From: Streptomyces sp. A1277 | GTDB taxonomy: Bacteria; Actinomycetota; Actinomycetes; Streptomycetales; Streptomycetaceae | Length of the DNA: 64,000 bases | Reading direction: 5' to 3' | NCBI RefSeq assembly: GCF_004795015.1 | Contig: NZ_SSBI01000047.1 | Location: 1 to 64,000, forward strand | Part shown: positions 1-64,000 of the stretch, in pieces | How the letters are laid out: every line of letters starts with the position of its first letter | Position numbering within the stretch: the stretch's first letter is position 1 | Made by a program: the position numbers and the translations under genes | Notes under the pieces: generated by a model | What the model saw: the letters and a program-made list of their open reading frames with translations, nothing else | Databases searched by the model: none | What the model was told of the DNA's origin: nothing

Positions 1-2346
1 GCCGCCGTCGCGGGCGGGCAGCGCGGCCCGGGGACCGGAGCCGGCACCGACCTGGCCGCGCTGGGCGCCGGGCCCGGACGCGAGCCGTCCGGCCTGGCCC
101 TGACCCTGGCCCTGACTGTTGCCGTTGTTGCCGGCGAGCAGGCCGCCGGGGGCCTGCTGGCCGGGCGCCTGCTTGGGAGCCGGCTGCTTGCCGCCGTGGG
201 CGACGTCGACCGGGAGCATGACCAGCGCGGTGGTGCCGCCGGAGTCCGAGGGGCGCAGCTGGATGCGGATGCCGTGGCGCAGGGACAGCCGGCCGACCAC
301 GAACAGACCCATGCGGCGGGAGACCGAGACGTCCACGGTGGGCGGCGAGGCGAGCCGCTCGTTGATCGCCGCGAGGTCCTCGGGGGACAGGCCGATGCCG
401 GTGTCGTGGATCTCGACGAGCACCCGGCCGTCGGGCAGCGCGTGACCGGTGACCCGGACCTTCGTCTGCGGCGAGGAGAACGACGTGGCGTTCTCCAGCA
501 GCTCGGCGAGCAGGTGCACGAGGTCGTTGACGACCCGTCCCGCGACCTCGGTGGCGGGCACCGCGGCCAGTTCGATGCGCTCGTACTGCTCCACCTCGGA
601 GGCGGCGGCACGGAGCACGTCGACCAGTGGCACCGGACGGGTCCACCGGCGGCCCGGCTCCTCGCCCGCGAGGACGAGGAGGTTCTCGCCGTTACGGCGC
701 ATACGGGTCGCGAGGTGGTCGAGCTTGAAGAGCGAGGACAGCTGGTCCGGGTCGGCCTCGCGCGACTCCAGCTCGGAGATGAGCGAGAGCTGGCGCTGGA
801 TGAGGCCCTGCGAACGGCGCGAGAGGTTGGTGAACATCGCGTTGACGTTGCCCCGCAGAAGGGCCTGCTCGGCGGCGAGACGGACCGCCTCGCGGTGCAC
901 GTCGTCGAAGGCCGCGGCCACCTTGCCGATCTCGTCACGGGAGTGCACACCGACGGACTCGACGGAGGTGTCGACGTCCTGCGGGTCCGACTCGGAGAGC
1001 TGCTTGACGAGCTCGGGCAGCCGGTCCTGCGCGACGCGCGTCGCGGTGTCCTGGAGGCGGCGCAGCGAGCGGATCATGGACCGGGCGACGACGAAGGCGC
1101 CGACCAGGGAGACACCGAGCACCAGGAGGATCAGCGCACCGGAGATGATCGCCTCGCGCTGGGACTCGTCGCGCAGCTCGCGCGCCTTGCTCTCCATGTC
1201 GCTGAGGAGGGTCTCCTCGACCACCTTCATGGCATTGATCTTGGTGGAGTCCTGGTCGTACCAGTCCATGTACGAACGGCGCGAGGAGGCGCCGCTCATG
1301 GCCGTCGGGTTCTCCAGCATCTTCTTGGCGTACGTGTCCGCGGCCTTGATGTCCGGGTGGCCGTCGTCGAGCGTCGAGGTCAGCTCGTCGGCGCTCTTGC
1401 CGGTGGAGGTGTAGACCGACTCGAAGGAGTTGCGGGCCGCGCTCTCCTTGCGCTGCGCGGCCAGACCGAACTGCTGGTCGTTGCGGTCGAGGTCGGGCTT
1501 CTCGTCGCCGCTGCCGGGCAGCGCGGCGGCGATGATGGCGCGCTGGATCGAGGCGTACTCCTTGGCGGAGGAGAACGCCGCCAGCGCACGGGTCCGCTTG
1601 ATCATCTCGGGGCTGCTGGTCGCCTGCGCCATGTCCTGGGACAGGCTCAGCAGCGAGGTGATCAGCTGGCTGTAGGCGTCGACCGTCTGGAGACTCGGGC
1701 TGTCCTTGGCGTACGCCTGCTTGCGGATGTCACGGATGGAGCCGAGCTGCGCGGCGATCTGCTGGACGCTGGCGTGGATGCTCTCCAGCGTCTCGTCACC
1801 GGTGGTGTCACCGATGTCGGACGTCGCGGCGAGGAACGCCTTCTTCGCGTGGTCGGTCTTCTCGCGCGGCGTGGTGACCTTGAAGTCGGTCGGGGCCACT
1901 CCGTTGGACAGCGGGCCCGCCGACTGGTCGCGCTCCTCCTGGAGCGCCTGGGCCAGCGCGGTCGCCTGCTTCGTCATCCTGGTCAGCAGCTGCATGTGCT
2001 CCAGCTGCTGGATGTCGTTCATGGAGTCGTTGATGCGCAGACCGCCCAGCGTGGTCGCGGCGACCACGGGGAGGGCGAGCAGGGAGACCAGGCGCGTGCT
2101 GATGCGCCAGTTACGCAGGGCTACGCGCGAGCCCGTGTTGACGGGGCCGCGCGGCTTGGGCGCGGCGGCCTGATCGGAGGTGCCGTCGGCCGGTGCGGCT
2201 CCGGGGCGCCGGTCGCGGTCGCCGTGGTCACCGGCGGCGGCCGGCCCGGGGTTCTGGGCGTGCTGGGCCGAGGGACCGCGATCGGTCCCGCCGCGCGGCT
2301 CCTGCTCCGCCGCAGCGCTGCCATCCCTCTTGAAACGTCCCTGCAC
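1..2346 (-). CDS. cvnA1: Conservon-type sensor histidine kinase with nitrate/nitrite-sensing (NIT) domain, 3' end cut by window
   Basis: Only the first 782 codons are in the window. The product has a disordered N-terminus, a membrane segment near residues 84-105, a long helical extracytoplasmic region resembling the NIT sensor domain, a second membrane segment near 400-425, then HAMP and kinase core. The kinase shows LDHLATR (dimerisation region), ELLENATSF (N box), HDTGIGL (G1) and GLFVVGRL (G2). After the ATPase domain the protein becomes Gln/Gly/Pro-rich. This matches CvnA of the Streptomyces conservons, which is normally followed by roadblock, DUF742 and GTPase genes; those would lie left of the window. 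The symbol is assigned from remembered synteny with SCO5544, next to gltX. The GTG start has only AGAGG about 12 nt upstream, so the start is less certain than the gene. Confidence 0.85.
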   Translation of the reverse strand, partial: MQGRFKRDGSAAAEQEPRGGTDRGPSAQHAQNPGPAAAGDHGDRDRRPGAAPADGTSDQAAAPKPRGPVNTGSRVALRNWRISTRLVSLLALPVVAATTLGGLRINDSMNDIQQLEHMQLLTRMTKQATALAQALQEERDQSAGPLSNGVAPTDFKVTTPREKTDHAKKAFLAATSDIGDTTGDETLESIHASVQQIAAQLGSIRDIRKQAYAKDSPSLQTVDAYSQLITSLLSLSQDMAQATSSPEMIKRTRALAAFSSAKEYASIQRAIIAAALPGSGDEKPDLDRNDQQFGLAAQRKESAARNSFESVYTSTGKSADELTSTLDDGHPDIKAADTYAKKMLENPTAMSGASSRRSYMDWYDQDSTKINAMKVVEETLLSDMESKARELRDESQREAIISGALILLVLGVSLVGAFVVARSMIRSLRRLQDTATRVAQDRLPELVKQLSESDPQDVDTSVESVGVHSRDEIGKVAAAFDDVHREAVRLAAEQALLRGNVNAMFTNLSRRSQGLIQRQLSLISELESREADPDQLSSLFKLDHLATRMRRNGENLLVLAGEEPGRRWTRPVPLVDVLRAAASEVEQYERIELAAVPATEVAGRVVNDLVHLLAELLENATSFSSPQTKVRVTGHALPDGRVLVEIHDTGIGLSPEDLAAINERLASPPTVDVSVSRRMGLFVVGRLSLRHGIRIQLRPSDSGGTTALVMLPVDVAHGGKQPAPKQAPGQQAPGGLLAGNNGNSQGQGQGQAGRLASGPGAQRGQVGAGSGPRAALPARDGG

Positions 2347-2862
2347 TAGCGTCGCAACCTCTGGACCAGGCGCTCCTCCGTCGTGAACGGAGAAAACGGT
2401 GTCGGCGTGGTGGGGCGTTGTCCTGCCCCATGGTGGTCTTTGAGTGACCGGCGCTCTTCCCCTTCCCGCCGCCACTCGGCGCTGCGTTGCGCCCCCTGCG
2501 CGCCGGCTTGAAACCCGCGGCGGTGCGTGGAATTTCAGCACAGTGGCGGATCTCCAACAAGGGCCAGGTACCGGGCTGTGACCTGCGTGACACGTTGTGA
2601 TGGCCGCGTAACAAGCCGTGGAGGCCGTTCAGTGACATAACGGACCATTGGGGGCGGTCCCGGTGGGGGTGGGGGGTGTCCCAGTCGCCATGATCAGGAG
2701 CGGAATGGCTCATTCAGTGGTGCAATGTCCGATTCGACTCTCCGGGTTGACCGTCCGAATTGAGGGAATTGTCCCAGTGTTCGTGAGCAAACTCACATGA
2801 TGATCGCCGTCTCTTCCGGGCGCCCGGAGGGAATTGAATGTTTAGCCTGACGCTTTACTGGG
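2347..2862. other. 516-bp intergenic region, no confident gene
   Basis: The region separates the minus-strand sensor kinase from the plus-strand genes. It is less GC-rich than its surroundings, and the open frames here lack the local GC3 bias. The sequence GAGGGAATTG occurs twice (near 2762 and 2828). The second copy forms a good ribosome-binding site in front of an ATG at 2838, but that frame does not look coding. Promoters for the kinase and the downstream small gene presumably lie here; I could not fix -10/-35 boxes. Confidence 0.5.
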
Positions 2863-3117
2863 ATGGCAGAACCGACAACCGGCGCCCCCGCGGGCGGCGC
2901 CCCGACGACAGGGTCCGTACGGCAGATGAAGACGACCACGACGCTCCGCAACATCGCCAACCCCCGGCGCACCACGCTGGCGCACCTCGAGGACGCCGAG
3001 ACGCTGCGCAGGCCGGAACGGCCGGAGCACGCAGTCGCACTGCCGACGCAGACGGCCAACCCGCGCCGCACCATCCTCATGACGGCCCCCGCCGCCACCC
3101 CCGCCGCCGCGGAGTAG
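2863..3117 (+). CDS. Small hypothetical protein with duplicated ANPRRT motif (84 aa)
   Basis: I do not recognise a family. The frame has strong third-position G/C bias, unlike the overlapping frames, which supports real coding. The product is Thr/Pro/Ala-rich at both ends. It holds two near copies of ANPRRT(T/I)L, at about residues 33-40 and 67-74, separated by a charged linker with an ArgPro-Glu-ArgPro-Glu stretch. There is no signal peptide or membrane segment. A stop at 2848-2850 limits the start to ATG 2863 or later; no Shine-Dalgarno precedes 2863, so a leaderless transcript or a start at Met22 (2926) is possible. It lies 90 bp upstream of the FAA hydrolase gene. Confidence 0.6.
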   Translation: MAEPTTGAPAGGAPTTGSVRQMKTTTTLRNIANPRRTTLAHLEDAETLRRPERPEHAVALPTQTANPRRTILMTAPAATPAAAE

Positions 3118-3207
3118 ACCCGCACGGAAGCGCCCCTCACCCGCGCTAGCCTGGAGCGTCAGTCTTTTTCAGGCACCCAGCAAGCAAGTGAGGGGCGACA
3201 GCAACCC

Positions 3208-3984
3208 GTGCGCATCGCCAGGTTCTCCATCGACGGCAATGTCGCCTTCGGCGCGGTCGAGGGCGACGGGCCCGACGGTCTCGTCCTCGACATCATCAAG
3301 GGCATCCCGTACTCCGAGTTCGAGCTCTCCGGGACCAAGGTCCCGCTGAACAAGGTCCGGCTGCTGCCGCCCGTGCTCCCCAACAAGGTCGTGGCCATCG
3401 GCCGCAACTACGCGGAGCACGCCGCCGAACTCGGCAACGAGGTCCCCGACGTCCCCGTCGCCTTCTTCAAGCCCACCACCTCGGTGATCGGCTCCGGCGA
3501 CGCCATCGAGTACCCCTCCTTCTCCGACGAGGTGCACCACGAGGCCGAGCTGGCCGTGGTCATCGGCCGGATGTGCCGCGAAGTGCCGCGCGAGCGGGTC
3601 AAGGACGTCATCTTCGGCTACACCTGCGCCAACGACGTCACCGCCCGCGACGCCCAGAAGCGGGAGAAGCAGTGGGCCCGGGCCAAGGGCTTCGACACCT
3701 CCTGCCCCCTCGGCCCCTGGGTGGAGACCGACCTCGACCCCGGCGACCTCGCCATCCAGGCGACGGTCAACGGCGAGCAACGCCAGCTCGGCCGGACGAG
3801 CGACATGATCCGGACCATCGAGGACCTGGTCGTCCACATCACGGAAGCCATGACGCTGCTCCCGGGCGATGTGATCCTCACCGGTACTCCCGCAGGGGTC
3901 GGACCCCTCCACGTCGGCGACGAGGTCGCCGTCACCATCGAAGGCATCGGCACTCTCACCAACAAGGTGATCAAGCGTGGCTAA
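3208..3984 (+). CDS. Fumarylacetoacetate hydrolase (FAA) family protein
   Basis: The 258-aa product has the FAA fold signatures: [10 protein letters not shown], the metal-binding [25 protein letters not shown], a Lys-Gly-Phe-Asp-Thr segment and [11 protein letters not shown] near the C-terminus. The acidic residues that bind Mg or Mn in this family (Glu, Glu, Asp) are in place, so it is probably an active hydrolase or decarboxylase acting on 2-oxo-acid or acylpyruvate substrates; the exact substrate cannot be read from sequence. The GTG start follows a GAGGGGCGAC ribosome-binding site. It overlaps gltX by 8 bp (3977-3984), indicating translational coupling. Confidence 0.9.
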
Positions 3985-5449
3985 CGCAGCTGTACGTGTA
4001 CGTTTCTGTCCCTCCCCGACCGGCAACCCGCACGTCGGTCTGGTCCGGACGGCTCTCTTCAACTGGGCGTTCGCCCGGCACCACCAGGGCACCCTGGTCT
4101 TCCGCATCGAGGACACCGACGCGGCCCGCGACTCCGAGGAGTCCTACGAGCAGCTCCTCGACGCCATGCGCTGGCTGGGCCTGGACTGGGACGAGGGCCC
4201 CGAGGCCGGCGGCCCGCACGCCCCGTACCGCCAGTCGCAGCGCATGGACCTCTACAAGGAGGTCGCGGACAAGCTCCTCGCGGCCGGCCACGCGTACCGC
4301 TGCTACTGCACCACCGAGGAGCTCGACACCCGCCGCGACGCCGCCCGCGCCGCCGGCCGCCCGTCCGGCTACGACGGCCACTGCCGCGACCTGAGCGACG
4401 AGCAGCGCACCGCGTACGAGGCCGAGGGGCGCGCGTCGATCGTCCGCTTCCGGATGCCCGACGAGGCGATCACCTTCACCGACCTGGTCCGCGGCGACAT
4501 CACCGTCCAGCCGGAGAACGTCCCGGACTACGGCATCGTCCGCGCCAACGGGGCCCCGCTCTACACGCTGGTCAACCCGGTGGACGACGCGCTGATGGAG
4601 ATCACCCACGTCCTGCGCGGCGAGGACCTGCTCTCCTCCACCCCGCGCCAGATCGCCCTGTACCGGGCGCTCATCGAGCTGGGCATCGCCAAGGAGACCC
4701 CGGCCTTCGGCCACCTGCCGTACGTCATGGGCGAGGGCAACAAGAAGCTCTCCAAGCGCGACCCGCAGGCATCGCTCAACCTCTACCGCGAGCGCGGCTT
4801 CGTCCGCGAGGGGCTGCTCAACTACCTCTCGCTGCTCGGCTGGTCGATCGCGGAGGACCGCGACATCTTCGACATCGACGAGATGGTCGCCGCGTTCGAC
4901 ATCAAGGACGTCAACGCCAACCCGGCCCGCTTCGACCTCAAGAAGTGCGAACACGTCAACGCGGAGCACATCCGCCGGCTGGACGTGCAGACCTTCACCG
5001 AGGCGTGCGGCCCCTGGCTGAAGGCCCCGTTCGCCCCCTGGGCCCCGGAGTCCTTCGACGCGGAGGTCTTCGCCGAGATCGCCCCGCACGCCCAGACCCG
5101 GGTCACGGTGCTCTCCGAGATCACCGCCAACGTCGACTTCCTGTTCCTGGACGAGCCGGTGCACGACGAGGCGTCCTGGGCCAAGGCGATGAAGGAGGGC
5201 TCCGACGCCCTCCTGGTCACGGCCCGCGCCGCGCTGATCGCCGCCGACTGGAACGCCGACGCCCTGAAGGCCGCCGTCCTCGCCGCCGGTGAGCAGCACG
5301 GCCTGAAGCTCGGCAAGGCCCAGGCCCCGGTCCGCGTCGCCGTCACCGGCCGCACGATCGGCCTGCCCCTCTTCGAGTCCCTGGAGATCCTGGGCCGCGA
5401 CAAGACGATCGCCCGCATCGACGCGGCCCTGGCCAAGCTGGCCGCGTAA
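3977..5449 (+). CDS. gltX: Glutamate--tRNA ligase
   Basis: The 490-aa class I aminoacyl-tRNA synthetase charges tRNA-Glu. In bacteria lacking glutaminyl-tRNA synthetase, as Streptomyces are believed to be, it also misacylates tRNA-Gln for later amidation by GatCAB. The HIGH-like motif is in [17 protein letters not shown] (residues about 12-28) and the KMSKS-like motif is KLSKRDPQ near residue 257. Length and C-terminal helical anticodon domain are normal. The GTG start is inside the end of the FAA gene. Five tRNA genes, all for Gln or Glu, lie about 900 bp downstream, so enzyme and substrates are neighbours. Confidence 0.97.
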
Positions 5450-5460
5450 CGCCGCTCCGC

Positions 5461-5510
5461 ACGCACCGGGGGCCGGGGCGCCCTTCACGGGGCCCCGGCC
5501 CCCGGTGCGT
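5461..5510 (+). terminator. Hairpin terminator after gltX
   Basis: A very long GC-rich stem: GCACCGGGGGCCGGGGC at 5463-5479 pairs perfectly with 5492-5508, and the stem can be extended one or two bases outward. It starts 12 bp after the gltX stop. There is no U-tract, as is common for Streptomyces terminators. Confidence 0.8.
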
Positions 5511-5558
5511 GCGGCAACAGCAGTTCTGAGCGCCGCCTCCGAGCGGTAGCGTGGCCGT

Positions 5559-6278
5559 ATGCCCATCAGAGCCGTCCTCTGGGACATCGACGACACGATC
5601 TTCGACCACACGGCGGCCTCCGTAACCGGCATGGCCCGGCATCTCGCGGCGGAGGGGCTGCCCGGGGGGTACGCCACGGCGGACGAGGCCGTGGACGCCT
5701 GGCAGCGGCTCACCCGGCGCCACTGGGCGCGGTTCGCGGCGGGGGAGACCGACTGGCCGGGCCAGCGCCGTGACCGGGCCAGGGACTTCCTCGGCCGCTC
5801 CATGGACGACACCGAGGCCGATGCCTGGTTCGAGCGCCATGTCGCCCACTACGAGTCCGCCTGGTCGCTCTTCCCGGACGCCGTCCCCGTACTCGACGCC
5901 CTGGCGGGGGCGTACCGGCATGCCGTGCTGTCCAACTCGGCGCTGGAGTCGCAGCACCGCAAGCTGACCGTGCTCGGGGTGCGCGACCGGTTCGAGTCCC
6001 TGCTGTGCGCGGCGGAGCTGGGTGTCTCCAAGCCGCACGCCGGCGCGTTCCTGGCGTCCTGCGAGGCGCTGGGGCTCGACACGCACGAGGTGCTGTATGT
6101 CGGGGACGAACCCGACATCGACGCCGCCGGGGCCACCGCCGCCGGTCTCACCGGGGTCTGGCTGGACCGGGGCGGCCGGGGCGGACGTCCGGAACTGGTC
6201 CGGATCACGGCCCTCGACCAGCTTCCCGCCTTGCTCGCGGGCAATACCCGTTTTGGAGCGTCGGACACCTTCGGGTAA
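5559..6278 (+). CDS. HAD-superfamily hydrolase
   Basis: The 239-aa product has the HAD nucleophile motif in WDIDDTIFD (Asp9, with Asp11 as general acid). Motif II is in LSNSALE, the motif III lysine is in the GVSKPHAGAF segment, and motif IV is GDEPDIDAAGATAAG. A helical cap lies between residues about 18 and 95, giving a class I (YjjG/phosphoglycolate-phosphatase-like) layout. The substrate is a small phosphorylated metabolite that cannot be specified. The stop codon overlaps the -10 of the putative promoter of the tRNA cluster. Confidence 0.88.
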   Translation: MPIRAVLWDIDDTIFDHTAASVTGMARHLAAEGLPGGYATADEAVDAWQRLTRRHWARFAAGETDWPGQRRDRARDFLGRSMDDTEADAWFERHVAHYESAWSLFPDAVPVLDALAGAYRHAVLSNSALESQHRKLTVLGVRDRFESLLCAAELGVSKPHAGAFLASCEALGLDTHEVLYVGDEPDIDAAGATAAGLTGVWLDRGGRGGRPELVRITALDQLPALLAGNTRFGASDTFG

Positions 6279-6281
6279 TGT
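6253..6281 (+). promoter_or_regulatory. Putative housekeeping-sigma promoter of the tRNA cluster
   Basis: TTGGAG (6253-6258) and TAATGT (6276-6281) are separated by exactly 17 bp. The next 80 bp lead into the first tRNA, and the following sequence is GC-rich, as in stable-RNA promoters. The -10 overlaps the stop codon of the HAD gene. Inferred from consensus only. Confidence 0.45.
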
Positions 6282-6363
6282 TCTTCCTGCGCCGCCCGAG
6301 CGGGCCGAAAGATCCGGCCGGGAAGCGCAGACAGAAACAAAGCCCCCAGGGGTTGCGTTTCAG

Positions 6364-6435
6364 TGGGCTATGGTGTAATTGGCAACACTACGGTTTCTGG
6401 TACCGTCATTCTAGGTTCGAGTCCTGGTAGCCCAG
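6364..6435 (+). tRNA. tRNA-Gln (anticodon CTG)
   Basis: 72 nt. Acceptor TGGGCTA pairs with TAGCCCA. The anticodon stem ACGGT/ACCGT encloses loop TTCTGGT (anticodon CTG), and the T-arm has GGTTCGAGTCC. CCA is not encoded. The sequence is identical to the copy at 6681. Confidence 0.95.
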
Positions 6436-6462
6436 CGCAGTACAAGCAAGTTGCAGGAACAA

Positions 6463-6535
6463 GCCCCCGTTGTGTAGCGGCCTAGCACGCTGCCCTCTCA
6501 CGGCAGTAGCGCCGGTTCGAATCCGGTCGGGGGTA
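6463..6535 (+). tRNA. tRNA-Glu (anticodon CTC), copy 1
   Basis: 73 nt. Acceptor GCCCCCG pairs with CGGGGGT, with a terminal G-U pair. The anticodon stem CTGCC/GGCAG encloses CTCTCAC (anticodon CTC), and the T-arm is CCGGTTCGAATCCGG. CCA is not encoded. It lies 27 bp after the first tRNA-Gln. Confidence 0.95.
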
Positions 6536-6595
6536 CAGATCCTTCCCGCGAGATCATCTGGGTCGCACCCACGCTCTCGATGCAGGATCGCTAGG

Positions 6596-6668
6596 GCCCC
6601 CGTTGTGTAGCGGCCTAGCACGCTGCCCTCTCACGGCAGTAGCGCCGGTTCGAATCCGGTCGGGGGTA
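6596..6668 (+). tRNA. tRNA-Glu (anticodon CTC), copy 2
   Basis: Sequence identical to the Glu copy at 6463, with the same acceptor, anticodon and T-arm. A 60-bp spacer separates the two. CCA is not encoded. Confidence 0.95.
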
Positions 6669-6680
6669 CTTGCAACACCA

Positions 6681-6752
6681 TGGGCTATGGTGTAATTGGC
6701 AACACTACGGTTTCTGGTACCGTCATTCTAGGTTCGAGTCCTGGTAGCCCAG
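6681..6752 (+). tRNA. tRNA-Gln (anticodon CTG), copy 2
   Basis: Identical to the copy at 6364 over all 72 nt. It starts only 12 bp after the preceding tRNA-Glu. The flank GCGCAGTACAAGC after the gene is also shared with copy 1, so the duplicated unit extends beyond the tRNA. Confidence 0.95.
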
Positions 6753-6779
6753 CGCAGTACAAGCTCCTCGGAGCAACCA

Positions 6780-6852
6780 GCCCCCGTTGTGTAGCGGCCT
6801 AGCACGCTGCCCTCTCACGGCAGTAGCGCCGGTTCGAATCCGGTCGGGGGTA
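6780..6852 (+). tRNA. tRNA-Glu (anticodon CTC), copy 3
   Basis: Third identical tRNA-Glu, the last gene of the cluster. A hairpin terminator follows 17 bp later. CCA is not encoded. Confidence 0.95.
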
Positions 6853-6869
6853 CCACAGAGCAACAGGAG

Positions 6870-6900
6870 AGGCCCTTCACTTCGGTGAGGGGCCTTTCGC
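6870..6900 (+). terminator. Terminator of the tRNA cluster
   Basis: AGGCCCTTCAC (6870-6880), loop TTCG, then GTGAGGGGCCT (6885-6895), followed by TT. The UUCG-type tetraloop makes this a stable hairpin. It also faces the 3' end of the convergent MerR gene and may serve both. Confidence 0.8.
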
Positions 6901-6924
6901 TTGTACGGGCGGAGACCGGCCCGC

Positions 6925-7566
6925 TCAGTACCCGTACCGCCGGGCCGACTCCTCCTCCTGGGCCAGCCGGTGCAGGGACATCAGCAGCGGCTCGTACAGC
7001 ACCGCCGAGGCCACCGCCATCTCCACCTGCTGCGACGCGGTCGGATGGGTCTCCATCAGATCCAGGTCCTGCACGGCCACTTGGTGCATCAGCCGGGCGT
7101 GCTCCTCCAGATACGCGCTCTCGTACGGATAGCCGAGGCGGACGAGGGTGGCCAGGGACGCGACGAGCGAGCGGTGGACCGGGGAGAGTTCGCCGATCTC
7201 CCGCGCGTGGGTCCACCCCAACCGGTCCAGCAGGGCGTCCACTTCCGCGCGGGCCGCCGCCGTCTCCGGGGCCTCCTCGTCCGGCTCCGGGCCGTGCGGG
7301 AGCGCCCAGAGGGCCGCGCCCAGCCGGATCGTCCGGCCCAGGGAGTCGTCGTCGACATGGCCCAGCACCTCGCGGGCCGTGGCCACGGGCAGGCGGCCGA
7401 CCTGGAGCAGCGCCCGCACCAGCCGCAGCCGGCGCAGATGGCTCTCGTCGTACTCGGCCTGCGTCGCGCTCACCCGCTCGCCCGGCGGCAACAGCCCCTC
7501 GCGCAGGTAGTACTTGATCGTCGCGGTCGCGATGCCGCTCCGCTCGCTGAGTTCCGAGAGTCGCAT
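6925..7566 (-). CDS. MerR-family transcriptional regulator
   Basis: The 213-aa product begins MRLSELSERSGIATATIKYYLREG, a MerR winged helix with the usual Tyr-Tyr-x-Arg-Glu-Gly wing. It is followed by the FDES-like YDESHLRRLRLVRAL and a longer effector region (residues about 75-213) with no Cys pair, so it is not a metal sensor. I place the start at ATG 7566, behind AGGGAAGGGAC; the open frame extends further upstream, but that part has no regulator homology. It is divergent from the DUF4188 gene, and a perfect inverted repeat lies between them, so autoregulation and control of the neighbour are likely. The ligand is unknown. Confidence 0.9.
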   Translation of the reverse strand: MRLSELSERSGIATATIKYYLREGLLPPGERVSATQAEYDESHLRRLRLVRALLQVGRLPVATAREVLGHVDDDSLGRTIRLGAALWALPHGPEPDEEAPETAAARAEVDALLDRLGWTHAREIGELSPVHRSLVASLATLVRLGYPYESAYLEEHARLMHQVAVQDLDLMETHPTASQQVEMAVASAVLYEPLLMSLHRLAQEEESARRYGY

Positions 7567-7597
7567 GTGTCCCTTCCCTTGCGGCCACCCCTTGGGC

Positions 7598-7630
7598 AGT
7601 GCCACTATCCAACCATTGGATAGTGGCACT
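7598..7630. promoter_or_regulatory. Perfect 15-bp inverted repeat, likely MerR operator
   Basis: AGTGCCACTATCCAA (7598-7612), CCA spacer, TTGGATAGTGGCACT (7616-7630). The arms match at all 15 positions. It sits 32 bp from the MerR start and 24 bp from the DUF4188 start, where MerR proteins bind between or over divergent promoters. A partial third half-site, GGCACTCTCCAACA, overlaps the right arm. Confidence 0.75.
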
Positions 7631-7653
7631 CTCCAACACTCCAGGGGGCGCAC

Positions 7654-8151
7654 GTGTTCGCGAAACTCATGCCGGGACGGACGACCGCCGCAGCCGAGGG
7701 GGATGTCGTCGTCCTGCTCATCGGGATGCGCATCAACCACTTCAGGGGCGTGCACCACTGGCTCCCGGTCATGCTGGCGATGGTGCGCATGCTGCGGGAG
7801 TTGAGGGCGGAGAGGTCCAGGGGCCTGCTCGGCCACGTCCTGCTGACCGGCTCACCGAGGACGTACTACGTCGTCCAGTACTGGGAGTCGAAGGAGAGGC
7901 TCTACGCGTACGCCTCGGCGCCCGACATGTTCCACCGCAAGGCGTGGGCGATGCTCAACCGCAAGGAGAAGAAGTCCCGGCAGCACGTGGGGCTGTGGCA
8001 CGAGACCTACATCGTGCCCGAGGGCGGCTACGAGTCCGTCTACGCGGACATGCCGGCGTTCGGACTGGCCGCGGCGACCGGGTCGCTGCCGATCGAGGGG
8101 CGGGGCCGCTGGGCGGCGGACCGCCTCGCGCACCGATCGGGCGCGAAGTGA
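7654..8151 (+). CDS. DUF4188 domain-containing protein
   Basis: The 165-aa product matches the DUF4188 pattern: an N-terminal strand with LLIGMRINHFRG, a helical HHWLPVMLAMVRML, LTGSPRTYYVVQYWESKERLYAYA in the middle, and a C-terminal LWHETYIVPEGGYESVYADMP segment. The fold resembles dimeric alpha/beta-barrel mono-oxygenases of the heme-degrading or DUF3291 type, but no reaction has been established. The GTG start follows AGGGGGCGC. It is paired with a divergent MerR gene and an intervening palindrome, so it is probably induced by a small molecule. Confidence 0.85.
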   Translation: MFAKLMPGRTTAAAEGDVVVLLIGMRINHFRGVHHWLPVMLAMVRMLRELRAERSRGLLGHVLLTGSPRTYYVVQYWESKERLYAYASAPDMFHRKAWAMLNRKEKKSRQHVGLWHETYIVPEGGYESVYADMPAFGLAAATGSLPIEGRGRWAADRLAHRSGAK

Positions 8152-8234
8152 CGCGGTGAGGGAGTGGGAAGGGGGCCGCCACGACGCTGGGGCGGCCACG
8201 GGGGAGAGGGAGGCGCGGGGGCGGGACCGGCTGC

Positions 8235-8951
8235 TCAGCCGGTGCGGCGCAGCGCCTCGCTCAGCCGTGCGGCCGAGTCGATGACGGCCTGGGCGTGCAT
8301 CCGGCCCGGGTGCCGGGTCAGGCGCTCGATCGGTCCGGAGACCGAGACGGCGGCGACCACCCGGTTCGACGGGCCGCGCACGGGGGCCGAGACCGAGGCC
8401 ACGCCCGGCTCGCGCTCGCCGATCGACTGGGCCCAGCCGCGCCGCCGCACGCCGGAGAGCGCCGTCGCCGTGAAGCGGGCGCCCTGGAGGCCGCGGTGCA
8501 GGCGCTCCGGCTCCTCCCAGGCCATCAGGATCTGCGCGGACGAGCCCGCCTTCATGGTGAGCGTGGAGCCGACCGGCACGGTGTCCCGCAGACCGGACAG
8601 CCGCTCCGCCGCCGCCACGCAGATGCGCATGTCGCCCTGCCGGCGGTAGAGCTGGGCGCTCTCGCCGGTGATGTCCCGCAGATGCGTGAGCACCGGTCCG
8701 GCCGTCGCCAGCAGGCGGTCCTCGCCCGCCGCCGCCGCCAGCTCGGAGAGCCGGGGGCCGAGAATGAACCGGCCCTGCATGTCCCTCGCCACCATCCGGT
8801 GGTGTTCCAGTGCCACGGCCAGCCGGTGAGCCGTAGGTCGTGCGAGCCCGGTCGCCGCGACCAGCCCGGCGAGGGTGGCCGGCCCGGACTCCAGGGCGCT
8901 CAATACCAGAGCTGCCTTGTCGAGAACGCCGACGCCGCTAGAGTTGTCCAT
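8235..8951 (-). CDS. ndgR: IclR-family regulator NdgR (AreB-like)
   Basis: The 238-aa product has an N-terminal winged helix (ALESGPATLAGLVAATGLARPTAHRL, residues about 18-43) and an IclR ligand-binding domain ending in ERLTRHPGRMHAQAVIDSAARLSEAL. It is divergent from leuCD, exactly as NdgR of S. coelicolor and AreB of S. clavuligerus. Those regulators control leucine biosynthesis and affect amino-acid-dependent growth and antibiotic production. The ATG at 8951 gives the family length. The symbol rests on position, length and domain order. Confidence 0.92.
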   Translation of the reverse strand: MDNSSGVGVLDKAALVLSALESGPATLAGLVAATGLARPTAHRLAVALEHHRMVARDMQGRFILGPRLSELAAAAGEDRLLATAGPVLTHLRDITGESAQLYRRQGDMRICVAAAERLSGLRDTVPVGSTLTMKAGSSAQILMAWEEPERLHRGLQGARFTATALSGVRRRGWAQSIGEREPGVASVSAPVRGPSNRVVAAVSVSGPIERLTRHPGRMHAQAVIDSAARLSEALRRTG

Positions 8952-8976
8952 ACGACGATACTCGCGTCTCACTCTG

Positions 8977-8991
8977 TGAAACGCAAGTTCA
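8977..8991. promoter_or_regulatory. Putative NdgR operator in the ndgR-leuC spacer
   Basis: TGAAACGCAAGTTCA is an imperfect palindrome (TGAAaC facing GTTCA) 26 bp upstream of the ndgR start, in the only AT-rich stretch of the 173-bp divergent spacer. IclR proteins of this group are known to bind between areB/ndgR and leuC; the exact site here is inferred. Confidence 0.45.
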
Positions 8992-9124
8992 ATTTTCCGG
9001 GGAAGTTGCGAACCTGTACCAGCGGCCCCACAACGGCCCGTAGCCACCGCCCCGCTCGGGGGACGGACGGGGGCGCACCGAATCTCTAGTTGGGCCGGCG
9101 ATGACGCCGGCCGGAGGGAAAGCG

Positions 9125-10591
9125 ATGGGTAGGACACTCGCGGAGAAGGTTTGGGACGACCACGTCATCCCCAAGGTCTCGACTTCGCTCGACCAGGGGA
9201 GCCCCCACTGGCGCGCCGAGGGCGAGCCCGACCTCCTCTTCATCGATCTGCACCTGCTGCACGAGGTGACCAGCCCGCAGGCGTTCGACGGTCTGCGGCA
9301 GGCCGGACGCCCGGTGCGGCGCCTCGACCTCACCATCGCCACCGAGGACCACAACACCCCGACCCTCGACATCGACAAGCCGATCGCCGACCCGGTCTCC
9401 CGGGCCCAGCTGGAGACGCTGCGCAAGAACTGCGCGGAGTTCGGCGTCCGGCTGCACCCGCTGGGCGACGTCGAGCAGGGCGTCGTGCACGTGGTCGGCC
9501 CGCAGCTGGGACTGACCCAGCCCGGCACCACCGTCGTCTGCGGTGACTCCCACACCTCCACGCACGGCGCGTTCGGCGCCCTCGCGTTCGGCATCGGCAC
9601 CAGCCAGGTCGAGCACGTGCTCGCCACCCAGACGCTGCCGATGGCGCGCCCGAAGACGATGGCGATCACCGTCGACGGCGAACTGCCCGACGACGTCACC
9701 GCCAAGGACCTGATCCTCGCGATCATCGCCCGGATCGGCACCGGCGGCGGCCAGGGCTACATCCTCGAATACCGCGGCTCCGCCATCGAGAAGCTCTCGA
9801 TGGAGGCCCGGATGACCATCTGCAACATGTCGATCGAGGCCGGTGCGCGGGCGGGCATGATCGCCCCCGACGAGACCACCTTCGACTACCTCCGGGGCCG
9901 CGACCACGCCCCGCAGGGCGAGGACTGGGACGCGGCCGTCGCGTACTGGAAGACGCTGCGCACCGACGACGACGCGGTCTTCGACGCCGAGGTGGTCATC
10001 GAGGCCGCCGAACTGGCGCCGTTCGTCACCTGGGGCACCAACCCCGGCCAGGGCGCGCCCCTGTCGGCCAGCGTCCCCGACCCCGCTTCGTACGAGGACG
10101 CCTCGGAGCGCAACGCCGCCGAAAAGGCCCTGGAGTACATGGGGTTGACCGCCGGCCAGCCGCTGCGCGACATCAGCGTGGACACCGTCTTCGTAGGCTC
10201 CTGCACCAACGGCCGCATCGAGGACCTGCGCAACGCCGCCGCGATCCTGGACGGCCGCAAAGTCGCCGACGGCGTACGGATGCTGGTCGTCCCGGGCTCC
10301 GTCCGGGTCGCCCTCCAGGCCGTCGACGAGGGCCTGGACAAGGTCTTCACCGCCGCCGGCGCCGAATGGCGGCACGCGGGTTGCTCGATGTGCCTCGGCA
10401 TGAACCCCGACCAGCTGGCCCCCGGTGAGCGCTCCGCCTCCACCTCGAACCGCAACTTCGAGGGCCGGCAGGGCAAGGGCGGACGTACGCACCTGGTCTC
10501 CCCGCAGGTCGCCGCCGCCACCGCCGTGCTGGGCCACCTGGCCTCGCCCGCCGACCTGTCCGAAGCCCGTACGCCTGCCGGAGTCCGATAA
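9125..10591 (+). CDS. leuC: 3-isopropylmalate dehydratase large subunit
   Basis: The 488-aa aconitase-family subunit isomerises 2-isopropylmalate to 3-isopropylmalate with LeuD in leucine synthesis. The [4Fe-4S] cysteines are visible in GSCTNGR (about residue 359) and in [10 protein letters not shown] near residue 420. [12 protein letters not shown] is the conserved aconitase signature. I choose ATG 9125 because GGAGGG precedes it by 7 nt and the product then begins [13 protein letters not shown]; an in-frame ATG 24 bp upstream lacks a ribosome-binding site. leuD follows 2 bp after the stop. Confidence 0.97.
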
Positions 10592-10593
10592 CC

Positions 10594-11187
10594 ATGGAAG
10601 CTTTCACCACGCACACCGGCCGGGCCGTCCCGCTGCGCCGCAGCAACGTCGACACCGACCAGATCATCCCCGCCCACTGGCTGAAGAAGGTCACCCGGGA
10701 CGGCTTCGAGGACGGGCTCTTCGAGGCATGGCGCAAGGACGAGGACTTCGTCCTCAACCGCCCGGAGCGCAAGGGCGCGTCGGTCCTGGTGGCCGGCCCC
10801 GACTTCGGCACCGGCTCCTCCCGCGAGCACGCCGTCTGGGCCCTGCAGAACTACGGCTTCAAGGCCGTCGTCTCCTCCCGGTTCGCCGACATCTTCCGCG
10901 GCAACTCGCTGAAGAACGGTCTGCTGACCGTGGTTCTGGACCAGAAGGTGGTCGACGCGCTCTGGGAGCTGACGGAGGCCGACCCGACCGCCGAGGTGGC
11001 GGTCGACCTGGAGACGCGCCAAGTCCGCGCCGAGGGCATCACCGCCGACTTCGAGCTGGACGAGAACGCCCGCTGGCGCCTGCTCAACGGGCTGGACGAC
11101 ATCAGCCTCACCCTGCAGAACGAAGCCGACATCGCGGCGTACGAGACGGCCAGGCCGGCCTACAAGCCCCGTACGATTCAGGTCTGA
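10594..11187 (+). CDS. leuD: 3-isopropylmalate dehydratase small subunit
   Basis: The 197-aa swivel-domain subunit is the partner of LeuC. It shows [14 protein letters not shown] near the N-terminus and [14 protein letters not shown], the small-subunit signature, near residue 70. It is co-transcribed with leuC (2-bp gap) and followed 15 bp later by a strong hairpin. Confidence 0.97.
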
Positions 11188-11202
11188 TCAGCGCGTTTCC
11201 AA

Positions 11203-11243
11203 GACTGCGCCCCCTGCCTTCTGGTAGGGGGCGCAGTCGTTTG
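11203..11243 (+). terminator. Terminator of leuCD
   Basis: GACTGCGCCCCCT (11203-11215) pairs with AGGGGGCGCAGTC (11226-11238), with a partly paired loop, followed by GTTTGTT. Position and U-rich tail support rho-independent termination. Confidence 0.85.
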
Positions 11244-11291
11244 TTGGGACCCCGTCGGGCGACAACTCGCCCCAGATGGCACAATCGGTGC

Positions 11292-11519
11292 ATGGAACGC
11301 GACAGCCAACTCAAGCTTTACGGCCAAGTCGCCGACCAATTGAAGGAAGCGCACTCACGGGTGCGCTCACTGCAAGTCCCGGACGGCGTAAGGATGGCGC
11401 TGAACCGGAAGCTGTTGGTCGTCACGGCCACGGCGAAGCACGATCTCCCGGGCGCGGCAAGGCGTCTGGACCGGTTGATGAAGGACCTCGACGAGGGCCG
11501 ATTCCCCGAAGGTGACTGA
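11292..11519 (+). CDS. Conserved small hypothetical protein (75 aa)
   Basis: The product is predicted wholly alpha-helical and basic, with no signal peptide or membrane segment: it starts MERDSQLKLYGQVADQLKEAH and ends in a helix LDRLMKDLDEGRFPEGD. GC3 bias is high. A small gene at this place, between leuD and the HU gene, is usual in Streptomyces. The ATG has no clear Shine-Dalgarno, and CACAAT lies 8 nt upstream like a -10 box, so a leaderless mRNA is possible. Function unknown. Confidence 0.75.
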   Translation: MERDSQLKLYGQVADQLKEAHSRVRSLQVPDGVRMALNRKLLVVTATAKHDLPGAARRLDRLMKDLDEGRFPEGD

Positions 11520-11662
11520 CTCCGCAGAACTGCGCAGCGGTCGACTTCGTTGCGGCACTAGGGTGATTAGCCCGTTTCGTGTTTGATTTGCGGTATATAT
11601 CTGCCTAACGTGCGAAAAAGCCTGAACACATTCGTTCCGGCAATGTCTCCGAAGGGGAAGAC

Positions 11663-12331
11663 GTGAACAAGGCGCAGCTCGTAGAAGCGATTGCCGACAA
11701 GGTCGGCGGCCGTCAGCAGGCCGCGGACGCCGTCGACGTGGTGCTCGACGCGATCGTCCGTGCGGTTGTCGCGGGGGACCGGGTCTCGGTCACCGGCTTC
11801 GGCTCGTTCGAGAAGGTCGACCGCCCCGCCCGCTACGCCCGCAACCCGCAGACGGGTGAGCGCGTGCGGGTCAAGAAGACCTCGGTGCCCCGCTTCCGCG
11901 CGGGCCAGGGCTTCAAGGACCTGGTGAGCGGCTCCAAGAAGCTCCCCAAGAACGACGTGGCCGTGAAGAAGGCCCCCAAGGGCAGCCTCTCGGGCGGTTC
12001 TTCCACCCGTACGACGGCCAAGGCCGCCGCCAAGAAGGCCACCGCGAAGAAGGCCGTGGCGAAGAAGGCCACCGCCAAGACGGCGACCCCGGCGAAGAAG
12101 ACCACCACCGCCGCCAAGAAGACCACCGCGACGAAGACCTCGCCGGCGAAGAAGACGACGACGGCGGCCGCGAAGAAGGCGACCCCCGCGGCGGCGAAGT
12201 CGACGGCGGCCAAGAAGACCACCGCCGCCAAGACCGCGCCCGCCAAGAAGACCACGGCGAAGAAGGCGCCCGCGAAGAAGACCACCGCGCGCAAGACCAC
12301 GGCCAAGAAGGCCACCGCACGCAAGAAGTGA
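11663..12331 (+). CDS. hupS: HU-family nucleoid protein with lysine-rich tail (HupS type)
   Basis: The 222-aa product is a fusion of a normal HU domain (residues 1 to about 93; MNKAQLVEAIADKVGG, GFGSFEKVDRPARYARNPQTGE, VPRFRAGQGFKDLV) and a long C-terminal tail of repeated Lys/Ala/Thr units resembling eukaryotic H1. HupS of S. coelicolor is sporulation-linked and compacts spore DNA; HupA lacks the tail. The GTG start follows GAAGGGGAAGAC. The 143-bp upstream region contains the AT-rich GGTATATATCTG (about 11590), a likely promoter core. Confidence 0.93.
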   Translation: MNKAQLVEAIADKVGGRQQAADAVDVVLDAIVRAVVAGDRVSVTGFGSFEKVDRPARYARNPQTGERVRVKKTSVPRFRAGQGFKDLVSGSKKLPKNDVAVKKAPKGSLSGGSSTRTTAKAAAKKATAKKAVAKKATAKTATPAKKTTTAAKKTTATKTSPAKKTTTAAAKKATPAAAKSTAAKKTTAAKTAPAKKTTAKKAPAKKTTARKTTAKKATARKK

Positions 12332-12360
12332 GACCGGGCCGCACAGGGCTCCTCACACGC

Positions 12361-12400
12361 GCCGGGCCGGGCTCCCCTCGGGGAGCCCGGCCCGCGGGCT
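12361..12400 (+). terminator. Terminator after hupS
   Basis: GGGCCGGGCTCCCC (12364-12377) pairs perfectly with GGGGAGCCCGGCCC (12380-12393) around a very short loop. It lies between the convergent hupS and the 67-aa minus-strand gene and can act in both directions. Confidence 0.8.
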
Positions 12401-12429
12401 GTCCGGGGGAGCATCCCCCGGCAAGGCCC

Positions 12430-12633
12430 TCAGAACGTCTGCAGCGTCACCAGGGTGATCCGCAGCCCGGCCCCCTCGCCCTCGCCCTCGATCCGCACCC
12501 GCTGACCCGGACGCAGCAGCCGCAGACCGCCGGCGTCGAACGCCGGCGCGTCGAAGTCCACCGGGGTGCCGTCGTCGAGCAGCACACTGCCGGTGCGGGT
12601 CACGGGGTCGTACGTGTACGAGGTCGCCTGCAT
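12430..12633 (-). CDS. Small OB-fold/cold-shock-like hypothetical protein
   Basis: The 67-aa product has the layout of a cold-shock-type beta-barrel: DPVTRTGSVLLDDGTPVDFDAPAFD, then LRPGQRVRIEGEGEGAGLRITLVTLQTF. The RNA-binding aromatic motifs of true CspA proteins are missing, so nucleic acid binding is uncertain. It starts 9 bp after the stop of cofC on the same strand, so the two are probably one transcript. No obvious ribosome-binding site; translational coupling is plausible. Confidence 0.75.
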   Translation of the reverse strand: MQATSYTYDPVTRTGSVLLDDGTPVDFDAPAFDAGGLRLLRPGQRVRIEGEGEGAGLRITLVTLQTF

Positions 12634-12642
12634 GGGTGCAGA

Positions 12643-13326
12643 CTATCGGTCCGGCGCGAAGGCCCCGGCGGCCCAGCGCCCCGCCGTGAACGGGCCGACG
12701 CCCAGTGCCAGCGCCACCCGCAGATCGTCGCCGGTGTCCACGTCCCGGCGCACCGAATCGATGCCCGTCAGCGTGATTTCCACCGCGCCCGACGCCAGGT
12801 GGCGCGACCGCGAACGCCCGCCGAAAGCGGGCCGCAATTCCACTCCCGGACCGGCCGACAGAAATGTTGTTCCGATTCCCGCCGCATCGGGAACAAAAGC
12901 ACGGGGAAAAGCGGCGGAGAATTCGAGGACCCGGGACAATTCCGCCGCACGCAGTGCGGGCAGATCCGCGTTGAGCGCGGCGAGCGCCGCGCCGGGCCTG
13001 GCCGCCCGGACCACGCGCTCACCGTGCGCCAGGGCCGCGTTGAGCCCCGCGGCCGGGGTGTCGGGCACGATCCGGGCGCCGAGCGCCGCCAGCGCGGCCC
13101 CCGCCGCCGCGTCGTCCGTGACGACCACCACATCGGCCACGGCCGGACAGGAGAGCGCGGCGGCCACCGTGTCCCGGGCGAAGGCGAGGGCCAGACGGGG
13201 TCGCAGCAGGGCGCCCGACGCGGGCACCAGCCTGCTCTTGGCCCGTGCCAGGGGTTTCAACGGGACGACCAGGGACCAGTGGCCGGTCGGGTCGGTGTTC
13301 GTGGCGGTCTCTCCCTCGGTGCGCAT
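12643..13326 (-). CDS. cofC: 2-phospho-L-lactate / phosphoenolpyruvate guanylyltransferase
   Basis: The 227-aa product has the CofC/FbiD nucleotidyltransferase layout: SLVVPLKPLARAKSRL at residues about 18-33, DVVVVTDDAAAG, GLNAALAHGE and ALNADLPALRAAEL. It guanylates 2-phospholactate or PEP to make the activated side-chain precursor of coenzyme F420, a deazaflavin cofactor abundant in actinomycetes. The DxD-like pair is in LNADLP. The other F420 genes are not in this window; an LLM-class flavin/F420-type enzyme lies about 30 kb away. Confidence 0.9.
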   Translation of the reverse strand: MRTEGETATNTDPTGHWSLVVPLKPLARAKSRLVPASGALLRPRLALAFARDTVAAALSCPAVADVVVVTDDAAAGAALAALGARIVPDTPAAGLNAALAHGERVVRAARPGAALAALNADLPALRAAELSRVLEFSAAFPRAFVPDAAGIGTTFLSAGPGVELRPAFGGRSRSRHLASGAVEITLTGIDSVRRDVDTGDDLRVALALGVGPFTAGRWAAGAFAPDR

Positions 13327-13487
13327 GGCCGCCTATTCTCGCCTGCCGGTGCGCCGACCCGGAGGGGCACTCCAGGAGGCGGGGCGTACGGTGTTCTCGA
13401 CAGAGCAGGGGCCTGGGGCGAGACTTGACCGTCGGTAGGCAGGCAGCAATCAGCTCCACAGTCAGGTCCATAGAGGAAGGTGTCCGA

Positions 13488-14240
13488 GTGTCCCGCCGCA
13501 GAATCGGCTTCTGGTACCGCCTGGCGGCGGTCATCGCAAAACCGCCGCTGGTGGTTCTGTTCAAGCGCGACTGGCGGGGAATGGAGCACATTCCGGCCGT
13601 TGGCGGATTCATCACCGCGGTCAACCACAACTCGTACCTGGACCCGCTTTCGTACGGGCACTTCCAGTACAACACCGGCCGGGTACCCCGGTTCCTGGCC
13701 AAGGCCGGTCTGTTCAAGGCCCCCTTCGTCGGCATGATGCTGCGCGGCACCGGCCAGATCCCCGTGTACCGCGAGACGACCAACGCCCTGGACGCCTTCC
13801 GGGCCGCCGTCGGCGCCATCGAGCGCGGCGAGTGCGTCTGCTTCTACCCCGAGGGCACCCTCACCCGCGACCCCGCGATGTGGCCGATGGCCGGCAAGAC
13901 CGGCGCCGCCCGCGTCGCGTTGATGACCCGGGCCCCCGTCATCCCGGTCGCGCAGTGGGGCGCCAACGAGGTCATGCCGCCCTACGCCACGGAGAACAAG
14001 GTCCGCCTCCTGCCCCGCAAGACCCTCAAGGTCCAGGCCGGCCCGCCCGTCGACCTCTCCCGGTTCTACGACAAGGAGCCGACGCCCGAGGTGCTGCGCG
14101 AGGCCACCGAGGCCATCATGCACGCGGTCACCGCCCAGCTGGAGGAGATCCGCGGGCAGCAGGCCCCCGCCGAGCCCTACGATCACCGCAAGGCCCGTGC
14201 CGAACAGCGGCGCAAGGCCCAAGGAGAGGGACTCACGTGA
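13488..14240 (+). CDS. 1-acyl-sn-glycerol-3-phosphate acyltransferase (PlsC family)
   Basis: The 250-aa product carries the acyltransferase motif NHNSYLD (the HX4D catalytic pair, residues about 44-50) and FYPEGT for glycerophosphate binding. The N-terminus RRIGFWYRLAAVIAKPPLVVLF is a hydrophobic membrane-association segment. It acylates lysophosphatidic acid in phospholipid synthesis. The start is GTG 13488, with AGGAAGG 7 nt before; the frame is open further upstream without homology. The stop overlaps the gpsA start in GTGA. Confidence 0.9.
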   Translation: MSRRRIGFWYRLAAVIAKPPLVVLFKRDWRGMEHIPAVGGFITAVNHNSYLDPLSYGHFQYNTGRVPRFLAKAGLFKAPFVGMMLRGTGQIPVYRETTNALDAFRAAVGAIERGECVCFYPEGTLTRDPAMWPMAGKTGAARVALMTRAPVIPVAQWGANEVMPPYATENKVRLLPRKTLKVQAGPPVDLSRFYDKEPTPEVLREATEAIMHAVTAQLEEIRGQQAPAEPYDHRKARAEQRRKAQGEGLT

Positions 14241-15247
14241 CACACCCCGCGAAGGCCGCCGTCTTCGGAACCGGCTCATGGGGCACGGCCTTCGCCATCG
14301 TCCTCGCCGACGCCGGCTGCGACGTCACCCTCTGGGGCCGCCGGGCCGAGGTCGCCGAGACGGTCAACGCGACCCGTACCAACCCCGGCTACCTGCCGGG
14401 CATCGAACTGCCCGCCTCCGTCCGGGCCACCACCGACGCGGCCGAGGCGCTGCGCGGCGCCGACTACGCCGTCCTCGTCGTGCCCTCCCAGACGCTGCGC
14501 GCCAACCTCGCCGACTGGGCCCCGCACCTGGAGCCGCAGACGGTCCTGGTCTCCCTGATGAAGGGCGTCGAACTCGGCACCGCCAAGCGGATGAGCGAGG
14601 TCATCGAGGACGTCACCGAGGTCTCCGCCGACCGCGTCGCCGTCATCAGCGGCCCCAACCTCGCCAAGGAGATCGCCGAACGCCGCCCCGCCGCGGCCGT
14701 CGTCGCCTGCCGGGACGAGTCCGTCGCCCGCCGCCTCCAGGCCGCCTGCCACACTCCGTACTTCCGCCCGTACACCAGCACCGACGTGGTCGGCTGCGAA
14801 CTCGGCGGGGCCGTCAAGAACGTCATCGGTCTCGCCGTCGGCATCGCCGACGGCATGGGGCTCGGCGACAACGCCAAGGGCTCCCTCATCACCCGCGGCC
14901 TCGCCGAGACGATGCGGCTCGGGGCGGCCATGGGCGCCGACCCGCTGACCTTCTCCGGACTCGCCGGTCTCGGCGACCTGGTGGCCACCTGCTCCTCGCC
15001 GCTCTCGCGCAACCACACCTTCGGCACCAACCTCGGCCGCGGCATGACGCTCCAGGAGACGATCGCCGTCACCAAGCAGACCGCCGAGGGCGTCAAGTCC
15101 TGTGAATCGGTACTGGACCTGGCCCGCAGGCACGGCGTCGACATGCCGCTGACCGAGACGGTCGTCAGCATCGTCCACGAGGGCAAGCCGCCGTTGGTCG
15201 CCCTCAAGGAGCTCATGTCGCGCAGCGCCAAGGCCGAGCGGCACTGA
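14237..15247 (+). CDS. gpsA: NAD(P)H-dependent glycerol-3-phosphate dehydrogenase
   Basis: The 336-aa product starts with the Rossmann motif AVFGTGSWGTAFA and shows VSLMKGVE, SGPNLAKEIAE, and the catalytic lysine in GGAVKNVIGLAVG. It makes sn-glycerol-3-phosphate from dihydroxyacetone phosphate, supplying the substrate used by the acyltransferase pathway encoded just upstream; the genes overlap by 4 bp. Length is standard. Confidence 0.97.
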   Translation: MTHPAKAAVFGTGSWGTAFAIVLADAGCDVTLWGRRAEVAETVNATRTNPGYLPGIELPASVRATTDAAEALRGADYAVLVVPSQTLRANLADWAPHLEPQTVLVSLMKGVELGTAKRMSEVIEDVTEVSADRVAVISGPNLAKEIAERRPAAAVVACRDESVARRLQAACHTPYFRPYTSTDVVGCELGGAVKNVIGLAVGIADGMGLGDNAKGSLITRGLAETMRLGAAMGADPLTFSGLAGLGDLVATCSSPLSRNHTFGTNLGRGMTLQETIAVTKQTAEGVKSCESVLDLARRHGVDMPLTETVVSIVHEGKPPLVALKELMSRSAKAERH

Positions 15248-15307
15248 CCCCCGGGCGGCCCGTGCCGCGCTGACGCGACCGGTACCAGCAGGTACGCTCA
15301 TCGCGAT

Positions 15308-16465
15308 ATGAGCAGCGAGAACCTCCCCCAGAGCACGGAGCAGCAGCTCCGCAAGCCGCGCGTGGCCGTCGTGTTCGGCGGCCGCAGCTCCGAACACGGC
15401 ATTTCGGTGGTCACGGCCGGTGCCGTCCTGAACGCCATCGACCGGACCAAGTACGACGTCCTGCCGATCGGCATCACGACGGACGGCCGCTGGGCGCTCA
15501 CCGCCGACGAGCCCGAACGCATGGCGATCGCGGACCGGAAGATGCCGGACGTGGCCCAGCTGGCCGAGTCCGACGAGGGCGGCGTCGTGCTCTCCGTGGA
15601 CCCGGGCAGCCGCGAAGTGGTCTACAGCGAGCCCGGCTCGGTCCCCAAGGCGCTCGGCGAGGTCGACGTCGTCTTCCCCGTCCTGCACGGCCCCTACGGC
15701 GAGGACGGCACCCTCCAGGGCCTCCTGGAGCTGTCCGGCGTGCCGTACGTGGGCGCCGGCGTCCTCGCCTCGGCCGTCGGCCAGGACAAGGAGTACATGA
15801 AGCGCGTCTTCACCTCCTTCGGCCTGCCCGTCGGCCCGTACGTGGTGGTCCGCCCCCGCGAGTGGGACAACGACCGGGCCGCCGCCCGCGCACGCATCAC
15901 GGACTTCGCCGCCGAGCACGGCTGGCCGCTCTTCATCAAGCCCGCCCGGGCCGGCTCCTCCATCGGCATCACCAAGGTCGAGGACGCCTCCGGACTGGAC
16001 GAGGCGATCGAGGAGGCCCGCCGCCACGACCCCAAGTTCCTGGTGGAGTCGCTGCTGCGGGGCCGTGAGATCGAGTGCGGCGTCCTGGAGTTCGAGGACG
16101 GGCCGCGCGCCAGCGTGCCGGCCGAGATCCCGCCCGTCACCGCGCACGACTTCTACGACTTCGAGGCCAAGTACATCGACGCGGCCTCCGGGATCGTGCC
16201 CGCGCCGCTCACCGACGAGCAGACCGCCGAGGTCCAGCGGCTCGCGGTCGAGGCATTCGAGGCCGCGTCCTGCGAGGGCCTGGTGCGCGCCGACTTCTTC
16301 CTCACCGAGGACGGCGGCTTCGTCATCAACGAGATCAACACCCTGCCGGGCTTCACCCCGATCTCCATGTACCCGCGCATGTGGCAGGAGAGCGGCGTCA
16401 GCTACCAGCAGCTGGTGGACCGGCTCATCCAGGCGGCGCTCGACCGGCCGACCGGGCTGCGCTGA
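15308..16465 (+). CDS. ddl: D-alanine--D-alanine ligase
   Basis: The 385-aa ATP-grasp enzyme joins two D-alanines for peptidoglycan. Motifs: VVFGGRSSEHGIS at the N-terminus, HGPYGEDGTLQG, the ATP-grasp loop GSSIGITKVE, and NEINTLPGFTPISMYP at the active site. The Ser-Met-Tyr-Pro end is typical of D-Ala ligases rather than vancomycin-resistance D-Lac ligases. It lies 60 bp after gpsA in the same direction and is closed by a hairpin at 16481. Confidence 0.97.
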   Translation: MSSENLPQSTEQQLRKPRVAVVFGGRSSEHGISVVTAGAVLNAIDRTKYDVLPIGITTDGRWALTADEPERMAIADRKMPDVAQLAESDEGGVVLSVDPGSREVVYSEPGSVPKALGEVDVVFPVLHGPYGEDGTLQGLLELSGVPYVGAGVLASAVGQDKEYMKRVFTSFGLPVGPYVVVRPREWDNDRAAARARITDFAAEHGWPLFIKPARAGSSIGITKVEDASGLDEAIEEARRHDPKFLVESLLRGREIECGVLEFEDGPRASVPAEIPPVTAHDFYDFEAKYIDAASGIVPAPLTDEQTAEVQRLAVEAFEAASCEGLVRADFFLTEDGGFVINEINTLPGFTPISMYPRMWQESGVSYQQLVDRLIQAALDRPTGLR

Positions 16466-16480
16466 CACCCGGCGCGGCGA

Positions 16481-16516
16481 AGGGCGTGCGCTCCCGAAGC
16501 GGTGAGCGCACGCCCT
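16481..16516. terminator. Bidirectional terminator between ddl and the DUF3515 gene
   Basis: AGGGCGTGCGCTC (16481-16493) pairs with GAGCGCACGCCCT (16504-16516). It begins 15 bp after the ddl stop, and its right arm overlaps the stop of the convergent gene. Confidence 0.8.
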
Positions 16517-17003
16517 ACAGCCGGCTCGGGACCGTCTTCTTCACCGCCGGGGCGAGAGCCGCGAGCGGGGTCGTGTCATGCGCGTACGCCTTCGAGAACG
16601 TCACCTCGACGTACGCCTTGCGCAGGGTGGTCGTCAGCCGGGGGCCGTCGTCCTCCCGCTGCTCCAGCATCCAGTTGACGCCGTCCGCGGTGATGCCCTT
16701 CGACTGGTCGTCGTCCATCTCGGCGGGGCGCGGCACTCCGCAGCGCAGTACGATCGCCCCGTCCCCCCACCCGGCGGTCAGCTCCGAACCGGGACCGGGG
16801 TCCTTGCGCTCCAGACCGGCGACGGTATCCGGCAGTTCCTTGTCCAGCGCACGGCAGTAGGCTGCGGCTTCCGGCGACGGGCTGGGCACCGCGACCGACG
16901 CCGTCGCGTCGCCCGGGGAGCAGCCCGCCGCGGCCATCAACAGCAGGGCGGCGGACGGACCGAGGAGCACGGGGTGTGGGAGCCGGCGGCGGGAGGACGT
17001 CAC
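16515..17003 (-). CDS. DUF3515 domain lipoprotein
   Basis: The 162-aa product starts with basic residues, a hydrophobic stretch and a lipobox MAAAGC (Cys near residue 28), so it is probably lipid-anchored outside the membrane. The mature part has AYCRALDKELPDTV, LRCGVPRP and VNWMLEQ, which match DUF3515. Its role is unknown. It sits 20 bp downstream of the small AsnC-type gene on the same strand, so the two may be co-transcribed. Confidence 0.88.
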   Translation of the reverse strand: MTSSRRRLPHPVLLGPSAALLLMAAAGCSPGDATASVAVPSPSPEAAAYCRALDKELPDTVAGLERKDPGPGSELTAGWGDGAIVLRCGVPRPAEMDDDQSKGITADGVNWMLEQREDDGPRLTTTLRKAYVEVTFSKAYAHDTTPLAALAPAVKKTVPSRL

Positions 17004-17023
17004 CGGCCCAGCGTAGACGGGGG

Positions 17024-17257
17024 CTACAGGTGAACGACCGGGCAGGTCAGGGTTCTGGTGATGCCGTCCACCTGCTGGACCCGCGCCACCACCATGCGTC
17101 CGAGTTCGTCGACCGTGTCGGCCTGGGCGCGCACGATCACGTCGTAGGGGCCGGTGACGTCTTCTGCCTTGGTCACTCCCGGGATCTCGGAGATGGTCTC
17201 GGCGACGGTCGACGCCTTGCCCACCTCGGTCTGAATGAGGATGTACGCCTGTACCAC
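17024..17257 (-). CDS. Stand-alone Lrp/AsnC ligand-binding (RAM) domain protein
   Basis: The 77-aa product, VVQAYILIQTEVGKASTVA onward with GVTKAEDVTGPYDVIVRAQA, is the complete RAM beta-alpha-beta domain without the helix-turn-helix. Such proteins bind amino acids and may modulate full-length Lrp/AsnC regulators or act as sensors. The GTG start at 17257 follows CTGGAGGTTCC; the longer open frame upstream shows no homology. It is divergent from thiL. Confidence 0.9.
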   Translation of the reverse strand: MVQAYILIQTEVGKASTVAETISEIPGVTKAEDVTGPYDVIVRAQADTVDELGRMVVARVQQVDGITRTLTCPVVHL

Positions 17258-17499
17258 GGAACCTCCAGGGCGGCCACGAGGATCATGTGGGGGAAAGGGA
17301 CGCCACGTTATCGCGTCGTCGTGGGCCGCGGGGAGACCTGCGGGCCGGATGACGCCCCAGCGTGGCGTACAGAACGCACAAGTTGACGTATCTCTTGACA
17401 GTACCGACAGCAGTGACGGCACGCGACCGCGACTGGGGCGGCGCGCACGGGGGACAGGCCGGGCGACCGCCCGGTCCGACAGATGAGAGGTGAGACTCG

Positions 17500-18471
17500 G
17501 TGAAGGCAACCGTGGGCGAGTTGGGGGAGTTCGGGCTCATCAGAGAGCTCACGTCCCGGCTCACCACCACTCCGGCGGTCCGGCTCGGCCCGGGCGACGA
17601 CGCCGCGGTCGTGACCGCCCCCGACCGCAGGGTCGTGGCCAGCACGGACATCCTGCTGGAGGGACGGCACTTCCGGCGCGACTGGTCGACGGCGTACGAC
17701 GTGGGCCGCAAGGCCGCCGCGCAGAACCTCGCCGACATCGCCGCCATGGGCGCCGTGCCCACCGCACTGCTCCTCGGCCTCGTCGTCCCCGCCGAACTCC
17801 CGGTCACCTGGGCCGCGGAACTGATGGACGGCCTGCGCGACGAGTGCCAGGTCGCGGGGGCGGCCGTGGTCGGCGGTGACGTGGTGCGCGGCGACACCAT
17901 CACCGTCGCGATCACCGCGCTCGGCGACCTGCGCAACCACGAACCCGTCACCAGGGCCGGCGCCCAGCCCGGGGACGTCGTCGCCGTCACCGGCTGGCTC
18001 GGCTGGTCCGCCGCCGGGTACGCCGTGCTCTCCCGGGGCTTCCGCTCGCCCCGCGCCTTCGTCGAGGCCCACCGCCGCCCCGAACCGCCGTACCACGCGG
18101 GCCCCGCCGCCGCCGGGCTCGGCGCCACCGCGATGACCGACGTCAGCGACGGGCTCGTCGCCGACCTCGGGCACATCGCCGAGGCCAGCAAGGTCCGCAT
18201 CGACCTGCGCTCCGGGCTCATCGACGTGCCGTCCCAGATGTCGGACATCGGGCAGGCCGTCGGCGTCGACCCGCTCCAGTGGGTGCTGACCGGCGGCGAG
18301 GACCACGCGATCGTCGCGACCTTCCCGCCCGACGTGAAGCTGCCGGCCCGCTGGAGGGTGATCGGCGAGGTCCTCAACCCCTCGGCGCTGCCCCAGGTGA
18401 CGGTCGACGGGGCGCCCTGGACCAGCAAGAACGGCTGGGACCACTTCGGCGACATCGAGGACGCCCAGTAG
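17500..18471 (+). CDS. thiL: Thiamine-phosphate kinase
   Basis: The 323-aa product phosphorylates thiamine monophosphate to thiamine diphosphate, the active cofactor. It starts [10 protein letters not shown] and has [45 protein letters not shown] and [10 protein letters not shown], the PurM-type ATP and Mg sites. The GTG start has GAGAGGTGA upstream. thiD follows immediately, so the two thiamine genes form an operon. Confidence 0.95.
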
Positions 18472-18481
18472 ATTGCGGCGT

Positions 18482-19291
18482 ATGCCGATATCCCCCTCCG
18501 TACCTCCCCGCGTGCTCACCGTCGCCGGATCCGACTCCGGCGGCGGTGCGGGCATCCAGGCCGACCTCAAGACGATGCTGGCGCTCGGCACGCACGGGAT
18601 GAGCGTGCTCACCGCCGTCACCGCCCAGAACTCCCTGGGCGTCCAGGGCGCCTGGGAACTGCCCGCCGAGGCGGTGCGCGCCCAGTACCGCAGTGTCGTG
18701 GACGACATCGGCGTCGACGCCGTCAAGACCGGCATGCTGTCCTCCGCGCACCTGGTCGAGACCGTCGCCGAACTCCTCGCCGCCACCGACGCCCCCGCCG
18801 TCGTGGACCCGGTCGGCGTCTCCAAGCACGGCGACCCGCTCCTGGCCGCCGAGGCCCTCGACTCGGTCCGTACGAAGCTGCTGCCCGTCGCGACCGTGGC
18901 GACCCCGAACCTCGACGAAGTGGCCCAGCTCACGGGCATCACCGTCACCGACGAGCCCGGAATGCGCCGGGCCGCCGCCGCCCTGCTCGGATTCGGGCCC
19001 CGCTGGGTCGTGGTCAAGGGCGGCCACCTGCCCGGCGAACCCGTCGACCTGCTCACCGACGGCAGCGAGGAGCACTGGCTGCGCGCCCCCCGCCACGACA
19101 ACCGCCACACCCACGGCACCGGCTGCACCCTCGCCTCCGCGATCGCGAGCCACCTGGCGCGCGGCGCCGACGTGCCGACGGCCGCACGGGCCGCCAAGGC
19201 GTACGTCACCGGGGCGATCGAGGCGGGCTTCCCGCTGGGCACCGGCATCGGCCCGGTCGGCCACGGCTGGCGGCTGCGCGACGCGGGCTGA
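18482..19291 (+). CDS. thiD: Hydroxymethylpyrimidine (phosphate) kinase
   Basis: The 269-aa ribokinase-fold enzyme converts HMP to HMP-PP for thiamine synthesis. Motifs: [18 protein letters not shown] at the N-terminus, [28 protein letters not shown] and the C-terminal [12 protein letters not shown] with the catalytic region. I choose ATG 18482; an in-frame TTG at 18473 is also possible, and neither has a strong ribosome-binding site. The gene begins 10 bp after thiL. Confidence 0.95.
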
Positions 19292-19342
19292 CCCCCGCCG
19301 CCCCGCCCTGCGGGGCACAGGCGCTCGCCGCCCGGACACAGC

Positions 19343-19376
19343 AAAAAGCCGGTCCACCGAGATGGACCGGCTTTTT
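19343..19376. terminator. Bidirectional terminator between thiD and rpmB
   Basis: AAAAAGCCGGTCCA (19343-19356), loop CCGAGA, TGGACCGGCTTTTT (19363-19376). Both strands end in a T-run, an unusually canonical intrinsic terminator for this GC-rich genome. Confidence 0.95.
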
Positions 19377-19410
19377 GGGCAACCGGTAGGGCTGCGCTAC
19401 GACGGGAACG

Positions 19411-19596
19411 TCAGCGCGCGACCTTGCCGGCCTTGATGCACGAGGTGCAGACGTTGAGCCGCTTCGGCGTCCGCCCGACCACGGCACGCACGCGCTGGAT
19501 GTTGGGATTCCAGCGACGGGACGTACGGCGGTGCGAGTGCGAAATGCTGTTGCCGAAGCTCGGCCCCTTGCCGCAAACGTCGCAGTTGGCAGCCAC
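19411..19596 (-). CDS. rpmB: 50S ribosomal protein L28
   Basis: The 61-aa product starts [11 protein letters not shown] and contains [14 protein letters not shown]. Cys pairs at residues about 5/8 and 50/53 (CDVC and CTSC) mark the zinc-binding (C+) paralogue. Streptomyces usually also carry a Cys-free, zinc-starvation-induced copy elsewhere. The GTG start follows GGAGTGACCC. It is transcribed opposite to its neighbours. Confidence 0.97.
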
Positions 19597-19866
19597 GGGT
19601 CACTCCAAAACTTCAGATGCACTTACAGTGAATTCCGGCACGCCGGATTCATTGACTGAAGTGGCGGTACCGGGGGAATGTCCCGACTCTCGTCGGGCAA
19701 CCGAAGCAGCATACAACGGCTGCGTCGGAGATACGAAACTACCATGGGTTCCCCACCTGCCCGCCCCGCCCCCGGGCCGCCCGCACCCGCCGGCCGGAGC
19801 TACCCTGCGGTGCAGCCAGCCGCCCCCGTACGTGTTCCGAGTCCCTGTTCCGAGGAGGACTTCCAG

Positions 19867-21501
19867 GTGCCGCAGACCGCCGACGAACCGGACGCCGTCG
19901 CGGTACGGACCTGGTGCTCCCTGGCCCTGGAGGCGCTCGGCCGCGAGCGCGCGGCGATCGACGCGATCAACGTCTACCCCGTCGCCGACGGGGACACCGG
20001 CACCAACCTCTACCTGACCGTGGAATCCGCGGCGGCCGCCGTCGAAGCGGTCTTCGCCGCCCACGAGACCGGCACCTCGGTGCCGTGTGCCGCGGACGCG
20101 GTACGGGCCATGGCCCACGGGGCGCTGATCGGCGCCCGGGGCAACTCCGGCACGATCCTGGCCCAGCTGCTGCGGGGCATGGCCGAGGTGCTCGCCGAGG
20201 GCACCGGCGGCGACCGGCTCCGCTTGGCGCTCGACCGGGCCGCCGCCTCCGCCCGCCAAGCCGTCGCCCACCCCGTCGAGGGCACCGTCCTGACCGTCGC
20301 CGACCGGGCCGCCGGTGCGGCGGGGAGCGCACCGCCCGGCGCGGACACGGCCGAGGTGGCCCGGGCGGCGTACGAAGGCGCCCGCACCGCCCTGGACGCG
20401 ACCCCCGGACAGCTCCCCGCCCTCGCCAGGGCCGGGGTGGTCGACGCCGGGGGGCGCGGCCTGGTGACCCTGCTCGGCGCCCTGGTCGAAGCCGTCTCCG
20501 GACGGGCCCCGGAGCGGCCGTACGAAAACCCCGCCCCGTTCGTCCCGCCGCCCTCCGGCACCGGGGAGTGCCCGGCCGCCGAGGGGTCCGGAAGCGGCCC
20601 CGCCTTCGAGGTCATCTACCTCCTGGAGGCCGGTGACGAGGCCGTCGAGCGGCTGCGGACCCGGCTGGACGGCCTCGGCGACTCCCTGGTGGTGGTCGGC
20701 GGCGACGGCCTGTGGCACGTCCATGTGCACGTGGACGACGCGGGGGCCGCCGTGGAGGCCGGCGTCGAGGCCGGTCGCCCGTACCGCATCCGCATCACGC
20801 ACTTCGCCGCCGACCGGGCGCACGCCCGCCCCGAACCCGCCCGGCGCGCGGTCGTCGCGGTCGTCCCGGGCGACGGCCTCGCCGGCCTGTGCGAGCAGGC
20901 CGGCGCCACGACGGTCCTCGCCCGGCCCGGGGAGCCGCCCGCCAGCGGCGAACTCGTGGACGCGATCCGCCGCGCCCACGCCCGCGAGGTGGTCCTGCTG
21001 CCCAACGACGCCGGCCTGCGCCACACCGCCGCTGCCGCCGCCGAACAGGCCAGGGCCCAGGGCATCCGGGTCGCCCTCGTCCCGACCAGGGCCGCCGTCC
21101 AGGGCATCGCGGCCCTGGCCGTCCACGAGCCCGACCGCAGCTTCGACGAGGACGTGGTCGCGATGACCGCGGCGGCCGGCGCCACCCGCTACGCCGAACT
21201 GGCCGTCGCCGAACGGCAGTCCTGGACCATGGCCGGCGTCTGCCAGGCCGGCGACATCCTGGGCCTGATCGACGGCGACGTGGCCGTCATCGGCCAGGAC
21301 GTCCCCGGCACCGCCCGCAAGGTCCTGGACCGCATGCTCGCGGCGGGCGGCGAACTGGTCACCCTGGTCCTGGGCGAGGACACCCCGCCCGCCCTGGCCG
21401 ACACCCTGGAAGAACACGTCCGCGAGGGCTACCTGGCGGTGGACACCACGGTCTACAACGGCGGCCACCAGCACGCTCCGCTGCTGATCGGAGTGGAGTA
21501 A
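19867..21501 (+). CDS. DAK2/DegV-partner kinase, FakA (YloV) family
   Basis: The 544-aa product has an N-terminal DhaL-like ATP-binding domain with INVYPVADGDTGTNLYLT (the Mg-binding aspartates) and GALIGARGNSGTILAQLLRG. A middle region and a C-terminal domain of the FakA type (LPNDAGLRHTAAAAAEQA, NGGHQHAPLLIGVE) follow. In Firmicutes FakA phosphorylates fatty acids presented by FakB (DegV) proteins; whether it does so here is inferred. The start is GTG 19867, 7 nt after GAGGAGGA. The order rpmB-yloV-recG is widely conserved, but here recG is displaced by two extra genes. Confidence 0.88.
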   Translation: MPQTADEPDAVAVRTWCSLALEALGRERAAIDAINVYPVADGDTGTNLYLTVESAAAAVEAVFAAHETGTSVPCAADAVRAMAHGALIGARGNSGTILAQLLRGMAEVLAEGTGGDRLRLALDRAAASARQAVAHPVEGTVLTVADRAAGAAGSAPPGADTAEVARAAYEGARTALDATPGQLPALARAGVVDAGGRGLVTLLGALVEAVSGRAPERPYENPAPFVPPPSGTGECPAAEGSGSGPAFEVIYLLEAGDEAVERLRTRLDGLGDSLVVVGGDGLWHVHVHVDDAGAAVEAGVEAGRPYRIRITHFAADRAHARPEPARRAVVAVVPGDGLAGLCEQAGATTVLARPGEPPASGELVDAIRRAHAREVVLLPNDAGLRHTAAAAAEQARAQGIRVALVPTRAAVQGIAALAVHEPDRSFDEDVVAMTAAAGATRYAELAVAERQSWTMAGVCQAGDILGLIDGDVAVIGQDVPGTARKVLDRMLAAGGELVTLVLGEDTPPALADTLEEHVREGYLAVDTTVYNGGHQHAPLLIGVE

Positions 21502-21564
21502 GCAGCCCACCCGCGCCCGCACAAGCGAGCCCACCCGGCACCCCCAAGCCCGTCCGGCACACCC

Positions 21565-21737
21565 AAGCCCGTCCGGCGTTTGAGGACGGAACCCGCACAA
21601 CCAGGCCCTCGCGCTCGCGGACGGGGCCCGCGCATTCAAGCCCGTCCGGCGATTGAGGACGGAACCCGCACAACCGGGCCCTCGCGCTCGCGGACCGGGC
21701 CCGCGAATGAAAGCCCGTCCGGCGATTGAGGACGAGG
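21565..21737. repeat. Tandem 73-bp repeats with GCCCGTCCGGCGATTGAGGAC core
   Basis: The segment AAGCCCGTCCGGCG(A/T)TTGAGGACG starts at 21565, 21638 and 21711, an exact 73-bp period: two full units and a partial third. A truncated copy lies at 21545-21559. The unit also contains CTCGCGCTCGCGGAC and CGGGCCCGCG. The core is, from memory, a very common intergenic repeat of Streptomyces chromosomes. The stretch fills the 304 bp between the convergent FakA-like and TPR genes; no gene is seen in it. Confidence 0.9.
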
Positions 21738-21805
21738 GGGCACGCCGGACGAACCCGGCGCCACACCACCGCCCCGCCCCCGAAGCCCACCCCGCCCGCC
21801 AGGGC

Positions 21806-24730
21806 CTACGCCGCTTCCGCCACATACGCCCGCACCGACTCCACCTCCGCCCGCCGCGCGTCCACCGTCTCGTCCGCGCCCTCCCGCACCCCCTCGTACG
21901 CGGCCACCACCTGCGCCGCCCGCCCCAGCGCCGCCCGGCCGCGGCCCAGGTCCGCCTCCAGCCATGCGGCCATCAGCAGGGCGCCCGTGCGCGCGGCCAG
22001 CTGCTCGGGCCCCGCCTCCTGGAAGGTCTCCGCCGCCCGCTCGACGTACCCGAGCGCCTCCTCGTACACCACCCGCAGCGGATCGTCCGCCGCCTCGCCC
22101 GGTTCGCCCTCGCAGGACTGGGCGAGCAGTTCGGCGGTCTGCCAGTACGTGGCGGCCAGCTCCGCCCGCAGTTCCGGACGCGCCGCGCACTCCCGTGCCG
22201 CCTCGGCCATGAACGCCCGCGCCGCACCCATCCCCGAGGGGCCCTCCCGCAGCGCGATCCAGGCCCGCACCCGCAGGGTCCGCACCAGCGACTGCGCCTC
22301 GTCCAGCGCCCGCCACAGCTCCCCGGCACGGGCGTAAGCCTGCTCGGCCTCCGGGTTCAGCTCGGCCCGGTACAGGGCCTGCCCGGCGAGCTGGGCGAGC
22401 ATCGCGTGGTCGTGCTGCTCCGGCCACGTACGGGCGATGTCCGCCGCCCGCAGCCAGTGCTCCGCCGCCGCCCTCGGCTCGTCGAGCGCCATCAGCCCCT
22501 CGCCGAGCCACCACAGCGTCTGGACGAGCATGCCGTCCCCGTGGTCCTCGGCCGAGACGTCGGGCAGGACGGCCTCCAGCACGGCCGCCGCCTCCGCCGC
22601 CCGCCCCAGCCACAGCAGCCGGCCGCCGAGCTGGTGCCGGGCGTAGACACCCAGCGTCCCGCTCTCGCCGGCCTCGTCCGCCCAGTGCGAGGCGTCCAGG
22701 GCGAGGTCCGCCGCCTCGGCGATCTGCCCCGTCGCGGCGAGCAGGTCGGCCAGCTGAAGACGGAGCCGGGCCCGGCCGGACGGGCTCACGAACGTGTCCC
22801 CGTGCTCCAGCGCCGAGCGCGCGGCCCGCTCCGCCGTCGCGTGGTCCTCCAGTCCGGCCGCGGTCCGCGCCACCCGCACCTCGTAGTCCACGGCACTCCA
22901 GGGCAGTCCCGCGTCGTGCGCCTCGGCGGCGGCCCGCTCGTACAGCCCGAGGGCGGTCGGCGCGTCGCCCCGGTGGGCGGCGACGTCCCCGAGGCAGCCC
23001 AGCGCCTCCGCGATCCGGGTGGCGAGCCGCCCCTCGTCGCGCCGCGGCTCGGTGAACGCCAGCACCTCGCGCGCCGCCCGTTCGAGGTCCGCGACGGCGG
23101 CGTCGTGCGACTCCTCGTCCGTCGCCCGCAGCATCCGCTGCTCGACGATCCGGGCCCGGCAGACCAGGACACCGGACGCCTGCCGGGCGGTGGCCCCGCC
23201 CCCGGCGTGCAGCGCGAGGGCCCGCTCCACGAGCGGTGCGATCAGCACCGCCGCCTCGTCGGTCTCCCCGCCCAGCGCACGGGCGAAGGTCTCCCTGGCG
23301 CTCGCCGCGACGGCCTCGCCCGCGTCGCCCCCGGCCTCGTACAGCCCGGCCGCCGTACGAAACGCCCGCGCCGCCTCGGCGGGCGGCAGGGTGCCGTCCA
23401 TCGCGAGGTGGTCCTCCAGGGTCGCCCGGTCCAGGGGCGCGAGGACGGCCCCCTCCCGCTCGGTGCGCGCGGCGACCGCCCGCCAGGCGTCCCCGGCCTC
23501 GGGGCGCAGCGCCTCGGCCAGCCGGTGCGCCTCGGCCAGCAGCGCGGCCAGGTCCGGCGCGTCCGCGTCCCCGGCGCCGGAGGCCGGCGGTACGGGGGCG
23601 GCCGGTGCCGCGCTCATCGGCCGCGCCGCCCGTACCCCGAGCGGCAGCCGGTCCAGCAGCGGGACCTGAGCCAGGCGTGTGCGCAGCTCCTGCGTCACGT
23701 ACCCGTTGCCGTTGCGCTCGTCGAAGCGGGCGGCCAGGGCCAGCGCCCGGGTACGGGCCTCGACGGCCAGCGACGCGGCGGTCCACTCGGTGCCCGCCGG
23801 GCCGGGCACCGACTGCCCGCCGTGGCCCAGCGCGACGAGCCGGTCCATCAGCAGGGCGGTCACGGCCAGGAAGCTCATCAGGCTGCCCGGGTTCCCGCTG
23901 TCGGTGAAGTACGCCGGCCGCTCCGCGAGGATCTCCAGCGCCCGGGCCTCGTTGCCGGTCAGCGCGCAGAACTCGATGTGCAGCGCGGCCGAGTAGCGCA
24001 TGCTCTCCATCGGCCGGACCATCCGGTACCCGCGCAGATGGTGCGCCCGCGCCTGATCCGCCCGCCCCGTCCGCAGCAGCGGCAGCAGGGAGGAGGCCAG
24101 CACGGCGTGCGGCTCGTGCGCGCAGACGTGCTCACCTTCCAGCACCGGCGCCCAGGTCTTCAGCCCCTCCTCGTCCTGCCCGCGCAGCACCTGCCAGGAG
24201 CCCTGCCCGTGCAGTTCGCAGGCGTGGCAGTTGGCCATCCGGTCCCGGTCGGCGGCCAGCCAGGCCCGGTGGGCCCGCTCACCGCGTTCCAGGTCGCCCA
24301 GGTGCCGGGCGATCGTCAGCTCGCCGTGGCGCACGGCCCGCTCCGAGTGGCCGGCGAGCCGGTAGCGGTGGGCCATCTCGGCCTGCCACTTCTCGATGGC
24401 GGCGAGCGGGATGTGCGGCTGGTCGATCATGGAGCTGGAGACCCACTTGAACATCCAGAACAGATGGTGGGTCATGAACCGGTCGAAGTCGCCCGGCTGT
24501 TCGTCCCACAGCTTCAGCAGCCGCGCGAAGGGGACGAACATCTTGTCCTTCTCGGAGCTGTAGTTGTAGACCTGCAACTGATGGACGAGCGCCTCGATCA
24601 CCAGCGCCGTGTCCCCGGTCTGCTCCGCCTCGGTCAGCAGCCGCTCCGCGCGGGCGTTGCGCGCGGGCCCCTCCGGCTCGGCCTGCATGTCCCGCAGGGC
24701 CTGGCGGATCGTCGCGATGTCGGCGCTCAT
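21806..24730 (-). CDS. Large TPR-type repeat protein, partner of HSP90-like protein
   Basis: The 974-aa product is almost entirely helical, with many Ala/Leu-rich TPR-like units, dense from residue about 390 to the end (for example GDAPTALGLYERAAAEAHDAG, LGRAAEAAAVLEAVLP). The first 350 residues form a distinct domain containing NCHACELHG near residue 167 and CAHEPH near 205, a possible metal site. The start ATG 24730 follows AGGAGGA and overlaps the HSP90 stop in ATGA, so the two are translationally coupled. In eukaryotes TPR proteins serve as HSP90 co-chaperones; a similar role here is inference. GC3 use is like the host's. Confidence 0.85.
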   Translation of the reverse strand: MSADIATIRQALRDMQAEPEGPARNARAERLLTEAEQTGDTALVIEALVHQLQVYNYSSEKDKMFVPFARLLKLWDEQPGDFDRFMTHHLFWMFKWVSSSMIDQPHIPLAAIEKWQAEMAHRYRLAGHSERAVRHGELTIARHLGDLERGERAHRAWLAADRDRMANCHACELHGQGSWQVLRGQDEEGLKTWAPVLEGEHVCAHEPHAVLASSLLPLLRTGRADQARAHHLRGYRMVRPMESMRYSAALHIEFCALTGNEARALEILAERPAYFTDSGNPGSLMSFLAVTALLMDRLVALGHGGQSVPGPAGTEWTAASLAVEARTRALALAARFDERNGNGYVTQELRTRLAQVPLLDRLPLGVRAARPMSAAPAAPVPPASGAGDADAPDLAALLAEAHRLAEALRPEAGDAWRAVAARTEREGAVLAPLDRATLEDHLAMDGTLPPAEAARAFRTAAGLYEAGGDAGEAVAASARETFARALGGETDEAAVLIAPLVERALALHAGGGATARQASGVLVCRARIVEQRMLRATDEESHDAAVADLERAAREVLAFTEPRRDEGRLATRIAEALGCLGDVAAHRGDAPTALGLYERAAAEAHDAGLPWSAVDYEVRVARTAAGLEDHATAERAARSALEHGDTFVSPSGRARLRLQLADLLAATGQIAEAADLALDASHWADEAGESGTLGVYARHQLGGRLLWLGRAAEAAAVLEAVLPDVSAEDHGDGMLVQTLWWLGEGLMALDEPRAAAEHWLRAADIARTWPEQHDHAMLAQLAGQALYRAELNPEAEQAYARAGELWRALDEAQSLVRTLRVRAWIALREGPSGMGAARAFMAEAARECAARPELRAELAATYWQTAELLAQSCEGEPGEAADDPLRVVYEEALGYVERAAETFQEAGPEQLAARTGALLMAAWLEADLGRGRAALGRAAQVVAAYEGVREGADETVDARRAEVESVRAYVAEAA

Positions 24731-26640
24731 CGGCCGTCCTCCTGAGGGTTCACGGGCGGCGGGCCGCCGGGGGATGCGGCGCCGAGCGGCGCGGCGGGGG
24801 GCGCGACCGGGGGCGCGGCCGGGGGCGCGGCCCACTCCAGGAGCCCCATGAAGGCCCGGTTCAGCAGCGCCGAGTCGGCCGGCCGCAACGGGCGCTGCGC
24901 CATCAGCAGGGCCTGCCCGTACAGTGCCTCCGTCGCGGTCACCGCCAGCTCCGGGGTGTCCAGCGAACCGATGCGGCGGATCAACGGGTTGAGCTGGTTC
25001 AGTACGAGCCGGGCGCGCGGCGCACTGCCGCGCAACGAGCCCAGGATGCCCGCCCACAGGTCGTCCGCCTGCTCCTCGGCCTCGGCCCTGGCCTGCTCGT
25101 GGCGGACGGACCGGTCGTCCAGGTGCAGTGCGGGGGTGGTCACCGGGTGGAAGGCGCGCAGCACCACATCGCAGCCCAGCGGGTCGAGCCGGGCCCGCGC
25201 CGCCGCGAGGAACGGACTGAGCGCCAGCTCCTCGGCCGGGTCCACGGCGTCCAGATGGGCCGTCACCGTATCGGCGTCCAGCTCCGCGACCACCGTCCCC
25301 GGCCGGGCCGCCGGCAGCCGCTCGACCAGCTCGGTGTCGTACGTGTAACCGCCGTTGACCACCCCGATGCCCTGCGCGGACGCGATCGGCGCGACCTGCC
25401 GGAACTCCTCCACGGACCGGGTGAAGTGCACCACCGGGTGGCGCCGGGCGAACTCCTCCAGCGACAGCCGCCCGTCCGTCGTCTCGAACGGCAGCCACGG
25501 CAGCATCGTGCGCCACATCGCCTCGTCGTGCCGGGCCAGCGACTTCACGCCCAGGTGGTGCACGGACAGGAACTGCGCCAGCCGCTCCGGATCACCCGCC
25601 GCGAGACCCGTCAGCCACTCCCTGATCCGGTCGCCCAGCGCCTCCCGTACGGCCGCCAGCGTCTCGTCCGCGTACAGCGCCTCGCGCGAGGCGGTGGGCC
25701 GCAGGCTGTCCGTGTCGATCACGCACCGCACGAAGAACGCCCACTCCGGCAGCAGTTCCTCCGCCCGGTCCGTCAGCAGCATGCCCTTGAGATGGACCCG
25801 GTGGCCCGCGCGCTGCGCCGGGCTCACCGCCGACGGCAGGACGTGGGCCACCCCGCGTATCCCGGCGAGCGGCAGGGCGAGGTCGATGGTGTCCAGCGGC
25901 GAGAAGCCGAACTGCTCGTGGCAGTGGCGCGCCAGCGCCACCCGCCGAGCGGCCGGGCTCGGATACGCCCGGTCCCAAGGGGCGGGCAGCGCGGTGACGG
26001 CCTCCTCGCCGACCCGGACGTCGTACGGCAGCAGCGAACCGAAGTCACGGGCCAGAGCGAGCACCCGCTCCTCCTCCAGCCACTCGGCGCTGCCCGGCCG
26101 GGCGGTCAGATGCACGGTGGTCCCGGGCTCCGGGCGCGCGCTGTCGGGCAGCGTACGGACGGTGTACGAACCGTCCTCGCGGGCGCACCACTCCACCGGC
26201 GGCTCCCCGGGCGTCCGCGCGGACCGGCTCACGACCCGGATCTCGGCGGCCACCACGAAGCACGCCAGCAGCCCGATCCCGAACTGGCCGAGGAACCCGG
26301 CACGCGCCGAGGCGAGGGAGTCGGCACCGTCCCGCTTGGAGCTGCGGCCGATCGTGGCGAGCAGGCTGTGCACATCGGCCTCGGTCAGACCGATGCCGCT
26401 GTCCTCCACCCGTAGGCGGCCGCCCTCGGCGTACAGCCGCACCAGCGCGGGCGCGTCCGGCTGTTCGGACCGCCGGGCCGTGATGGCGTCCACGGCGTTC
26501 TGCAGCAGCTCGCGCAGATAGACCCGGGGCGAGGAGTAGAGGTGGTGGGAGAGGAGGTCGACCAGTCCGCGCAGATCCACCTGGAAGGTGTGCGGTTCCC
26601 GGGCGGCGGCGGAATCGGTTGCTGAAGTCTCAGATGTCAT
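24727..26640 (-). CDS. HSP90-family (HtpG-like) ATPase
   Basis: The 637-aa product keeps the GHKL ATPase features: RELLQNAVDAI (Glu44, Asn48), DSGIGLT (Asp80) and GFLGQFGIGLLACF (residues 115-128). The middle-domain PTASREAL, near residue 315, supplies the catalytic Arg equivalent to the SRE motif of HtpG. A shortened C-terminal dimerisation region (LNQLNPLIRRIG, YGQALLMAQRPL) ends in a Pro/Ala-rich tail rather than MEEVD. It is divergent enough from standard HtpG to be a separate subgroup. First gene of a two-gene operon with the TPR protein; divergent from recG with a 175-bp spacer. No good ribosome-binding site is seen at ATG 26640. Confidence 0.88.
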   Translation of the reverse strand: MTSETSATDSAAAREPHTFQVDLRGLVDLLSHHLYSSPRVYLRELLQNAVDAITARRSEQPDAPALVRLYAEGGRLRVEDSGIGLTEADVHSLLATIGRSSKRDGADSLASARAGFLGQFGIGLLACFVVAAEIRVVSRSARTPGEPPVEWCAREDGSYTVRTLPDSARPEPGTTVHLTARPGSAEWLEEERVLALARDFGSLLPYDVRVGEEAVTALPAPWDRAYPSPAARRVALARHCHEQFGFSPLDTIDLALPLAGIRGVAHVLPSAVSPAQRAGHRVHLKGMLLTDRAEELLPEWAFFVRCVIDTDSLRPTASREALYADETLAAVREALGDRIREWLTGLAAGDPERLAQFLSVHHLGVKSLARHDEAMWRTMLPWLPFETTDGRLSLEEFARRHPVVHFTRSVEEFRQVAPIASAQGIGVVNGGYTYDTELVERLPAARPGTVVAELDADTVTAHLDAVDPAEELALSPFLAAARARLDPLGCDVVLRAFHPVTTPALHLDDRSVRHEQARAEAEEQADDLWAGILGSLRGSAPRARLVLNQLNPLIRRIGSLDTPELAVTATEALYGQALLMAQRPLRPADSALLNRAFMGLLEWAAPPAAPPVAPPAAPLGAASPGGPPPVNPQEDGR

Positions 26641-26815
26641 CGTCGCAGCGCCGGTGGGGGGACTTTCGGCAGCGCGGGTCGGGCGGTCCCTCGGGAGGTG
26701 ACCGCGAGTGAGAGGCGTGGGGGAGCCGATCCTAGGGTCGCAACACGATTCTGACCAGGAGTTTCCGGGGTGACCGGCGGTGCCCGTCGGACAACTGTCA
26801 CTGCCGTGGTGTGCA

Positions 26816-29035
26816 ATGGATCGCGTGTCTGCGTTCGACGAACCCCTCAAGAAGCTGCTCGGTGGCGCCACCGCGAAGGTGATGGCCGAGCACCTCGACC
26901 TGCACACGGTCGGTGATCTCCTGCATCACTACCCGCGCCGGTACGAGGAGCGCGGCCGCCTCACCGCGCTGACCGACCTCCCGCTCGACGAGCACGTCAC
27001 GGTCGTCGCCCAGGTCGCCGACGCCCGCGTGCTGACGTTCAACGGGGGACGCGGCAAGCGCCTCGAAGTGACCCTCACCGACGGCCACGGCCGGCTCCAG
27101 CTGGTCTTCTTCGGCCACGGCGTCCACAAGCCGCACAAGGACCTGCTGCCGGGCCGGCGCGCCATGTTCGCCGGCAAGGTCTCCGTCTTCAACCGCAAGA
27201 TGCAGCTCGCCCACCCCACGTACCAGCTGCTCGACGCCGCGGACGACGACGAGGCCGGGGCGAGCGAGGCCGTGGACGCCTTCGCGGGCAAGCTGCTGCC
27301 GATCTACCCCGCCTGCAAGCAGCTCGACTCCTGGCGGATCGCCAAGGCGGTCGACGCGGTGCTGCCCAGCGCCCGGGAGGCCGTCGACCCGCTGCCCGAG
27401 GCCCTGCGCGAGGGGCGCGGCTTCACCTCGCTGCCCGAGGCCCTGCTGAAGATCCACCGGCCGCAGACCAAGGCCGACGTGGCGGCGGCCCGGGACCGGC
27501 TGAAGTGGGACGAGGCGTTCGTCCTCCAGGTCGCCCTGGCCCGCCGCAGGTTCGCCGACACCCAGCTCCCGGCCGTCGCCCGCCGCCCCGCGCCCGGCGG
27601 CCTCCTCGACGCCTTCGACGCGAAGCTGCCGTTCACCCTCACCGACGGCCAGCTCAAGGTCTCGAAGGAGATCTTCGACGACCTCGCCACCGAACACCCG
27701 ATGCACCGCCTCCTCCAGGGCGAGGTCGGCTCCGGCAAGACGCTGGTCGCGCTGCGCGCCATGCTCGCCGTGGTCGACGCGGGCGGGCAGGCCGCCATGC
27801 TCGCCCCCACCGAGGTCCTCGCCCAGCAGCACCACCGCTCGGTCACCGAGATGATGGGGGAGCTGGCCGAGGGGGGCATGCTGGGGGGCTCCGACCAGGG
27901 CACCAAGGTCGTTGTGCTCACCGGCTCCATGGGCACAGCCGCGCGCCGGCAGGCCCTGCTCGACCTGGTCACCGGTGAGGCCGGCATCGTCATCGGCACG
28001 CACGCGCTGATCGAGGACAAGGTCAAGTTCCACGACCTGGGCCTGGTCGTCGTGGACGAGCAGCACCGCTTCGGCGTGGAGCAGCGCGACGCCCTGCGCT
28101 CCAAGGGCAAGCAGCCGCCGCACCTGCTCGTCATGACCGCCACCCCCATCCCCCGCACGGTCGCCATGACGGTCTTCGGCGACCTGGAGACCTCCGTCCT
28201 CGACCAGCTGCCGGCCGGCCGCTCGCCCATCGCCAGCCATGTCGTCCCCGCCAAGGACAAACCCCACTTCCTCACCCGCGCCTGGGAACGGGTCCGCGAA
28301 GAGGTGGAGAACGGCCACCAGGCGTACGTGGTCTGCCCCCGCATCGGCGACGACGAGGACGACGCCGGAAAGAAGAAGGGGAAGAAGAAGACCGCCGAGG
28401 AGGAGGCGACGGCGGACAAGCGCCCGCCGCTCGCCGTCCTGGAGATCGCCGACCAGCTCTCCAAGGGCCCCTTGAGCGGCCTGCGCGTCGAGGTGCTGCA
28501 CGGCAGGATGCAGCCCGACGCCAAGGACGACGTGATGCGCCGCTTCGCCGCCGGCGAGGCCGACGTCCTGGTCGCCACCACCGTCATCGAGGTCGGCGTC
28601 AACGTTCCCAACGCCACCGCGATGGTGATCATGGACGCCGACCGCTTCGGCGTCTCCCAGCTGCACCAGCTGCGCGGCCGGGTCGGCCGAGGCTCGGCCC
28701 CGGGCCTGTGCCTGCTGGTCACCGAGGCCCACGAGGCGAGCCCCGCCCGCGCCCGCCTCTCCGCCGTCGCCGCCACCCTGGACGGCTTCGAGCTGTCCCG
28801 CATCGACCTCGAACAGCGCCGCGAGGGCGACGTACTCGGCCAGGCCCAGTCCGGGGTCCGCTCCTCGCTGCGGGTCCTGAGCGTCATCGACGACGAGGAG
28901 GTCATCGCCGCCGCCCGCCAGGAGGCCGTCACCGTCGTCGCCGCCGACCCCGAGCTGGAGCACCTGCCCGAGCTGCGCACCGCCCTGGACGCCCTGCTCG
29001 ACAAGGAGCGCGAGGAGTACCTGGAGAAGGGATGA
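26816..29035 (+). CDS. recG: ATP-dependent DNA helicase RecG
   Basis: The 739-aa helicase remodels stalled forks and branched DNA. It has the N-terminal wedge/OB domain ([11 protein letters not shown]), Walker A GEVGSGKT, the DExH-like [13 protein letters not shown], motif [12 protein letters not shown], and motifs V/VI ending in [10 protein letters not shown] Lys/Glu-rich insertion ([15 protein letters not shown]) near residue 525 is typical of actinobacterial RecG. ATG 26816 fits the family N-terminus. GTG 26780, preceded by GGGGTGA, is a good alternative adding 12 residues. Confidence 0.95.
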
Positions 29036-29155
29036 GCAGTGCGGGCCCCCGCCCCGCCCGGCCCCGGGGCGCCCCGCCCGCGCCGACGCCATATCGTGGG
29101 AGGCACGGCGCCCGCTCCACCCCGCGCGCCGCCCCGACCCGAGGACCAGTCACCC

Positions 29156-29740
29156 ATGACCCGCGTGATCGCCGGCGTGGCCGGCGGACGCCGCCTGGCC
29201 GTCCCGCCCGGCACCGGCACCCGTCCCACATCCGACCGGGCGCGCGAGGGCCTGTTCTCCACCTGGCAGGCGCTCCTCGGCACCCTGGACGGGGTCCGGA
29301 TCGCCGACCTCTACGCAGGCTCCGGAGCCGTCGGCCTCGAAGCGCTCTCCCGGGGCGCCGCCCACGCCCTGCTCGTGGAGGCCGACACCAAGGCCGTCCG
29401 CACGGTCCGGGACAACGCCCGCACCCTGGGCCTGCCCGGCGCCGAGGTCCGCAGCGGCAAAGCCGAACAGATCGTGACCGGCCCGGCGCCCGCGGAGCCG
29501 TACGACGTGGTCTTCCTGGACCCGCCGTACGCCGTCACCGACGACGATCTTGGCGAGATACTGCTCACACTCCGTGCCCAGGGGTGGCTCACAGCCGACG
29601 CGCTCGTCACCGTGGAACGCAGCACCAGAGGCGGAGAATTCAGCTGGCCCAAGGGTTTCGAGCCATTGCGGGCCCGTCGCTACGGCGAGGGAACGCTTTG
29701 GTACGGTCGCGCCGCCGCTACGTGCGAAGACGCACGATGA
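29156..29740 (+). CDS. rsmD: 16S rRNA (guanine(966)-N(2))-methyltransferase
   Basis: The 194-aa SAM-dependent methyltransferase has motif [20 protein letters not shown] and the catalytic FLDPPYAV (DPPY). The N-terminus [17 protein letters not shown] with [13 protein letters not shown] is diagnostic of RsmD. The stop overlaps the first possible coaD start in ATGA, and rsmD-coaD is the usual bacterial pair. Confidence 0.95.
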
Positions 29741-29766
29741 CCGGACCGGAGAGCGAGGGAATCAAG

Positions 29767-30246
29767 TTGCGCCGCGCCGTATGCCCGGGGTCTTTCGACC
29801 CCATCACCAACGGACATCTCGACATCATCGGCCGCGCCTCGAAGCTGTACGACGTCGTACATGTCGCGGTGATGATCAACCAGTCCAAGAAGGGCCTGTT
29901 CACGGTCGACGAGCGGATAGAGCTCATCCGCCAGGTCACGTCGGACTTCGGCAACGTCCAGGTCGAGTCCTTCCACGGGCTGCTGGTCGACTTCTGCAAG
30001 GAACGCGACATCCCGGCGATCGTGAAGGGCCTGCGGGCCGTCAGCGACTTCGACTACGAACTCCAGATGGCCCAGATGAACAACGGGCTCTCCGGCGTCG
30101 AAACGCTCTTCGTGCCGACCAACCCCACCTACAGCTTCCTGTCGTCCTCCCTGGTCAAGGAGGTGGCGACCTGGGGCGGCGACGTCTCCCACCTGCTGCC
30201 CCCGGTCGTCCACGAGGCCCTGACCGAACGCCTCGCCCAGCGCTGA
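29767..30246 (+). CDS. coaD: Phosphopantetheine adenylyltransferase
   Basis: The 159-aa enzyme makes dephospho-CoA from 4'-phosphopantetheine and ATP. Motifs: [16 protein letters not shown] (T/HXGH) and the Ser-Ser-Ser-Leu-Val-Lys loop near the C-terminus. I choose TTG 29767 because AGGGA lies 5-9 nt upstream and the length then equals the family standard. ATG 29737, which overlaps the rsmD stop, would add ten non-conserved residues. Confidence 0.93.
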
Positions 30247-30356
30247 GGCACTGACGGGGCGTCAGCCGTGCACCCCGCAGGTGTCGGACGGGCGCCGACT
30301 GGCCGTACAGTCGTCCCGTCCGTCTCCAATCGGCAGTAGAGAGTGGCGAGCACACG

Positions 30357-31514
30357 GTGGACGTGCAGAAGAAGCTCGACGAGATCGTCGAGACGGTCGG
30401 GAGCGCCCGGTCCATGCCCATGTCGGCGTCCTGCGTGGTCAACCGCGCCGAACTGCTCTCGATGCTCGAAGAGGTGCGCGACGCCCTGCCCGGCTCGCTC
30501 GCGCAGGCCGCGGAGGTCATCGGCGGCCACGAGCAGCTGGTCGAGCAGGCCCGCCAGGAGGCCGGCCGGATCATCGAGAACGCCCACGCCGAGCGCGGCA
30601 ACCTGATCTCCGACACCGAGATCGCCCGGCGCTCCCAGGCCGAGGCCGACCGGATTCTCGCCGAGGCCCGCAAGGAGGCGGACGAGGTCCGCGCCGAGGC
30701 CGACGAGTACGTCGACAGCAAGCTCGCCAACTTCGAGGTCGTCCTCACCAAGACCATCGGCTCCGTCGACCGGGGCCGCGAGAAGCTCCTCGGCCGCGGC
30801 CAGGGCTTCGACGAGCAGGGCTACGAGGACCCGGACTTCGCCGACGCCCCCGAGCGCAGCGCCGACCCGGCCACGCTCCAGCGCCGCGCCGACGAGTACG
30901 TGGACACCAAGCTCGGCGCCTTCGAGGCGGTGCTCGCCAAGACCCTGGAGGCGGTCGGCCGGGGCCGCCAGAAGCTGCACGGCCGGGTCGCCACCGACGA
31001 GCTGGGCGCGCACATCGCCGCCCAGGACGCGGCGGGCGGCCAGGGCCACACCAGCGACGAGGACCACTGGGCCGGACTGGCCGAGGTGGCCGCCCCGCAG
31101 CCGCTCCACATCCCCCAGCAGGGCGAGCCGCAGTACGCCGCCCAGCCGGAGCCGCAGTACGCGCAGACGTACGGCTACCAGGACCAGCCCCATCAGGACG
31201 CCTACCAGGACCAGCAGCAGCCCACGCACTCCCAGCAGGACGCCTACCAGGACCAGCAGCAGCCCACGCACTCCCAGCAGGACGTCTACGGCTACCAGCA
31301 GCAGCCCGACCCGTACGCCGCCTACCAGCAGCAGGGCTACGACCAGGCCGGGCCCGCGATGCCGGCGCAGGGCGGCTACGACGCCTGGCAGCAGTCGGCA
31401 CAGGGACAGCAGCCCCTCCAGCAGCACGGCGAGGGCGCCCTGGACGAGACCAGCCTGTTCGACACCAGCATGATCGACCTGGACCAGCTTCGTCGGTACG
31501 AACAGGAACGCTGA
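30357..31514 (+). CDS. DivIVA-like coiled-coil protein with Gln-rich tail
   Basis: The 385-aa product begins MDVQKKLDEIVETVGSARSMPMSASCVVNR. It has a long Ala/Glu/Arg coiled coil (residues about 40-125) with two copies of ADEYVDSKLANFEVVLTKT-like units, at about 118 and 178. The last 150 residues are Gln/Tyr/Pro-rich. No ATPase motif or membrane segment. It is often annotated as a cell-division or DivIVA-related protein and is conserved between coaD and rpmF in Streptomyces; an exact role is not known to me. The tail contains a perfect 42-bp tandem duplication. Confidence 0.82.
   Translation: MDVQKKLDEIVETVGSARSMPMSASCVVNRAELLSMLEEVRDALPGSLAQAAEVIGGHEQLVEQARQEAGRIIENAHAERGNLISDTEIARRSQAEADRILAEARKEADEVRAEADEYVDSKLANFEVVLTKTIGSVDRGREKLLGRGQGFDEQGYEDPDFADAPERSADPATLQRRADEYVDTKLGAFEAVLAKTLEAVGRGRQKLHGRVATDELGAHIAAQDAAGGQGHTSDEDHWAGLAEVAAPQPLHIPQQGEPQYAAQPEPQYAQTYGYQDQPHQDAYQDQQQPTHSQQDAYQDQQQPTHSQQDVYGYQQQPDPYAAYQQQGYDQAGPAMPAQGGYDAWQQSAQGQQPLQQHGEGALDETSLFDTSMIDLDQLRRYEQER
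31197..31280 (+). repeat. Two perfect 42-bp tandem repeats within the DivIVA-like gene
   Basis: 31197-31238 and 31239-31280 are identical and in frame; each encodes DAYQDQQQPTHSQQ. Length variation between strains is likely by slippage. Confidence 0.95.
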
Positions 31515-31690
31515 TCCCCAGGAGGTCACGCAGGTCAGGCCCGGATTGGGAGCTGAGCGGTGTGTCCAGTATCCTGGATCCTCGTCGCGCGTATGTCCGC
31601 GATCCCGGCTGCCCGCTTCGACTCCGGACCGGTCAGTCCCTCCCCGCCCCCACCGCGCGTGACGCGTTCGATCCGAAAGCAGGAGAAGCC

Positions 31691-32332
31691 CTGAACGGCC
31701 ACCTCGACCACCGAAACCCCCTCGTGTTCGATACGCACGAGCTGGGTCGGCGTCCCGGTGCCATGCAGCGGCTGACCCGCACGGCGGACGCCCCCGCCGA
31801 CCTCGGTATCGGCGGCGTCATCGGAGTGCCGGAAGGCGCCCCGGTGGAGCTGAACATCCGCCTCGAATCCGTCATGGAAGGTGTGCTCGTCACCGGCACC
31901 GCCCGTGCGACGGCCGAGGGGGAGTGCGTAAGGTGTCTGGAGCCGCTGAGCCGCAAGGTCGAGGCGGACTTCCAGGAGATGTTCTCGTACCCTGACGCCG
32001 ATGACCGGAACCGCGGCAAGACCGCGGACCCGGTCGACGACGCCGAGGACGACGAGGACAGGTATTTCCTCGAGGACGGCTTGTTCGACCTCGAACCGGT
32101 GCTGCGTGATGCGGTGGTGCTCGCACTGCCGATGCAGCCGGTGTGCAAGGAGACCTGTGCCGGTCTGTGTTCCGAATGCGGAATCAGGCTGGACGAGAAT
32201 CCGGGCCACCACCACGATGCCGTCGACGCACGTTGGGCGGCACTGCAAGGACTCGCCGAGACCGTTCAGGACGGCGAGAAGGACAACATGGGCGGCGCCG
32301 CACCCGGCGTCGACAAGAAGCAGGAGAAGTAG
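31691..32332 (+). CDS. DUF177 (YceD) protein, probable CTG start
   Basis: The 213-aa product shows [29 protein letters not shown] and the Cys-rich [13 protein letters not shown] of the DUF177 family. The family is linked to large-subunit rRNA/ribosome biogenesis and is nearly always next to rpmF, as here (2-bp gap). No ATG/GTG/TTG lies near the conserved N-terminus. CTG 31691 is preceded by AGGAG at a 5-6 nt spacing. The in-frame stretch upstream to GTG 31562 has poor GC3 and looks non-coding. I therefore favour the CTG start. Confidence 0.85.
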
Positions 32333-32334
32333 CC

Positions 32335-32508
32335 GTGGCTGTTCCGAAGCGGAAGATGTCGCGCAGCAACACGCGCCACCGCCGGTCGCAGTGGAAGGCT
32401 GCGGTCCCCACCCTGGTTTCGTGCGAGCGCTGCCAGGAGCCGAAGCTGCAGCACATCGCGTGCCCCAGCTGCGGCACGTACAACAAGCGCCAGGTCCTCG
32501 AGGTCTGA
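32335..32508 (+). CDS. rpmF: 50S ribosomal protein L32
   Basis: The 57-aa product, [20 protein letters not shown] onward, has a zinc ribbon CERC...CPSCG at residues about 30-46, so it is the C+ form. GTG start, with AGGAGAAG in the end of the upstream gene. Confidence 0.97.
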
Positions 32509-32527
32509 GCGGCTGGTGAGAGGCCCG

Positions 32528-33352
32528 ATGTCTGAGTTGTCCCACGCCAAGAAGCAGGCAGACAACGTCAACACAGCCTCGTCCCACACGCTTCTGGAAG
32601 GGCGGCTCGGGTATCAGCTCGAGTCCGCCCTTCTGGTGCGTGCGCTGACCCACCGTTCGTACGCGTACGAGAACGGCGGTCTGCCCACCAACGAGCGGCT
32701 GGAGTTCCTCGGGGACTCGGTGCTCGGCCTGGTGGTCACGGACACGCTGTACCGCACCCACCCCGACCTGCCCGAAGGCCAGCTGGCCAAGTTGCGGGCC
32801 GCGGTGGTCAACTCGCGTGCGCTTGCGGAAGTGGGCCGCGGCCTCGAACTCGGCTCCTTCATCCGGCTCGGCCGCGGTGAAGAGGGCACGGGTGGCCGGG
32901 ACAAGGCATCCATCCTCGCCGACACCCTGGAAGCGGTGATCGGCGCGGTCTATCTCGATCAGGGCCTCGACGCGGCCTCGGAGCTGGTCCACCGGCTCTT
33001 CGACCCGCTGATCGACAGGTCCTCGAACCTCGGCGCCGGCCTGGACTGGAAGACCAGCCTCCAGGAGCTCACCGCGAGCGAGAGCCTCGGAGTCCCCGAG
33101 TACCTCGTCACGGAGACCGGCCCGGACCACGAGAAGACCTTTACTGCTGCTGCTCGCGTCGGTGGTGTCTCGTACGGCACCGGCACCGGCCGTAGCAAGA
33201 AGGAAGCGGAGCAGCAGGCGGCCGAGTCCGCCTGGCGCGAGATCAGCGCCGCCGCGGAAGCACGGGAGGCCACGGCCAAGGCCGCAGCCGACGGAGGGGC
33301 CGCCGACACCCCTGCCGACCCGTCGCCCTCCACGGACGTCGCTCCCGCCTGA
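32528..33352 (+). CDS. rnc: Ribonuclease III
   Basis: The 274-aa double-strand-specific endoribonuclease has the catalytic signature [12 protein letters not shown] (residues about 59-70) and a second acidic site [22 protein letters not shown]-terminal dsRNA-binding domain ends near residue 245, followed by an Ala/Asp tail. In S. coelicolor the orthologue is AbsB, a global regulator of antibiotic genes. ATG 32528 is chosen over GTG 32516, which overlaps the ribosome-binding site GAGAGGC. Confidence 0.95.
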
Positions 33353-33357
33353 CCTGC

Positions 33358-33400
33358 GAGAACCCCCCGGCGCCTGCGCGCACCGGGGGGTTCTCCCTGT
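33358..33400 (+). terminator. Terminator after rnc
   Basis: GAGAACCCCCCGG (33358-33370) pairs with CCGGGGGGTTCTC (33383-33395), 5 bp after the rnc stop; the loop itself is GC-rich. Confidence 0.85.
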
Positions 33401-33459
33401 CCGCGTACCTTCGTACCCCATTCGCGTTTCACCCTCAGTCCCACCCCAGGAGCGACACC

Positions 33460-34341
33460 GTGCCCGAACTGCCCGAGGTCGAAGTCGTCCGCCGCGGTCT
33501 GGAGCGCTGGGTCGCCGGGCGGACGGCCGCCGAGGTCGAGGTCCTGCACCCGCGCGCGGTCCGCCGGCACCTCGCGGGCGGCGTGGACTTCGCGGCCCGG
33601 CTCGCGGGCGCGCGCTTCGGGACGGCGATGCGCCGCGGCAAGTACCTGTGGGTGCCGCTGGACGACGCGGCCGACTCGCTCCTCGGCCACCTCGGCATGA
33701 GCGGCCAGCTCCTCGTCCGGCCCGAGGGGGCGCCCGACGAGAAGCACCTGCGGATCAGGATCGGGTTCGCCGACTCGGTCGGCACCGAACTGCGCTTCGT
33801 GGACCAGCGCACCTTCGGCGGGCTCTCGCTCCACGAGAACACCACGGACGGCCTGCCCGACATCATCGCGCACATCGCCCGCGACCCCCTGGACCCGGCC
33901 TTCGACGACGCCGCCTTCCACACGGCGCTGCGCCTGCGCCGCACCACGGTCAAACGGGCGCTGCTCGACCAGTCGCTGATCAGCGGGGTCGGCAACATCT
34001 ACGCGGACGAGGCGCTCTGGCGCTCCCGGCTGCACTACGACCGGCCGACCGCGACGCTCACCCGCCCCGCGTCCGCCGAGCTGCTCGGCCACGTCCGCGA
34101 CGTGATGAACGCGGCCCTGGCCCAGGGCGGCACGAGCTTCGACAGCCTCTACGTGAACGTGAACGGCGAGTCGGGCTACTTCGACCGGTCGCTCGACGCC
34201 TACGGCCGCGAGGGCGAGCCCTGCCACCGCTGCGGTACGGCGATGGCGCGGCGCCCCTGGATGAACCGGTCCAGCTACTACTGCCCGCGCTGCCAGCGCC
34301 CGCCCCGCACCCGGACTCAGACCTCGCGCGCCGCGTCGTAG
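33460..34341 (+). CDS. mutM: Formamidopyrimidine-DNA glycosylase
   Basis: The 293-aa repair enzyme removes oxidised purines. It starts [14 protein letters not shown], with catalytic Pro2 and Glu3. Lys61 is in [10 protein letters not shown], and the helix-two-turn-helix is in [18 protein letters not shown]. The C-terminal zinc finger is CHRCG...YYCPRCQ. The GTG start has a weak ribosome-binding site. Its last 25 bp overlap the 3' end of the convergent HxlR gene. Confidence 0.95.
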
Positions 34342-34724
34342 CGCTCCCGCGCCGCCAGGACCTCGTCCATGCGGCCCTCCACGAAGTGGATCAGCCCGAG
34401 CAGCCGCTCCGCGACCTCGCGCCCGAGGGGGGTCAGCTCGTAGTCGACGCGGGGCGGATTGACGAGCTGCGCCTCGCGGTGCACCAGACCGTCCCGCTCC
34501 AGCGCGTGCAGGGTCTGGGACAGCATCTTCTCGCTCACCCCGTCGACCCGGCGTCGCAGCGCGTTGAAGCGCAGGCTCCCCGCGTACAGGGCGCCGAGCG
34601 TGAGGCTGCCCCAGCGGCCGGTGGCGTGTTCCAGCAGGCCGCGCGAGGGGCACTGCTTGGAGAACACGTCGAAGGGGGGTACGACGTCCTGCCGCTCCTC
34701 GGACGATGCGGTGCTCTGGTCCAT
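34317..34724 (-). CDS. HxlR-family transcriptional regulator
   Basis: The 135-aa winged-helix regulator shows [61 protein letters not shown] and [15 protein letters not shown]. The single Cys in QCPSR (near residue 24) is the position that senses electrophiles or redox stress in some HxlR proteins, such as HypR and QorR. The start is ATG 34724; no divergent target gene is adjacent. Confidence 0.9.
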
Positions 34725-34824
34725 GAAAACCAGCGTACGCCCGCACAGCGCTTTCTCCGGGACAGCGGAATCCGGCAGGAAGCGAGTGGGGCGTACGGGG
34801 CGGTGGGGACGGAGGTGGCGCGGG

Positions 34825-35850
34825 TCAGAAGCCGAAGTCCTGGGTCCACCAGGGGCCGCCGGCCCCGAGGTGGACACCGACGCCGAGGGTCTTGTAGTCG
34901 CAGTTGAGAATGTTTGCTCGGTGGCCGTCGCTGTTCATCCAGGCGTCCATCACGGCCTGGGCGTCGGCCTGTCCGCGGGCGATGTTCTCGCCGCCGAGCC
35001 CCGAGACGCCGGCCGCGGCGGCCCGGTCCCAGGGGGTCTTCCCGTCGGGGTCGGTGTGGTCGAAGAAGCCGCGTGCCGCCATGTCGTCGCTGAAGTTCTG
35101 GGCGAGCGAGGCCAGCGACGCGCTCGCCGTGACCGGGCTGCAGCCGACCTTGGCGCGCTCCTGGTTGACCAGGGCGAGCACGGCGGCCTGGGCGGAGGAC
35201 GCGGTGGCGGCCGGGGTGCCGGCCCTGCTCGGGGCGGCGGGCGCGGAGGACGAGGGCTTAGGGGCGGCGGGCGCCGCCGGGGCCGAGGTCTTGGCGGCCT
35301 TGGTGGCGGGGGCCCGGGAGGTGGCAGCGGAGGGCTTGGCCGTCTCCTTCTTCTTGCCGGGTGCCTTCTTGCCGGCCGCGGTCTTCGTCGGCGAGGCCGT
35401 CTTCGAGGGCGAAGCGGAAGCGGAGGGCGAGGCCGAGGCGGACGCGGTCGCGGAGGCGGATGCCGACCGGGAGGGCGAGCCGGACTTGGCGGAACGCGTC
35501 TTCACGGGCCCGGCCGAGCGGTCGGTGCCCCGGCTCGCCGTAGCCGAAGCGGAGGCTCGGTCGGCGGGCGAGGCGGTGGCGCCGCCCTGGGTGAGCAGGT
35601 CGGGGGCGGCCTGGGAGCGCACCTGGTCGGCGGTCGGGCCGCCGCCCACGGTGTAGCTGTCGCCGCCGGGCAGCAGACCCGAGGCCACGGCCACGGCTCC
35701 GACGGCCATAGCAGCCGAGACGCCTATCAGTCCCGTGCGCACGGGTATCGCGGAGCGCTTTCTGCGGCCCGCTTCCCGGCGCCGGCCGGAGGCCCCGTCC
35801 GCGGGCTCTTCAGCGGCGGGAGCTGCGGCGATGCGTCGATGGCGTCCCAT
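34825..35850 (-). CDS. CAP (SCP/PR-1-like) domain protein with Ser/Ala/Pro-rich linker
   Basis: The 341-aa product has a basic cytoplasmic N-terminus, one membrane segment at about 41-60 (GLIGVSAAMAVGAVAVASGLL), and a long low-complexity Ser/Ala/Thr/Lys linker (about 90-215). The extracellular CAP domain follows, with LVNQERAKVGC, ARGFFDHTDPDGKTPWDR, GENIARGQ and NSDGHRANILNCDYK. The CAP His/Glu/Ser/His residues are present. Two Cys (about 237 and 318) could form a disulfide. The linker probably spans the peptidoglycan. Substrate unknown. Confidence 0.9.
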   Translation of the reverse strand: MGRHRRIAAAPAAEEPADGASGRRREAGRRKRSAIPVRTGLIGVSAAMAVGAVAVASGLLPGGDSYTVGGGPTADQVRSQAAPDLLTQGGATASPADRASASATASRGTDRSAGPVKTRSAKSGSPSRSASASATASASASPSASASPSKTASPTKTAAGKKAPGKKKETAKPSAATSRAPATKAAKTSAPAAPAAPKPSSSAPAAPSRAGTPAATASSAQAAVLALVNQERAKVGCSPVTASASLASLAQNFSDDMAARGFFDHTDPDGKTPWDRAAAAGVSGLGGENIARGQADAQAVMDAWMNSDGHRANILNCDYKTLGVGVHLGAGGPWWTQDFGF

Positions 35851-35993
35851 CTGCTGTGCCCTTCTGACGACCTGGACGCCGTTTTCGACGCCCCACGCTC
35901 ACCCGAACGAGTGAAGCTTTTGCGAGGGGACTGTACGCCATGGCGATTCGTCGAGAAGTGAGCCACGAGCAATTGGCCGGTTAGCGTTCGGGC

Positions 35994-36275
35994 ATGAACG
36001 AAGATGTACGACTCACCGCTTGGGTACGCGGCCGAGTACAGCAAGTAGGGTTCCGCTGGTTCACCAGGGCAAACGCTTTGGAGATCGGGGGCCTCACCGG
36101 CTTCGTCCTCAATCTGGACGACGGCAGGGTGCAGGTCGTGGCCGAGGGCCGGCGTGAGAATTGCCACCGTCTTCTGGAGTGGCTGCGGTCGGACGACACA
36201 CCCGGGCGCGTTGACGGCGTCACTGAGATCTGGGACACGCCGCGCGGGGGATACGAGGGGTTCGCGATCCGCTGA
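35994..36275 (+). CDS. acyP: Acylphosphatase
   Basis: The 93-aa product has the full acylphosphatase signatures [16 protein letters not shown] (with the catalytic Arg) and [17 protein letters not shown] (with the catalytic Asn). It hydrolyses acyl phosphates. It sits alone upstream of the smc region, divergent from the CAP gene. Confidence 0.95.
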
Positions 36276-36712
36276 TCCGGCTGGGAACGGGGCTCTGGAA
36301 AGGGCTCGTGTTCGGGCCGTGTTCGACGCGCGGCGCGGGGTGACGGCACGTGCCCCCGTCGCGCGCACACCCGAAATGACCTGCGGAATAACCTGATGGT
36401 TGCCAAGATTCGGTTCGCGTGCCAGGCTGCCGCACTAACGATGATCTCCGGACCCCTGAGGGCCCCGCTGGAGAGTCGCGCCGCATGATCGTCTCGCTGC
36501 GCGCCCCCGGGACGCCCGCCTCTGAGGGATGTGATCGTGTTGACCGTCAAACTTTTTGGTGAGACTCTGAAATCCCCGCGCACCTTAGCTGTTCGGCAGA
36601 GCTGGTAGGCAGCAGGACAGCAGTGACACAGAGCACTGCCGAGCACCGCGGGTGCGATCCCTCACGACCCACACCGCATCGGTCGGTCACTCATTGTGGA
36701 GGACCATCCATC
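36276..36712 (+). other. 437-bp intergenic region upstream of the coiled-coil gene
   Basis: No frame here has coding bias. Directly repeated CGTGTTCG occurs near 36307 and 36323. The best promoter candidate is TTGACC at 36540-36545 in an AT-rich block (GTCAAACTTTTTGG), but the -10 (GACTCT at 17 bp) is weak. About 150 bp of leader then precede the GGAGGA ribosome-binding site of the next gene. Confidence 0.4.
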
Positions 36713-36925
36713 ATGGCAAAGGCGCTTCTCGGTTACGTCGGCGGTTCCGACCCGCGACTCCTCGCCGAGATGCGACGGCTCCAGCAGCGCGTCCAGGACC
36801 TCGAGTCCGAACTCGTACGCATTCAGGACGAGAACGACGCGCTCAACGCCGCCGCTCAGCACCAAGAGTCGCTGCTCGACAGCATCGACATCGACGTACC
36901 CCAGGCGGAGCCGGCACTGACCTGA
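36713..36925 (+). CDS. Small coiled-coil protein upstream of smc (70 aa)
   Basis: The product, MAKALLGYVGGSDPRLLAEM followed by a heptad-rich helix RRLQQRVQDLESELVRIQDENDALNAA, is a short cytoplasmic coiled coil with an acidic C-terminus. GGAGGA lies 9 nt before the ATG. It is conserved at this position in Streptomyces, to my knowledge without an assigned function. Location next to smc makes a chromosome-related role conceivable, but nothing in the sequence shows it. Confidence 0.85.
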   Translation: MAKALLGYVGGSDPRLLAEMRRLQQRVQDLESELVRIQDENDALNAAAQHQESLLDSIDIDVPQAEPALT

Positions 36926-37087
36926 CCTGGAGGCCCCCATGGGCCGGTCGGGCCGCGCACGCCAACCGCACGGGCACATCGCCGGATCACCACCGGATCA
37001 CTGAAGGTCAATAGCAGGCCGGACGGCCGCAGAATCGTGTTGATCTGCTTCTCTTCCGCCTCGTCATTGATCCGGTAACGCGCGTCT

Positions 37088-37203
37088 TCATGGTCACGCA
37101 CGATTGTTCATGACGGCGCACGATCGGTTGTTCATGACGGCGCATGATCGACCGCTCATGACGGCGCATGATCGACCGCTCATGACGGCGCGTGATCCAC
37201 AGA
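37088..37203. repeat. Array of five TCATG-N6-CATGA-type palindromes (24-bp period)
   Basis: Units start at 37088, 37108, 37132, 37156 and 37180, so spacing is 20, 24, 24, 24 bp. Each begins TCATG and, after six bases, carries CATGA or a one-base variant (CACGA, CGTGA). Units 3 and 4 are identical over 24 bp (TCATGACGGCGCATGATCGA plus CCGC). The rest of the 423-bp gap contains no convincing gene. The array lies after the coiled-coil gene and before a terminator. Regularly phased inverted repeats are typical of protein-binding arrays. Confidence 0.9.
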
Positions 37204-37209
37204 ATTACA

Positions 37210-37238
37210 GGGGACGCTTCGGCGTCCCTTCTTTCTTT
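37210..37238 (+). terminator. Terminator between the palindrome array and smc
   Basis: GGGGACGC, TTCG loop, GCGTCCCT, followed by TCTTTCTTT. A canonical stable tetraloop hairpin with U-rich tail. It ends transcription from the coiled-coil gene, so smc needs its own promoter within the next 110 bp. Confidence 0.85.
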
Positions 37239-37348
37239 CCCCTTCGCCCCGCGCAGCTCCGCCCCGGACGTACACCCCTTCCCTTACCGTCTGATGTGCC
37301 CTGCACCTTCATCGGTGAAACCGAGAGCGAAAGGTAGAGTCCGGCGGC

Positions 37349-40300
37349 GTGCACCTCAAGGCCCTGACCCTGCGCGGTTTCAAATCGTTCGCCTCCGCCA
37401 CGACTCTGCGTTTCGAACCCGGGATCACCTGCGTGGTCGGCCCCAACGGGTCGGGCAAGTCCAATGTGGTGGACGCGCTCTCCTGGGTCATGGGGGAGCA
37501 GGGGGCCAAATCCCTGCGCGGCGGCAAGATGGAGGACGTGATCTTCGCCGGGACCACCGGCCGGCCGCCGCTGGGCCGGGCGGAGGTGTCGCTGACCATC
37601 GACAATTCCGATGGCGCGCTGCCCATCGAGTACGCCGAAGTGACGATCACGCGGATCATGTTCCGCAACGGCGGCAGCGAATACCAGATCAACGGCGACA
37701 CGTGCCGGCTGCTCGACATCCAGGAACTGCTTTCCGACTCCGGCATCGGCCGCGAGATGCACGTCATCGTCGGCCAGGGCCAGCTGGACTCCGTCCTCCA
37801 TGCCGACCCGATGGGCCGCCGCGCCTTCATCGAGGAGGCGGCCGGCGTCCTCAAGCACCGCAAGCGCAAGGAGAAGGCGCTGCGGAAGCTGGACGCGATG
37901 GGCGCGAACCTCGCCAGGGTGCAGGACCTCACCGACGAACTGCGGCGGCAGCTGAAACCGCTCGGCCGGCAGGCGGCGGTGGCCCGCCGGGCCGCCGTCA
38001 TCCAGGCAGACCTGCGCGACGCCCGGCTGCGCCTCCTCGCCGACGACCTCGTCACGCTGCGCACCGCCCTGCGTGGCGAGATCGCCGACGAGGCCGCGCT
38101 CAAGCAGCGCCGGGAGGCCGCCGAGGCGGAGCTCAAGGCCGCACTCGGACGCGAGGCCGCGCTGGAGGACGAGGTGCGGCGGCTGACGCCCCGGCTCCAG
38201 CGCGCCCAGCAGACCTGGTACGAGCTGTCCCAGCTGGCCGAACGGGTACGCGGCACGATCTCGCTGGCCGACGCCCGGGTGAAGAGCGCGAGCGCGCCGC
38301 CCGAGGAGGAGCGGCGGGGCCGCGACCCCGAGGACATGGAGCGGGAGGCCGCCCGCATCCGCGAGCAGGAGGCCGAACTGACCGCGGCCCTGGAGGCGGC
38401 GGAACACGCGCTGGAGGACACCGCGTCCCACCGCGCCGAGCTGGAGCGCGCGTTGGCGGCCGAGGAGCGCGGGCTCAAGGACGCCGCCCGCGCCCTGGCC
38501 GACCGCCGCGAAGGGCTCGCCCGGCTGCACGGCCAGGTCAACGCCGCCCGCAGCCGTGCCGGTTCGGCCCAGGCGGAGATCGACCGGCTGGCCGCGTCCC
38601 GCGACGAGGCGCGCGAGCGGGCGGTCGCGGCCCAGGAGGAGTACGAGCAGCTGAAGGCCGAGGTCGACGGCCTGGACGCGGGGGACACCGAACTCGGCGA
38701 GCGCCACGAGGCCGCCCGGCGCGAGCTTAAGGACGCCGAGTCGGCGCTCTCCGGCGCCCGCGAGGAAGCCACCGCCGCCGAACGCCGGCGCGCCGCCCTC
38801 GCGGCCCGGCACGACGCGCTCGCCCTCGGGCTGCGGCGCAAGGACGGTACGGGGGTGCTGCTCGGGGCCCGCGACCGGCTGACCGGGGTGCTCGGACCGG
38901 CGGCGGAGCTGCTGACGGTGGCCCCGGGGCACGAAGTCGCGGTGGCGGCGGCGCTGGGCGCGGCGGCGGACGCGGTCGCGGTGACGGACCCGGCCACGGC
39001 GGCCGAGGCGATCCGGCTGCTGCGCAAGCAGGACGCGGGGCGCGCGGCCCTGCTCCTGGGCGGCGGGCCGCGGGGCGCGGACGCGGTGGGCCACGTACCC
39101 GGGCAGGGCGCGCAGGCGCATCCGCCGCAGGTCGTCCTTCCCGGGCAGAGCACCCAGGCCGCGGACGCCCCGGAGCACACGGGCACCGCCGCCGACCGGC
39201 AGCCGGTTCCGGTCGTCGTCGCCGGCCCCGGGGCGCCCGCCGTCGCGGACCTCGTCGGCGGCCCCCTCGAACTGGTGGCCGCCGTCCGCAGGCTGGTGCG
39301 GGACATGGTGGTCGTCGCCACACTGGAGGACGCCGAGGATCTGGTGGCGGCCCATCCGGAGCTGACGGCGGTGACGGGCGAGGGGGACCTCCTCTCCGCG
39401 CACTTCGCGCACGGCGGCTCCGCGGGCGCGCCGAGCCTGCTCGAAGTGCAGGCGTCCGTGGACGAGGCGGCCGCCGAACTCGCCGAACTCGCCGTGCGCT
39501 GCACCGAACTGGCCGAGGCGCAGCGCCTCGCGGCCGAGCGGCGGACCGCGTCGGCGGCGCTGGTCGAGGAGCTGGGGGAGCGCCGGCGGGCCGCGGAGCG
39601 GGAGAAGTCCGGGGTGGCCCAGCAGCTCGGCCGGCTGGCCGGGCAGGCGCGGGGCGCCGCCGGTGAGGCCGAGCGCATGGACGCTTCGGCCGCCCGGGCC
39701 CAGGAGGCGCTGGAGCGGGCGACCGAGGAGGCCGAGGAGCTGGCCGAACGGCTGCTCGTCGCCGAGGAGGCGGCCGGGGACGGCGCGGACGACGAGCCGG
39801 ACACCGGTGTGCGCGACCGGCTCGCGGCCGACGGTGCCAACGCCCGCCAGACCGAGATGGAGGCCCGTCTCCAGGTCCGTACGCACGAGGAACGCGTCAA
39901 GGCGCTCGCCGGGCGCGCCGACTCGCTGGACCGGGCCGCGCGGGCCGAGCGCGAGGCGCGGGCCCGGGCCGAGCGGCGCCGCGCCCGGCTGCGCCACGAG
40001 GCCGAGGTGGCCTCCGCCGTGGCGTCGGGCGCCCGGCAGCTGCTGGCCCACGTCGAGGTGTCCGTCGTACGGGCGGAGCGGGAGCGGGCGGCGGCCGAGG
40101 CGTCGAAGGGGGAGCGTGAGCGCGAGCTGGCGGCCGAGCGGCTGCGGGGCCGCGACCTCAAGGCGGAGCTCGACAAGCTGACGGACTCGGTGCACCGGGG
40201 CGAGGTGCTGGGTGCCGAGAAGCGGCTGCGGATAGAGCAGCTGGAGACGAAGGCGCTGGAGGAGCTGGGCGTCGAGCCGGCCGGGCTGGCGGCCGAGTAC

Positions 40301-41041
40301 GGACCCGACCAGCCGGTGCCACCGTCGCCGGCAGCCGAGGGCGAGGAGCTGCCCGAGGACCCGGAGCATCCGCGCAACCTGCCGAGGCCGTTCGTCAGGG
40401 CCGAGCAGGAGAAGCGGCTCAGGTCTGCCGAACGGGCGTATCAGCAACTCGGGAAGGTGAATCCGCTCGCCCTTGAGGAGTTCTCGGCGCTGGAGGAGCG
40501 GCACAAGTTCCTCTCCGAGCAGCTGGAGGACCTGAAGAAGACCCGGGCCGATCTGATGCAGGTCGTCAAAGAGGTGGACGAGCGGGTCGAGCAGGTCTTC
40601 ACCGAGGCATACCGGGACACCGCCCGCGAGTTCGAGGGCGTCTTCTCGCGCCTGTTCCCGGGCGGTGAGGGGCGGCTGATCCTGACCGATCCGGACAACA
40701 TGCTCGCCACCGGAGTGGACGTCGAGGCACGGCCGCCGGGCAAGAAGGTCAAGCGGCTCTCCCTGCTGTCAGGCGGCGAAAGGTCCCTGACGGCAGTGGC
40801 GTTGCTGGTCTCGATCTTCAAGGCCAGGCCGAGCCCGTTCTATGTGATGGACGAGGTCGAGGCGGCGCTCGACGACACCAACCTCCAGCGGCTGATCCGG
40901 ATCATGGAGGAGCTCCAGGAGAGCTCGCAGCTCATCGTGATCACGCATCAGAAGCGGACGATGGAGGTCGCCGACGCGCTGTACGGCGTCTCGATGCAGG
41001 GCGACGGCGTCTCCAAGGTCATCAGCCAGCGGCTTCGCTGA
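37349..41041 (+). CDS. smc: Chromosome segregation protein SMC
   Basis: The 1230-aa SMC ATPase organises and condenses the chromosome with ScpA/ScpB. Head: FKSFASATTLRFEPG, Walker A GPNGSGKS at about residue 31-38. Two long coiled-coil arms (about 170-500 and 690-1000) flank the hinge (about 510-680). The C-terminal head carries signature LSGGERSLTAVALL and Walker B FYVMDEVEAALDD. The hinge contains an extra Gly/Pro/Ala-rich insertion (GGGPRGADAVGHVPGQ onward, about 50 residues) absent from Bacillus SMC. GTG start. Confidence 0.96.
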   Translation: MHLKALTLRGFKSFASATTLRFEPGITCVVGPNGSGKSNVVDALSWVMGEQGAKSLRGGKMEDVIFAGTTGRPPLGRAEVSLTIDNSDGALPIEYAEVTITRIMFRNGGSEYQINGDTCRLLDIQELLSDSGIGREMHVIVGQGQLDSVLHADPMGRRAFIEEAAGVLKHRKRKEKALRKLDAMGANLARVQDLTDELRRQLKPLGRQAAVARRAAVIQADLRDARLRLLADDLVTLRTALRGEIADEAALKQRREAAEAELKAALGREAALEDEVRRLTPRLQRAQQTWYELSQLAERVRGTISLADARVKSASAPPEEERRGRDPEDMEREAARIREQEAELTAALEAAEHALEDTASHRAELERALAAEERGLKDAARALADRREGLARLHGQVNAARSRAGSAQAEIDRLAASRDEARERAVAAQEEYEQLKAEVDGLDAGDTELGERHEAARRELKDAESALSGAREEATAAERRRAALAARHDALALGLRRKDGTGVLLGARDRLTGVLGPAAELLTVAPGHEVAVAAALGAAADAVAVTDPATAAEAIRLLRKQDAGRAALLLGGGPRGADAVGHVPGQGAQAHPPQVVLPGQSTQAADAPEHTGTAADRQPVPVVVAGPGAPAVADLVGGPLELVAAVRRLVRDMVVVATLEDAEDLVAAHPELTAVTGEGDLLSAHFAHGGSAGAPSLLEVQASVDEAAAELAELAVRCTELAEAQRLAAERRTASAALVEELGERRRAAEREKSGVAQQLGRLAGQARGAAGEAERMDASAARAQEALERATEEAEELAERLLVAEEAAGDGADDEPDTGVRDRLAADGANARQTEMEARLQVRTHEERVKALAGRADSLDRAARAEREARARAERRRARLRHEAEVASAVASGARQLLAHVEVSVVRAERERAAAEASKGERERELAAERLRGRDLKAELDKLTDSVHRGEVLGAEKRLRIEQLETKALEELGVEPAGLAAEYGPDQPVPPSPAAEGEELPEDPEHPRNLPRPFVRAEQEKRLRSAERAYQQLGKVNPLALEEFSALEERHKFLSEQLEDLKKTRADLMQVVKEVDERVEQVFTEAYRDTAREFEGVFSRLFPGGEGRLILTDPDNMLATGVDVEARPPGKKVKRLSLLSGGERSLTAVALLVSIFKARPSPFYVMDEVEAALDDTNLQRLIRIMEELQESSQLIVITHQKRTMEVADALYGVSMQGDGVSKVISQRLR

Positions 41042-41115
41042 GCTTTTTCCCATCTTCAGGACTTCAACCTGACCTTTGGGGTACGCGGAGATCGTTCTCG
41101 GCTCCTACCCCGGTG

Positions 41116-41169
41116 TTGACTTCAAAACTTGAAGGCATAGTCTCTGCGGCGTCTGCTTTGCCTTCAAGT
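41116..41169 (+). promoter_or_regulatory. glcP promoter with overlapping CTTCAA/TTGAAG operator
   Basis: A -35-like TTGACT (41116-41121) and -10-like TAGTCT (41138-41143) are 16 bp apart. The spacer contains the palindrome CTTCAA-AAC-TTGAAG (41120-41134). A second level of symmetry links ACTTGAAGGCA (41127-41137) with TGCCTTCAAGT (41159-41169), 11 of 11 bases over a 21-bp gap. A repressor bound here would cover the promoter. The regulator is not identified. Confidence 0.6.
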
Positions 41170-41250
41170 GGTAGCCGGTAAAAAGTTGTGTACCACTGGG
41201 AGGAGCTCACCCCCCACGCCTGTCGTTGCGGCCAGGCATCAGGAGTTCAT

Positions 41251-42669
41251 GTGACCAGCACATCGCAGGGACCGGAGTCCGGAGCCAGGTCGGCCCACCC
41301 GGACCACCTCGGCCACGTCATCTTCATCACCGCCGCGGCCGCTATGGGTGGCTTCCTCTTCGGCTACGACAGCTCCGTCATCAACGGCGCCGTCGAGGCG
41401 ATCCGCCACCGGTACGACATCGGCTCGGGCACGCTCGCCCAGGTCATCGCCATCGCCCTGATCGGCTGTGCGATCGGCGCCGCCACGGCCGGCCGGATCG
41501 CCGACCGCATCGGCCGCATCCGCTGCATGCAGATCTCCGCCACCCTGTTCACCATCAGCGCCGTGGGCTCCGCGCTCCCGTTCGCGCTCTGGGACCTGGC
41601 GATCTGGCGCGTCATCGGCGGCTTCGCGATCGGCATGGCCTCGGTGATCGGCCCCGCGTACATCGCCGAGGTCTCACCGCCCGCCTACCGGGGCCGGCTC
41701 GGCTCCTTCCAGCAGGCCGCGATCGTCATCGGCATCGCCATCTCCCAGCTGGTCAACTACGGCATCCTGCAGATCGCCGACGGCGACCAGCGCGGCAAGA
41801 TCGCCGGGCTGGAAGCCTGGCAGTGGATGCTCGGCGTGATGGTCGTGCCCGCGATCCTCTACGGGCTGCTCTCGTTCGCGATCCCCGAGTCGCCGCGCTT
41901 CCTGCTCTCCATCGGCAAGCGGGAGCGGGCCCGGAAGATCCTCGAAGAGGTCGAGGGCAAGGGCGTCGACCTCGACGCACGGGTCGAGGAGATCGAGACC
42001 GCGATGCGCCGCGAGCACAAGTCCAGCTTCAAGGACCTGCTGGGCAGCCGCTTCGGCTTCCTGCCCATCGTCTGGGTCGGCATCGGCCTCTCGGTGTTCC
42101 AGCAGCTCGTCGGCATCAACGTGGCCTTCTACTACTCGGCGACGCTGTGGCAGTCCGTCGGCATCGACCCGACCGACTCGTTCTTCTACTCGTTCACCAC
42201 CTCGATCATCAACATCATCGGTACCGTCATCGCGATGATCCTGGTGGACCGGGTCGGCCGCCGCCCGCTCGCCCTCGTCGGCTCCTGCGGCATGGCCGTC
42301 GCCCTCGCCTTCGAGGCGTGGGCCTTCTCCGCCGACCTGGTCGACGGCAAGCTGCCCACCACCCAGGGCACGGTCGCGCTCATCGCCGCCCACGTCTTCG
42401 TGCTCTTCTTCGCCCTGTCGTGGGGTGTCATCGTCTGGGTCTTCCTCGGCGAGATGTTCCCCAACCGCATCCGCGCCGCCGCGCTCGGCGTCGCCGCATC
42501 GGCGCAGTGGATCGCCAACTGGGCGATCACCGCGAGCTTCCCGAGCCTCGCCGACTGGAACCTGTCGGGCACGTACATCATCTACGCCTGCTTCGCCACG
42601 CTCTCGATCCCCTTCGTCATCAAGTTCGTCAAGGAGACCAAGGGCAAGGCGCTGGAGGAGATGGGCTGA
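41251..42669 (+). CDS. glcP: Glucose permease, MFS sugar-porter family
   Basis: The 472-aa, 12-helix transporter has the sugar-porter motifs GGFLFGYDSSVINGAV (helix 1), GRIADRIGRIR, PAYIAEVSPPAYRGRLGS, IPESPRFL, QQLVGINVAFYYS (sugar-binding helix 7) and DRVGRRPLALVG. It lies at the place of glcP1 (SCO5578), the main glucose importer of S. coelicolor. There it feeds glucose kinase in the cytoplasm; glucose is not taken up by the PTS. The start is GTG 41251, 5 nt after AGGAG. A hairpin follows the gene. Confidence 0.92.
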   Translation: MTSTSQGPESGARSAHPDHLGHVIFITAAAAMGGFLFGYDSSVINGAVEAIRHRYDIGSGTLAQVIAIALIGCAIGAATAGRIADRIGRIRCMQISATLFTISAVGSALPFALWDLAIWRVIGGFAIGMASVIGPAYIAEVSPPAYRGRLGSFQQAAIVIGIAISQLVNYGILQIADGDQRGKIAGLEAWQWMLGVMVVPAILYGLLSFAIPESPRFLLSIGKRERARKILEEVEGKGVDLDARVEEIETAMRREHKSSFKDLLGSRFGFLPIVWVGIGLSVFQQLVGINVAFYYSATLWQSVGIDPTDSFFYSFTTSIINIIGTVIAMILVDRVGRRPLALVGSCGMAVALAFEAWAFSADLVDGKLPTTQGTVALIAAHVFVLFFALSWGVIVWVFLGEMFPNRIRAAALGVAASAQWIANWAITASFPSLADWNLSGTYIIYACFATLSIPFVIKFVKETKGKALEEMG

Positions 42670-42695
42670 CTCCCCGCTGCCCCGCTCCTCGAACC

Positions 42696-42735
42696 CGTAC
42701 GGCCCCGGCTCGCACCCGCGACCCGGGGCCGTACG
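42696..42735. terminator. Terminator between glcP and the LLM oxidoreductase
   Basis: CGTACGGCCCCGG (42696-42708) pairs perfectly with CCGGGGCCGTACG (42723-42735). It lies between convergent genes and probably serves both. Confidence 0.85.
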
Positions 42736-42739
42736 CGTC

Positions 42740-43705
42740 TCATGTGCCGACCGCCCCGCAGAACAGCCGCAGGCTCCGCCACCCCTCCTCGACCGGCATC
42801 CCGCCGCACAGCGGATGCAGCACCAGGCTGTCGAGCTCACCGGCCAGCGCCGCGCACGCCTTCGGGGTGACGACCCGGTAGACGCCCTCGTCCCGCAACT
42901 CCGCCACCGTCGTCGCCGCCGAGCGGACGGCCGAACGGATCTCATCGGACTGCCACGAGGCGTACGTACGCGCCTCGTGCAGGAAGTGCTCCCCGTACGC
43001 GGCCCAGGTCCGGTCCGGGTCCTCGGAGACATGCAGCAGCGGCGTCTCGGCCGACGGCATCATGCAGAACCCGTCCGTACCGTGCACCGCGCGCTGCTCG
43101 TGGTAGTACGCCTCCAGCTCCGGCAGGTGCGCGCTCGGGAACAGCGGCAGCCCGAGCCTCGCCGCCCGCCGCGCCGCCGGCCGCGAACTCCCGCCCACCA
43201 GCAGCAGCGGATGCGGGCGGGTGAACGGGCGCGGGGTGACCGTCACCGTACGGCCCCGGAACGCGAACGGCTCCCCGCTCCACGCCCTCAGCAGCGTCTC
43301 CAGCAGCTCGTCCTGGAGCCGGCCGCGCTCCGCCCACGCGACGCCCGCCCGCTCGTACTCCTCGCGCCGGTAGCCGATCCCCACCACCGTGGCCAGCCGG
43401 CCCGCGCTCAGCAGATCGAGCACCGCGATGTCCTCGGCCAGCCGCAGCGGGTCGTGCAGCGGGCCGATGACCGCCGAGACGGTCACCGCGATCCGCCGCG
43501 TCGCGCCGAACACGGCCGCCGCGAGCACGAACGGGGAGGGCAGCCAGGAGTCGGCGACCCCGTGGTGCTCCTCGGTCTGGACGGTGTCCACGCCGTGCGC
43601 GTCGGCGTACGCGGCCATCTCCAGCGCCGCACGGTAGCGGGCCGAGAGGGATTCGGGCGTGGCGCCCGGATCGACGAGGTTGAACCGTACGACGGTGAAG
43701 GCCAT
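42740..43705 (-). CDS. LLM-class flavin-dependent oxidoreductase
   Basis: The 321-aa luciferase-like protein shows an N-terminal strand FTVVRFNLVDPG, QTEEHHGVADSWLPSPF, RLAEDIAVLDLLSAGRLATVVGIGYRREEYE and LLVGGSSRPAARRAARLG. It probably binds FMN or F420; the window also encodes CofC for F420 synthesis, but the cofactor cannot be decided. ATG 43705 with AAGGGGAC is preferred to an upstream in-frame ATG. It lies downstream of the permease gene in the same direction; a shared substrate is possible. Confidence 0.85.
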   Translation of the reverse strand: MAFTVVRFNLVDPGATPESLSARYRAALEMAAYADAHGVDTVQTEEHHGVADSWLPSPFVLAAAVFGATRRIAVTVSAVIGPLHDPLRLAEDIAVLDLLSAGRLATVVGIGYRREEYERAGVAWAERGRLQDELLETLLRAWSGEPFAFRGRTVTVTPRPFTRPHPLLLVGGSSRPAARRAARLGLPLFPSAHLPELEAYYHEQRAVHGTDGFCMMPSAETPLLHVSEDPDRTWAAYGEHFLHEARTYASWQSDEIRSAVRSAATTVAELRDEGVYRVVTPKACAALAGELDSLVLHPLCGGMPVEEGWRSLRLFCGAVGT

Positions 43706-43760
43706 GACGCGGTCCCCTTCGGGCGGCCGGGACGGGGCGGCGACCATAGCTGACGGGGCG

Positions 43761-45152
43761 TCAGAAGTGTAGGGATGCGGCCCGGCGTCCGGTGCCCGGG
43801 CGCGGCAGCGCCGCGTACAGGCCGCCCGAGACGAGGACCGCGACCGCCCAGCCCAGGCCGCTGCGCCCGGGCCAGGTACCGGCGAGCGGGCCGGTGAACC
43901 ACTCCGCGCCGGTGAAGAGCAGCCCCACCGCGAGACCGGCCGCCCAGGCCGCGACGGCGGGCCACGCGACGCCTCCCGTGTACCAGTAGGCGCTGGTCGC
44001 GGTGGTGTCCATGAGCGCCACCGGATCGTAGGCGCGACCGCGCACCATGTCGGTGGCGAAGACCCCGATCCAGGCCGAGAACGTCACCGCCAGCAGATTC
44101 AGGAAGGAGACGAACGCGTCGATGAAACTGCTCGCCACCATCATCAGGAGCGACCCCAGCAGCAGGCTGATCGCCGCGTTCACCCCGACGGCCCAGGCGC
44201 GCGGGACCGAGAAGCCCAGGGTCTGCGCGGTGAATCCGGCCGAATACATCGACATCGCGTTGATCAGCACCATCCCGGTGACCGTGACGACCAGATACGG
44301 AACGGAGAGCCAGGTCGGCAGCAGGACGCCGATGAAGGAGACCGGATCACCCGTGACGGCCAGGCCCGGCGTCGCCACCGCCATCACCGCGCCCATCAGC
44401 ACCATCGGCGGGAACACCACGGCCGCCCCGCCCACGGTGGCCGCGACCATGGCCCGGCCCGAGGTCGAACGCGGCAGATAGCGGCTGAAGTCCGGGCCGG
44501 ACGGCGCCCAGCTGATCCCGCCGGCCGTCAGCGTGCCGATGCCCGCGAGCACCATCGACACCGGACCGGGCGGCCGCTCCAGGACCTCCCGCCACGGCGA
44601 GGTGACGGCCAGACGCACCAGCACCAGGACGCTGAAGGCGCCGAAGAGGTACGCCGACCAGGTGCAGCACACCCGCAGCGCCCGCAGCCCCAGGCCCGAC
44701 AGCAGGAAGCTGCCCGCGACGAACGCCACCAGCGTCCCCGTGACCAGGGCGGTCGTGCTCCGTACGCCGAACAGCACATCGCCCACGGTCAGCAGGGCGT
44801 ACGCCCCGGTGACCGCGTTCATCGTCTCCCAGCCCCACCGGGCGACCCAGATCAGCGCCCCCGGCGCCAGATTGCCCCGCTGGCCGAAAACGGCCCGGGA
44901 CAGCGCCATGCCGGGGGCGCCGCCGCGCTTCCCCGCCACCGAGATGAAGCCCACCAGGCCGAACGAGAGCAGCGGCGCGGTGACCGCCACGACCAGCACC
45001 TGCCCAAAGCTCAGCCGGTTGAGCACCATGAGCCCCGCGCCGACGGTGAGCAGCAGCACCGTCATGTTCGCCGCGGCCCAGGTGGGGAAGAGGGCGCGGA
45101 CCCGGCCGGTCCGCTCCTCGTCGGGCACGGGGTCCAGGCCACGGGTCTCCAC
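43761..45152 (-). CDS. NCS1-family (cytosine/purine/allantoin-type) permease
   Basis: The 463-aa protein has 12 predicted membrane helices. FPTWAAANMTVLLLTVGA, GAPGMALSRAVFGQRGNLAP, the GISWAPSGPDFSRYLP loop and DPVALMDTTATSAYWYTGGVAWPAVAAW are typical of bacterial cytosine permease-like NCS1 transporters. It imports a nucleobase, vitamin or related ring compound with Na+ or H+. The start is uncertain: GTG 45152 gives a normal cytosolic N-terminus, GTG 45203 adds 17 residues. Divergent from ftsY. Confidence 0.87.
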   Translation of the reverse strand: METRGLDPVPDEERTGRVRALFPTWAAANMTVLLLTVGAGLMVLNRLSFGQVLVVAVTAPLLSFGLVGFISVAGKRGGAPGMALSRAVFGQRGNLAPGALIWVARWGWETMNAVTGAYALLTVGDVLFGVRSTTALVTGTLVAFVAGSFLLSGLGLRALRVCCTWSAYLFGAFSVLVLVRLAVTSPWREVLERPPGPVSMVLAGIGTLTAGGISWAPSGPDFSRYLPRSTSGRAMVAATVGGAAVVFPPMVLMGAVMAVATPGLAVTGDPVSFIGVLLPTWLSVPYLVVTVTGMVLINAMSMYSAGFTAQTLGFSVPRAWAVGVNAAISLLLGSLLMMVASSFIDAFVSFLNLLAVTFSAWIGVFATDMVRGRAYDPVALMDTTATSAYWYTGGVAWPAVAAWAAGLAVGLLFTGAEWFTGPLAGTWPGRSGLGWAVAVLVSGGLYAALPRPGTGRRAASLHF

Positions 45153-45276
45153 GGCCAGGATCGTACCTTTCCGGCATACAGCGCATAACGAACAGGCGGA
45201 CACGCACGCCCCCGGAGCTGTGCCTCACCCCGCCCTTCCCCGATTGCCGGGCCGGGTGACTGATACTGGGTGGGTT

Positions 45277-46476
45277 ATGGAATTCGTCATCCTTGCTGTA
45301 GTCATCGCCCTGGTCGCGGTCGGCGTGATCAGCGGGCTCGTGGTCAGCAGCCGCAAGAAGAAGCAGCTGCCCCCGGCGCCGTCGAGCACGCCGACCATCA
45401 CTCCTCCCGCCGAGCCCCATGTCGGCGAGGAGGCCGAAACGCCGCGCGAGGAATCGCGCCGCACCATCGAGGAGGTCGGAGCCCCGCCCGCCGAGGCCGC
45501 CCCCGAGACCGTCGAACCGGAGGCGCCCGCCGCCCCCGCGCTCGACGTCCCCGAGCCCACCGCCGGACGGCTCGTCCGGCTGCGGGCCCGCCTCGCCCGC
45601 TCGCAGAACACCCTCGGCAAGGGGCTGCTCGCCCTGCTGTCCCGGGACAACCTGGACGAGGACACCTGGGAGGAGATCGAGGACACCCTCCTCACCGCCG
45701 ACGTCGGCGTCGCCCCCACCCAGGAACTGGTGGAACGGCTCCGCGAGCGCGTCCGCGTGCTGGGCACCCGTACCCCCGAGGAGCTGCGCGCCCTGCTGCG
45801 CGAGGAACTGCTCACCCTGCTCGGCACCGACTTCGACCGCGCCGTCAAGACGGAGGGCGGCCTGGAGACCCCCGGTGTCGTGATGGTCGTCGGGGTCAAC
45901 GGCACCGGCAAGACCACCACCACCGGCAAGCTGGCCCGGGTGCTCGTCGCCGACGGCCGCAGCGTCGTGCTCGGCGCGGCCGACACCTTCCGCGCCGCCG
46001 CCGCCGACCAGCTCCAGACCTGGGGCGAGCGCGTCGGAGCCCGTACCGTGCGCGGACCCGAGGGCGGCGACCCGGCGTCCATCGCCTTCGACGCCGTCAA
46101 GGAGGGCATCGCCGAGGGCGCCGACGTGGTGCTCATCGACACCGCGGGCCGGCTGCACACCAAGACCGGCCTGATGGACGAGCTGGGCAAGGTCAAGCGG
46201 GTCGTGGAGAAGCACGGCCCGCTGGACGAGGTCCTGCTCGTCCTCGACGCCACCACCGGGCAGAACGGCCTGGTGCAGGCGCGGGTCTTCGCCGAGGTCG
46301 TCGCCATCACCGGCATCGTCCTCACCAAGCTCGACGGCACCGCCAAGGGTGGCATCGTCATCGCCGTCCAGCGCGAGCTGGGCGTACCGGTCAAGCTCGT
46401 CGGACTCGGCGAGGGGCCGGACGACCTGGCCCCGTTCGAGCCCGAGGCGTTCGTGGACGCCCTGATCGGGGACTGA
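45277..46476 (+). CDS. ftsY: Signal recognition particle receptor FtsY
   Basis: The 399-aa SRP receptor GTPase has an N-terminal membrane segment MEFVILAVVIALVAVGVISG followed by an acidic Pro/Glu linker (about 30-105). The NG domain follows, with G1 GVNGTGKTTTTGKLA, DTFRAAAADQL, G3 DTAGRLHTKTGLMDEL and TKLDGTAKGG. The integral N-terminal anchor is a usual actinobacterial feature. It acts with Ffh, encoded about 7 kb downstream. Confidence 0.96.
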   Translation: MEFVILAVVIALVAVGVISGLVVSSRKKKQLPPAPSSTPTITPPAEPHVGEEAETPREESRRTIEEVGAPPAEAAPETVEPEAPAAPALDVPEPTAGRLVRLRARLARSQNTLGKGLLALLSRDNLDEDTWEEIEDTLLTADVGVAPTQELVERLRERVRVLGTRTPEELRALLREELLTLLGTDFDRAVKTEGGLETPGVVMVVGVNGTGKTTTTGKLARVLVADGRSVVLGAADTFRAAAADQLQTWGERVGARTVRGPEGGDPASIAFDAVKEGIAEGADVVLIDTAGRLHTKTGLMDELGKVKRVVEKHGPLDEVLLVLDATTGQNGLVQARVFAEVVAITGIVLTKLDGTAKGGIVIAVQRELGVPVKLVGLGEGPDDLAPFEPEAFVDALIGD

Positions 46477-46491
46477 CCCGAAGGACACCAC

Positions 46492-46534
46492 GCACGAAGC
46501 CCGGTCGCACACGCGGTGCGGCCGGGCTTCGTGC
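46492..46534. terminator. Terminator after ftsY
   Basis: A 19-bp stem with one G-U mismatch (46492-46510 with 46516-46534; GCACGAAGCCCGG facing CCGGGCTTCGTGC). Between convergent ftsY and the prim-pol gene. Confidence 0.85.
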
Positions 46535-46555
46535 TGCCGGGCGGGCTCGCGCGGC

Positions 46556-47215
46556 TCAGGCGCAGGGGGCCGCCCAGCGGTGGCAGAGGTACGCCAGCGT
46601 GCCGAGCAGCAGCCGGGCCTCGGGAGGCTCCGCGCTCTCCGGGCCGGGCGGCCGCAGCCAGCGCACCGGCCCGAGCCCGCCCCGGTCGGACGGCGGCGCG
46701 GTGATGTGGCAGCCGGGGCCGAGCGCCCGCAGGTCCAGCCCCGCGTCGTCCCAGCCCATCCGGTACAGCAGCCCGGGGAGCTCGTCGGCGGCGCCGGGCG
46801 CGACGAAGAACTGCGCCCGGCCCTGCGGGGTCACCGCGACCGGGCCCAGCGGCAGCCCCATCCGCTCCATCCGCACCAGGGCCCGGCGCCCGGCCGTCTC
46901 CGCCACGTCCAGCACGTCGAAGCTGCGGCCCACCGGGAGCAGCATCGAGGCGCCCGGCACCTCGGCCCAGGCGCGCGCCGCCACGTCGAGCGTCGCCCCG
47001 GCGGGCACCTCGGGCGCGAAGTCCAGCGGGTGCGCGCCGGGGGCGGGGCAGCCGGTGTCCCCGCAGGAGCAGGCGCCGTCCGCGGCGCGCGCGCCCGGCA
47101 CGACGGCCCAGCCCCACAGACCCGTGTACTCCGCCACCGCGGTGCCGTCGATGGCACGGCCGCGGCGCCGTGCGCCGGTTCGCATCTCGCGGATGCCGCC
47201 GATCGTGAAGCCCAT
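46556..47215 (-). CDS. Small bifunctional primase/polymerase (prim-pol) domain protein
   Basis: The 219-aa product has the Cys-rich CSCGDTGCPAPGAHPLDF motif of the prim-pol N-terminal domain family near residues 49-66. RSFDVLDVAE is in the acidic active-site position, and GCHITAPPSDRGG lies near 170. It consists of this domain alone, without helicase or primase C-terminal parts, and the catalytic acids are not clearly complete, so polymerase activity is uncertain. GGAGGGGGC precedes ATG 47215. It lies next to nsdA, divergent. Confidence 0.8.
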   Translation of the reverse strand: MGFTIGGIREMRTGARRRGRAIDGTAVAEYTGLWGWAVVPGARAADGACSCGDTGCPAPGAHPLDFAPEVPAGATLDVAARAWAEVPGASMLLPVGRSFDVLDVAETAGRRALVRMERMGLPLGPVAVTPQGRAQFFVAPGAADELPGLLYRMGWDDAGLDLRALGPGCHITAPPSDRGGLGPVRWLRPPGPESAEPPEARLLLGTLAYLCHRWAAPCA

Positions 47216-47576
47216 GCCCCCTCCAACGGGTCGGACTCGCCGGTGGTTACGAACGGGAGCGCACAACCGTCCGCGCGCCCCCGGACGCATCCCTGCGCCT
47301 CCTGCTGATCGCCCTGTCAAGTGAATCGCGCCCCGCGCGGGTGGCGTTCAGTCGAAGGGGTGGCGAATGGTGGCGATTGCGCAAAGGCGCTCGCCGGGCC
47401 GGTGACCGTAGGATTACCGTCGGTACACGAACCATGGAAGTATGTGCGCCCACGGGTATGCCGGAGGCAACCCGACTTTCTGTTCGATCGGGCGCAACGC
47501 CCGTACGGGCGACACGAGTTCGCGGCATTCTGATAATGCTTCGCGCGACAGTATTCGGCGGGATGGGGGCTTATCC
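47216..47576. other. 361-bp divergent spacer upstream of nsdA
   Basis: No gene-like frame is seen. A -10-like GATAAT occurs at 47532-47537, 40 bp before the nsdA start, without a good -35. GGATGGGGGC serves as the nsdA ribosome-binding site. GGGCGCAACGCCC (47490-47502) is a short hairpin in the leader. Confidence 0.4.
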
Positions 47577-49052
47577 GTGAGTGGCAGCGGCGCAGGCGAG
47601 ACGAATGCCGGTAAGCGCCCGAACGGGCAGTTGGGGTCCTGGTTCGTGCGCAGCGGCTGGTCGAAGGGCGAGCTGGCGCGGCAGGTGAACCGCAGGGCAC
47701 GCCAGATGGGCGCCCACCACATCAGCACCGACACCTCCCGGGTGCGGCGCTGGCTCGACGGCGAGCAGCCGCGCGAGCCGATCCCGCGCATCCTGTCCGA
47801 GCTGTTCTCGGAGCGCTTCGGCAGCGTCGTCGCCGTCGAGGACCTGGGACTGCGCACCCCGCACCAGGCACCCTCCGTAGCCGGGGTGGACCTGCCGTGG
47901 GCGGGCCCGCAGACCGTCGCCCTGCTCAGCGAGTTCTCGCGCAGCGACCTGATGCTCGCCCGCCGGGGCTTCCTCGGCAGCTCCCTCGCCCTCGCCGCGG
48001 GACCCGGGCTCATCGAGCCCATGCAGCGCTGGCTTGTGCCGGTCGCGCCCTCCGGCCCGGCCGAGCCGGAGCCCGCCGGGGCCTCCCGCCGCCCCTCCCG
48101 GCTCTCCGGCCCCGAGCTGGACCTGCTGGAGTCGACCACCGCGATGTTCCGCCAGTGGGACGCGCAGTGCGGCGGCGGACTGCGCCGCAAGGCCGTCGTC
48201 GGCCAGCTCCACGAGGTCACCGACCTGCTCCAGGAGCCGCAGCCGGCCGCCACCTCCAAACGCCTGTTCCGATGCGCGGCCGAACTGGCCGAGCTGGCGG
48301 GCTGGATGAGCTACGACGTCGGCCTCCAGCCCACCGCCCAGAAGTACTTCGTACTCGCCCTGCACGCCTCCAAGGAGGCCGGCGACAAGCCGCTCGGCTC
48401 GTACGTCCTGTCCAGCATGAGCCGGCAGATGATCCACCTCGGCCGCCCGGACGACGCCCTGGAGCTGATCCACCTCGCCCAGTACGGCAGCCGGGACTGC
48501 GCGACCCCGCGCACCCAGGCCATGCTGTACGCGATGGAGGCCCGGGCCTACGCCAACATGGGCCGGCCCAGCAAGTGCAAGCGGGCGGTCCGGATGGCCG
48601 AGGACACCTTCCTGGACGCCGGTATCGACGGCGAGCCCGAACCCGACTGGATCCGCTTCTTCTCCGAGGCCGAGCTCAACGGCGAGAACTCGCACTCCTT
48701 CCGCGACCTCGCCTACGTGGCCGGGCGCAGCCCCACGTACGCCTCGCTCGCCGAGCCCGTCATGCGGAAGGCGGTCCAGCTCTTCGGCGAGGACGACGAG
48801 CACCAGCGCTCTTACGCGCTCAATCTGATCGGCCTCGCCACCGTCCACCTCCTCAAGGGCGAGCCCGAGGAGTCCACCGTGCCGGCCGAGCAGGCGCTGC
48901 GCGTCGCCAAGAAGGTCCGCTCCGAGCGCGTCAACACCCGGCTCCGCAAGACCGTCGACACCGCCGCCAGGGACTTCGGGGACGTACCCGAGGTCGCCCG
49001 GCTCACCGAACTCCTCATCGAACAGCTGCCCGAAACCGTGGAAGCCGTCTAG
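47577..49052 (+). CDS. nsdA: Developmental/antibiotic regulator NsdA
   Basis: The 491-aa product has an N-terminal helix-turn-helix-like region (LGSWFVRSGWSKGELARQVNRRARQM, RVRRWLDGEQPREPIP), a short hydrophobic stretch RGFLGSSLALAAGPGL near 125-140, and a TPR-type helical remainder (ELAGWMSYDVGLQPTAQKYFVLAL, GRPDDALELIHLAQYG). NsdA (SCO5582 in S. coelicolor) is a negative regulator of sporulation and antibiotic production. Identification rests on this architecture and on position between ftsY and amtB. GTG start. Confidence 0.9.
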   Translation: MSGSGAGETNAGKRPNGQLGSWFVRSGWSKGELARQVNRRARQMGAHHISTDTSRVRRWLDGEQPREPIPRILSELFSERFGSVVAVEDLGLRTPHQAPSVAGVDLPWAGPQTVALLSEFSRSDLMLARRGFLGSSLALAAGPGLIEPMQRWLVPVAPSGPAEPEPAGASRRPSRLSGPELDLLESTTAMFRQWDAQCGGGLRRKAVVGQLHEVTDLLQEPQPAATSKRLFRCAAELAELAGWMSYDVGLQPTAQKYFVLALHASKEAGDKPLGSYVLSSMSRQMIHLGRPDDALELIHLAQYGSRDCATPRTQAMLYAMEARAYANMGRPSKCKRAVRMAEDTFLDAGIDGEPEPDWIRFFSEAELNGENSHSFRDLAYVAGRSPTYASLAEPVMRKAVQLFGEDDEHQRSYALNLIGLATVHLLKGEPEESTVPAEQALRVAKKVRSERVNTRLRKTVDTAARDFGDVPEVARLTELLIEQLPETVEAV

Positions 49053-49143
49053 CGCGACCACGGAAAACCCCTCAAGCCCCGGCCACGACGATCACCCCGC
49101 ACAGACCGACTTCGGCTCCCCCCATTGCCAGGTCAACGGGTGA

Positions 49144-51123
<1,980 letters not shown>

Positions 51124-51173
51124 CCGCTCCGGTCCACTGATTCGCACGGTCGCGCACACGGAAGGGCAGCTGG

Positions 51174-53627
51174 GTGACGAGCACCGGAACCACCACGGAA
51201 CCCGAGGACCCGGGACCCAGCGGCTACGCGGCGGCCCGGCTGCGCCTTCTCCAGGAGAAGGAGCGGCCCGGGCCGCCGCGCCGTGCGGCCCTCGCCTCCC
51301 TCACAGACGCCTGGCTGACCGCCCTGTTCACCGGCGCGGCCGAACACGCCGGCGTCCGGGGCGCCGCCCTCGTCGCGGTCGGCGGCTACGGCCGCGGCGA
51401 ACTCTCCCCGCGCAGCGACCTCGACCTGCTCCTCCTGCACGACGGCACCGCCGACGCCGCTGCCGTGGCCGCCCTCGCCGACCGGACCTGGTACCCGGTC
51501 TGGGACCTCGGCCTGGCCCTCGACCACTCCGTCCGCACCCCCGCCGAGGCCCGGAAGACGGCCGGCGACGACCTCAAGGTCCAGCTCGGACTGCTCGACG
51601 CCCGGCCCGTCGCCGGCGACCTCGGCCTCGTCGCCTCCCTGCGCACCGCGATCCTCGCCGACTGGCGCAACCAGGCCCCCAAACGCCTCCCCGCCCTCCA
51701 CGAACTCTGCCGCGAACGGGCCGAACGCCAGGGCGAGCTCCAGTTCCTCCTGGAACCCGACCTCAAGGAGGCCCGGGGCGGCCTGCGCGACGCCACCGCC
51801 CTGCGCGCCGTCGCCGCCTCCTGGGTCGCCGACGCCCCCCGCGAAGGGCTCGCCGAGGCCCGCCGCGTCCTGCTCGACGCCCGCGACGCCCTCCACCTCA
51901 CCACCGGCCGCGCCACCGACCGCCTCGCCCTCCAGGAACAGGACCAGGTCGCCGAAGCCCTCGGCCTCCTCGACGCCGACGCCCTGCTGCGCCAGGTCTA
52001 CGAGGCCGCCCGCACCGTCTCCTACGCCACCGACGTCACCTGGCGCGAGGTCAACCGGGTGCTGCGCGCCCGCTCGGCCCGGCCCCGGCTGCGGGCCCTG
52101 CTCGGCGGTGGCCGCAACCCGGCGCCCGAACGGACCCCGCTCGCCGATGGCGTGGTCGAGGCCGAGGGCGAGGCGGTCCTCGCCCGCACCGCCCGCCCCG
52201 AACGCGACGCGGTCCTCGTCCTGCGGGCAGCCGCCGCCGCCGCCCAGTCCGGACTGCCCCTCTCGCGCCACCTCGTACGCCACCTCGCCACCGCCGCGAA
52301 GCCGCTCCCGGTGCCGTGGCCGGCCGAGGCCCGCGAAGAACTCGTCACCCTCCTCGGCGCGGGCGAGGCCACCGTCCCCGTCTGGGAGGCCCTGGAGGCC
52401 GAGGGGCTGATCACCCGCCTCCTGCCCGACTGGGAACGGGTCCACTGCCGCCCCCAGCGCAACCCCGTCCACACCTGGACCGTCGACCGCCACCTCGTCG
52501 AGACGGCCGTCCGTGCCGCCGCGCTCACCCGCCGCGTCGGCCGCCCCGACCTGCTGCTCGTCGCCGCCCTGCTGCACGACATCGGCAAGGGCCGGCCGGG
52601 CGACCATTCCGTCGCCGGCGAGGTCATCGCCCGCGACATGGCCGCCCGGATCGGCTTCGACGCCCACGACGTGGGCGTCATCGCCACCCTCGTACGCCAC
52701 CACCTGCTGCTCGTCGAGACCGCCACCCGGCGCGACCTGGACGACCCGGCGACCGTCCGCGCCGTCGCCGACGCGGTCGGCACCGCCGCCACCCTGGAGC
52801 TGCTGCACGCCCTGACCGAGGCCGACGCCCTGGCCACCGGGCCCGCCGCCTGGTCCGCCTGGCGCGCCTCCCTCGTCACCGAGCTCGTCAAACGCGTCGC
52901 CCAGGTCCTCGCCGGCGAGGCCCCCGAAGAGCCCGAGCAGGCCGCCCCCACCACCGAGCAGGAACGCCTGGCCGTCGAAGCCCTGCGCACCGGCGAACCC
53001 GTACTCGCCCTGCACACCCGGCCCGAGACCCCGCACGAGGAGGGCGCCCCGGAACCCGTCGGCGTAGAACTCCTCATCGCGCTCCGGGACCGGCCGGGCG
53101 TCCTGCCCGCCGCCGCCGGAGTCCTCGCCCTGCACCGCCTCACCGTGCGCGCCGCCGACCTGAGGGCCGTGGAGCTGCCCACCGAGCTGGGGGACACCGC
53201 GGACCTGCTGCTGCTCAGCTGGCGGGTCGCCGCCGAGTACGGCTCACTGCCCCAGGCGGCCCGGCTCCGCGCCGACCTCGTACGCGCCCTTGACGGCACC
53301 CTGGACATCCCGGCCCGCCTCGCCGAACGCGAGGCCGCCCACCCCCGGCGGCGCGGTGCGAAGGCCCCGCCGCCCAGGGTGACGGTCGCGCCGGCCGGCT
53401 CCCGCCTGGCCACGGTGATCGAGGTCCGCGCCCAGGACGCCCCGGGCCTGCTGCACCGCATCGGCCACGCACTGGAGCGGAGCACGGTACGGGTGCGCAG
53501 CGCGCATGTGTCGACGCTGGGGGCGAACGCCGTGGACACGGTCTACGTCACGGACGCGGAGGGCGAACCGCTGTCCGCGAAGCGGGCGGCACAGCTGGCC
53601 CAGGAGGTCGAGAAGGCGCTCGGCTGA
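51174..53627 (+). CDS. glnD: PII nucleotidyltransferase GlnD
   Basis: The 817-aa product has the nucleotidyltransferase motif GGYGRGELSPRSDLDLLLL near residues 67-85, an HD domain with LHDIGKGRPGDHSVAGE near 460-480, and two C-terminal ACT domains (about 625-700 and 740-815). In actinomycetes it adenylylates GlnK rather than uridylylating it. GTG start with GAAGGGCAG upstream. Last gene of the amtB-glnK-glnD operon; the 50-bp gap has no terminator. Confidence 0.95.
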   Translation: MTSTGTTTEPEDPGPSGYAAARLRLLQEKERPGPPRRAALASLTDAWLTALFTGAAEHAGVRGAALVAVGGYGRGELSPRSDLDLLLLHDGTADAAAVAALADRTWYPVWDLGLALDHSVRTPAEARKTAGDDLKVQLGLLDARPVAGDLGLVASLRTAILADWRNQAPKRLPALHELCRERAERQGELQFLLEPDLKEARGGLRDATALRAVAASWVADAPREGLAEARRVLLDARDALHLTTGRATDRLALQEQDQVAEALGLLDADALLRQVYEAARTVSYATDVTWREVNRVLRARSARPRLRALLGGGRNPAPERTPLADGVVEAEGEAVLARTARPERDAVLVLRAAAAAAQSGLPLSRHLVRHLATAAKPLPVPWPAEAREELVTLLGAGEATVPVWEALEAEGLITRLLPDWERVHCRPQRNPVHTWTVDRHLVETAVRAAALTRRVGRPDLLLVAALLHDIGKGRPGDHSVAGEVIARDMAARIGFDAHDVGVIATLVRHHLLLVETATRRDLDDPATVRAVADAVGTAATLELLHALTEADALATGPAAWSAWRASLVTELVKRVAQVLAGEAPEEPEQAAPTTEQERLAVEALRTGEPVLALHTRPETPHEEGAPEPVGVELLIALRDRPGVLPAAAGVLALHRLTVRAADLRAVELPTELGDTADLLLLSWRVAAEYGSLPQAARLRADLVRALDGTLDIPARLAEREAAHPRRRGAKAPPPRVTVAPAGSRLATVIEVRAQDAPGLLHRIGHALERSTVRVRSAHVSTLGANAVDTVYVTDAEGEPLSAKRAAQLAQEVEKALG

Positions 53628-53737
53628 ACCCGCCCCCCCGTACGGTGCCGGGCGAGGGCTTGGCGTTCTCCGGGGTCCGGATACCCTGGGAACCGACTGA
53701 CTCCACCCGCCCCCGACCCTGAGGACCGACGAGCGCC

Positions 53738-55291
53738 GTGTTCGATACTCTCTCCGACCGCCTTGCCGCGACTTTCAAGAACCTCCGGGGCAAGGGCCGC
53801 TTGTCCGAGGCGGACATCGACGCCACGGCTCGCGAGATCCGTATCGCCCTGCTCGAAGCCGACGTGGCGCTGCCCGTCGTCCGGTCCTTCATCGCCAACG
53901 TCAAGGAGCGGGCGCGCGGCGTCGAGGTCTCCCAGGCGCTGAATCCCGCTCAGCAGGTCGTCAAAATCGTCAACGAGGAGCTCATCTCCATCCTCGGCGG
54001 CGAGACCCGGCGGCTGCGGTTCGCCAAGAACCCGCCCACCGTGATCATGCTCGCCGGCCTCCAGGGCGCCGGTAAGACGACCCTCGCCGGAAAGCTCGGC
54101 CTCTGGCTCAAGGGCCAGGGCCACTCCCCGCTGCTCGTCGCCTGCGACCTCCAGCGCCCCAACGCCGTCAACCAGCTGAGCGTCGTCGCCGACCGCGCCG
54201 GCGTCGCGGTGTACGCCCCCGAGCCGGGCAACGGCGTCGGTGACCCGGTCCAGGTTGCCGAGGACTCCATCGAGTACGCGAAGACCAAGGTCCACGACAT
54301 CGTCATCGTGGACACCGCCGGCCGGCTCGGCATCGACCAGGAGCTGATGCAGCAGGCCGCGGACATCCGCGACGCCGTCAGCCCGGACGAGATCCTCTTC
54401 GTGGTCGACGCGATGATCGGTCAGGACGCGGTCAACACCGCCGAGGCGTTCCGCGACGGCGTCGGCTTCGACGGGGTGGTCCTCTCCAAGCTCGACGGCG
54501 ACGCCCGCGGTGGTGCCGCCCTGTCGATCGCCCACGTCACGGGCAAGCAGATCATGTTCGCGTCGAACGGCGAGAAGCTGGAGGACTTCGACGCGTTCCA
54601 CCCGGACCGCATGGCCTCGCGCATCCTCGACATGGGTGACCTGCTCACCCTGATCGAGCAGGCGGAGAAGACCTTCAGCCAGGAAGAGGCCGCCAAAATG
54701 GCCTCCAAGCTGGCGTCCAGCAAGGGCGGCAAGGACTTCACGCTGGACGACTTCCTGGCCCAGATGGAGCAGGTCCGCAAGATGGGCTCCATCTCCAAGC
54801 TGCTCGGCATGCTGCCCGGCATGGGGCAGATCAAGGACCAGATCAACAACATCGACGAGCGCGACGTCGACCGCACCGCCGCGATCATCAAGTCGATGAC
54901 CCCGAAGGAGCGCGCCGAGCCGACGATCATCAACGGCTCGCGGCGCGCCCGTATCGCCAAGGGTTCCGGCGTCGAGGTCAGCGCCGTGAAGAACCTGGTC
55001 GAGCGGTTCTTCGAGGCCCGCAAGATGATGTCGAAGATGGCCCAGGGCGGCGGCATGCCGGGGATGCCCGGGATGCCGGGCATGGGTGGCGGCCCCGGTC
55101 GGCAGAAGAAGCAGGTCAAGCAGGCCAAGGGCAAGCGCAAGAGCGGCAACCCGATGAAGCGCAAGGCCGAGGAGCAGGCCGCCGCGGTCCGCCGCGAGCA
55201 GGCGGCCCAGGGCGGCGTCCCCGGTCTGCCGGCCGGCCAGGACGGTCAGGACTTCGAGCTGCCCGACGAGTTCAAGAAGTTCATGGGCTGA
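53738..55291 (+). CDS. ffh: Signal recognition particle protein Ffh
   Basis: The 517-aa SRP54 GTPase has an N domain, then G1 GLQGAGKTTLAGKL, DLQRPNAVNQL, DTAGRLGIDQELM and SKLDGDARGG. A Met-rich M domain binds 4.5S RNA and signal peptides, with GSISKLLGMLPGMGQ and GSRRARIAKGSG. A tail with repeated GMPGMPGMPGM follows. It targets membrane proteins to FtsY. A hairpin terminator follows. Confidence 0.97.
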   Translation: MFDTLSDRLAATFKNLRGKGRLSEADIDATAREIRIALLEADVALPVVRSFIANVKERARGVEVSQALNPAQQVVKIVNEELISILGGETRRLRFAKNPPTVIMLAGLQGAGKTTLAGKLGLWLKGQGHSPLLVACDLQRPNAVNQLSVVADRAGVAVYAPEPGNGVGDPVQVAEDSIEYAKTKVHDIVIVDTAGRLGIDQELMQQAADIRDAVSPDEILFVVDAMIGQDAVNTAEAFRDGVGFDGVVLSKLDGDARGGAALSIAHVTGKQIMFASNGEKLEDFDAFHPDRMASRILDMGDLLTLIEQAEKTFSQEEAAKMASKLASSKGGKDFTLDDFLAQMEQVRKMGSISKLLGMLPGMGQIKDQINNIDERDVDRTAAIIKSMTPKERAEPTIINGSRRARIAKGSGVEVSAVKNLVERFFEARKMMSKMAQGGGMPGMPGMPGMGGGPGRQKKQVKQAKGKRKSGNPMKRKAEEQAAAVRREQAAQGGVPGLPAGQDGQDFELPDEFKKFMG

Positions 55292-55309
55292 CGCCCGCGC
55301 CGATGACCG

Positions 55310-55340
55310 AGGGGCGTCCGCCGTGCGGCGGGCGCCCCTT
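55310..55340 (+). terminator. Terminator after ffh
   Basis: AGGGGCGTCCGCCG (55310-55323) with CGGCGGGCGCCCCTT (55326-55340), one mismatch. It lies 18 bp beyond the ffh stop and faces the convergent methyltransferase gene. Confidence 0.75.
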
Positions 55341-55349
55341 CGGCATGTG

Positions 55350-56198
55350 TCACGTCGTGCAGACCAGGTAGCGGAACACGTTGGACATCCACACCGTGCC
55401 GTCCGGGCGCCGGTGCGGGTGCAGGGCCTCCGCCACTTCCTTCTCCACCTGCCACCGGTCCGTCGCCCGCACCGCCGCGTCGAACAGCCGGGTCGAGAGC
55501 AGGCCGCGTACCGCGCTGTCCATGTCGGCGTAACCGAACGGACAGGCCACCCGGCCCGAGCCGTCCGGGTTCAGCCCGGACCGGAAGGCCACGTCCTCCA
55601 GATCGTCGCGGCGCGGGCCGCGCCAGGACCCGCTGCCCGGCGTGCGCCCGTCCTCGGCGAGGCGGCTCGCCACCCCCAGCACCGCCGAAGTGGCGCACCG
55701 CTCCGGCGGGCCCCAGCCGGCCAGGACGACCGTGGAGCCCCGGCCCGCCGACGGCACCGCGGTCCCGAGGGCCCGTACCAGCTCGTCCCCGTCGCCCGCC
55801 GCGCAGCCGATCGGGGTGAACGCGGTGATCAGGTCGTGGGGCCCGTCGGCCGCCGCCTCGCTGACCGAGTCCACGAGGCGGGGGCCGGTGGCCGGGGCGC
55901 CGCGGTCCTCGGGGCCGGGCCGCAGCCGGGCCCGCGCGAGGGCGAGGCGTTCGAGGTCGGTGTCCACGCCGGTGACCCGCGCGCCGCGGCCCGCGGCCAT
56001 CAGCAGCGCGAGCCCGGAACCGCAGCCGAGCCCGAGCACCCGGGTGGCGGGCCCGACCTCCAGCCGCGTGTACACCGCTTCGTACAGCGGTGCGAGCATC
56101 CGTTCCTGGATCTCGGCCCAGTCACGGGCCCGGGAGCCGTCGTCCGCGGGAGCGGATGACTCCGTGTGCCGGTGGTGCCGGACGAGCGTTGGTGTCAT
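55350..56198 (-). CDS. SAM-dependent methyltransferase (class I)
   Basis: The 282-aa product shows motif I VLGLGCGSGLALLMAA near residues 54-69, the acidic end of strand 2 GVDTDLERLALARARL, and DLITAFTPIGCAAG at motif IV. Upstream WAEIQERMLAPLYEAVYTRLEVGP is a helical cap. The GCGSGLALL pattern resembles small-molecule methyltransferases of actinomycetes; substrate unknown. No conserved partner gene nearby. Start ATG 56198 with GGGGCGC upstream. Confidence 0.83.
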   Translation of the reverse strand: MTPTLVRHHRHTESSAPADDGSRARDWAEIQERMLAPLYEAVYTRLEVGPATRVLGLGCGSGLALLMAAGRGARVTGVDTDLERLALARARLRPGPEDRGAPATGPRLVDSVSEAAADGPHDLITAFTPIGCAAGDGDELVRALGTAVPSAGRGSTVVLAGWGPPERCATSAVLGVASRLAEDGRTPGSGSWRGPRRDDLEDVAFRSGLNPDGSGRVACPFGYADMDSAVRGLLSTRLFDAAVRATDRWQVEKEVAEALHPHRRPDGTVWMSNVFRYLVCTT

Positions 56199-56704
56199 GG
56201 AATGCGCCCCAATCCGCCGAGGTTGCCGGTTGTGCCGATCGGTCGTGCCGAGTGGACGGTTGGCCCGTCCCCGTACGCGCGATTCCCCCGTATGCCAGAG
56301 AACTGCGCATCCGCCGCCGCGTCCAGGGGTCTGCGGGGGATGGTTCCCGCGAGACCGCCCGGGCGTGCCACGGCTCCTGGGCACCCGGACGGCATGGGCG
56401 CCCCAGGAGTCCGCCACGTGCTCTGCCGTCTCTGCCGTCCCAGTCTCACCCGACACGCCGGGACGGGCACGTCGAGCTCGTCAGGGCGCTGCGGGTACCC
56501 TCTCCACCTGCGTTTCCGCGACCGCCGGATCTCCGGCGCCGGGCGCTCGCGGGCGCCGGGGCGCGTACCGCGTCTACGCGCCCGGGCGTACGCGCCGCTA
56601 CGTACCGGCTTGGTGCGAGCTGTGAGACTTCTCCGCAGATCAGCGCACCCGCCCTCGTCAGGACGCATGAACGGCAACTGACTGGTACGTGCAAAATATT
56701 TGGG
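56199..56704. other. 506-bp intergenic region, no confident gene
   Basis: Divergent spacer between the methyltransferase and the SprT-like gene. Frames of up to about 170 codons are open on the plus strand, but they contain many rare codons and no recognisable motif. An AT-rich patch CAAAATATTTGGG (56693-56705) immediately before the next gene looks like a -10 region for a short-leader or leaderless mRNA. Confidence 0.45.
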
Positions 56705-57346
56705 ATGGCCCGGAATCGGAACACCGGAGGCCCCGCGCTCGTTGGTCACGACGTGAGCACGACACCACCTGTACTTGCCGCAGAGCTGGCGCAGGCGTGG
56801 GCCGATATTCAGCGGTACCACCCCGAGCTGCCCGATCTCGCCGCACCCGAGTCCCTGATCGGAGAGTCCTCGTCCGCCTGTGGCGCCGAGCTCTCCTTCG
56901 AGCGACTGCTCCATGAGGCAGTCCACGGCATCGCCGCCGCGAGAGGTGTCCGCGACACCTCACGCGCCGGCCGTTACCACAACCGACGATTCCTGGCGAT
57001 CGCCGAGGAGCTGGGCCTCGACCATGCCGAGGAGCCCCATCCCAGCAGCGGCTTCTCGCTGGTCACGCTCAACCCCGAGGCCAAGCGCCGCTACCGGCCG
57101 ACGACGGAAAGGCTGCAACGCGCCCTCAAGGCGCACACCGTGGCCACCGCCGCCGACACCAAGCGCTCCTTCCGCGGCCCCGCCGCCCGGCACGGCTCCT
57201 CCGGAGGGGGCGTGCGGGTCAAGGCCGTCTGCGACTGCGGACGCAATGTGCGCGTGGTCCCCTCGGTCCTCGCGCAGGCCCCGATCGTCTGCGGCGGCTG
57301 CGGAAAGCCGTTCCGGATCCCGGAAGCGGCGGTCGCGGTGGGGTGA
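56705..57346 (+). CDS. SprT-like zinc metalloprotein with C-terminal zinc ribbon
   Basis: The 213-aa product has LLHEAVHG (HExxH; His70, Glu71, His74) followed by RYHNRRFLAIAEELGL, where His92 is a candidate third ligand as in SprT/Spartan proteases. A C-terminal zinc ribbon has Cys-Asp-Cys and CGGCGKPF. The length and ribbon resemble SprT-family proteins. The role is unknown; Spartan-type enzymes cut DNA-protein crosslinks, but that is not shown for this family. ATG 56705 lacks a ribosome-binding site; GTG 56753 is an alternative. Confidence 0.78.
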   Translation: MARNRNTGGPALVGHDVSTTPPVLAAELAQAWADIQRYHPELPDLAAPESLIGESSSACGAELSFERLLHEAVHGIAAARGVRDTSRAGRYHNRRFLAIAEELGLDHAEEPHPSSGFSLVTLNPEAKRRYRPTTERLQRALKAHTVATAADTKRSFRGPAARHGSSGGGVRVKAVCDCGRNVRVVPSVLAQAPIVCGGCGKPFRIPEAAVAVG

Positions 57347-57503
57347 GCCGACGGGGTGTGGCACAATGGCTAGCTGTACTCGACAGTCGCACAGGACCCC
57401 TCTCTCCTCCGGCTGACGCGTCCATCGGGCACCCGAGTACCGCAACCCCACGTGGCATCTTCGTTGTGCCCAACCACGTCATAGACCAGGAGACACCACT
57501 TCC

Positions 57504-57944
57504 GTGGCAGTCAAGATCAAGCTGAAGCGTCTGGGCAAGATCCGTTCGCCTCACTACCGCATCGTCGTCGCCGACTCCCGTACCCGCCGTGACGGCCGGG
57601 CCATCGAGGAGATCGGCCTGTACCACCCGGTGCAGAACCCGTCGCGCATCGAGGTCAACTCGGAGCGCGCGCAGTACTGGCTGTCCGTCGGCGCCCAGCC
57701 GACCGAGCCGGTCCTCGCGATCCTGAAGCTCACCGGCGACTGGCAGGCGCACAAGGGCCTCCCGGCCCCCGCGCCGCTGCTGCAGCCGGAGCCCAAGGCC
57801 GACAAGCGCGCCCTGTTCGACGCTCTCTCCACCGACGGTGAGGAGTCGAAGGGCGAGGCCATCACGCCGAAGGCGAAGAAGGCCGACAAGAAGGCGGACG
57901 AGGCTGCTGACGCTGCCGCGCCCGCCGAGTCGACCGAGGCCTGA
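57504..57944 (+). CDS. rpsP: 30S ribosomal protein S16
   Basis: The 146-aa product has the S16 core [45 protein letters not shown] and [18 protein letters not shown]. An actinobacterial Lys/Ala/Asp C-terminal extension of about 60 residues follows. GTG start. First gene of the rpsP-khpA-rimM-trmD-rplS cluster. Confidence 0.97.
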
Positions 57945-57946
57945 GC

Positions 57947-58186
57947 ATGCTCGAGGAGGCTCTCGAGCACCTCGTGAAAGGCATCGTCGACAACCCCGAC
58001 GATGTGCAGGTCGCCTCGCGCAACCTGCGCCGTGGCCGTGTGCTGGAGGTCCGGGTGCACCCCGATGACCTCGGCAAGGTGATCGGCCGCAACGGCCGCA
58101 CCGCACGCGCGCTGCGTACCGTCGTGGGCGCCATCGGCGGCCGTGGCATCCGCGTCGACCTCGTCGATGTGGATCAGGTTCGCTGA
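57947..58186 (+). CDS. khpA: KH-domain RNA-binding protein KhpA
   Basis: The 79-aa product, [21 protein letters not shown] onward with the KH loop [16 protein letters not shown], is a single type II KH domain. KhpA binds small and messenger RNAs and partners KhpB in other bacteria. It starts 2 bp after rpsP, with GAG-rich sequence before the ATG. Confidence 0.95.
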
Positions 58187-58203
58187 CAGAGTTGAACACC
58201 GGC

Positions 58204-58240
58204 ACGGGCCGGGGAGGGCCAAGCGCCCGCCCCGGCCCGT
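58204..58240 (+). other. Hairpin in the khpA-rimM spacer
   Basis: ACGGGCCGGGG (58204-58214) pairs perfectly with CCCCGGCCCGT (58230-58240). It sits inside the operon, 18 bp after the khpA stop and 25 bp before rimM. It could attenuate rimM-trmD expression or protect the rpsP-khpA mRNA. Confidence 0.7.
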
Positions 58241-58265
58241 CGTCGTACGACAGGAGAGACACAAG

Positions 58266-58844
58266 GTGCAGTTGGTAGTCGCGCGGATCGGCCGCGCCCA
58301 CGGCATCAAGGGCGAGGTCACCGTCGAGGTGCGCACGGACGAGCCGGAGCTGCGGCTCGCGCCCGGAGCCGTGCTGGCCACCGAGCCGGCCACGACGGGA
58401 CCGCTGACGATCGAGACCGGCCGGGTGCACAGCGGCCGGCTGCTGCTGCGTTTCGCGGGCGTGAAGGACCGTACGGCCGCCGAGGCGCTGCGCAACACCC
58501 TGCTGATCGCCGACGTCGACCCGGCGGAACTCCCGGAGGACCCCGAGGAGTTCTACGACCATCAGCTGATGGACCTCGACGTGGTCCTCGCCGACGGCAC
58601 CGAGATCGGCCGGATCACCGAGATCACGCACCTGCCGTCCCAGGACCTCTTCATCGTGGAGCGCCCGGACGGCAGCGAGGTGATGATCCCGTTCGTGGAG
58701 GAGATCGTCACAGAGATCGACCTGGAGGAGCAGCGCGCGGTCATCACCCCGCCGCCCGGGCTGATCGACGCGAGCCAGGCGGTCGTGGCCTCCGCGCGCG
58801 AGGAGGGCGACGGGCCGGCCGCCGCGACGGGCGAGGACGCCTGA
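58266..58844 (+). CDS. rimM: Ribosome maturation factor RimM
   Basis: The 192-aa product has the N-terminal barrel [25 protein letters not shown] and the C-terminal PRC-barrel [13 protein letters not shown] with [17 protein letters not shown]. It assists 16S rRNA head maturation and S19 binding. The start is GTG 58266, with AGGAGAGAC before it. It overlaps trmD by 1 bp. Confidence 0.96.
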
Positions 58845-59665
58845 TGCGCCTCGACGTCGTCACGATCTTCCCCGAGTACCTGGAGCCGCTGAACGTCTCC
58901 CTGGTCGGCAAGGCCCGCGCGGGCGGCCGCCTCGACGTGCACGTGCACGACCTGCGCGACTGGACGTACGACCGCCACAACACCGTGGACGACACCCCGT
59001 ACGGCGGCGGTCCCGGCATGGTCATGAAGACCGAGCCGTGGGGCGACGCCCTGGACGAGGCGCTGGCGGACGGCTACGAGGCGGGGGTGCACTCCCCGGT
59101 CCTCGTGGTGCCGACGCCGAGCGGCCGGCCGTTCACCCAGGAGCTGGCCGTCGAACTCTCCGAGCGGCCCTGGCTGATCTTCACCCCGGCCCGCTACGAG
59201 GGCATCGACCGGCGGGTGACCGAGGAGTACGCCACCCGGATGCCGGTGGTCGAGGTGTCCATCGGCGATTACGTGCTGGCGGGCGGGGAAGCGGCCGTCC
59301 TGGTGATCACCGAGGCGGTGGCCCGGCTGCTGCCCGGCGTGCTGGGCAACGCCGCCTCCCACCAGGACGACTCCTTCGCACCCGGCGCGATGGCCAACCT
59401 CCTGGAGGGCCCCGTCTACACCAAGCCGCCCCAGTGGCGCGGACGGGGCATTCCCGACGTACTGCTCAGCGGCCACCACGGGCGGATCGCGCGCTGGCGG
59501 CGGGACGAGGCGCTGCGCCGTACGGCCGCCAACCGGCCCGATCTGATCGAGCGGTGCGAGGCGTCCGGCTTCGACAAGAAGGACCGGGAGATGCTCTCCA
59601 TCCTCGGCTGGTCGCCGGAGCCCGGCGGCCGATTTTGGCGCAGGCCCGAGGCCGTGGAAGAATAG
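58844..59665 (+). CDS. trmD: tRNA (guanine-N1)-methyltransferase
   Basis: The 273-aa trefoil-knot enzyme makes m1G37. It starts [16 protein letters not shown], with YGGGPGMVMK, the knot motif YEGIDRRVTEEY, and SIGDYVLAGGEAAVLVITEA. TGATG overlap with rimM. Confidence 0.97.
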   Translation: MRLDVVTIFPEYLEPLNVSLVGKARAGGRLDVHVHDLRDWTYDRHNTVDDTPYGGGPGMVMKTEPWGDALDEALADGYEAGVHSPVLVVPTPSGRPFTQELAVELSERPWLIFTPARYEGIDRRVTEEYATRMPVVEVSIGDYVLAGGEAAVLVITEAVARLLPGVLGNAASHQDDSFAPGAMANLLEGPVYTKPPQWRGRGIPDVLLSGHHGRIARWRRDEALRRTAANRPDLIERCEASGFDKKDREMLSILGWSPEPGGRFWRRPEAVEE

Positions 59666-59793
59666 GCCGCTGCTGTACGTCCGCGTGCGCCCCTGCCACA
59701 GGGGGAATGACGCCCGTCCGACGCGATCAGCCCTACGCATTCATCACTCACTCCCGTCGATGACCTGTGGCATCGGCGAAGAAAGCAGACAAC

Positions 59794-60144
59794 ATGGCTT
59801 CCCTGCTCGACGACGTCAATTCCGCGTCGCTGCGTACCGACGTCCCGGCGTTCCGCCCCGGTGACACCGTCAACGTTCACGTCCGCGTGATCGAGGGCAA
59901 CCGCTCCCGTGTCCAGCAGTTCAAGGGCATCGTCATCCGCCGCCAGGGCGCGGGCGTCAGCGAGACCTTCACGGTCCGCAAGGTCTCCTTCAGCGTCGGC
60001 GTCGAGCGCACCTTCCCGGTGCACAGCCCGATCTTCGAGAAGATCGAGGTCGTGACCCGCGGTGACGTCCGTCGCGCCAAGCTGTACTTCCTCCGTGAGC
60101 TGCGCGGCAAGGCCGCGAAGATCAAGGAGAAGCGCGACCGCTGA
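59794..60144 (+). CDS. rplS: 50S ribosomal protein L19
   Basis: The 116-aa product shows [26 protein letters not shown] and [17 protein letters not shown] through to [25 protein letters not shown] 59794 gives the family length; an in-frame GTG at 59767 would add nine residues. It lies 128 bp after trmD and probably has its own promoter. Confidence 0.96.
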
Positions 60145-60189
60145 GCTGACTCCCTGGTCCACAGGACGGCCGGATAAGCTCTGGCCCCG

Positions 60190-60960
60190 ATGGACACGGA
60201 AGCAGAACTCCAGGAGCGCGACCGCTCCTCCGCACCCGCTACGGGTCCGGAGGAACGGTCGCGCTCCTCGCGTTTGCGCCACCGGGTCGCCGCCTCGCTG
60301 CCCTGGCGGCGCCTGGGCGCGCTCGGTGCCGCCTGCGCGGTCTTCGTGCTCCTGTTCGGCACCTTCGTGGTGCAGCCCTTCCTGATCCCCAGCGGCTCGA
60401 TGGAGTCCACGCTCCGGGTGGGCGACCGGGTGCTCGTCAACAAGCTGGCGTACCGTTTCGGCTCCGTGCCCCGTCGCGGTGACGTGGTCGTCTTCGACGG
60501 CACCGGCTCCTTCGTGCAGGAGGGCACGGGGGAGAACCCCGTCACCGCGCTGCTGCGCGGGGCGGCGGCGTCCCTCGGGCTCGCCGGGCCGGCCGAGACC
60601 GACTTCGTGAAGCGGGTGGTGGGTGTGGGGGGCGACCGGGTGGTCTGCTGCGACGCGCGGGGCCGGATCGAGGTGAACGGCCGGCCGCTGGACGAGGAGT
60701 ACCTCTTCCCCGGTGACGCGGCCTCCCGGGTCCCCTTCGACATCGTGGTGCCGGACGGCACCCTGTGGATGATGGGCGACCACCGCAGCCGCTCCCGCGA
60801 CTCCCGCGACCACCTGGGCGAGCCGGGCGGCGGCATGGTGCCGGTGGACCGGGTGATCGGGCGGGTCGACTGGTTCGGCTGGCCGCTCGGCCGGGTCGGG
60901 TCCCTGCCGGGCACCTCGGCGTTCGACGGCATACCGGCGCCGGGCCCGGCCCATGGGTAA
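60190..60960 (+). CDS. sipW: Type I signal peptidase, SipW-like
   Basis: The 256-aa serine/lysine protease has one N-terminal membrane segment (LGALGAACAVFVLLFGTFVVQPF). Catalytic Ser is in IPSGSMESTL and Lys in FVKRVVGVGGDRV; box E is MMGDHRSRSRDSRDH. There is no C-terminal membrane helix, unlike SipY and SipZ. It cleaves Sec and Tat signal peptides outside the membrane. First of four consecutive signal peptidases, following rplS by 45 bp; 8-bp overlap with the next gene. Confidence 0.93.
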   Translation: MDTEAELQERDRSSAPATGPEERSRSSRLRHRVAASLPWRRLGALGAACAVFVLLFGTFVVQPFLIPSGSMESTLRVGDRVLVNKLAYRFGSVPRRGDVVVFDGTGSFVQEGTGENPVTALLRGAAASLGLAGPAETDFVKRVVGVGGDRVVCCDARGRIEVNGRPLDEEYLFPGDAASRVPFDIVVPDGTLWMMGDHRSRSRDSRDHLGEPGGGMVPVDRVIGRVDWFGWPLGRVGSLPGTSAFDGIPAPGPAHG

Positions 60961-62029
60961 CCACGGGCGCCACGGCGGTGCGGCCCCCGGGACCACGCCG
61001 CCCGCCGACGGTGCGCGCTCGCTGCCCACCCGGGCCCAGCGGCGCAAGCTGGCCCGCAAGGTGAAGCGCAAGCGGCGCAGGTCGGCGGTGCGGGAGATTC
61101 CGCTGCTGATCACGGTGGCGCTCTTGATCGCGCTGGTCCTCAAGACGTTCCTGGTGCAGGCGTTCGTGATCCCCTCCGGGTCGATGGAGCAGACCATCCG
61201 GATCGGCGACCGGGTGCTCGTGGACAAGCTGACGCCGTGGTTCGGGTCCAAGCCTCAGCGCGGCGACGTCGTCGTGTTCCGCAACCCCTCGGACTGGCCG
61301 CCGCCGAACCAGGCGACCTCCGAGGAGCCGCCCGTCGTCATCAAGCAGGTGAAGGAGGCGCTCACCTTCATCGGGCTGCTTCCCTCGGGCGACGAGCAGG
61401 ATCTGATCAAGCGGGTGGTGGCCGTCGGAGGCGACACCGTGAAGTGCTGCGAGCAGGACGGGCGGCTCATCGTCAACGGCGTGGCGGTCGACGAACCCTA
61501 TGTTTTCCCCGGGGATTCCCCCTCCACCATCAAATTCGAGGTAAAGGTTCCGGCGGGCCGGCTCTTCGTCATGGGGGACCACCGCTCCAACTCCGCCGAT
61601 TCGCGCTTCCACCTGGACAAGACGGCGAACGGCACGATCTCCGAGGACGCGGTCGTGGGGCGGGCGAAGTGGATCGTCTGGCCCTTCGGACACTGGGGCG
61701 GTCTTGAGGAACGCTCGGCGTTCTCGTCGGTCCCGGACGCGCGCGCCGGTACGGCGGCCGGGTCGGGGCCGTCGAATAGTGTGTCGGAGTATCCCAACGG
61801 ATTGACCCGGCTCCCGACCCCTGCGGAACTCCCGCTCGTTATGGGAGTGGTGGGCCTGCATCGGCTAGGACGCGGGCGGTGGCACGGAGTAAGGAGTGGA
61901 TGTGGGGGATTTGGCGGTCGGCGCACGATCCGGACACGAAGAACCCGAGGACCGGCCGGGCTCTCCGGCGCATGCCGAGTCCGCCGGAGAAGCGGCGGAC
62001 GGGGCGGCGGCGGGCGGGGTGGAGAGTGA
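60953..62029 (+). CDS. sipX: Type I signal peptidase, SipX-like, with Gly/Arg-rich tail
   Basis: The 358-aa product has a basic N-terminus RKLARKVKRKRRRS, membrane segment IPLLITVALLIALVLKTFLV, catalytic Ser in IPSGSMEQTI, Lys in DLIKRVVAVGGDTVKC and box E VMGDHRSNSADSRFH. The protease part ends near residue 265. The tail runs through PAELPLVMGVVGLHRLG, a weak second membrane segment, into an Arg/Gly/Cys-rich stretch. The last 128 bp overlap sipY in another frame, so the tail beyond about residue 315 may be an accident of a lost stop. Confidence 0.9.
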   Translation: MGNHGRHGGAAPGTTPPADGARSLPTRAQRRKLARKVKRKRRRSAVREIPLLITVALLIALVLKTFLVQAFVIPSGSMEQTIRIGDRVLVDKLTPWFGSKPQRGDVVVFRNPSDWPPPNQATSEEPPVVIKQVKEALTFIGLLPSGDEQDLIKRVVAVGGDTVKCCEQDGRLIVNGVAVDEPYVFPGDSPSTIKFEVKVPAGRLFVMGDHRSNSADSRFHLDKTANGTISEDAVVGRAKWIVWPFGHWGGLEERSAFSSVPDARAGTAAGSGPSNSVSEYPNGLTRLPTPAELPLVMGVVGLHRLGRGRWHGVRSGCGGFGGRRTIRTRRTRGPAGLSGACRVRRRSGGRGGGGRGGE

Positions 62030-62828
62030 CGGCGGCGCGTCCGGCTCCAGCACGGCCCGCAAGAAGAGCCCCCGCCCGTTCTGGAAGGAACTGCCCCTCC
62101 TCATCGGCGTCGCGCTGATTCTGGCGTTGCTGATCAAGACGTTTCTGGTGCAGGCGTTCTCGATTCCCTCGGATTCGATGCAGAACACGCTCCAGCGCGG
62201 TGACCGGGTGCTGGTGGACAAGCTGACGCCGTGGTTCGGTGCGGAGCCGGAGCGCGGCGAGGTCGTCGTCTTCCACGACCCGGGCGGCTGGCTGGAGGAC
62301 ACCCAGGCACCCGAGCCGAACGCGGTGCAGAAGTTCCTCAGCTTCATCGGTCTCATGCCCTCGTCCGAGGAGAAGGACCTGATCAAGCGGGTCATCGCGA
62401 TCGGCGGTGACACCGTGGAGTGCAAGAAGAACGGACCGGTCGAGGTCAACGGCAAGGCGCTGGACGACAAGTCGTTCATCTTCGAGGGCAACAGCGCCTG
62501 CGACGACGAGCCGTTCGGCCCGATCAAGGTCCCCAAGGGCCGTATGTGGGTGATGGGCGACCACCGGCAGAACTCGCTCGACTCCCGGTACCACCAGAAT
62601 CTGTCGGGCGGCGGCACCGTCTCCACCGAAAAGGTGGTCGGCCGCGCCATCGTGATCGCGTGGCCGGTCAACCGCTGGGCGACCCTCCCGGTCCCGAAGA
62701 CCTTCGACCAGCCGGGCATCAACGCGGCGGCCGCCGCGGCGGCGCCCGGAGCGATCGGGCTCGCGGGCGCCGTACCGCTGGTGCTCTGGCGCAGGCGCCG
62801 CCGGACCTCGCCCCGGCGGGCGACGTAA
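61902..62828 (+). CDS. sipY: Type I signal peptidase, SipY-like
   Basis: The 308-aa product has an acidic, disordered N-terminus (about 60 residues), membrane segment LPLLIGVALILALLIKTFLVQAF, catalytic Ser in IPSDSMQNTL, Lys in DLIKRVIAIGGDTV, box E VMGDHRQNSLDSRYH and a C-terminal helix APGAIGLAGAVPLVLWRRRRR. I choose GTG 61902, with AAGGAG 5 nt upstream; GTG 61896 overlaps that site. A 106-bp block is identical to sipZ. In S. lividans SipY is the main secretion peptidase. Confidence 0.93.
   Translation: MGDLAVGARSGHEEPEDRPGSPAHAESAGEAADGAAAGGVESDGGASGSSTARKKSPRPFWKELPLLIGVALILALLIKTFLVQAFSIPSDSMQNTLQRGDRVLVDKLTPWFGAEPERGEVVVFHDPGGWLEDTQAPEPNAVQKFLSFIGLMPSSEEKDLIKRVIAIGGDTVECKKNGPVEVNGKALDDKSFIFEGNSACDDEPFGPIKVPKGRMWVMGDHRQNSLDSRYHQNLSGGGTVSTEKVVGRAIVIAWPVNRWATLPVPKTFDQPGINAAAAAAAPGAIGLAGAVPLVLWRRRRRTSPRRAT
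62110..62215 (+). repeat. 106-bp block identical to sipZ (copy in sipY)
   Basis: The segment covering the end of the membrane helix and the catalytic Ser box is identical, including silent positions, to 63124-63229; the offset is constant at 1014 bp. Sequence on both sides diverges. Confidence 0.95.
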
Positions 62829-62930
62829 CGGACGGACCGCCCCCTGCCCGCGGGGGCGGTTCTTCCGATTCGGCGGGCCGGCAGGGCGGTCCGGCGGGCA
62901 GGCAACCGGCGCAGAGTGAGGAAGCGGAAC

Positions 62931-63836
62931 GTGAGTGGAGTGGCAGGCGGAGCACGGCCCGAGCAGGAGTCCGCGCAGCAGCCGGAACCGGCCGACGCGA
63001 CGGAATCCGGACCCGGCACCGGGGACGAGCCGTCCCGGGCGTCCGAGGCCGAGCCGGACGGCGGCGGGGACAGTAAGAAGACCTCCCGCCCGTTCTGGAA
63101 GGAGCTGCCGCTCCTCGTCGGGATCGCGCTGATTCTGGCGTTGCTGATCAAGACGTTTCTGGTGCAGGCGTTCTCGATTCCCTCGGATTCGATGCAGAAC
63201 ACGCTCCAGCGCGGTGACCGGGTGCTGGTCGACAAGCTGACCCCCTGGTTCGGCTCGGAGCCGGAGCGCGGCGAGGTCGTCGTCTTCCACGACCCGGACG
63301 GCTGGCTGCGCGACGAGCCGACCCCGAAGCCGAACGCCGCGCAGAAGTTCCTGAGCTTCGTCGGGCTGATGCCGTCCGCCGAGGAGAAGGACCTGATCAA
63401 GCGCACGATCGCGGTCGGCGGTGACACCGTGGAGTGCAAGAAGGGCGGCCCGGTCCAGGTCAACGGCAAGGCACTCGACGAGCCGTACGTCTTCCCCGGC
63501 AACAGCGCCTGCGACGACATGCCCTTCGGCCCGTTCAAGGTGCCCGACGGCAAGATCTGGGTGATGGGCGACCACCGGCAGGACTCGTCGGACTCGCGCT
63601 ACCACACCAACGACGTGAACAAGGGCTTCGTGCCGGTGAGCCAGGTCGTGGGCCGGGCCGTGGTGGTGGCGTGGCCGGTCGGGCGCTGGTCGGTGCTGTC
63701 CGTTCCGGACACCTTCGACCAGCCCGGTATCAGCGCCGCCGCCGGGGCCGCGCCGGGCGCAGTCGGCCTCGCCGGCGCCCTGCCGCTCGTGCTGTGGCGC
63801 AGGCGGAGGCTGACCGCCGGGCGTACTGCCGGGTAG
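62931..63836 (+). CDS. sipZ: Type I signal peptidase, SipZ-like
   Basis: The 301-aa product closely resembles SipY: acidic disordered N-terminus, FWKELPLLVGIALILALLIKTFLV, IPSDSMQNTL (Ser), DLIKRTIAVGGDTVEC (Lys), VMGDHRQDSSDSRYH, and the C-terminal anchor GAVGLAGALPLVLWRRRRL. GTG 62931 follows GAGGAAGC; GTG 62916 is an alternative. It is a tandem duplicate of sipY separated by 102 bp. Confidence 0.93.
   Translation: MSGVAGGARPEQESAQQPEPADATESGPGTGDEPSRASEAEPDGGGDSKKTSRPFWKELPLLVGIALILALLIKTFLVQAFSIPSDSMQNTLQRGDRVLVDKLTPWFGSEPERGEVVVFHDPDGWLRDEPTPKPNAAQKFLSFVGLMPSAEEKDLIKRTIAVGGDTVECKKGGPVQVNGKALDEPYVFPGNSACDDMPFGPFKVPDGKIWVMGDHRQDSSDSRYHTNDVNKGFVPVSQVVGRAVVVAWPVGRWSVLSVPDTFDQPGISAAAGAAPGAVGLAGALPLVLWRRRRLTAGRTAG
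63124..63229 (+). repeat. 106-bp block identical to sipY (copy in sipZ)
   Basis: Second copy of the shared block described at 62110-62215, again spanning the end of the membrane helix and the catalytic Ser motif. Confidence 0.95.
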
Positions 63837-63885
63837 GGTGCCCACGCGGATCAGCGATTGTCGATCTCCGATGGGGGACGCCGGT

Positions 63886-64000
63886 ATGGGTGCAACAGGT
63901 CGTACGGATGACGGCCGCGGCCGGCTCGGCAGCAGGCTGTCCGGGGTGGCCGTGGCGCTCGGCTGCGTGCTCTTCCTCGGCGGCTTCGCCTGGGGGGCCG
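63886..64000 (+). CDS. Partial gene, membrane-anchored protein, 3' end beyond window
   Basis: 38 codons are visible. A basic, Gly/Arg-rich start, MGATGRTDDGRGRLGSRLSG, is followed by a hydrophobic segment VAVALGCVLFLGGFAWGA, so the product is exported or membrane-anchored at its N-terminus. GGGGGAC lies 7 nt before ATG 63886; ATG 63871 in the same frame has no ribosome-binding site. The N-terminus would fit another S26-type peptidase, but no catalytic motif is in view. It starts 49 bp after sipZ. Confidence 0.7.
   Translation, partial: MGATGRTDDGRGRLGSRLSGVAVALGCVLFLGGFAWGA

Follow-up and report, generated by a model that had tools for sequence, protein, structure and literature searches.

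Two adjoining and co-inherited genes of Streptomyces sp. A1277 seem to encode a dedicated two-protein chaperone module, in which a bacterial HSP90 works with its own alpha-solenoid adaptor (co-chaperone); we put the chances of this explanation at about even. In the proposed mechanism, the HSP90 and its partner would be made together through translational coupling, and the HSP90 would run an ATP-driven open/closed cycle. Docking on the HSP90 would fall to the conserved N-terminal solenoid of the partner and would not involve an EEVD tail; the C-terminal TPR superhelix, which evolves faster, would recruit clients or other machinery. We infer both the physical binding of the two proteins and the division of labour between the partner's two solenoids. 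More tentatively, at somewhat less than even confidence, the pair may represent a second bacterial HSP90 branch with an obligate co-chaperone, where a cysteine-containing alpha-solenoid docks without EEVD; this would be a bacterial TPR-type partnership, probably independently evolved, in which other TPR proteins can substitute. If true, the pair would offer a minimal HSP90-adaptor system that is easy to manipulate. It would also speak to the question of a repeated origin of the HSP90-TPR partnership, and would supply a function for an ATPase family that about two thirds of the sampled Streptomyces, as well as Listeria, possess.

The gene pair and its insertion site

The window, by which we mean the whole stretch of 64,000 nucleotides analysed here, carries the pair within a run of housekeeping genes as the initial annotation had described, with ThiL, ThiD and DAK on one side and RecG and CoaD on the other (Table 1). 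The ATGA in which the HSP90 stop and the partner start had been said to overlap is indeed seen, and together with the AGGAGG upstream of it this sequence arrangement indicates probable translational coupling of the two genes. The pair had also been taken for an insertion between DAK and recG, which agrees with the finding that DAK directly adjoins recG in each of 20 examined Streptomyces genomes with no pair at this position (gaps of 38-420 bp). Carriers and empties interleave in the recG+DAK tree, where 6 changes are needed and at least four are forced by well-supported branches. Moreover, 158 of the 247 sampled Streptomyces possess a family member at the recG site or elsewhere, and the pair is hence not strain-specific. 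The insertion is old and has been repeatedly gained or lost.

Table 1. Features of the gene pair and its flanks, with positions in the window
Feature	Position	Strand	Remark
DAK (FakA-like) gene, insertion-site flank	19678..21501	+	
Three copies of GCCCGTCCGGCGATTGAGGAC, in the interval from DAK to the partner gene	21567..21733	+	one mismatch allowed
Partner gene, alpha-solenoid protein	21806..24730	-	974 aa ORF
Predicted C-terminal TPR superhelix of partner, residues 393-974	21809..23554	-	structural match to LGN
Partner linker at ~366-392			residues 369-390 predicted disordered
N-terminal helical domain of partner, ~350 aa (residues 1-355)	23666..24730	-	
ATGA stop/start overlap, HSP90 gene and partner gene	24727..24730	-	AGGAGG upstream
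HSP90-family ATPase gene, NF010683 / PRK14083	24727..26640	-	637 aa ORF
Conserved promoter-like element TGGTCA-N17-TAGGAT, upstream of HSP90 gene	26729..26757	-	
recG, other insertion-site flank	26780..29035	+	true start may be slightly inside

Classic heat-shock control of the HSP90 gene is not indicated, because neither a CIRCE nor a HAIR element was found in the upstream region and the conserved promoter-like element lies there instead; control of the CIRCE or HAIR type was hence rejected. The lack of such an element weighs against the chaperone module. A sigma-R-like GGAA-N-GTT match occurs in 46 of 81 upstream regions, where it overlaps the promoter-like element and is indistinguishable from it. 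The GCCCGTCCGGCGATTGAGGAC repeat found on the DAK side is also common throughout the window's genome (66 copies, compared with 0 for the reversed control).

Linkage of the two genes across bacteria

The possibility, raised in the initial annotation, that the two genes are rarely adjacent elsewhere is contradicted by 116 of 117 NF010683-family loci, spread over several families of actinobacteria and two genera of Bacillota, in which the partner lies directly downstream. This holds for each of the 80 Streptomyces copies at the recG locus (loci fetched by HSP90 similarity), and wherever the contig extends that far the pair sits between recG and DAK. The partner N-domain is downstream in 36 of 37 further family loci, which comprise Streptomyces copies at the recG locus and at other sites, plasmids, other actinobacterial families, Paenibacillus and Listeria; the ATPases of the latter two genera are also clear NF010683 members. 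Of the recG-locus copies, 58 have a stop/start overlap of 4 bases and 21 one of 1 base, making 79 of 80; in the last copy the start is uncertain. Beside canonical HtpG genes, no such partner was found in 20 loci. A phylum-wide sample of 296 genomes yielded 12 family loci (in 10 genomes) and 14 clear N-domain loci, 12 of which are paired with the family loci. The distance matrices of HSP90 and N-domain are strongly correlated (r = 0.93 over 34 deep loci; reached in 0 of 5000 shuffles), and such matching distances also follow from linked inheritance alone.

The sole exception among the 117 loci, L212, holds a borderline family member followed by a different small TPR protein, again with an ATGA overlap. 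This small protein has Pfam TPR matches over the cut-off, and its homology to the N-domain is not supported. A divergent HSP90 of Xanthomonas (L119; 277 bits, under the NF010683 cut-off) is likewise followed by a TPR protein, of 774 aa, for which homology to the N-domain is not supported either.

Several variants of the arrangement were also observed. Listeria monocytogenes NCTC7974 has two tandem partner genes after the HSP90 gene (L116:4142-7927) and another strain (L117) has one, with a SUKH-family gene following. The HSP90 of genome G803 falls into two overlapping matches that differ in frame, likely because of a frameshift, and the partner is intact (L211:5029-7873). Copies outside the recG site often have a third gene, of ~325-330 aa, directly upstream of HSP90, as in seven loci (L112, L113, L130, L131, L134, L135 and L137); it is present in none of the 80 recG-locus copies, and the members scanned have no Pfam match. 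A fusion of the HSP90 and partner genes was not seen, which weighs against the proposed module. At L132:3240-9478, a MoxR-type AAA ATPase, a CoxE-type vWA protein, the HSP90 and the partner form one same-strand run.

Composition of the two proteins

The ATPase of the window is a clear member of NCBIfam NF010683 (PRK14083, 'HSP90 family protein'): it scores 848 bits, with the cut-off at 455, and the match spans model positions 4-597 of 604. It was ruled out as HtpG (PRK05218; 177 bits, under the cut-off of 371) and belongs to a separate HSP90 family; its alignment with HtpG is nonetheless almost full-length and ends at position 598 of 614. Among solved structures, TRAP1, Hsp82 and HtpG are its best relatives. 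The protein consists of an N-terminal Bergerat ATPase, a middle domain with the SRE arginine, a C-terminal region and a low-complexity Pro/Ala tail (~605-637). All Bergerat-fold motifs are present, and the retention of the nucleotide-binding motifs and the middle-domain catalytic arginine, noted previously, extends to 12 divergent family members, in which E44, N48, D51, D80, G82, G84, the 118-123 glycine loop, T174 and R319 (the SRE arginine) are invariant. This invariance indicates that the ATPase is under purifying selection; in the proposed module the window HSP90 would have ATPase and chaperone activities. The Pro/Ala tail, also recognised earlier, is poorly conserved, with a mean pairwise identity of 42% in Streptomyces against 90% for the ATPase body. 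A C-terminal dimerisation domain may be present: the HtpG alignment extends into this region, but the AlphaFold model of the HSP90, built from 28 Streptomyces sequences and hence too shallow, is of low confidence (pLDDT 50.5) and was discarded.

No EEVD motif occurs at the HSP90 C-terminus in the window, in the 80 recG-locus copies or in the other loci examined. The eukaryotic EEVD docking mode was hence rejected, and docking of the partner would have to differ from it.

Pfam HSP90 matches among the proteins of the genome are limited to the window ATPase. The same genome (G000) has two further matches to an HSP90-type ATPase domain (C86:10081-10629 and C25:70931-71206), which lie in open frames 1752 and 1110 codons long. 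A 2006 census of HSP90 genes had recorded for S. coelicolor a second HTPG gene, of 615 aa, and did not discuss TPR proteins (PMC1525184); this second gene is probably an NF010683 member.

The partner model, built from 41 homologues (pLDDT 89.8, pTM 0.82), shows an N-terminal helical solenoid (~1-360), a disordered linker and a C-terminal superhelix (394-973). In a structural search with this predicted model, which covered mainly the C-terminal part and barely the N-terminal part, the C-terminal part matched TPR superhelices, best of all LGN (3sf4; 333 residues, Z 26.9, rmsd 5.0), and among others OGT with Z 21.1. The partner sequence gave no match in Pfam, NCBIfam, PADLOC or PDB, and none to Pfam TPR at E<=1, whereas its homologues in L207, L212 and L116 pass a Pfam TPR cut-off. 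The initial description of a 974-aa TPR protein thus stands for the C-terminal half, a predicted TPR superhelix, and lacks a Pfam TPR match in the protein itself.

The N-terminal domain had been described by its NCHAC (167-171) and CAHEPH (203-208) motifs. Both are present, but only C168, C171, C203 and P207 of them are invariant across phyla, together with W92, K95, W96, D337 and R339; the histidines are not. A CxxC/C/H zinc site was considered and not adopted, since the cysteines are invariant and the histidines are not, and metal binding is only a guess. As to whether the domain belongs to a well-known family, another doubt expressed at the outset, no Pfam or NCBIfam family was found for it, and it matches only a PHROG of unassigned function. 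Its profile gave weak helical matches against PDB, the best to a designed protein (E 0.0019).

The N-domain makes up the whole partner in Paenibacillus (353 aa, with an ATGA overlap) and in Listeria (322-324 aa, in one or two tandem copies), indicating that it is the conserved core and that the TPR arm is an actinobacterial extension. Within Streptomyces, mean pairwise identity is 81% for the N-domain and 66% for the TPR arm, placing both between the HSP90 body and its tail. This gradient suggests that one end of the partner is conserved for docking and the other diversifies for recognition.

The N-domain is not exclusive to HSP90, because three loci possess it without an HSP90 neighbour, two of them beside YbjN-domain proteins. 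One (L173) adjoins an IS110 transposase. In another the domain is fused to, and preceded by, YbjN domains (L174:6532-8609), and in the third it follows two YbjN-like genes, of which one scores under the Pfam cut-off (L114:4262-8979). The YbjN fold is presumably related to type III secretion chaperones. If this kinship is right, the N-domain would serve as an adaptor for several chaperone-like proteins and not for a single one.

Known systems and alternative explanations

The ATPase family is already catalogued; for the helical partner there is no family. The entry for NF010683, which the window ATPase fits fully, names neither a partner nor a function. HtpG has the same ATPase motifs and is homologous to the window ATPase over nearly the full length, but its genes have no partner as neighbour in the 20 loci examined. 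An HSP90 with a built-in co-chaperone is known mainly from eukaryotes, and HtpG is generally regarded as independent of TPR co-chaperones. The eukaryotic pairs of Hsp90 with Hop/Sti1, FKBP or PP5 likewise combine an HSP90 ATPase with a TPR-type helical protein; however, the bacterial pair has no EEVD and possesses a long double-solenoid partner with its own conserved N-domain, one dedicated to each HSP90. Bacteria have no Hop/Sti1 ortholog (PMC7688965). In PHROGs, phrog_34905 matches the partner N-domain and phrog_32952 the HSP90; their function is unassigned there and no pairing is described, and the phage-collection records found may be host DNA. The pair had been put forward as an undescribed system, in agreement with which no description of the pair or of the partner domain was found in the open-licence literature searched.

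The relationship between the two proteins could also be the reverse of the one we favour, with the solenoid protein as the working sensor or effector and the HSP90 as the factor dedicated to its maturation or activation. Plant HSP90 matures NLR receptors, which provides an analogy. Such a client relationship accounts as well as an adaptor does for the strict linkage and for the duplication in Listeria: there is one HSP90 per partner, translation is apparently coupled, and in some Listeria the partner gene is duplicated and the HSP90 single. The faster evolution of the partner, and the ability of the N-domain to occur without HSP90, fit a client as well. However, the partner has no recognisable effector or catalytic domain, and in Bacillota the N-domain is a bare protein of ~320 aa. 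Because unrelated TPR proteins fill the same position in L212 and behind the divergent Xanthomonas HSP90, a generic adaptor fits better, and we regard the client relationship as unlikely, though worth keeping in mind. It is improbable, moreover, that the two genes are merely co-transcribed, with a stress ATPase and a TPR scaffold serving a common pathway without contact. The evidence is all genomic, and linked inheritance alone gives matching trees; yet the genes stay adjacent after relocation to other loci and across deep divergence, and the ATGA-type overlap arose with two unrelated partner types.

A conflict module (anti-phage or toxin-immunity), subject to patchy gain and loss, appears quite improbable. 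In its favour, the presence of the pair at a fixed site is patchy, with at least four gains or losses, some copies are on plasmids, and a SUKH immunity-like gene is near the pair in Listeria. Selection signals on lmo0941 (PMC6901971), which from gene order is probably the Listeria partner gene, were also counted in its favour, as was the copy adjoined by MoxR-AAA and CoxE-vWA genes (L132). Against this, the initial suggestion of a conflict role found nothing in its support in PADLOC, which gives no family beyond partial and weak ATPase-fold matches (at most 28 bits) and none for the partner. Neither a nuclease, a protease, a TIR domain nor a membrane effector was found, and the window locus has no defence neighbours. 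The phage-collection matches that include the partner are short unannotated contigs. The MoxR-vWA ternary conflict systems (Kaur et al. 2020, eLife.52696) were described with no mention of HSP90; L132, an actinobacterial copy with MoxR-type AAA and CoxE-type vWA genes directly upstream of the pair, is the only such case among the loci inspected, and the window has no MoxR AAA or vWA genes between or beside the pair.
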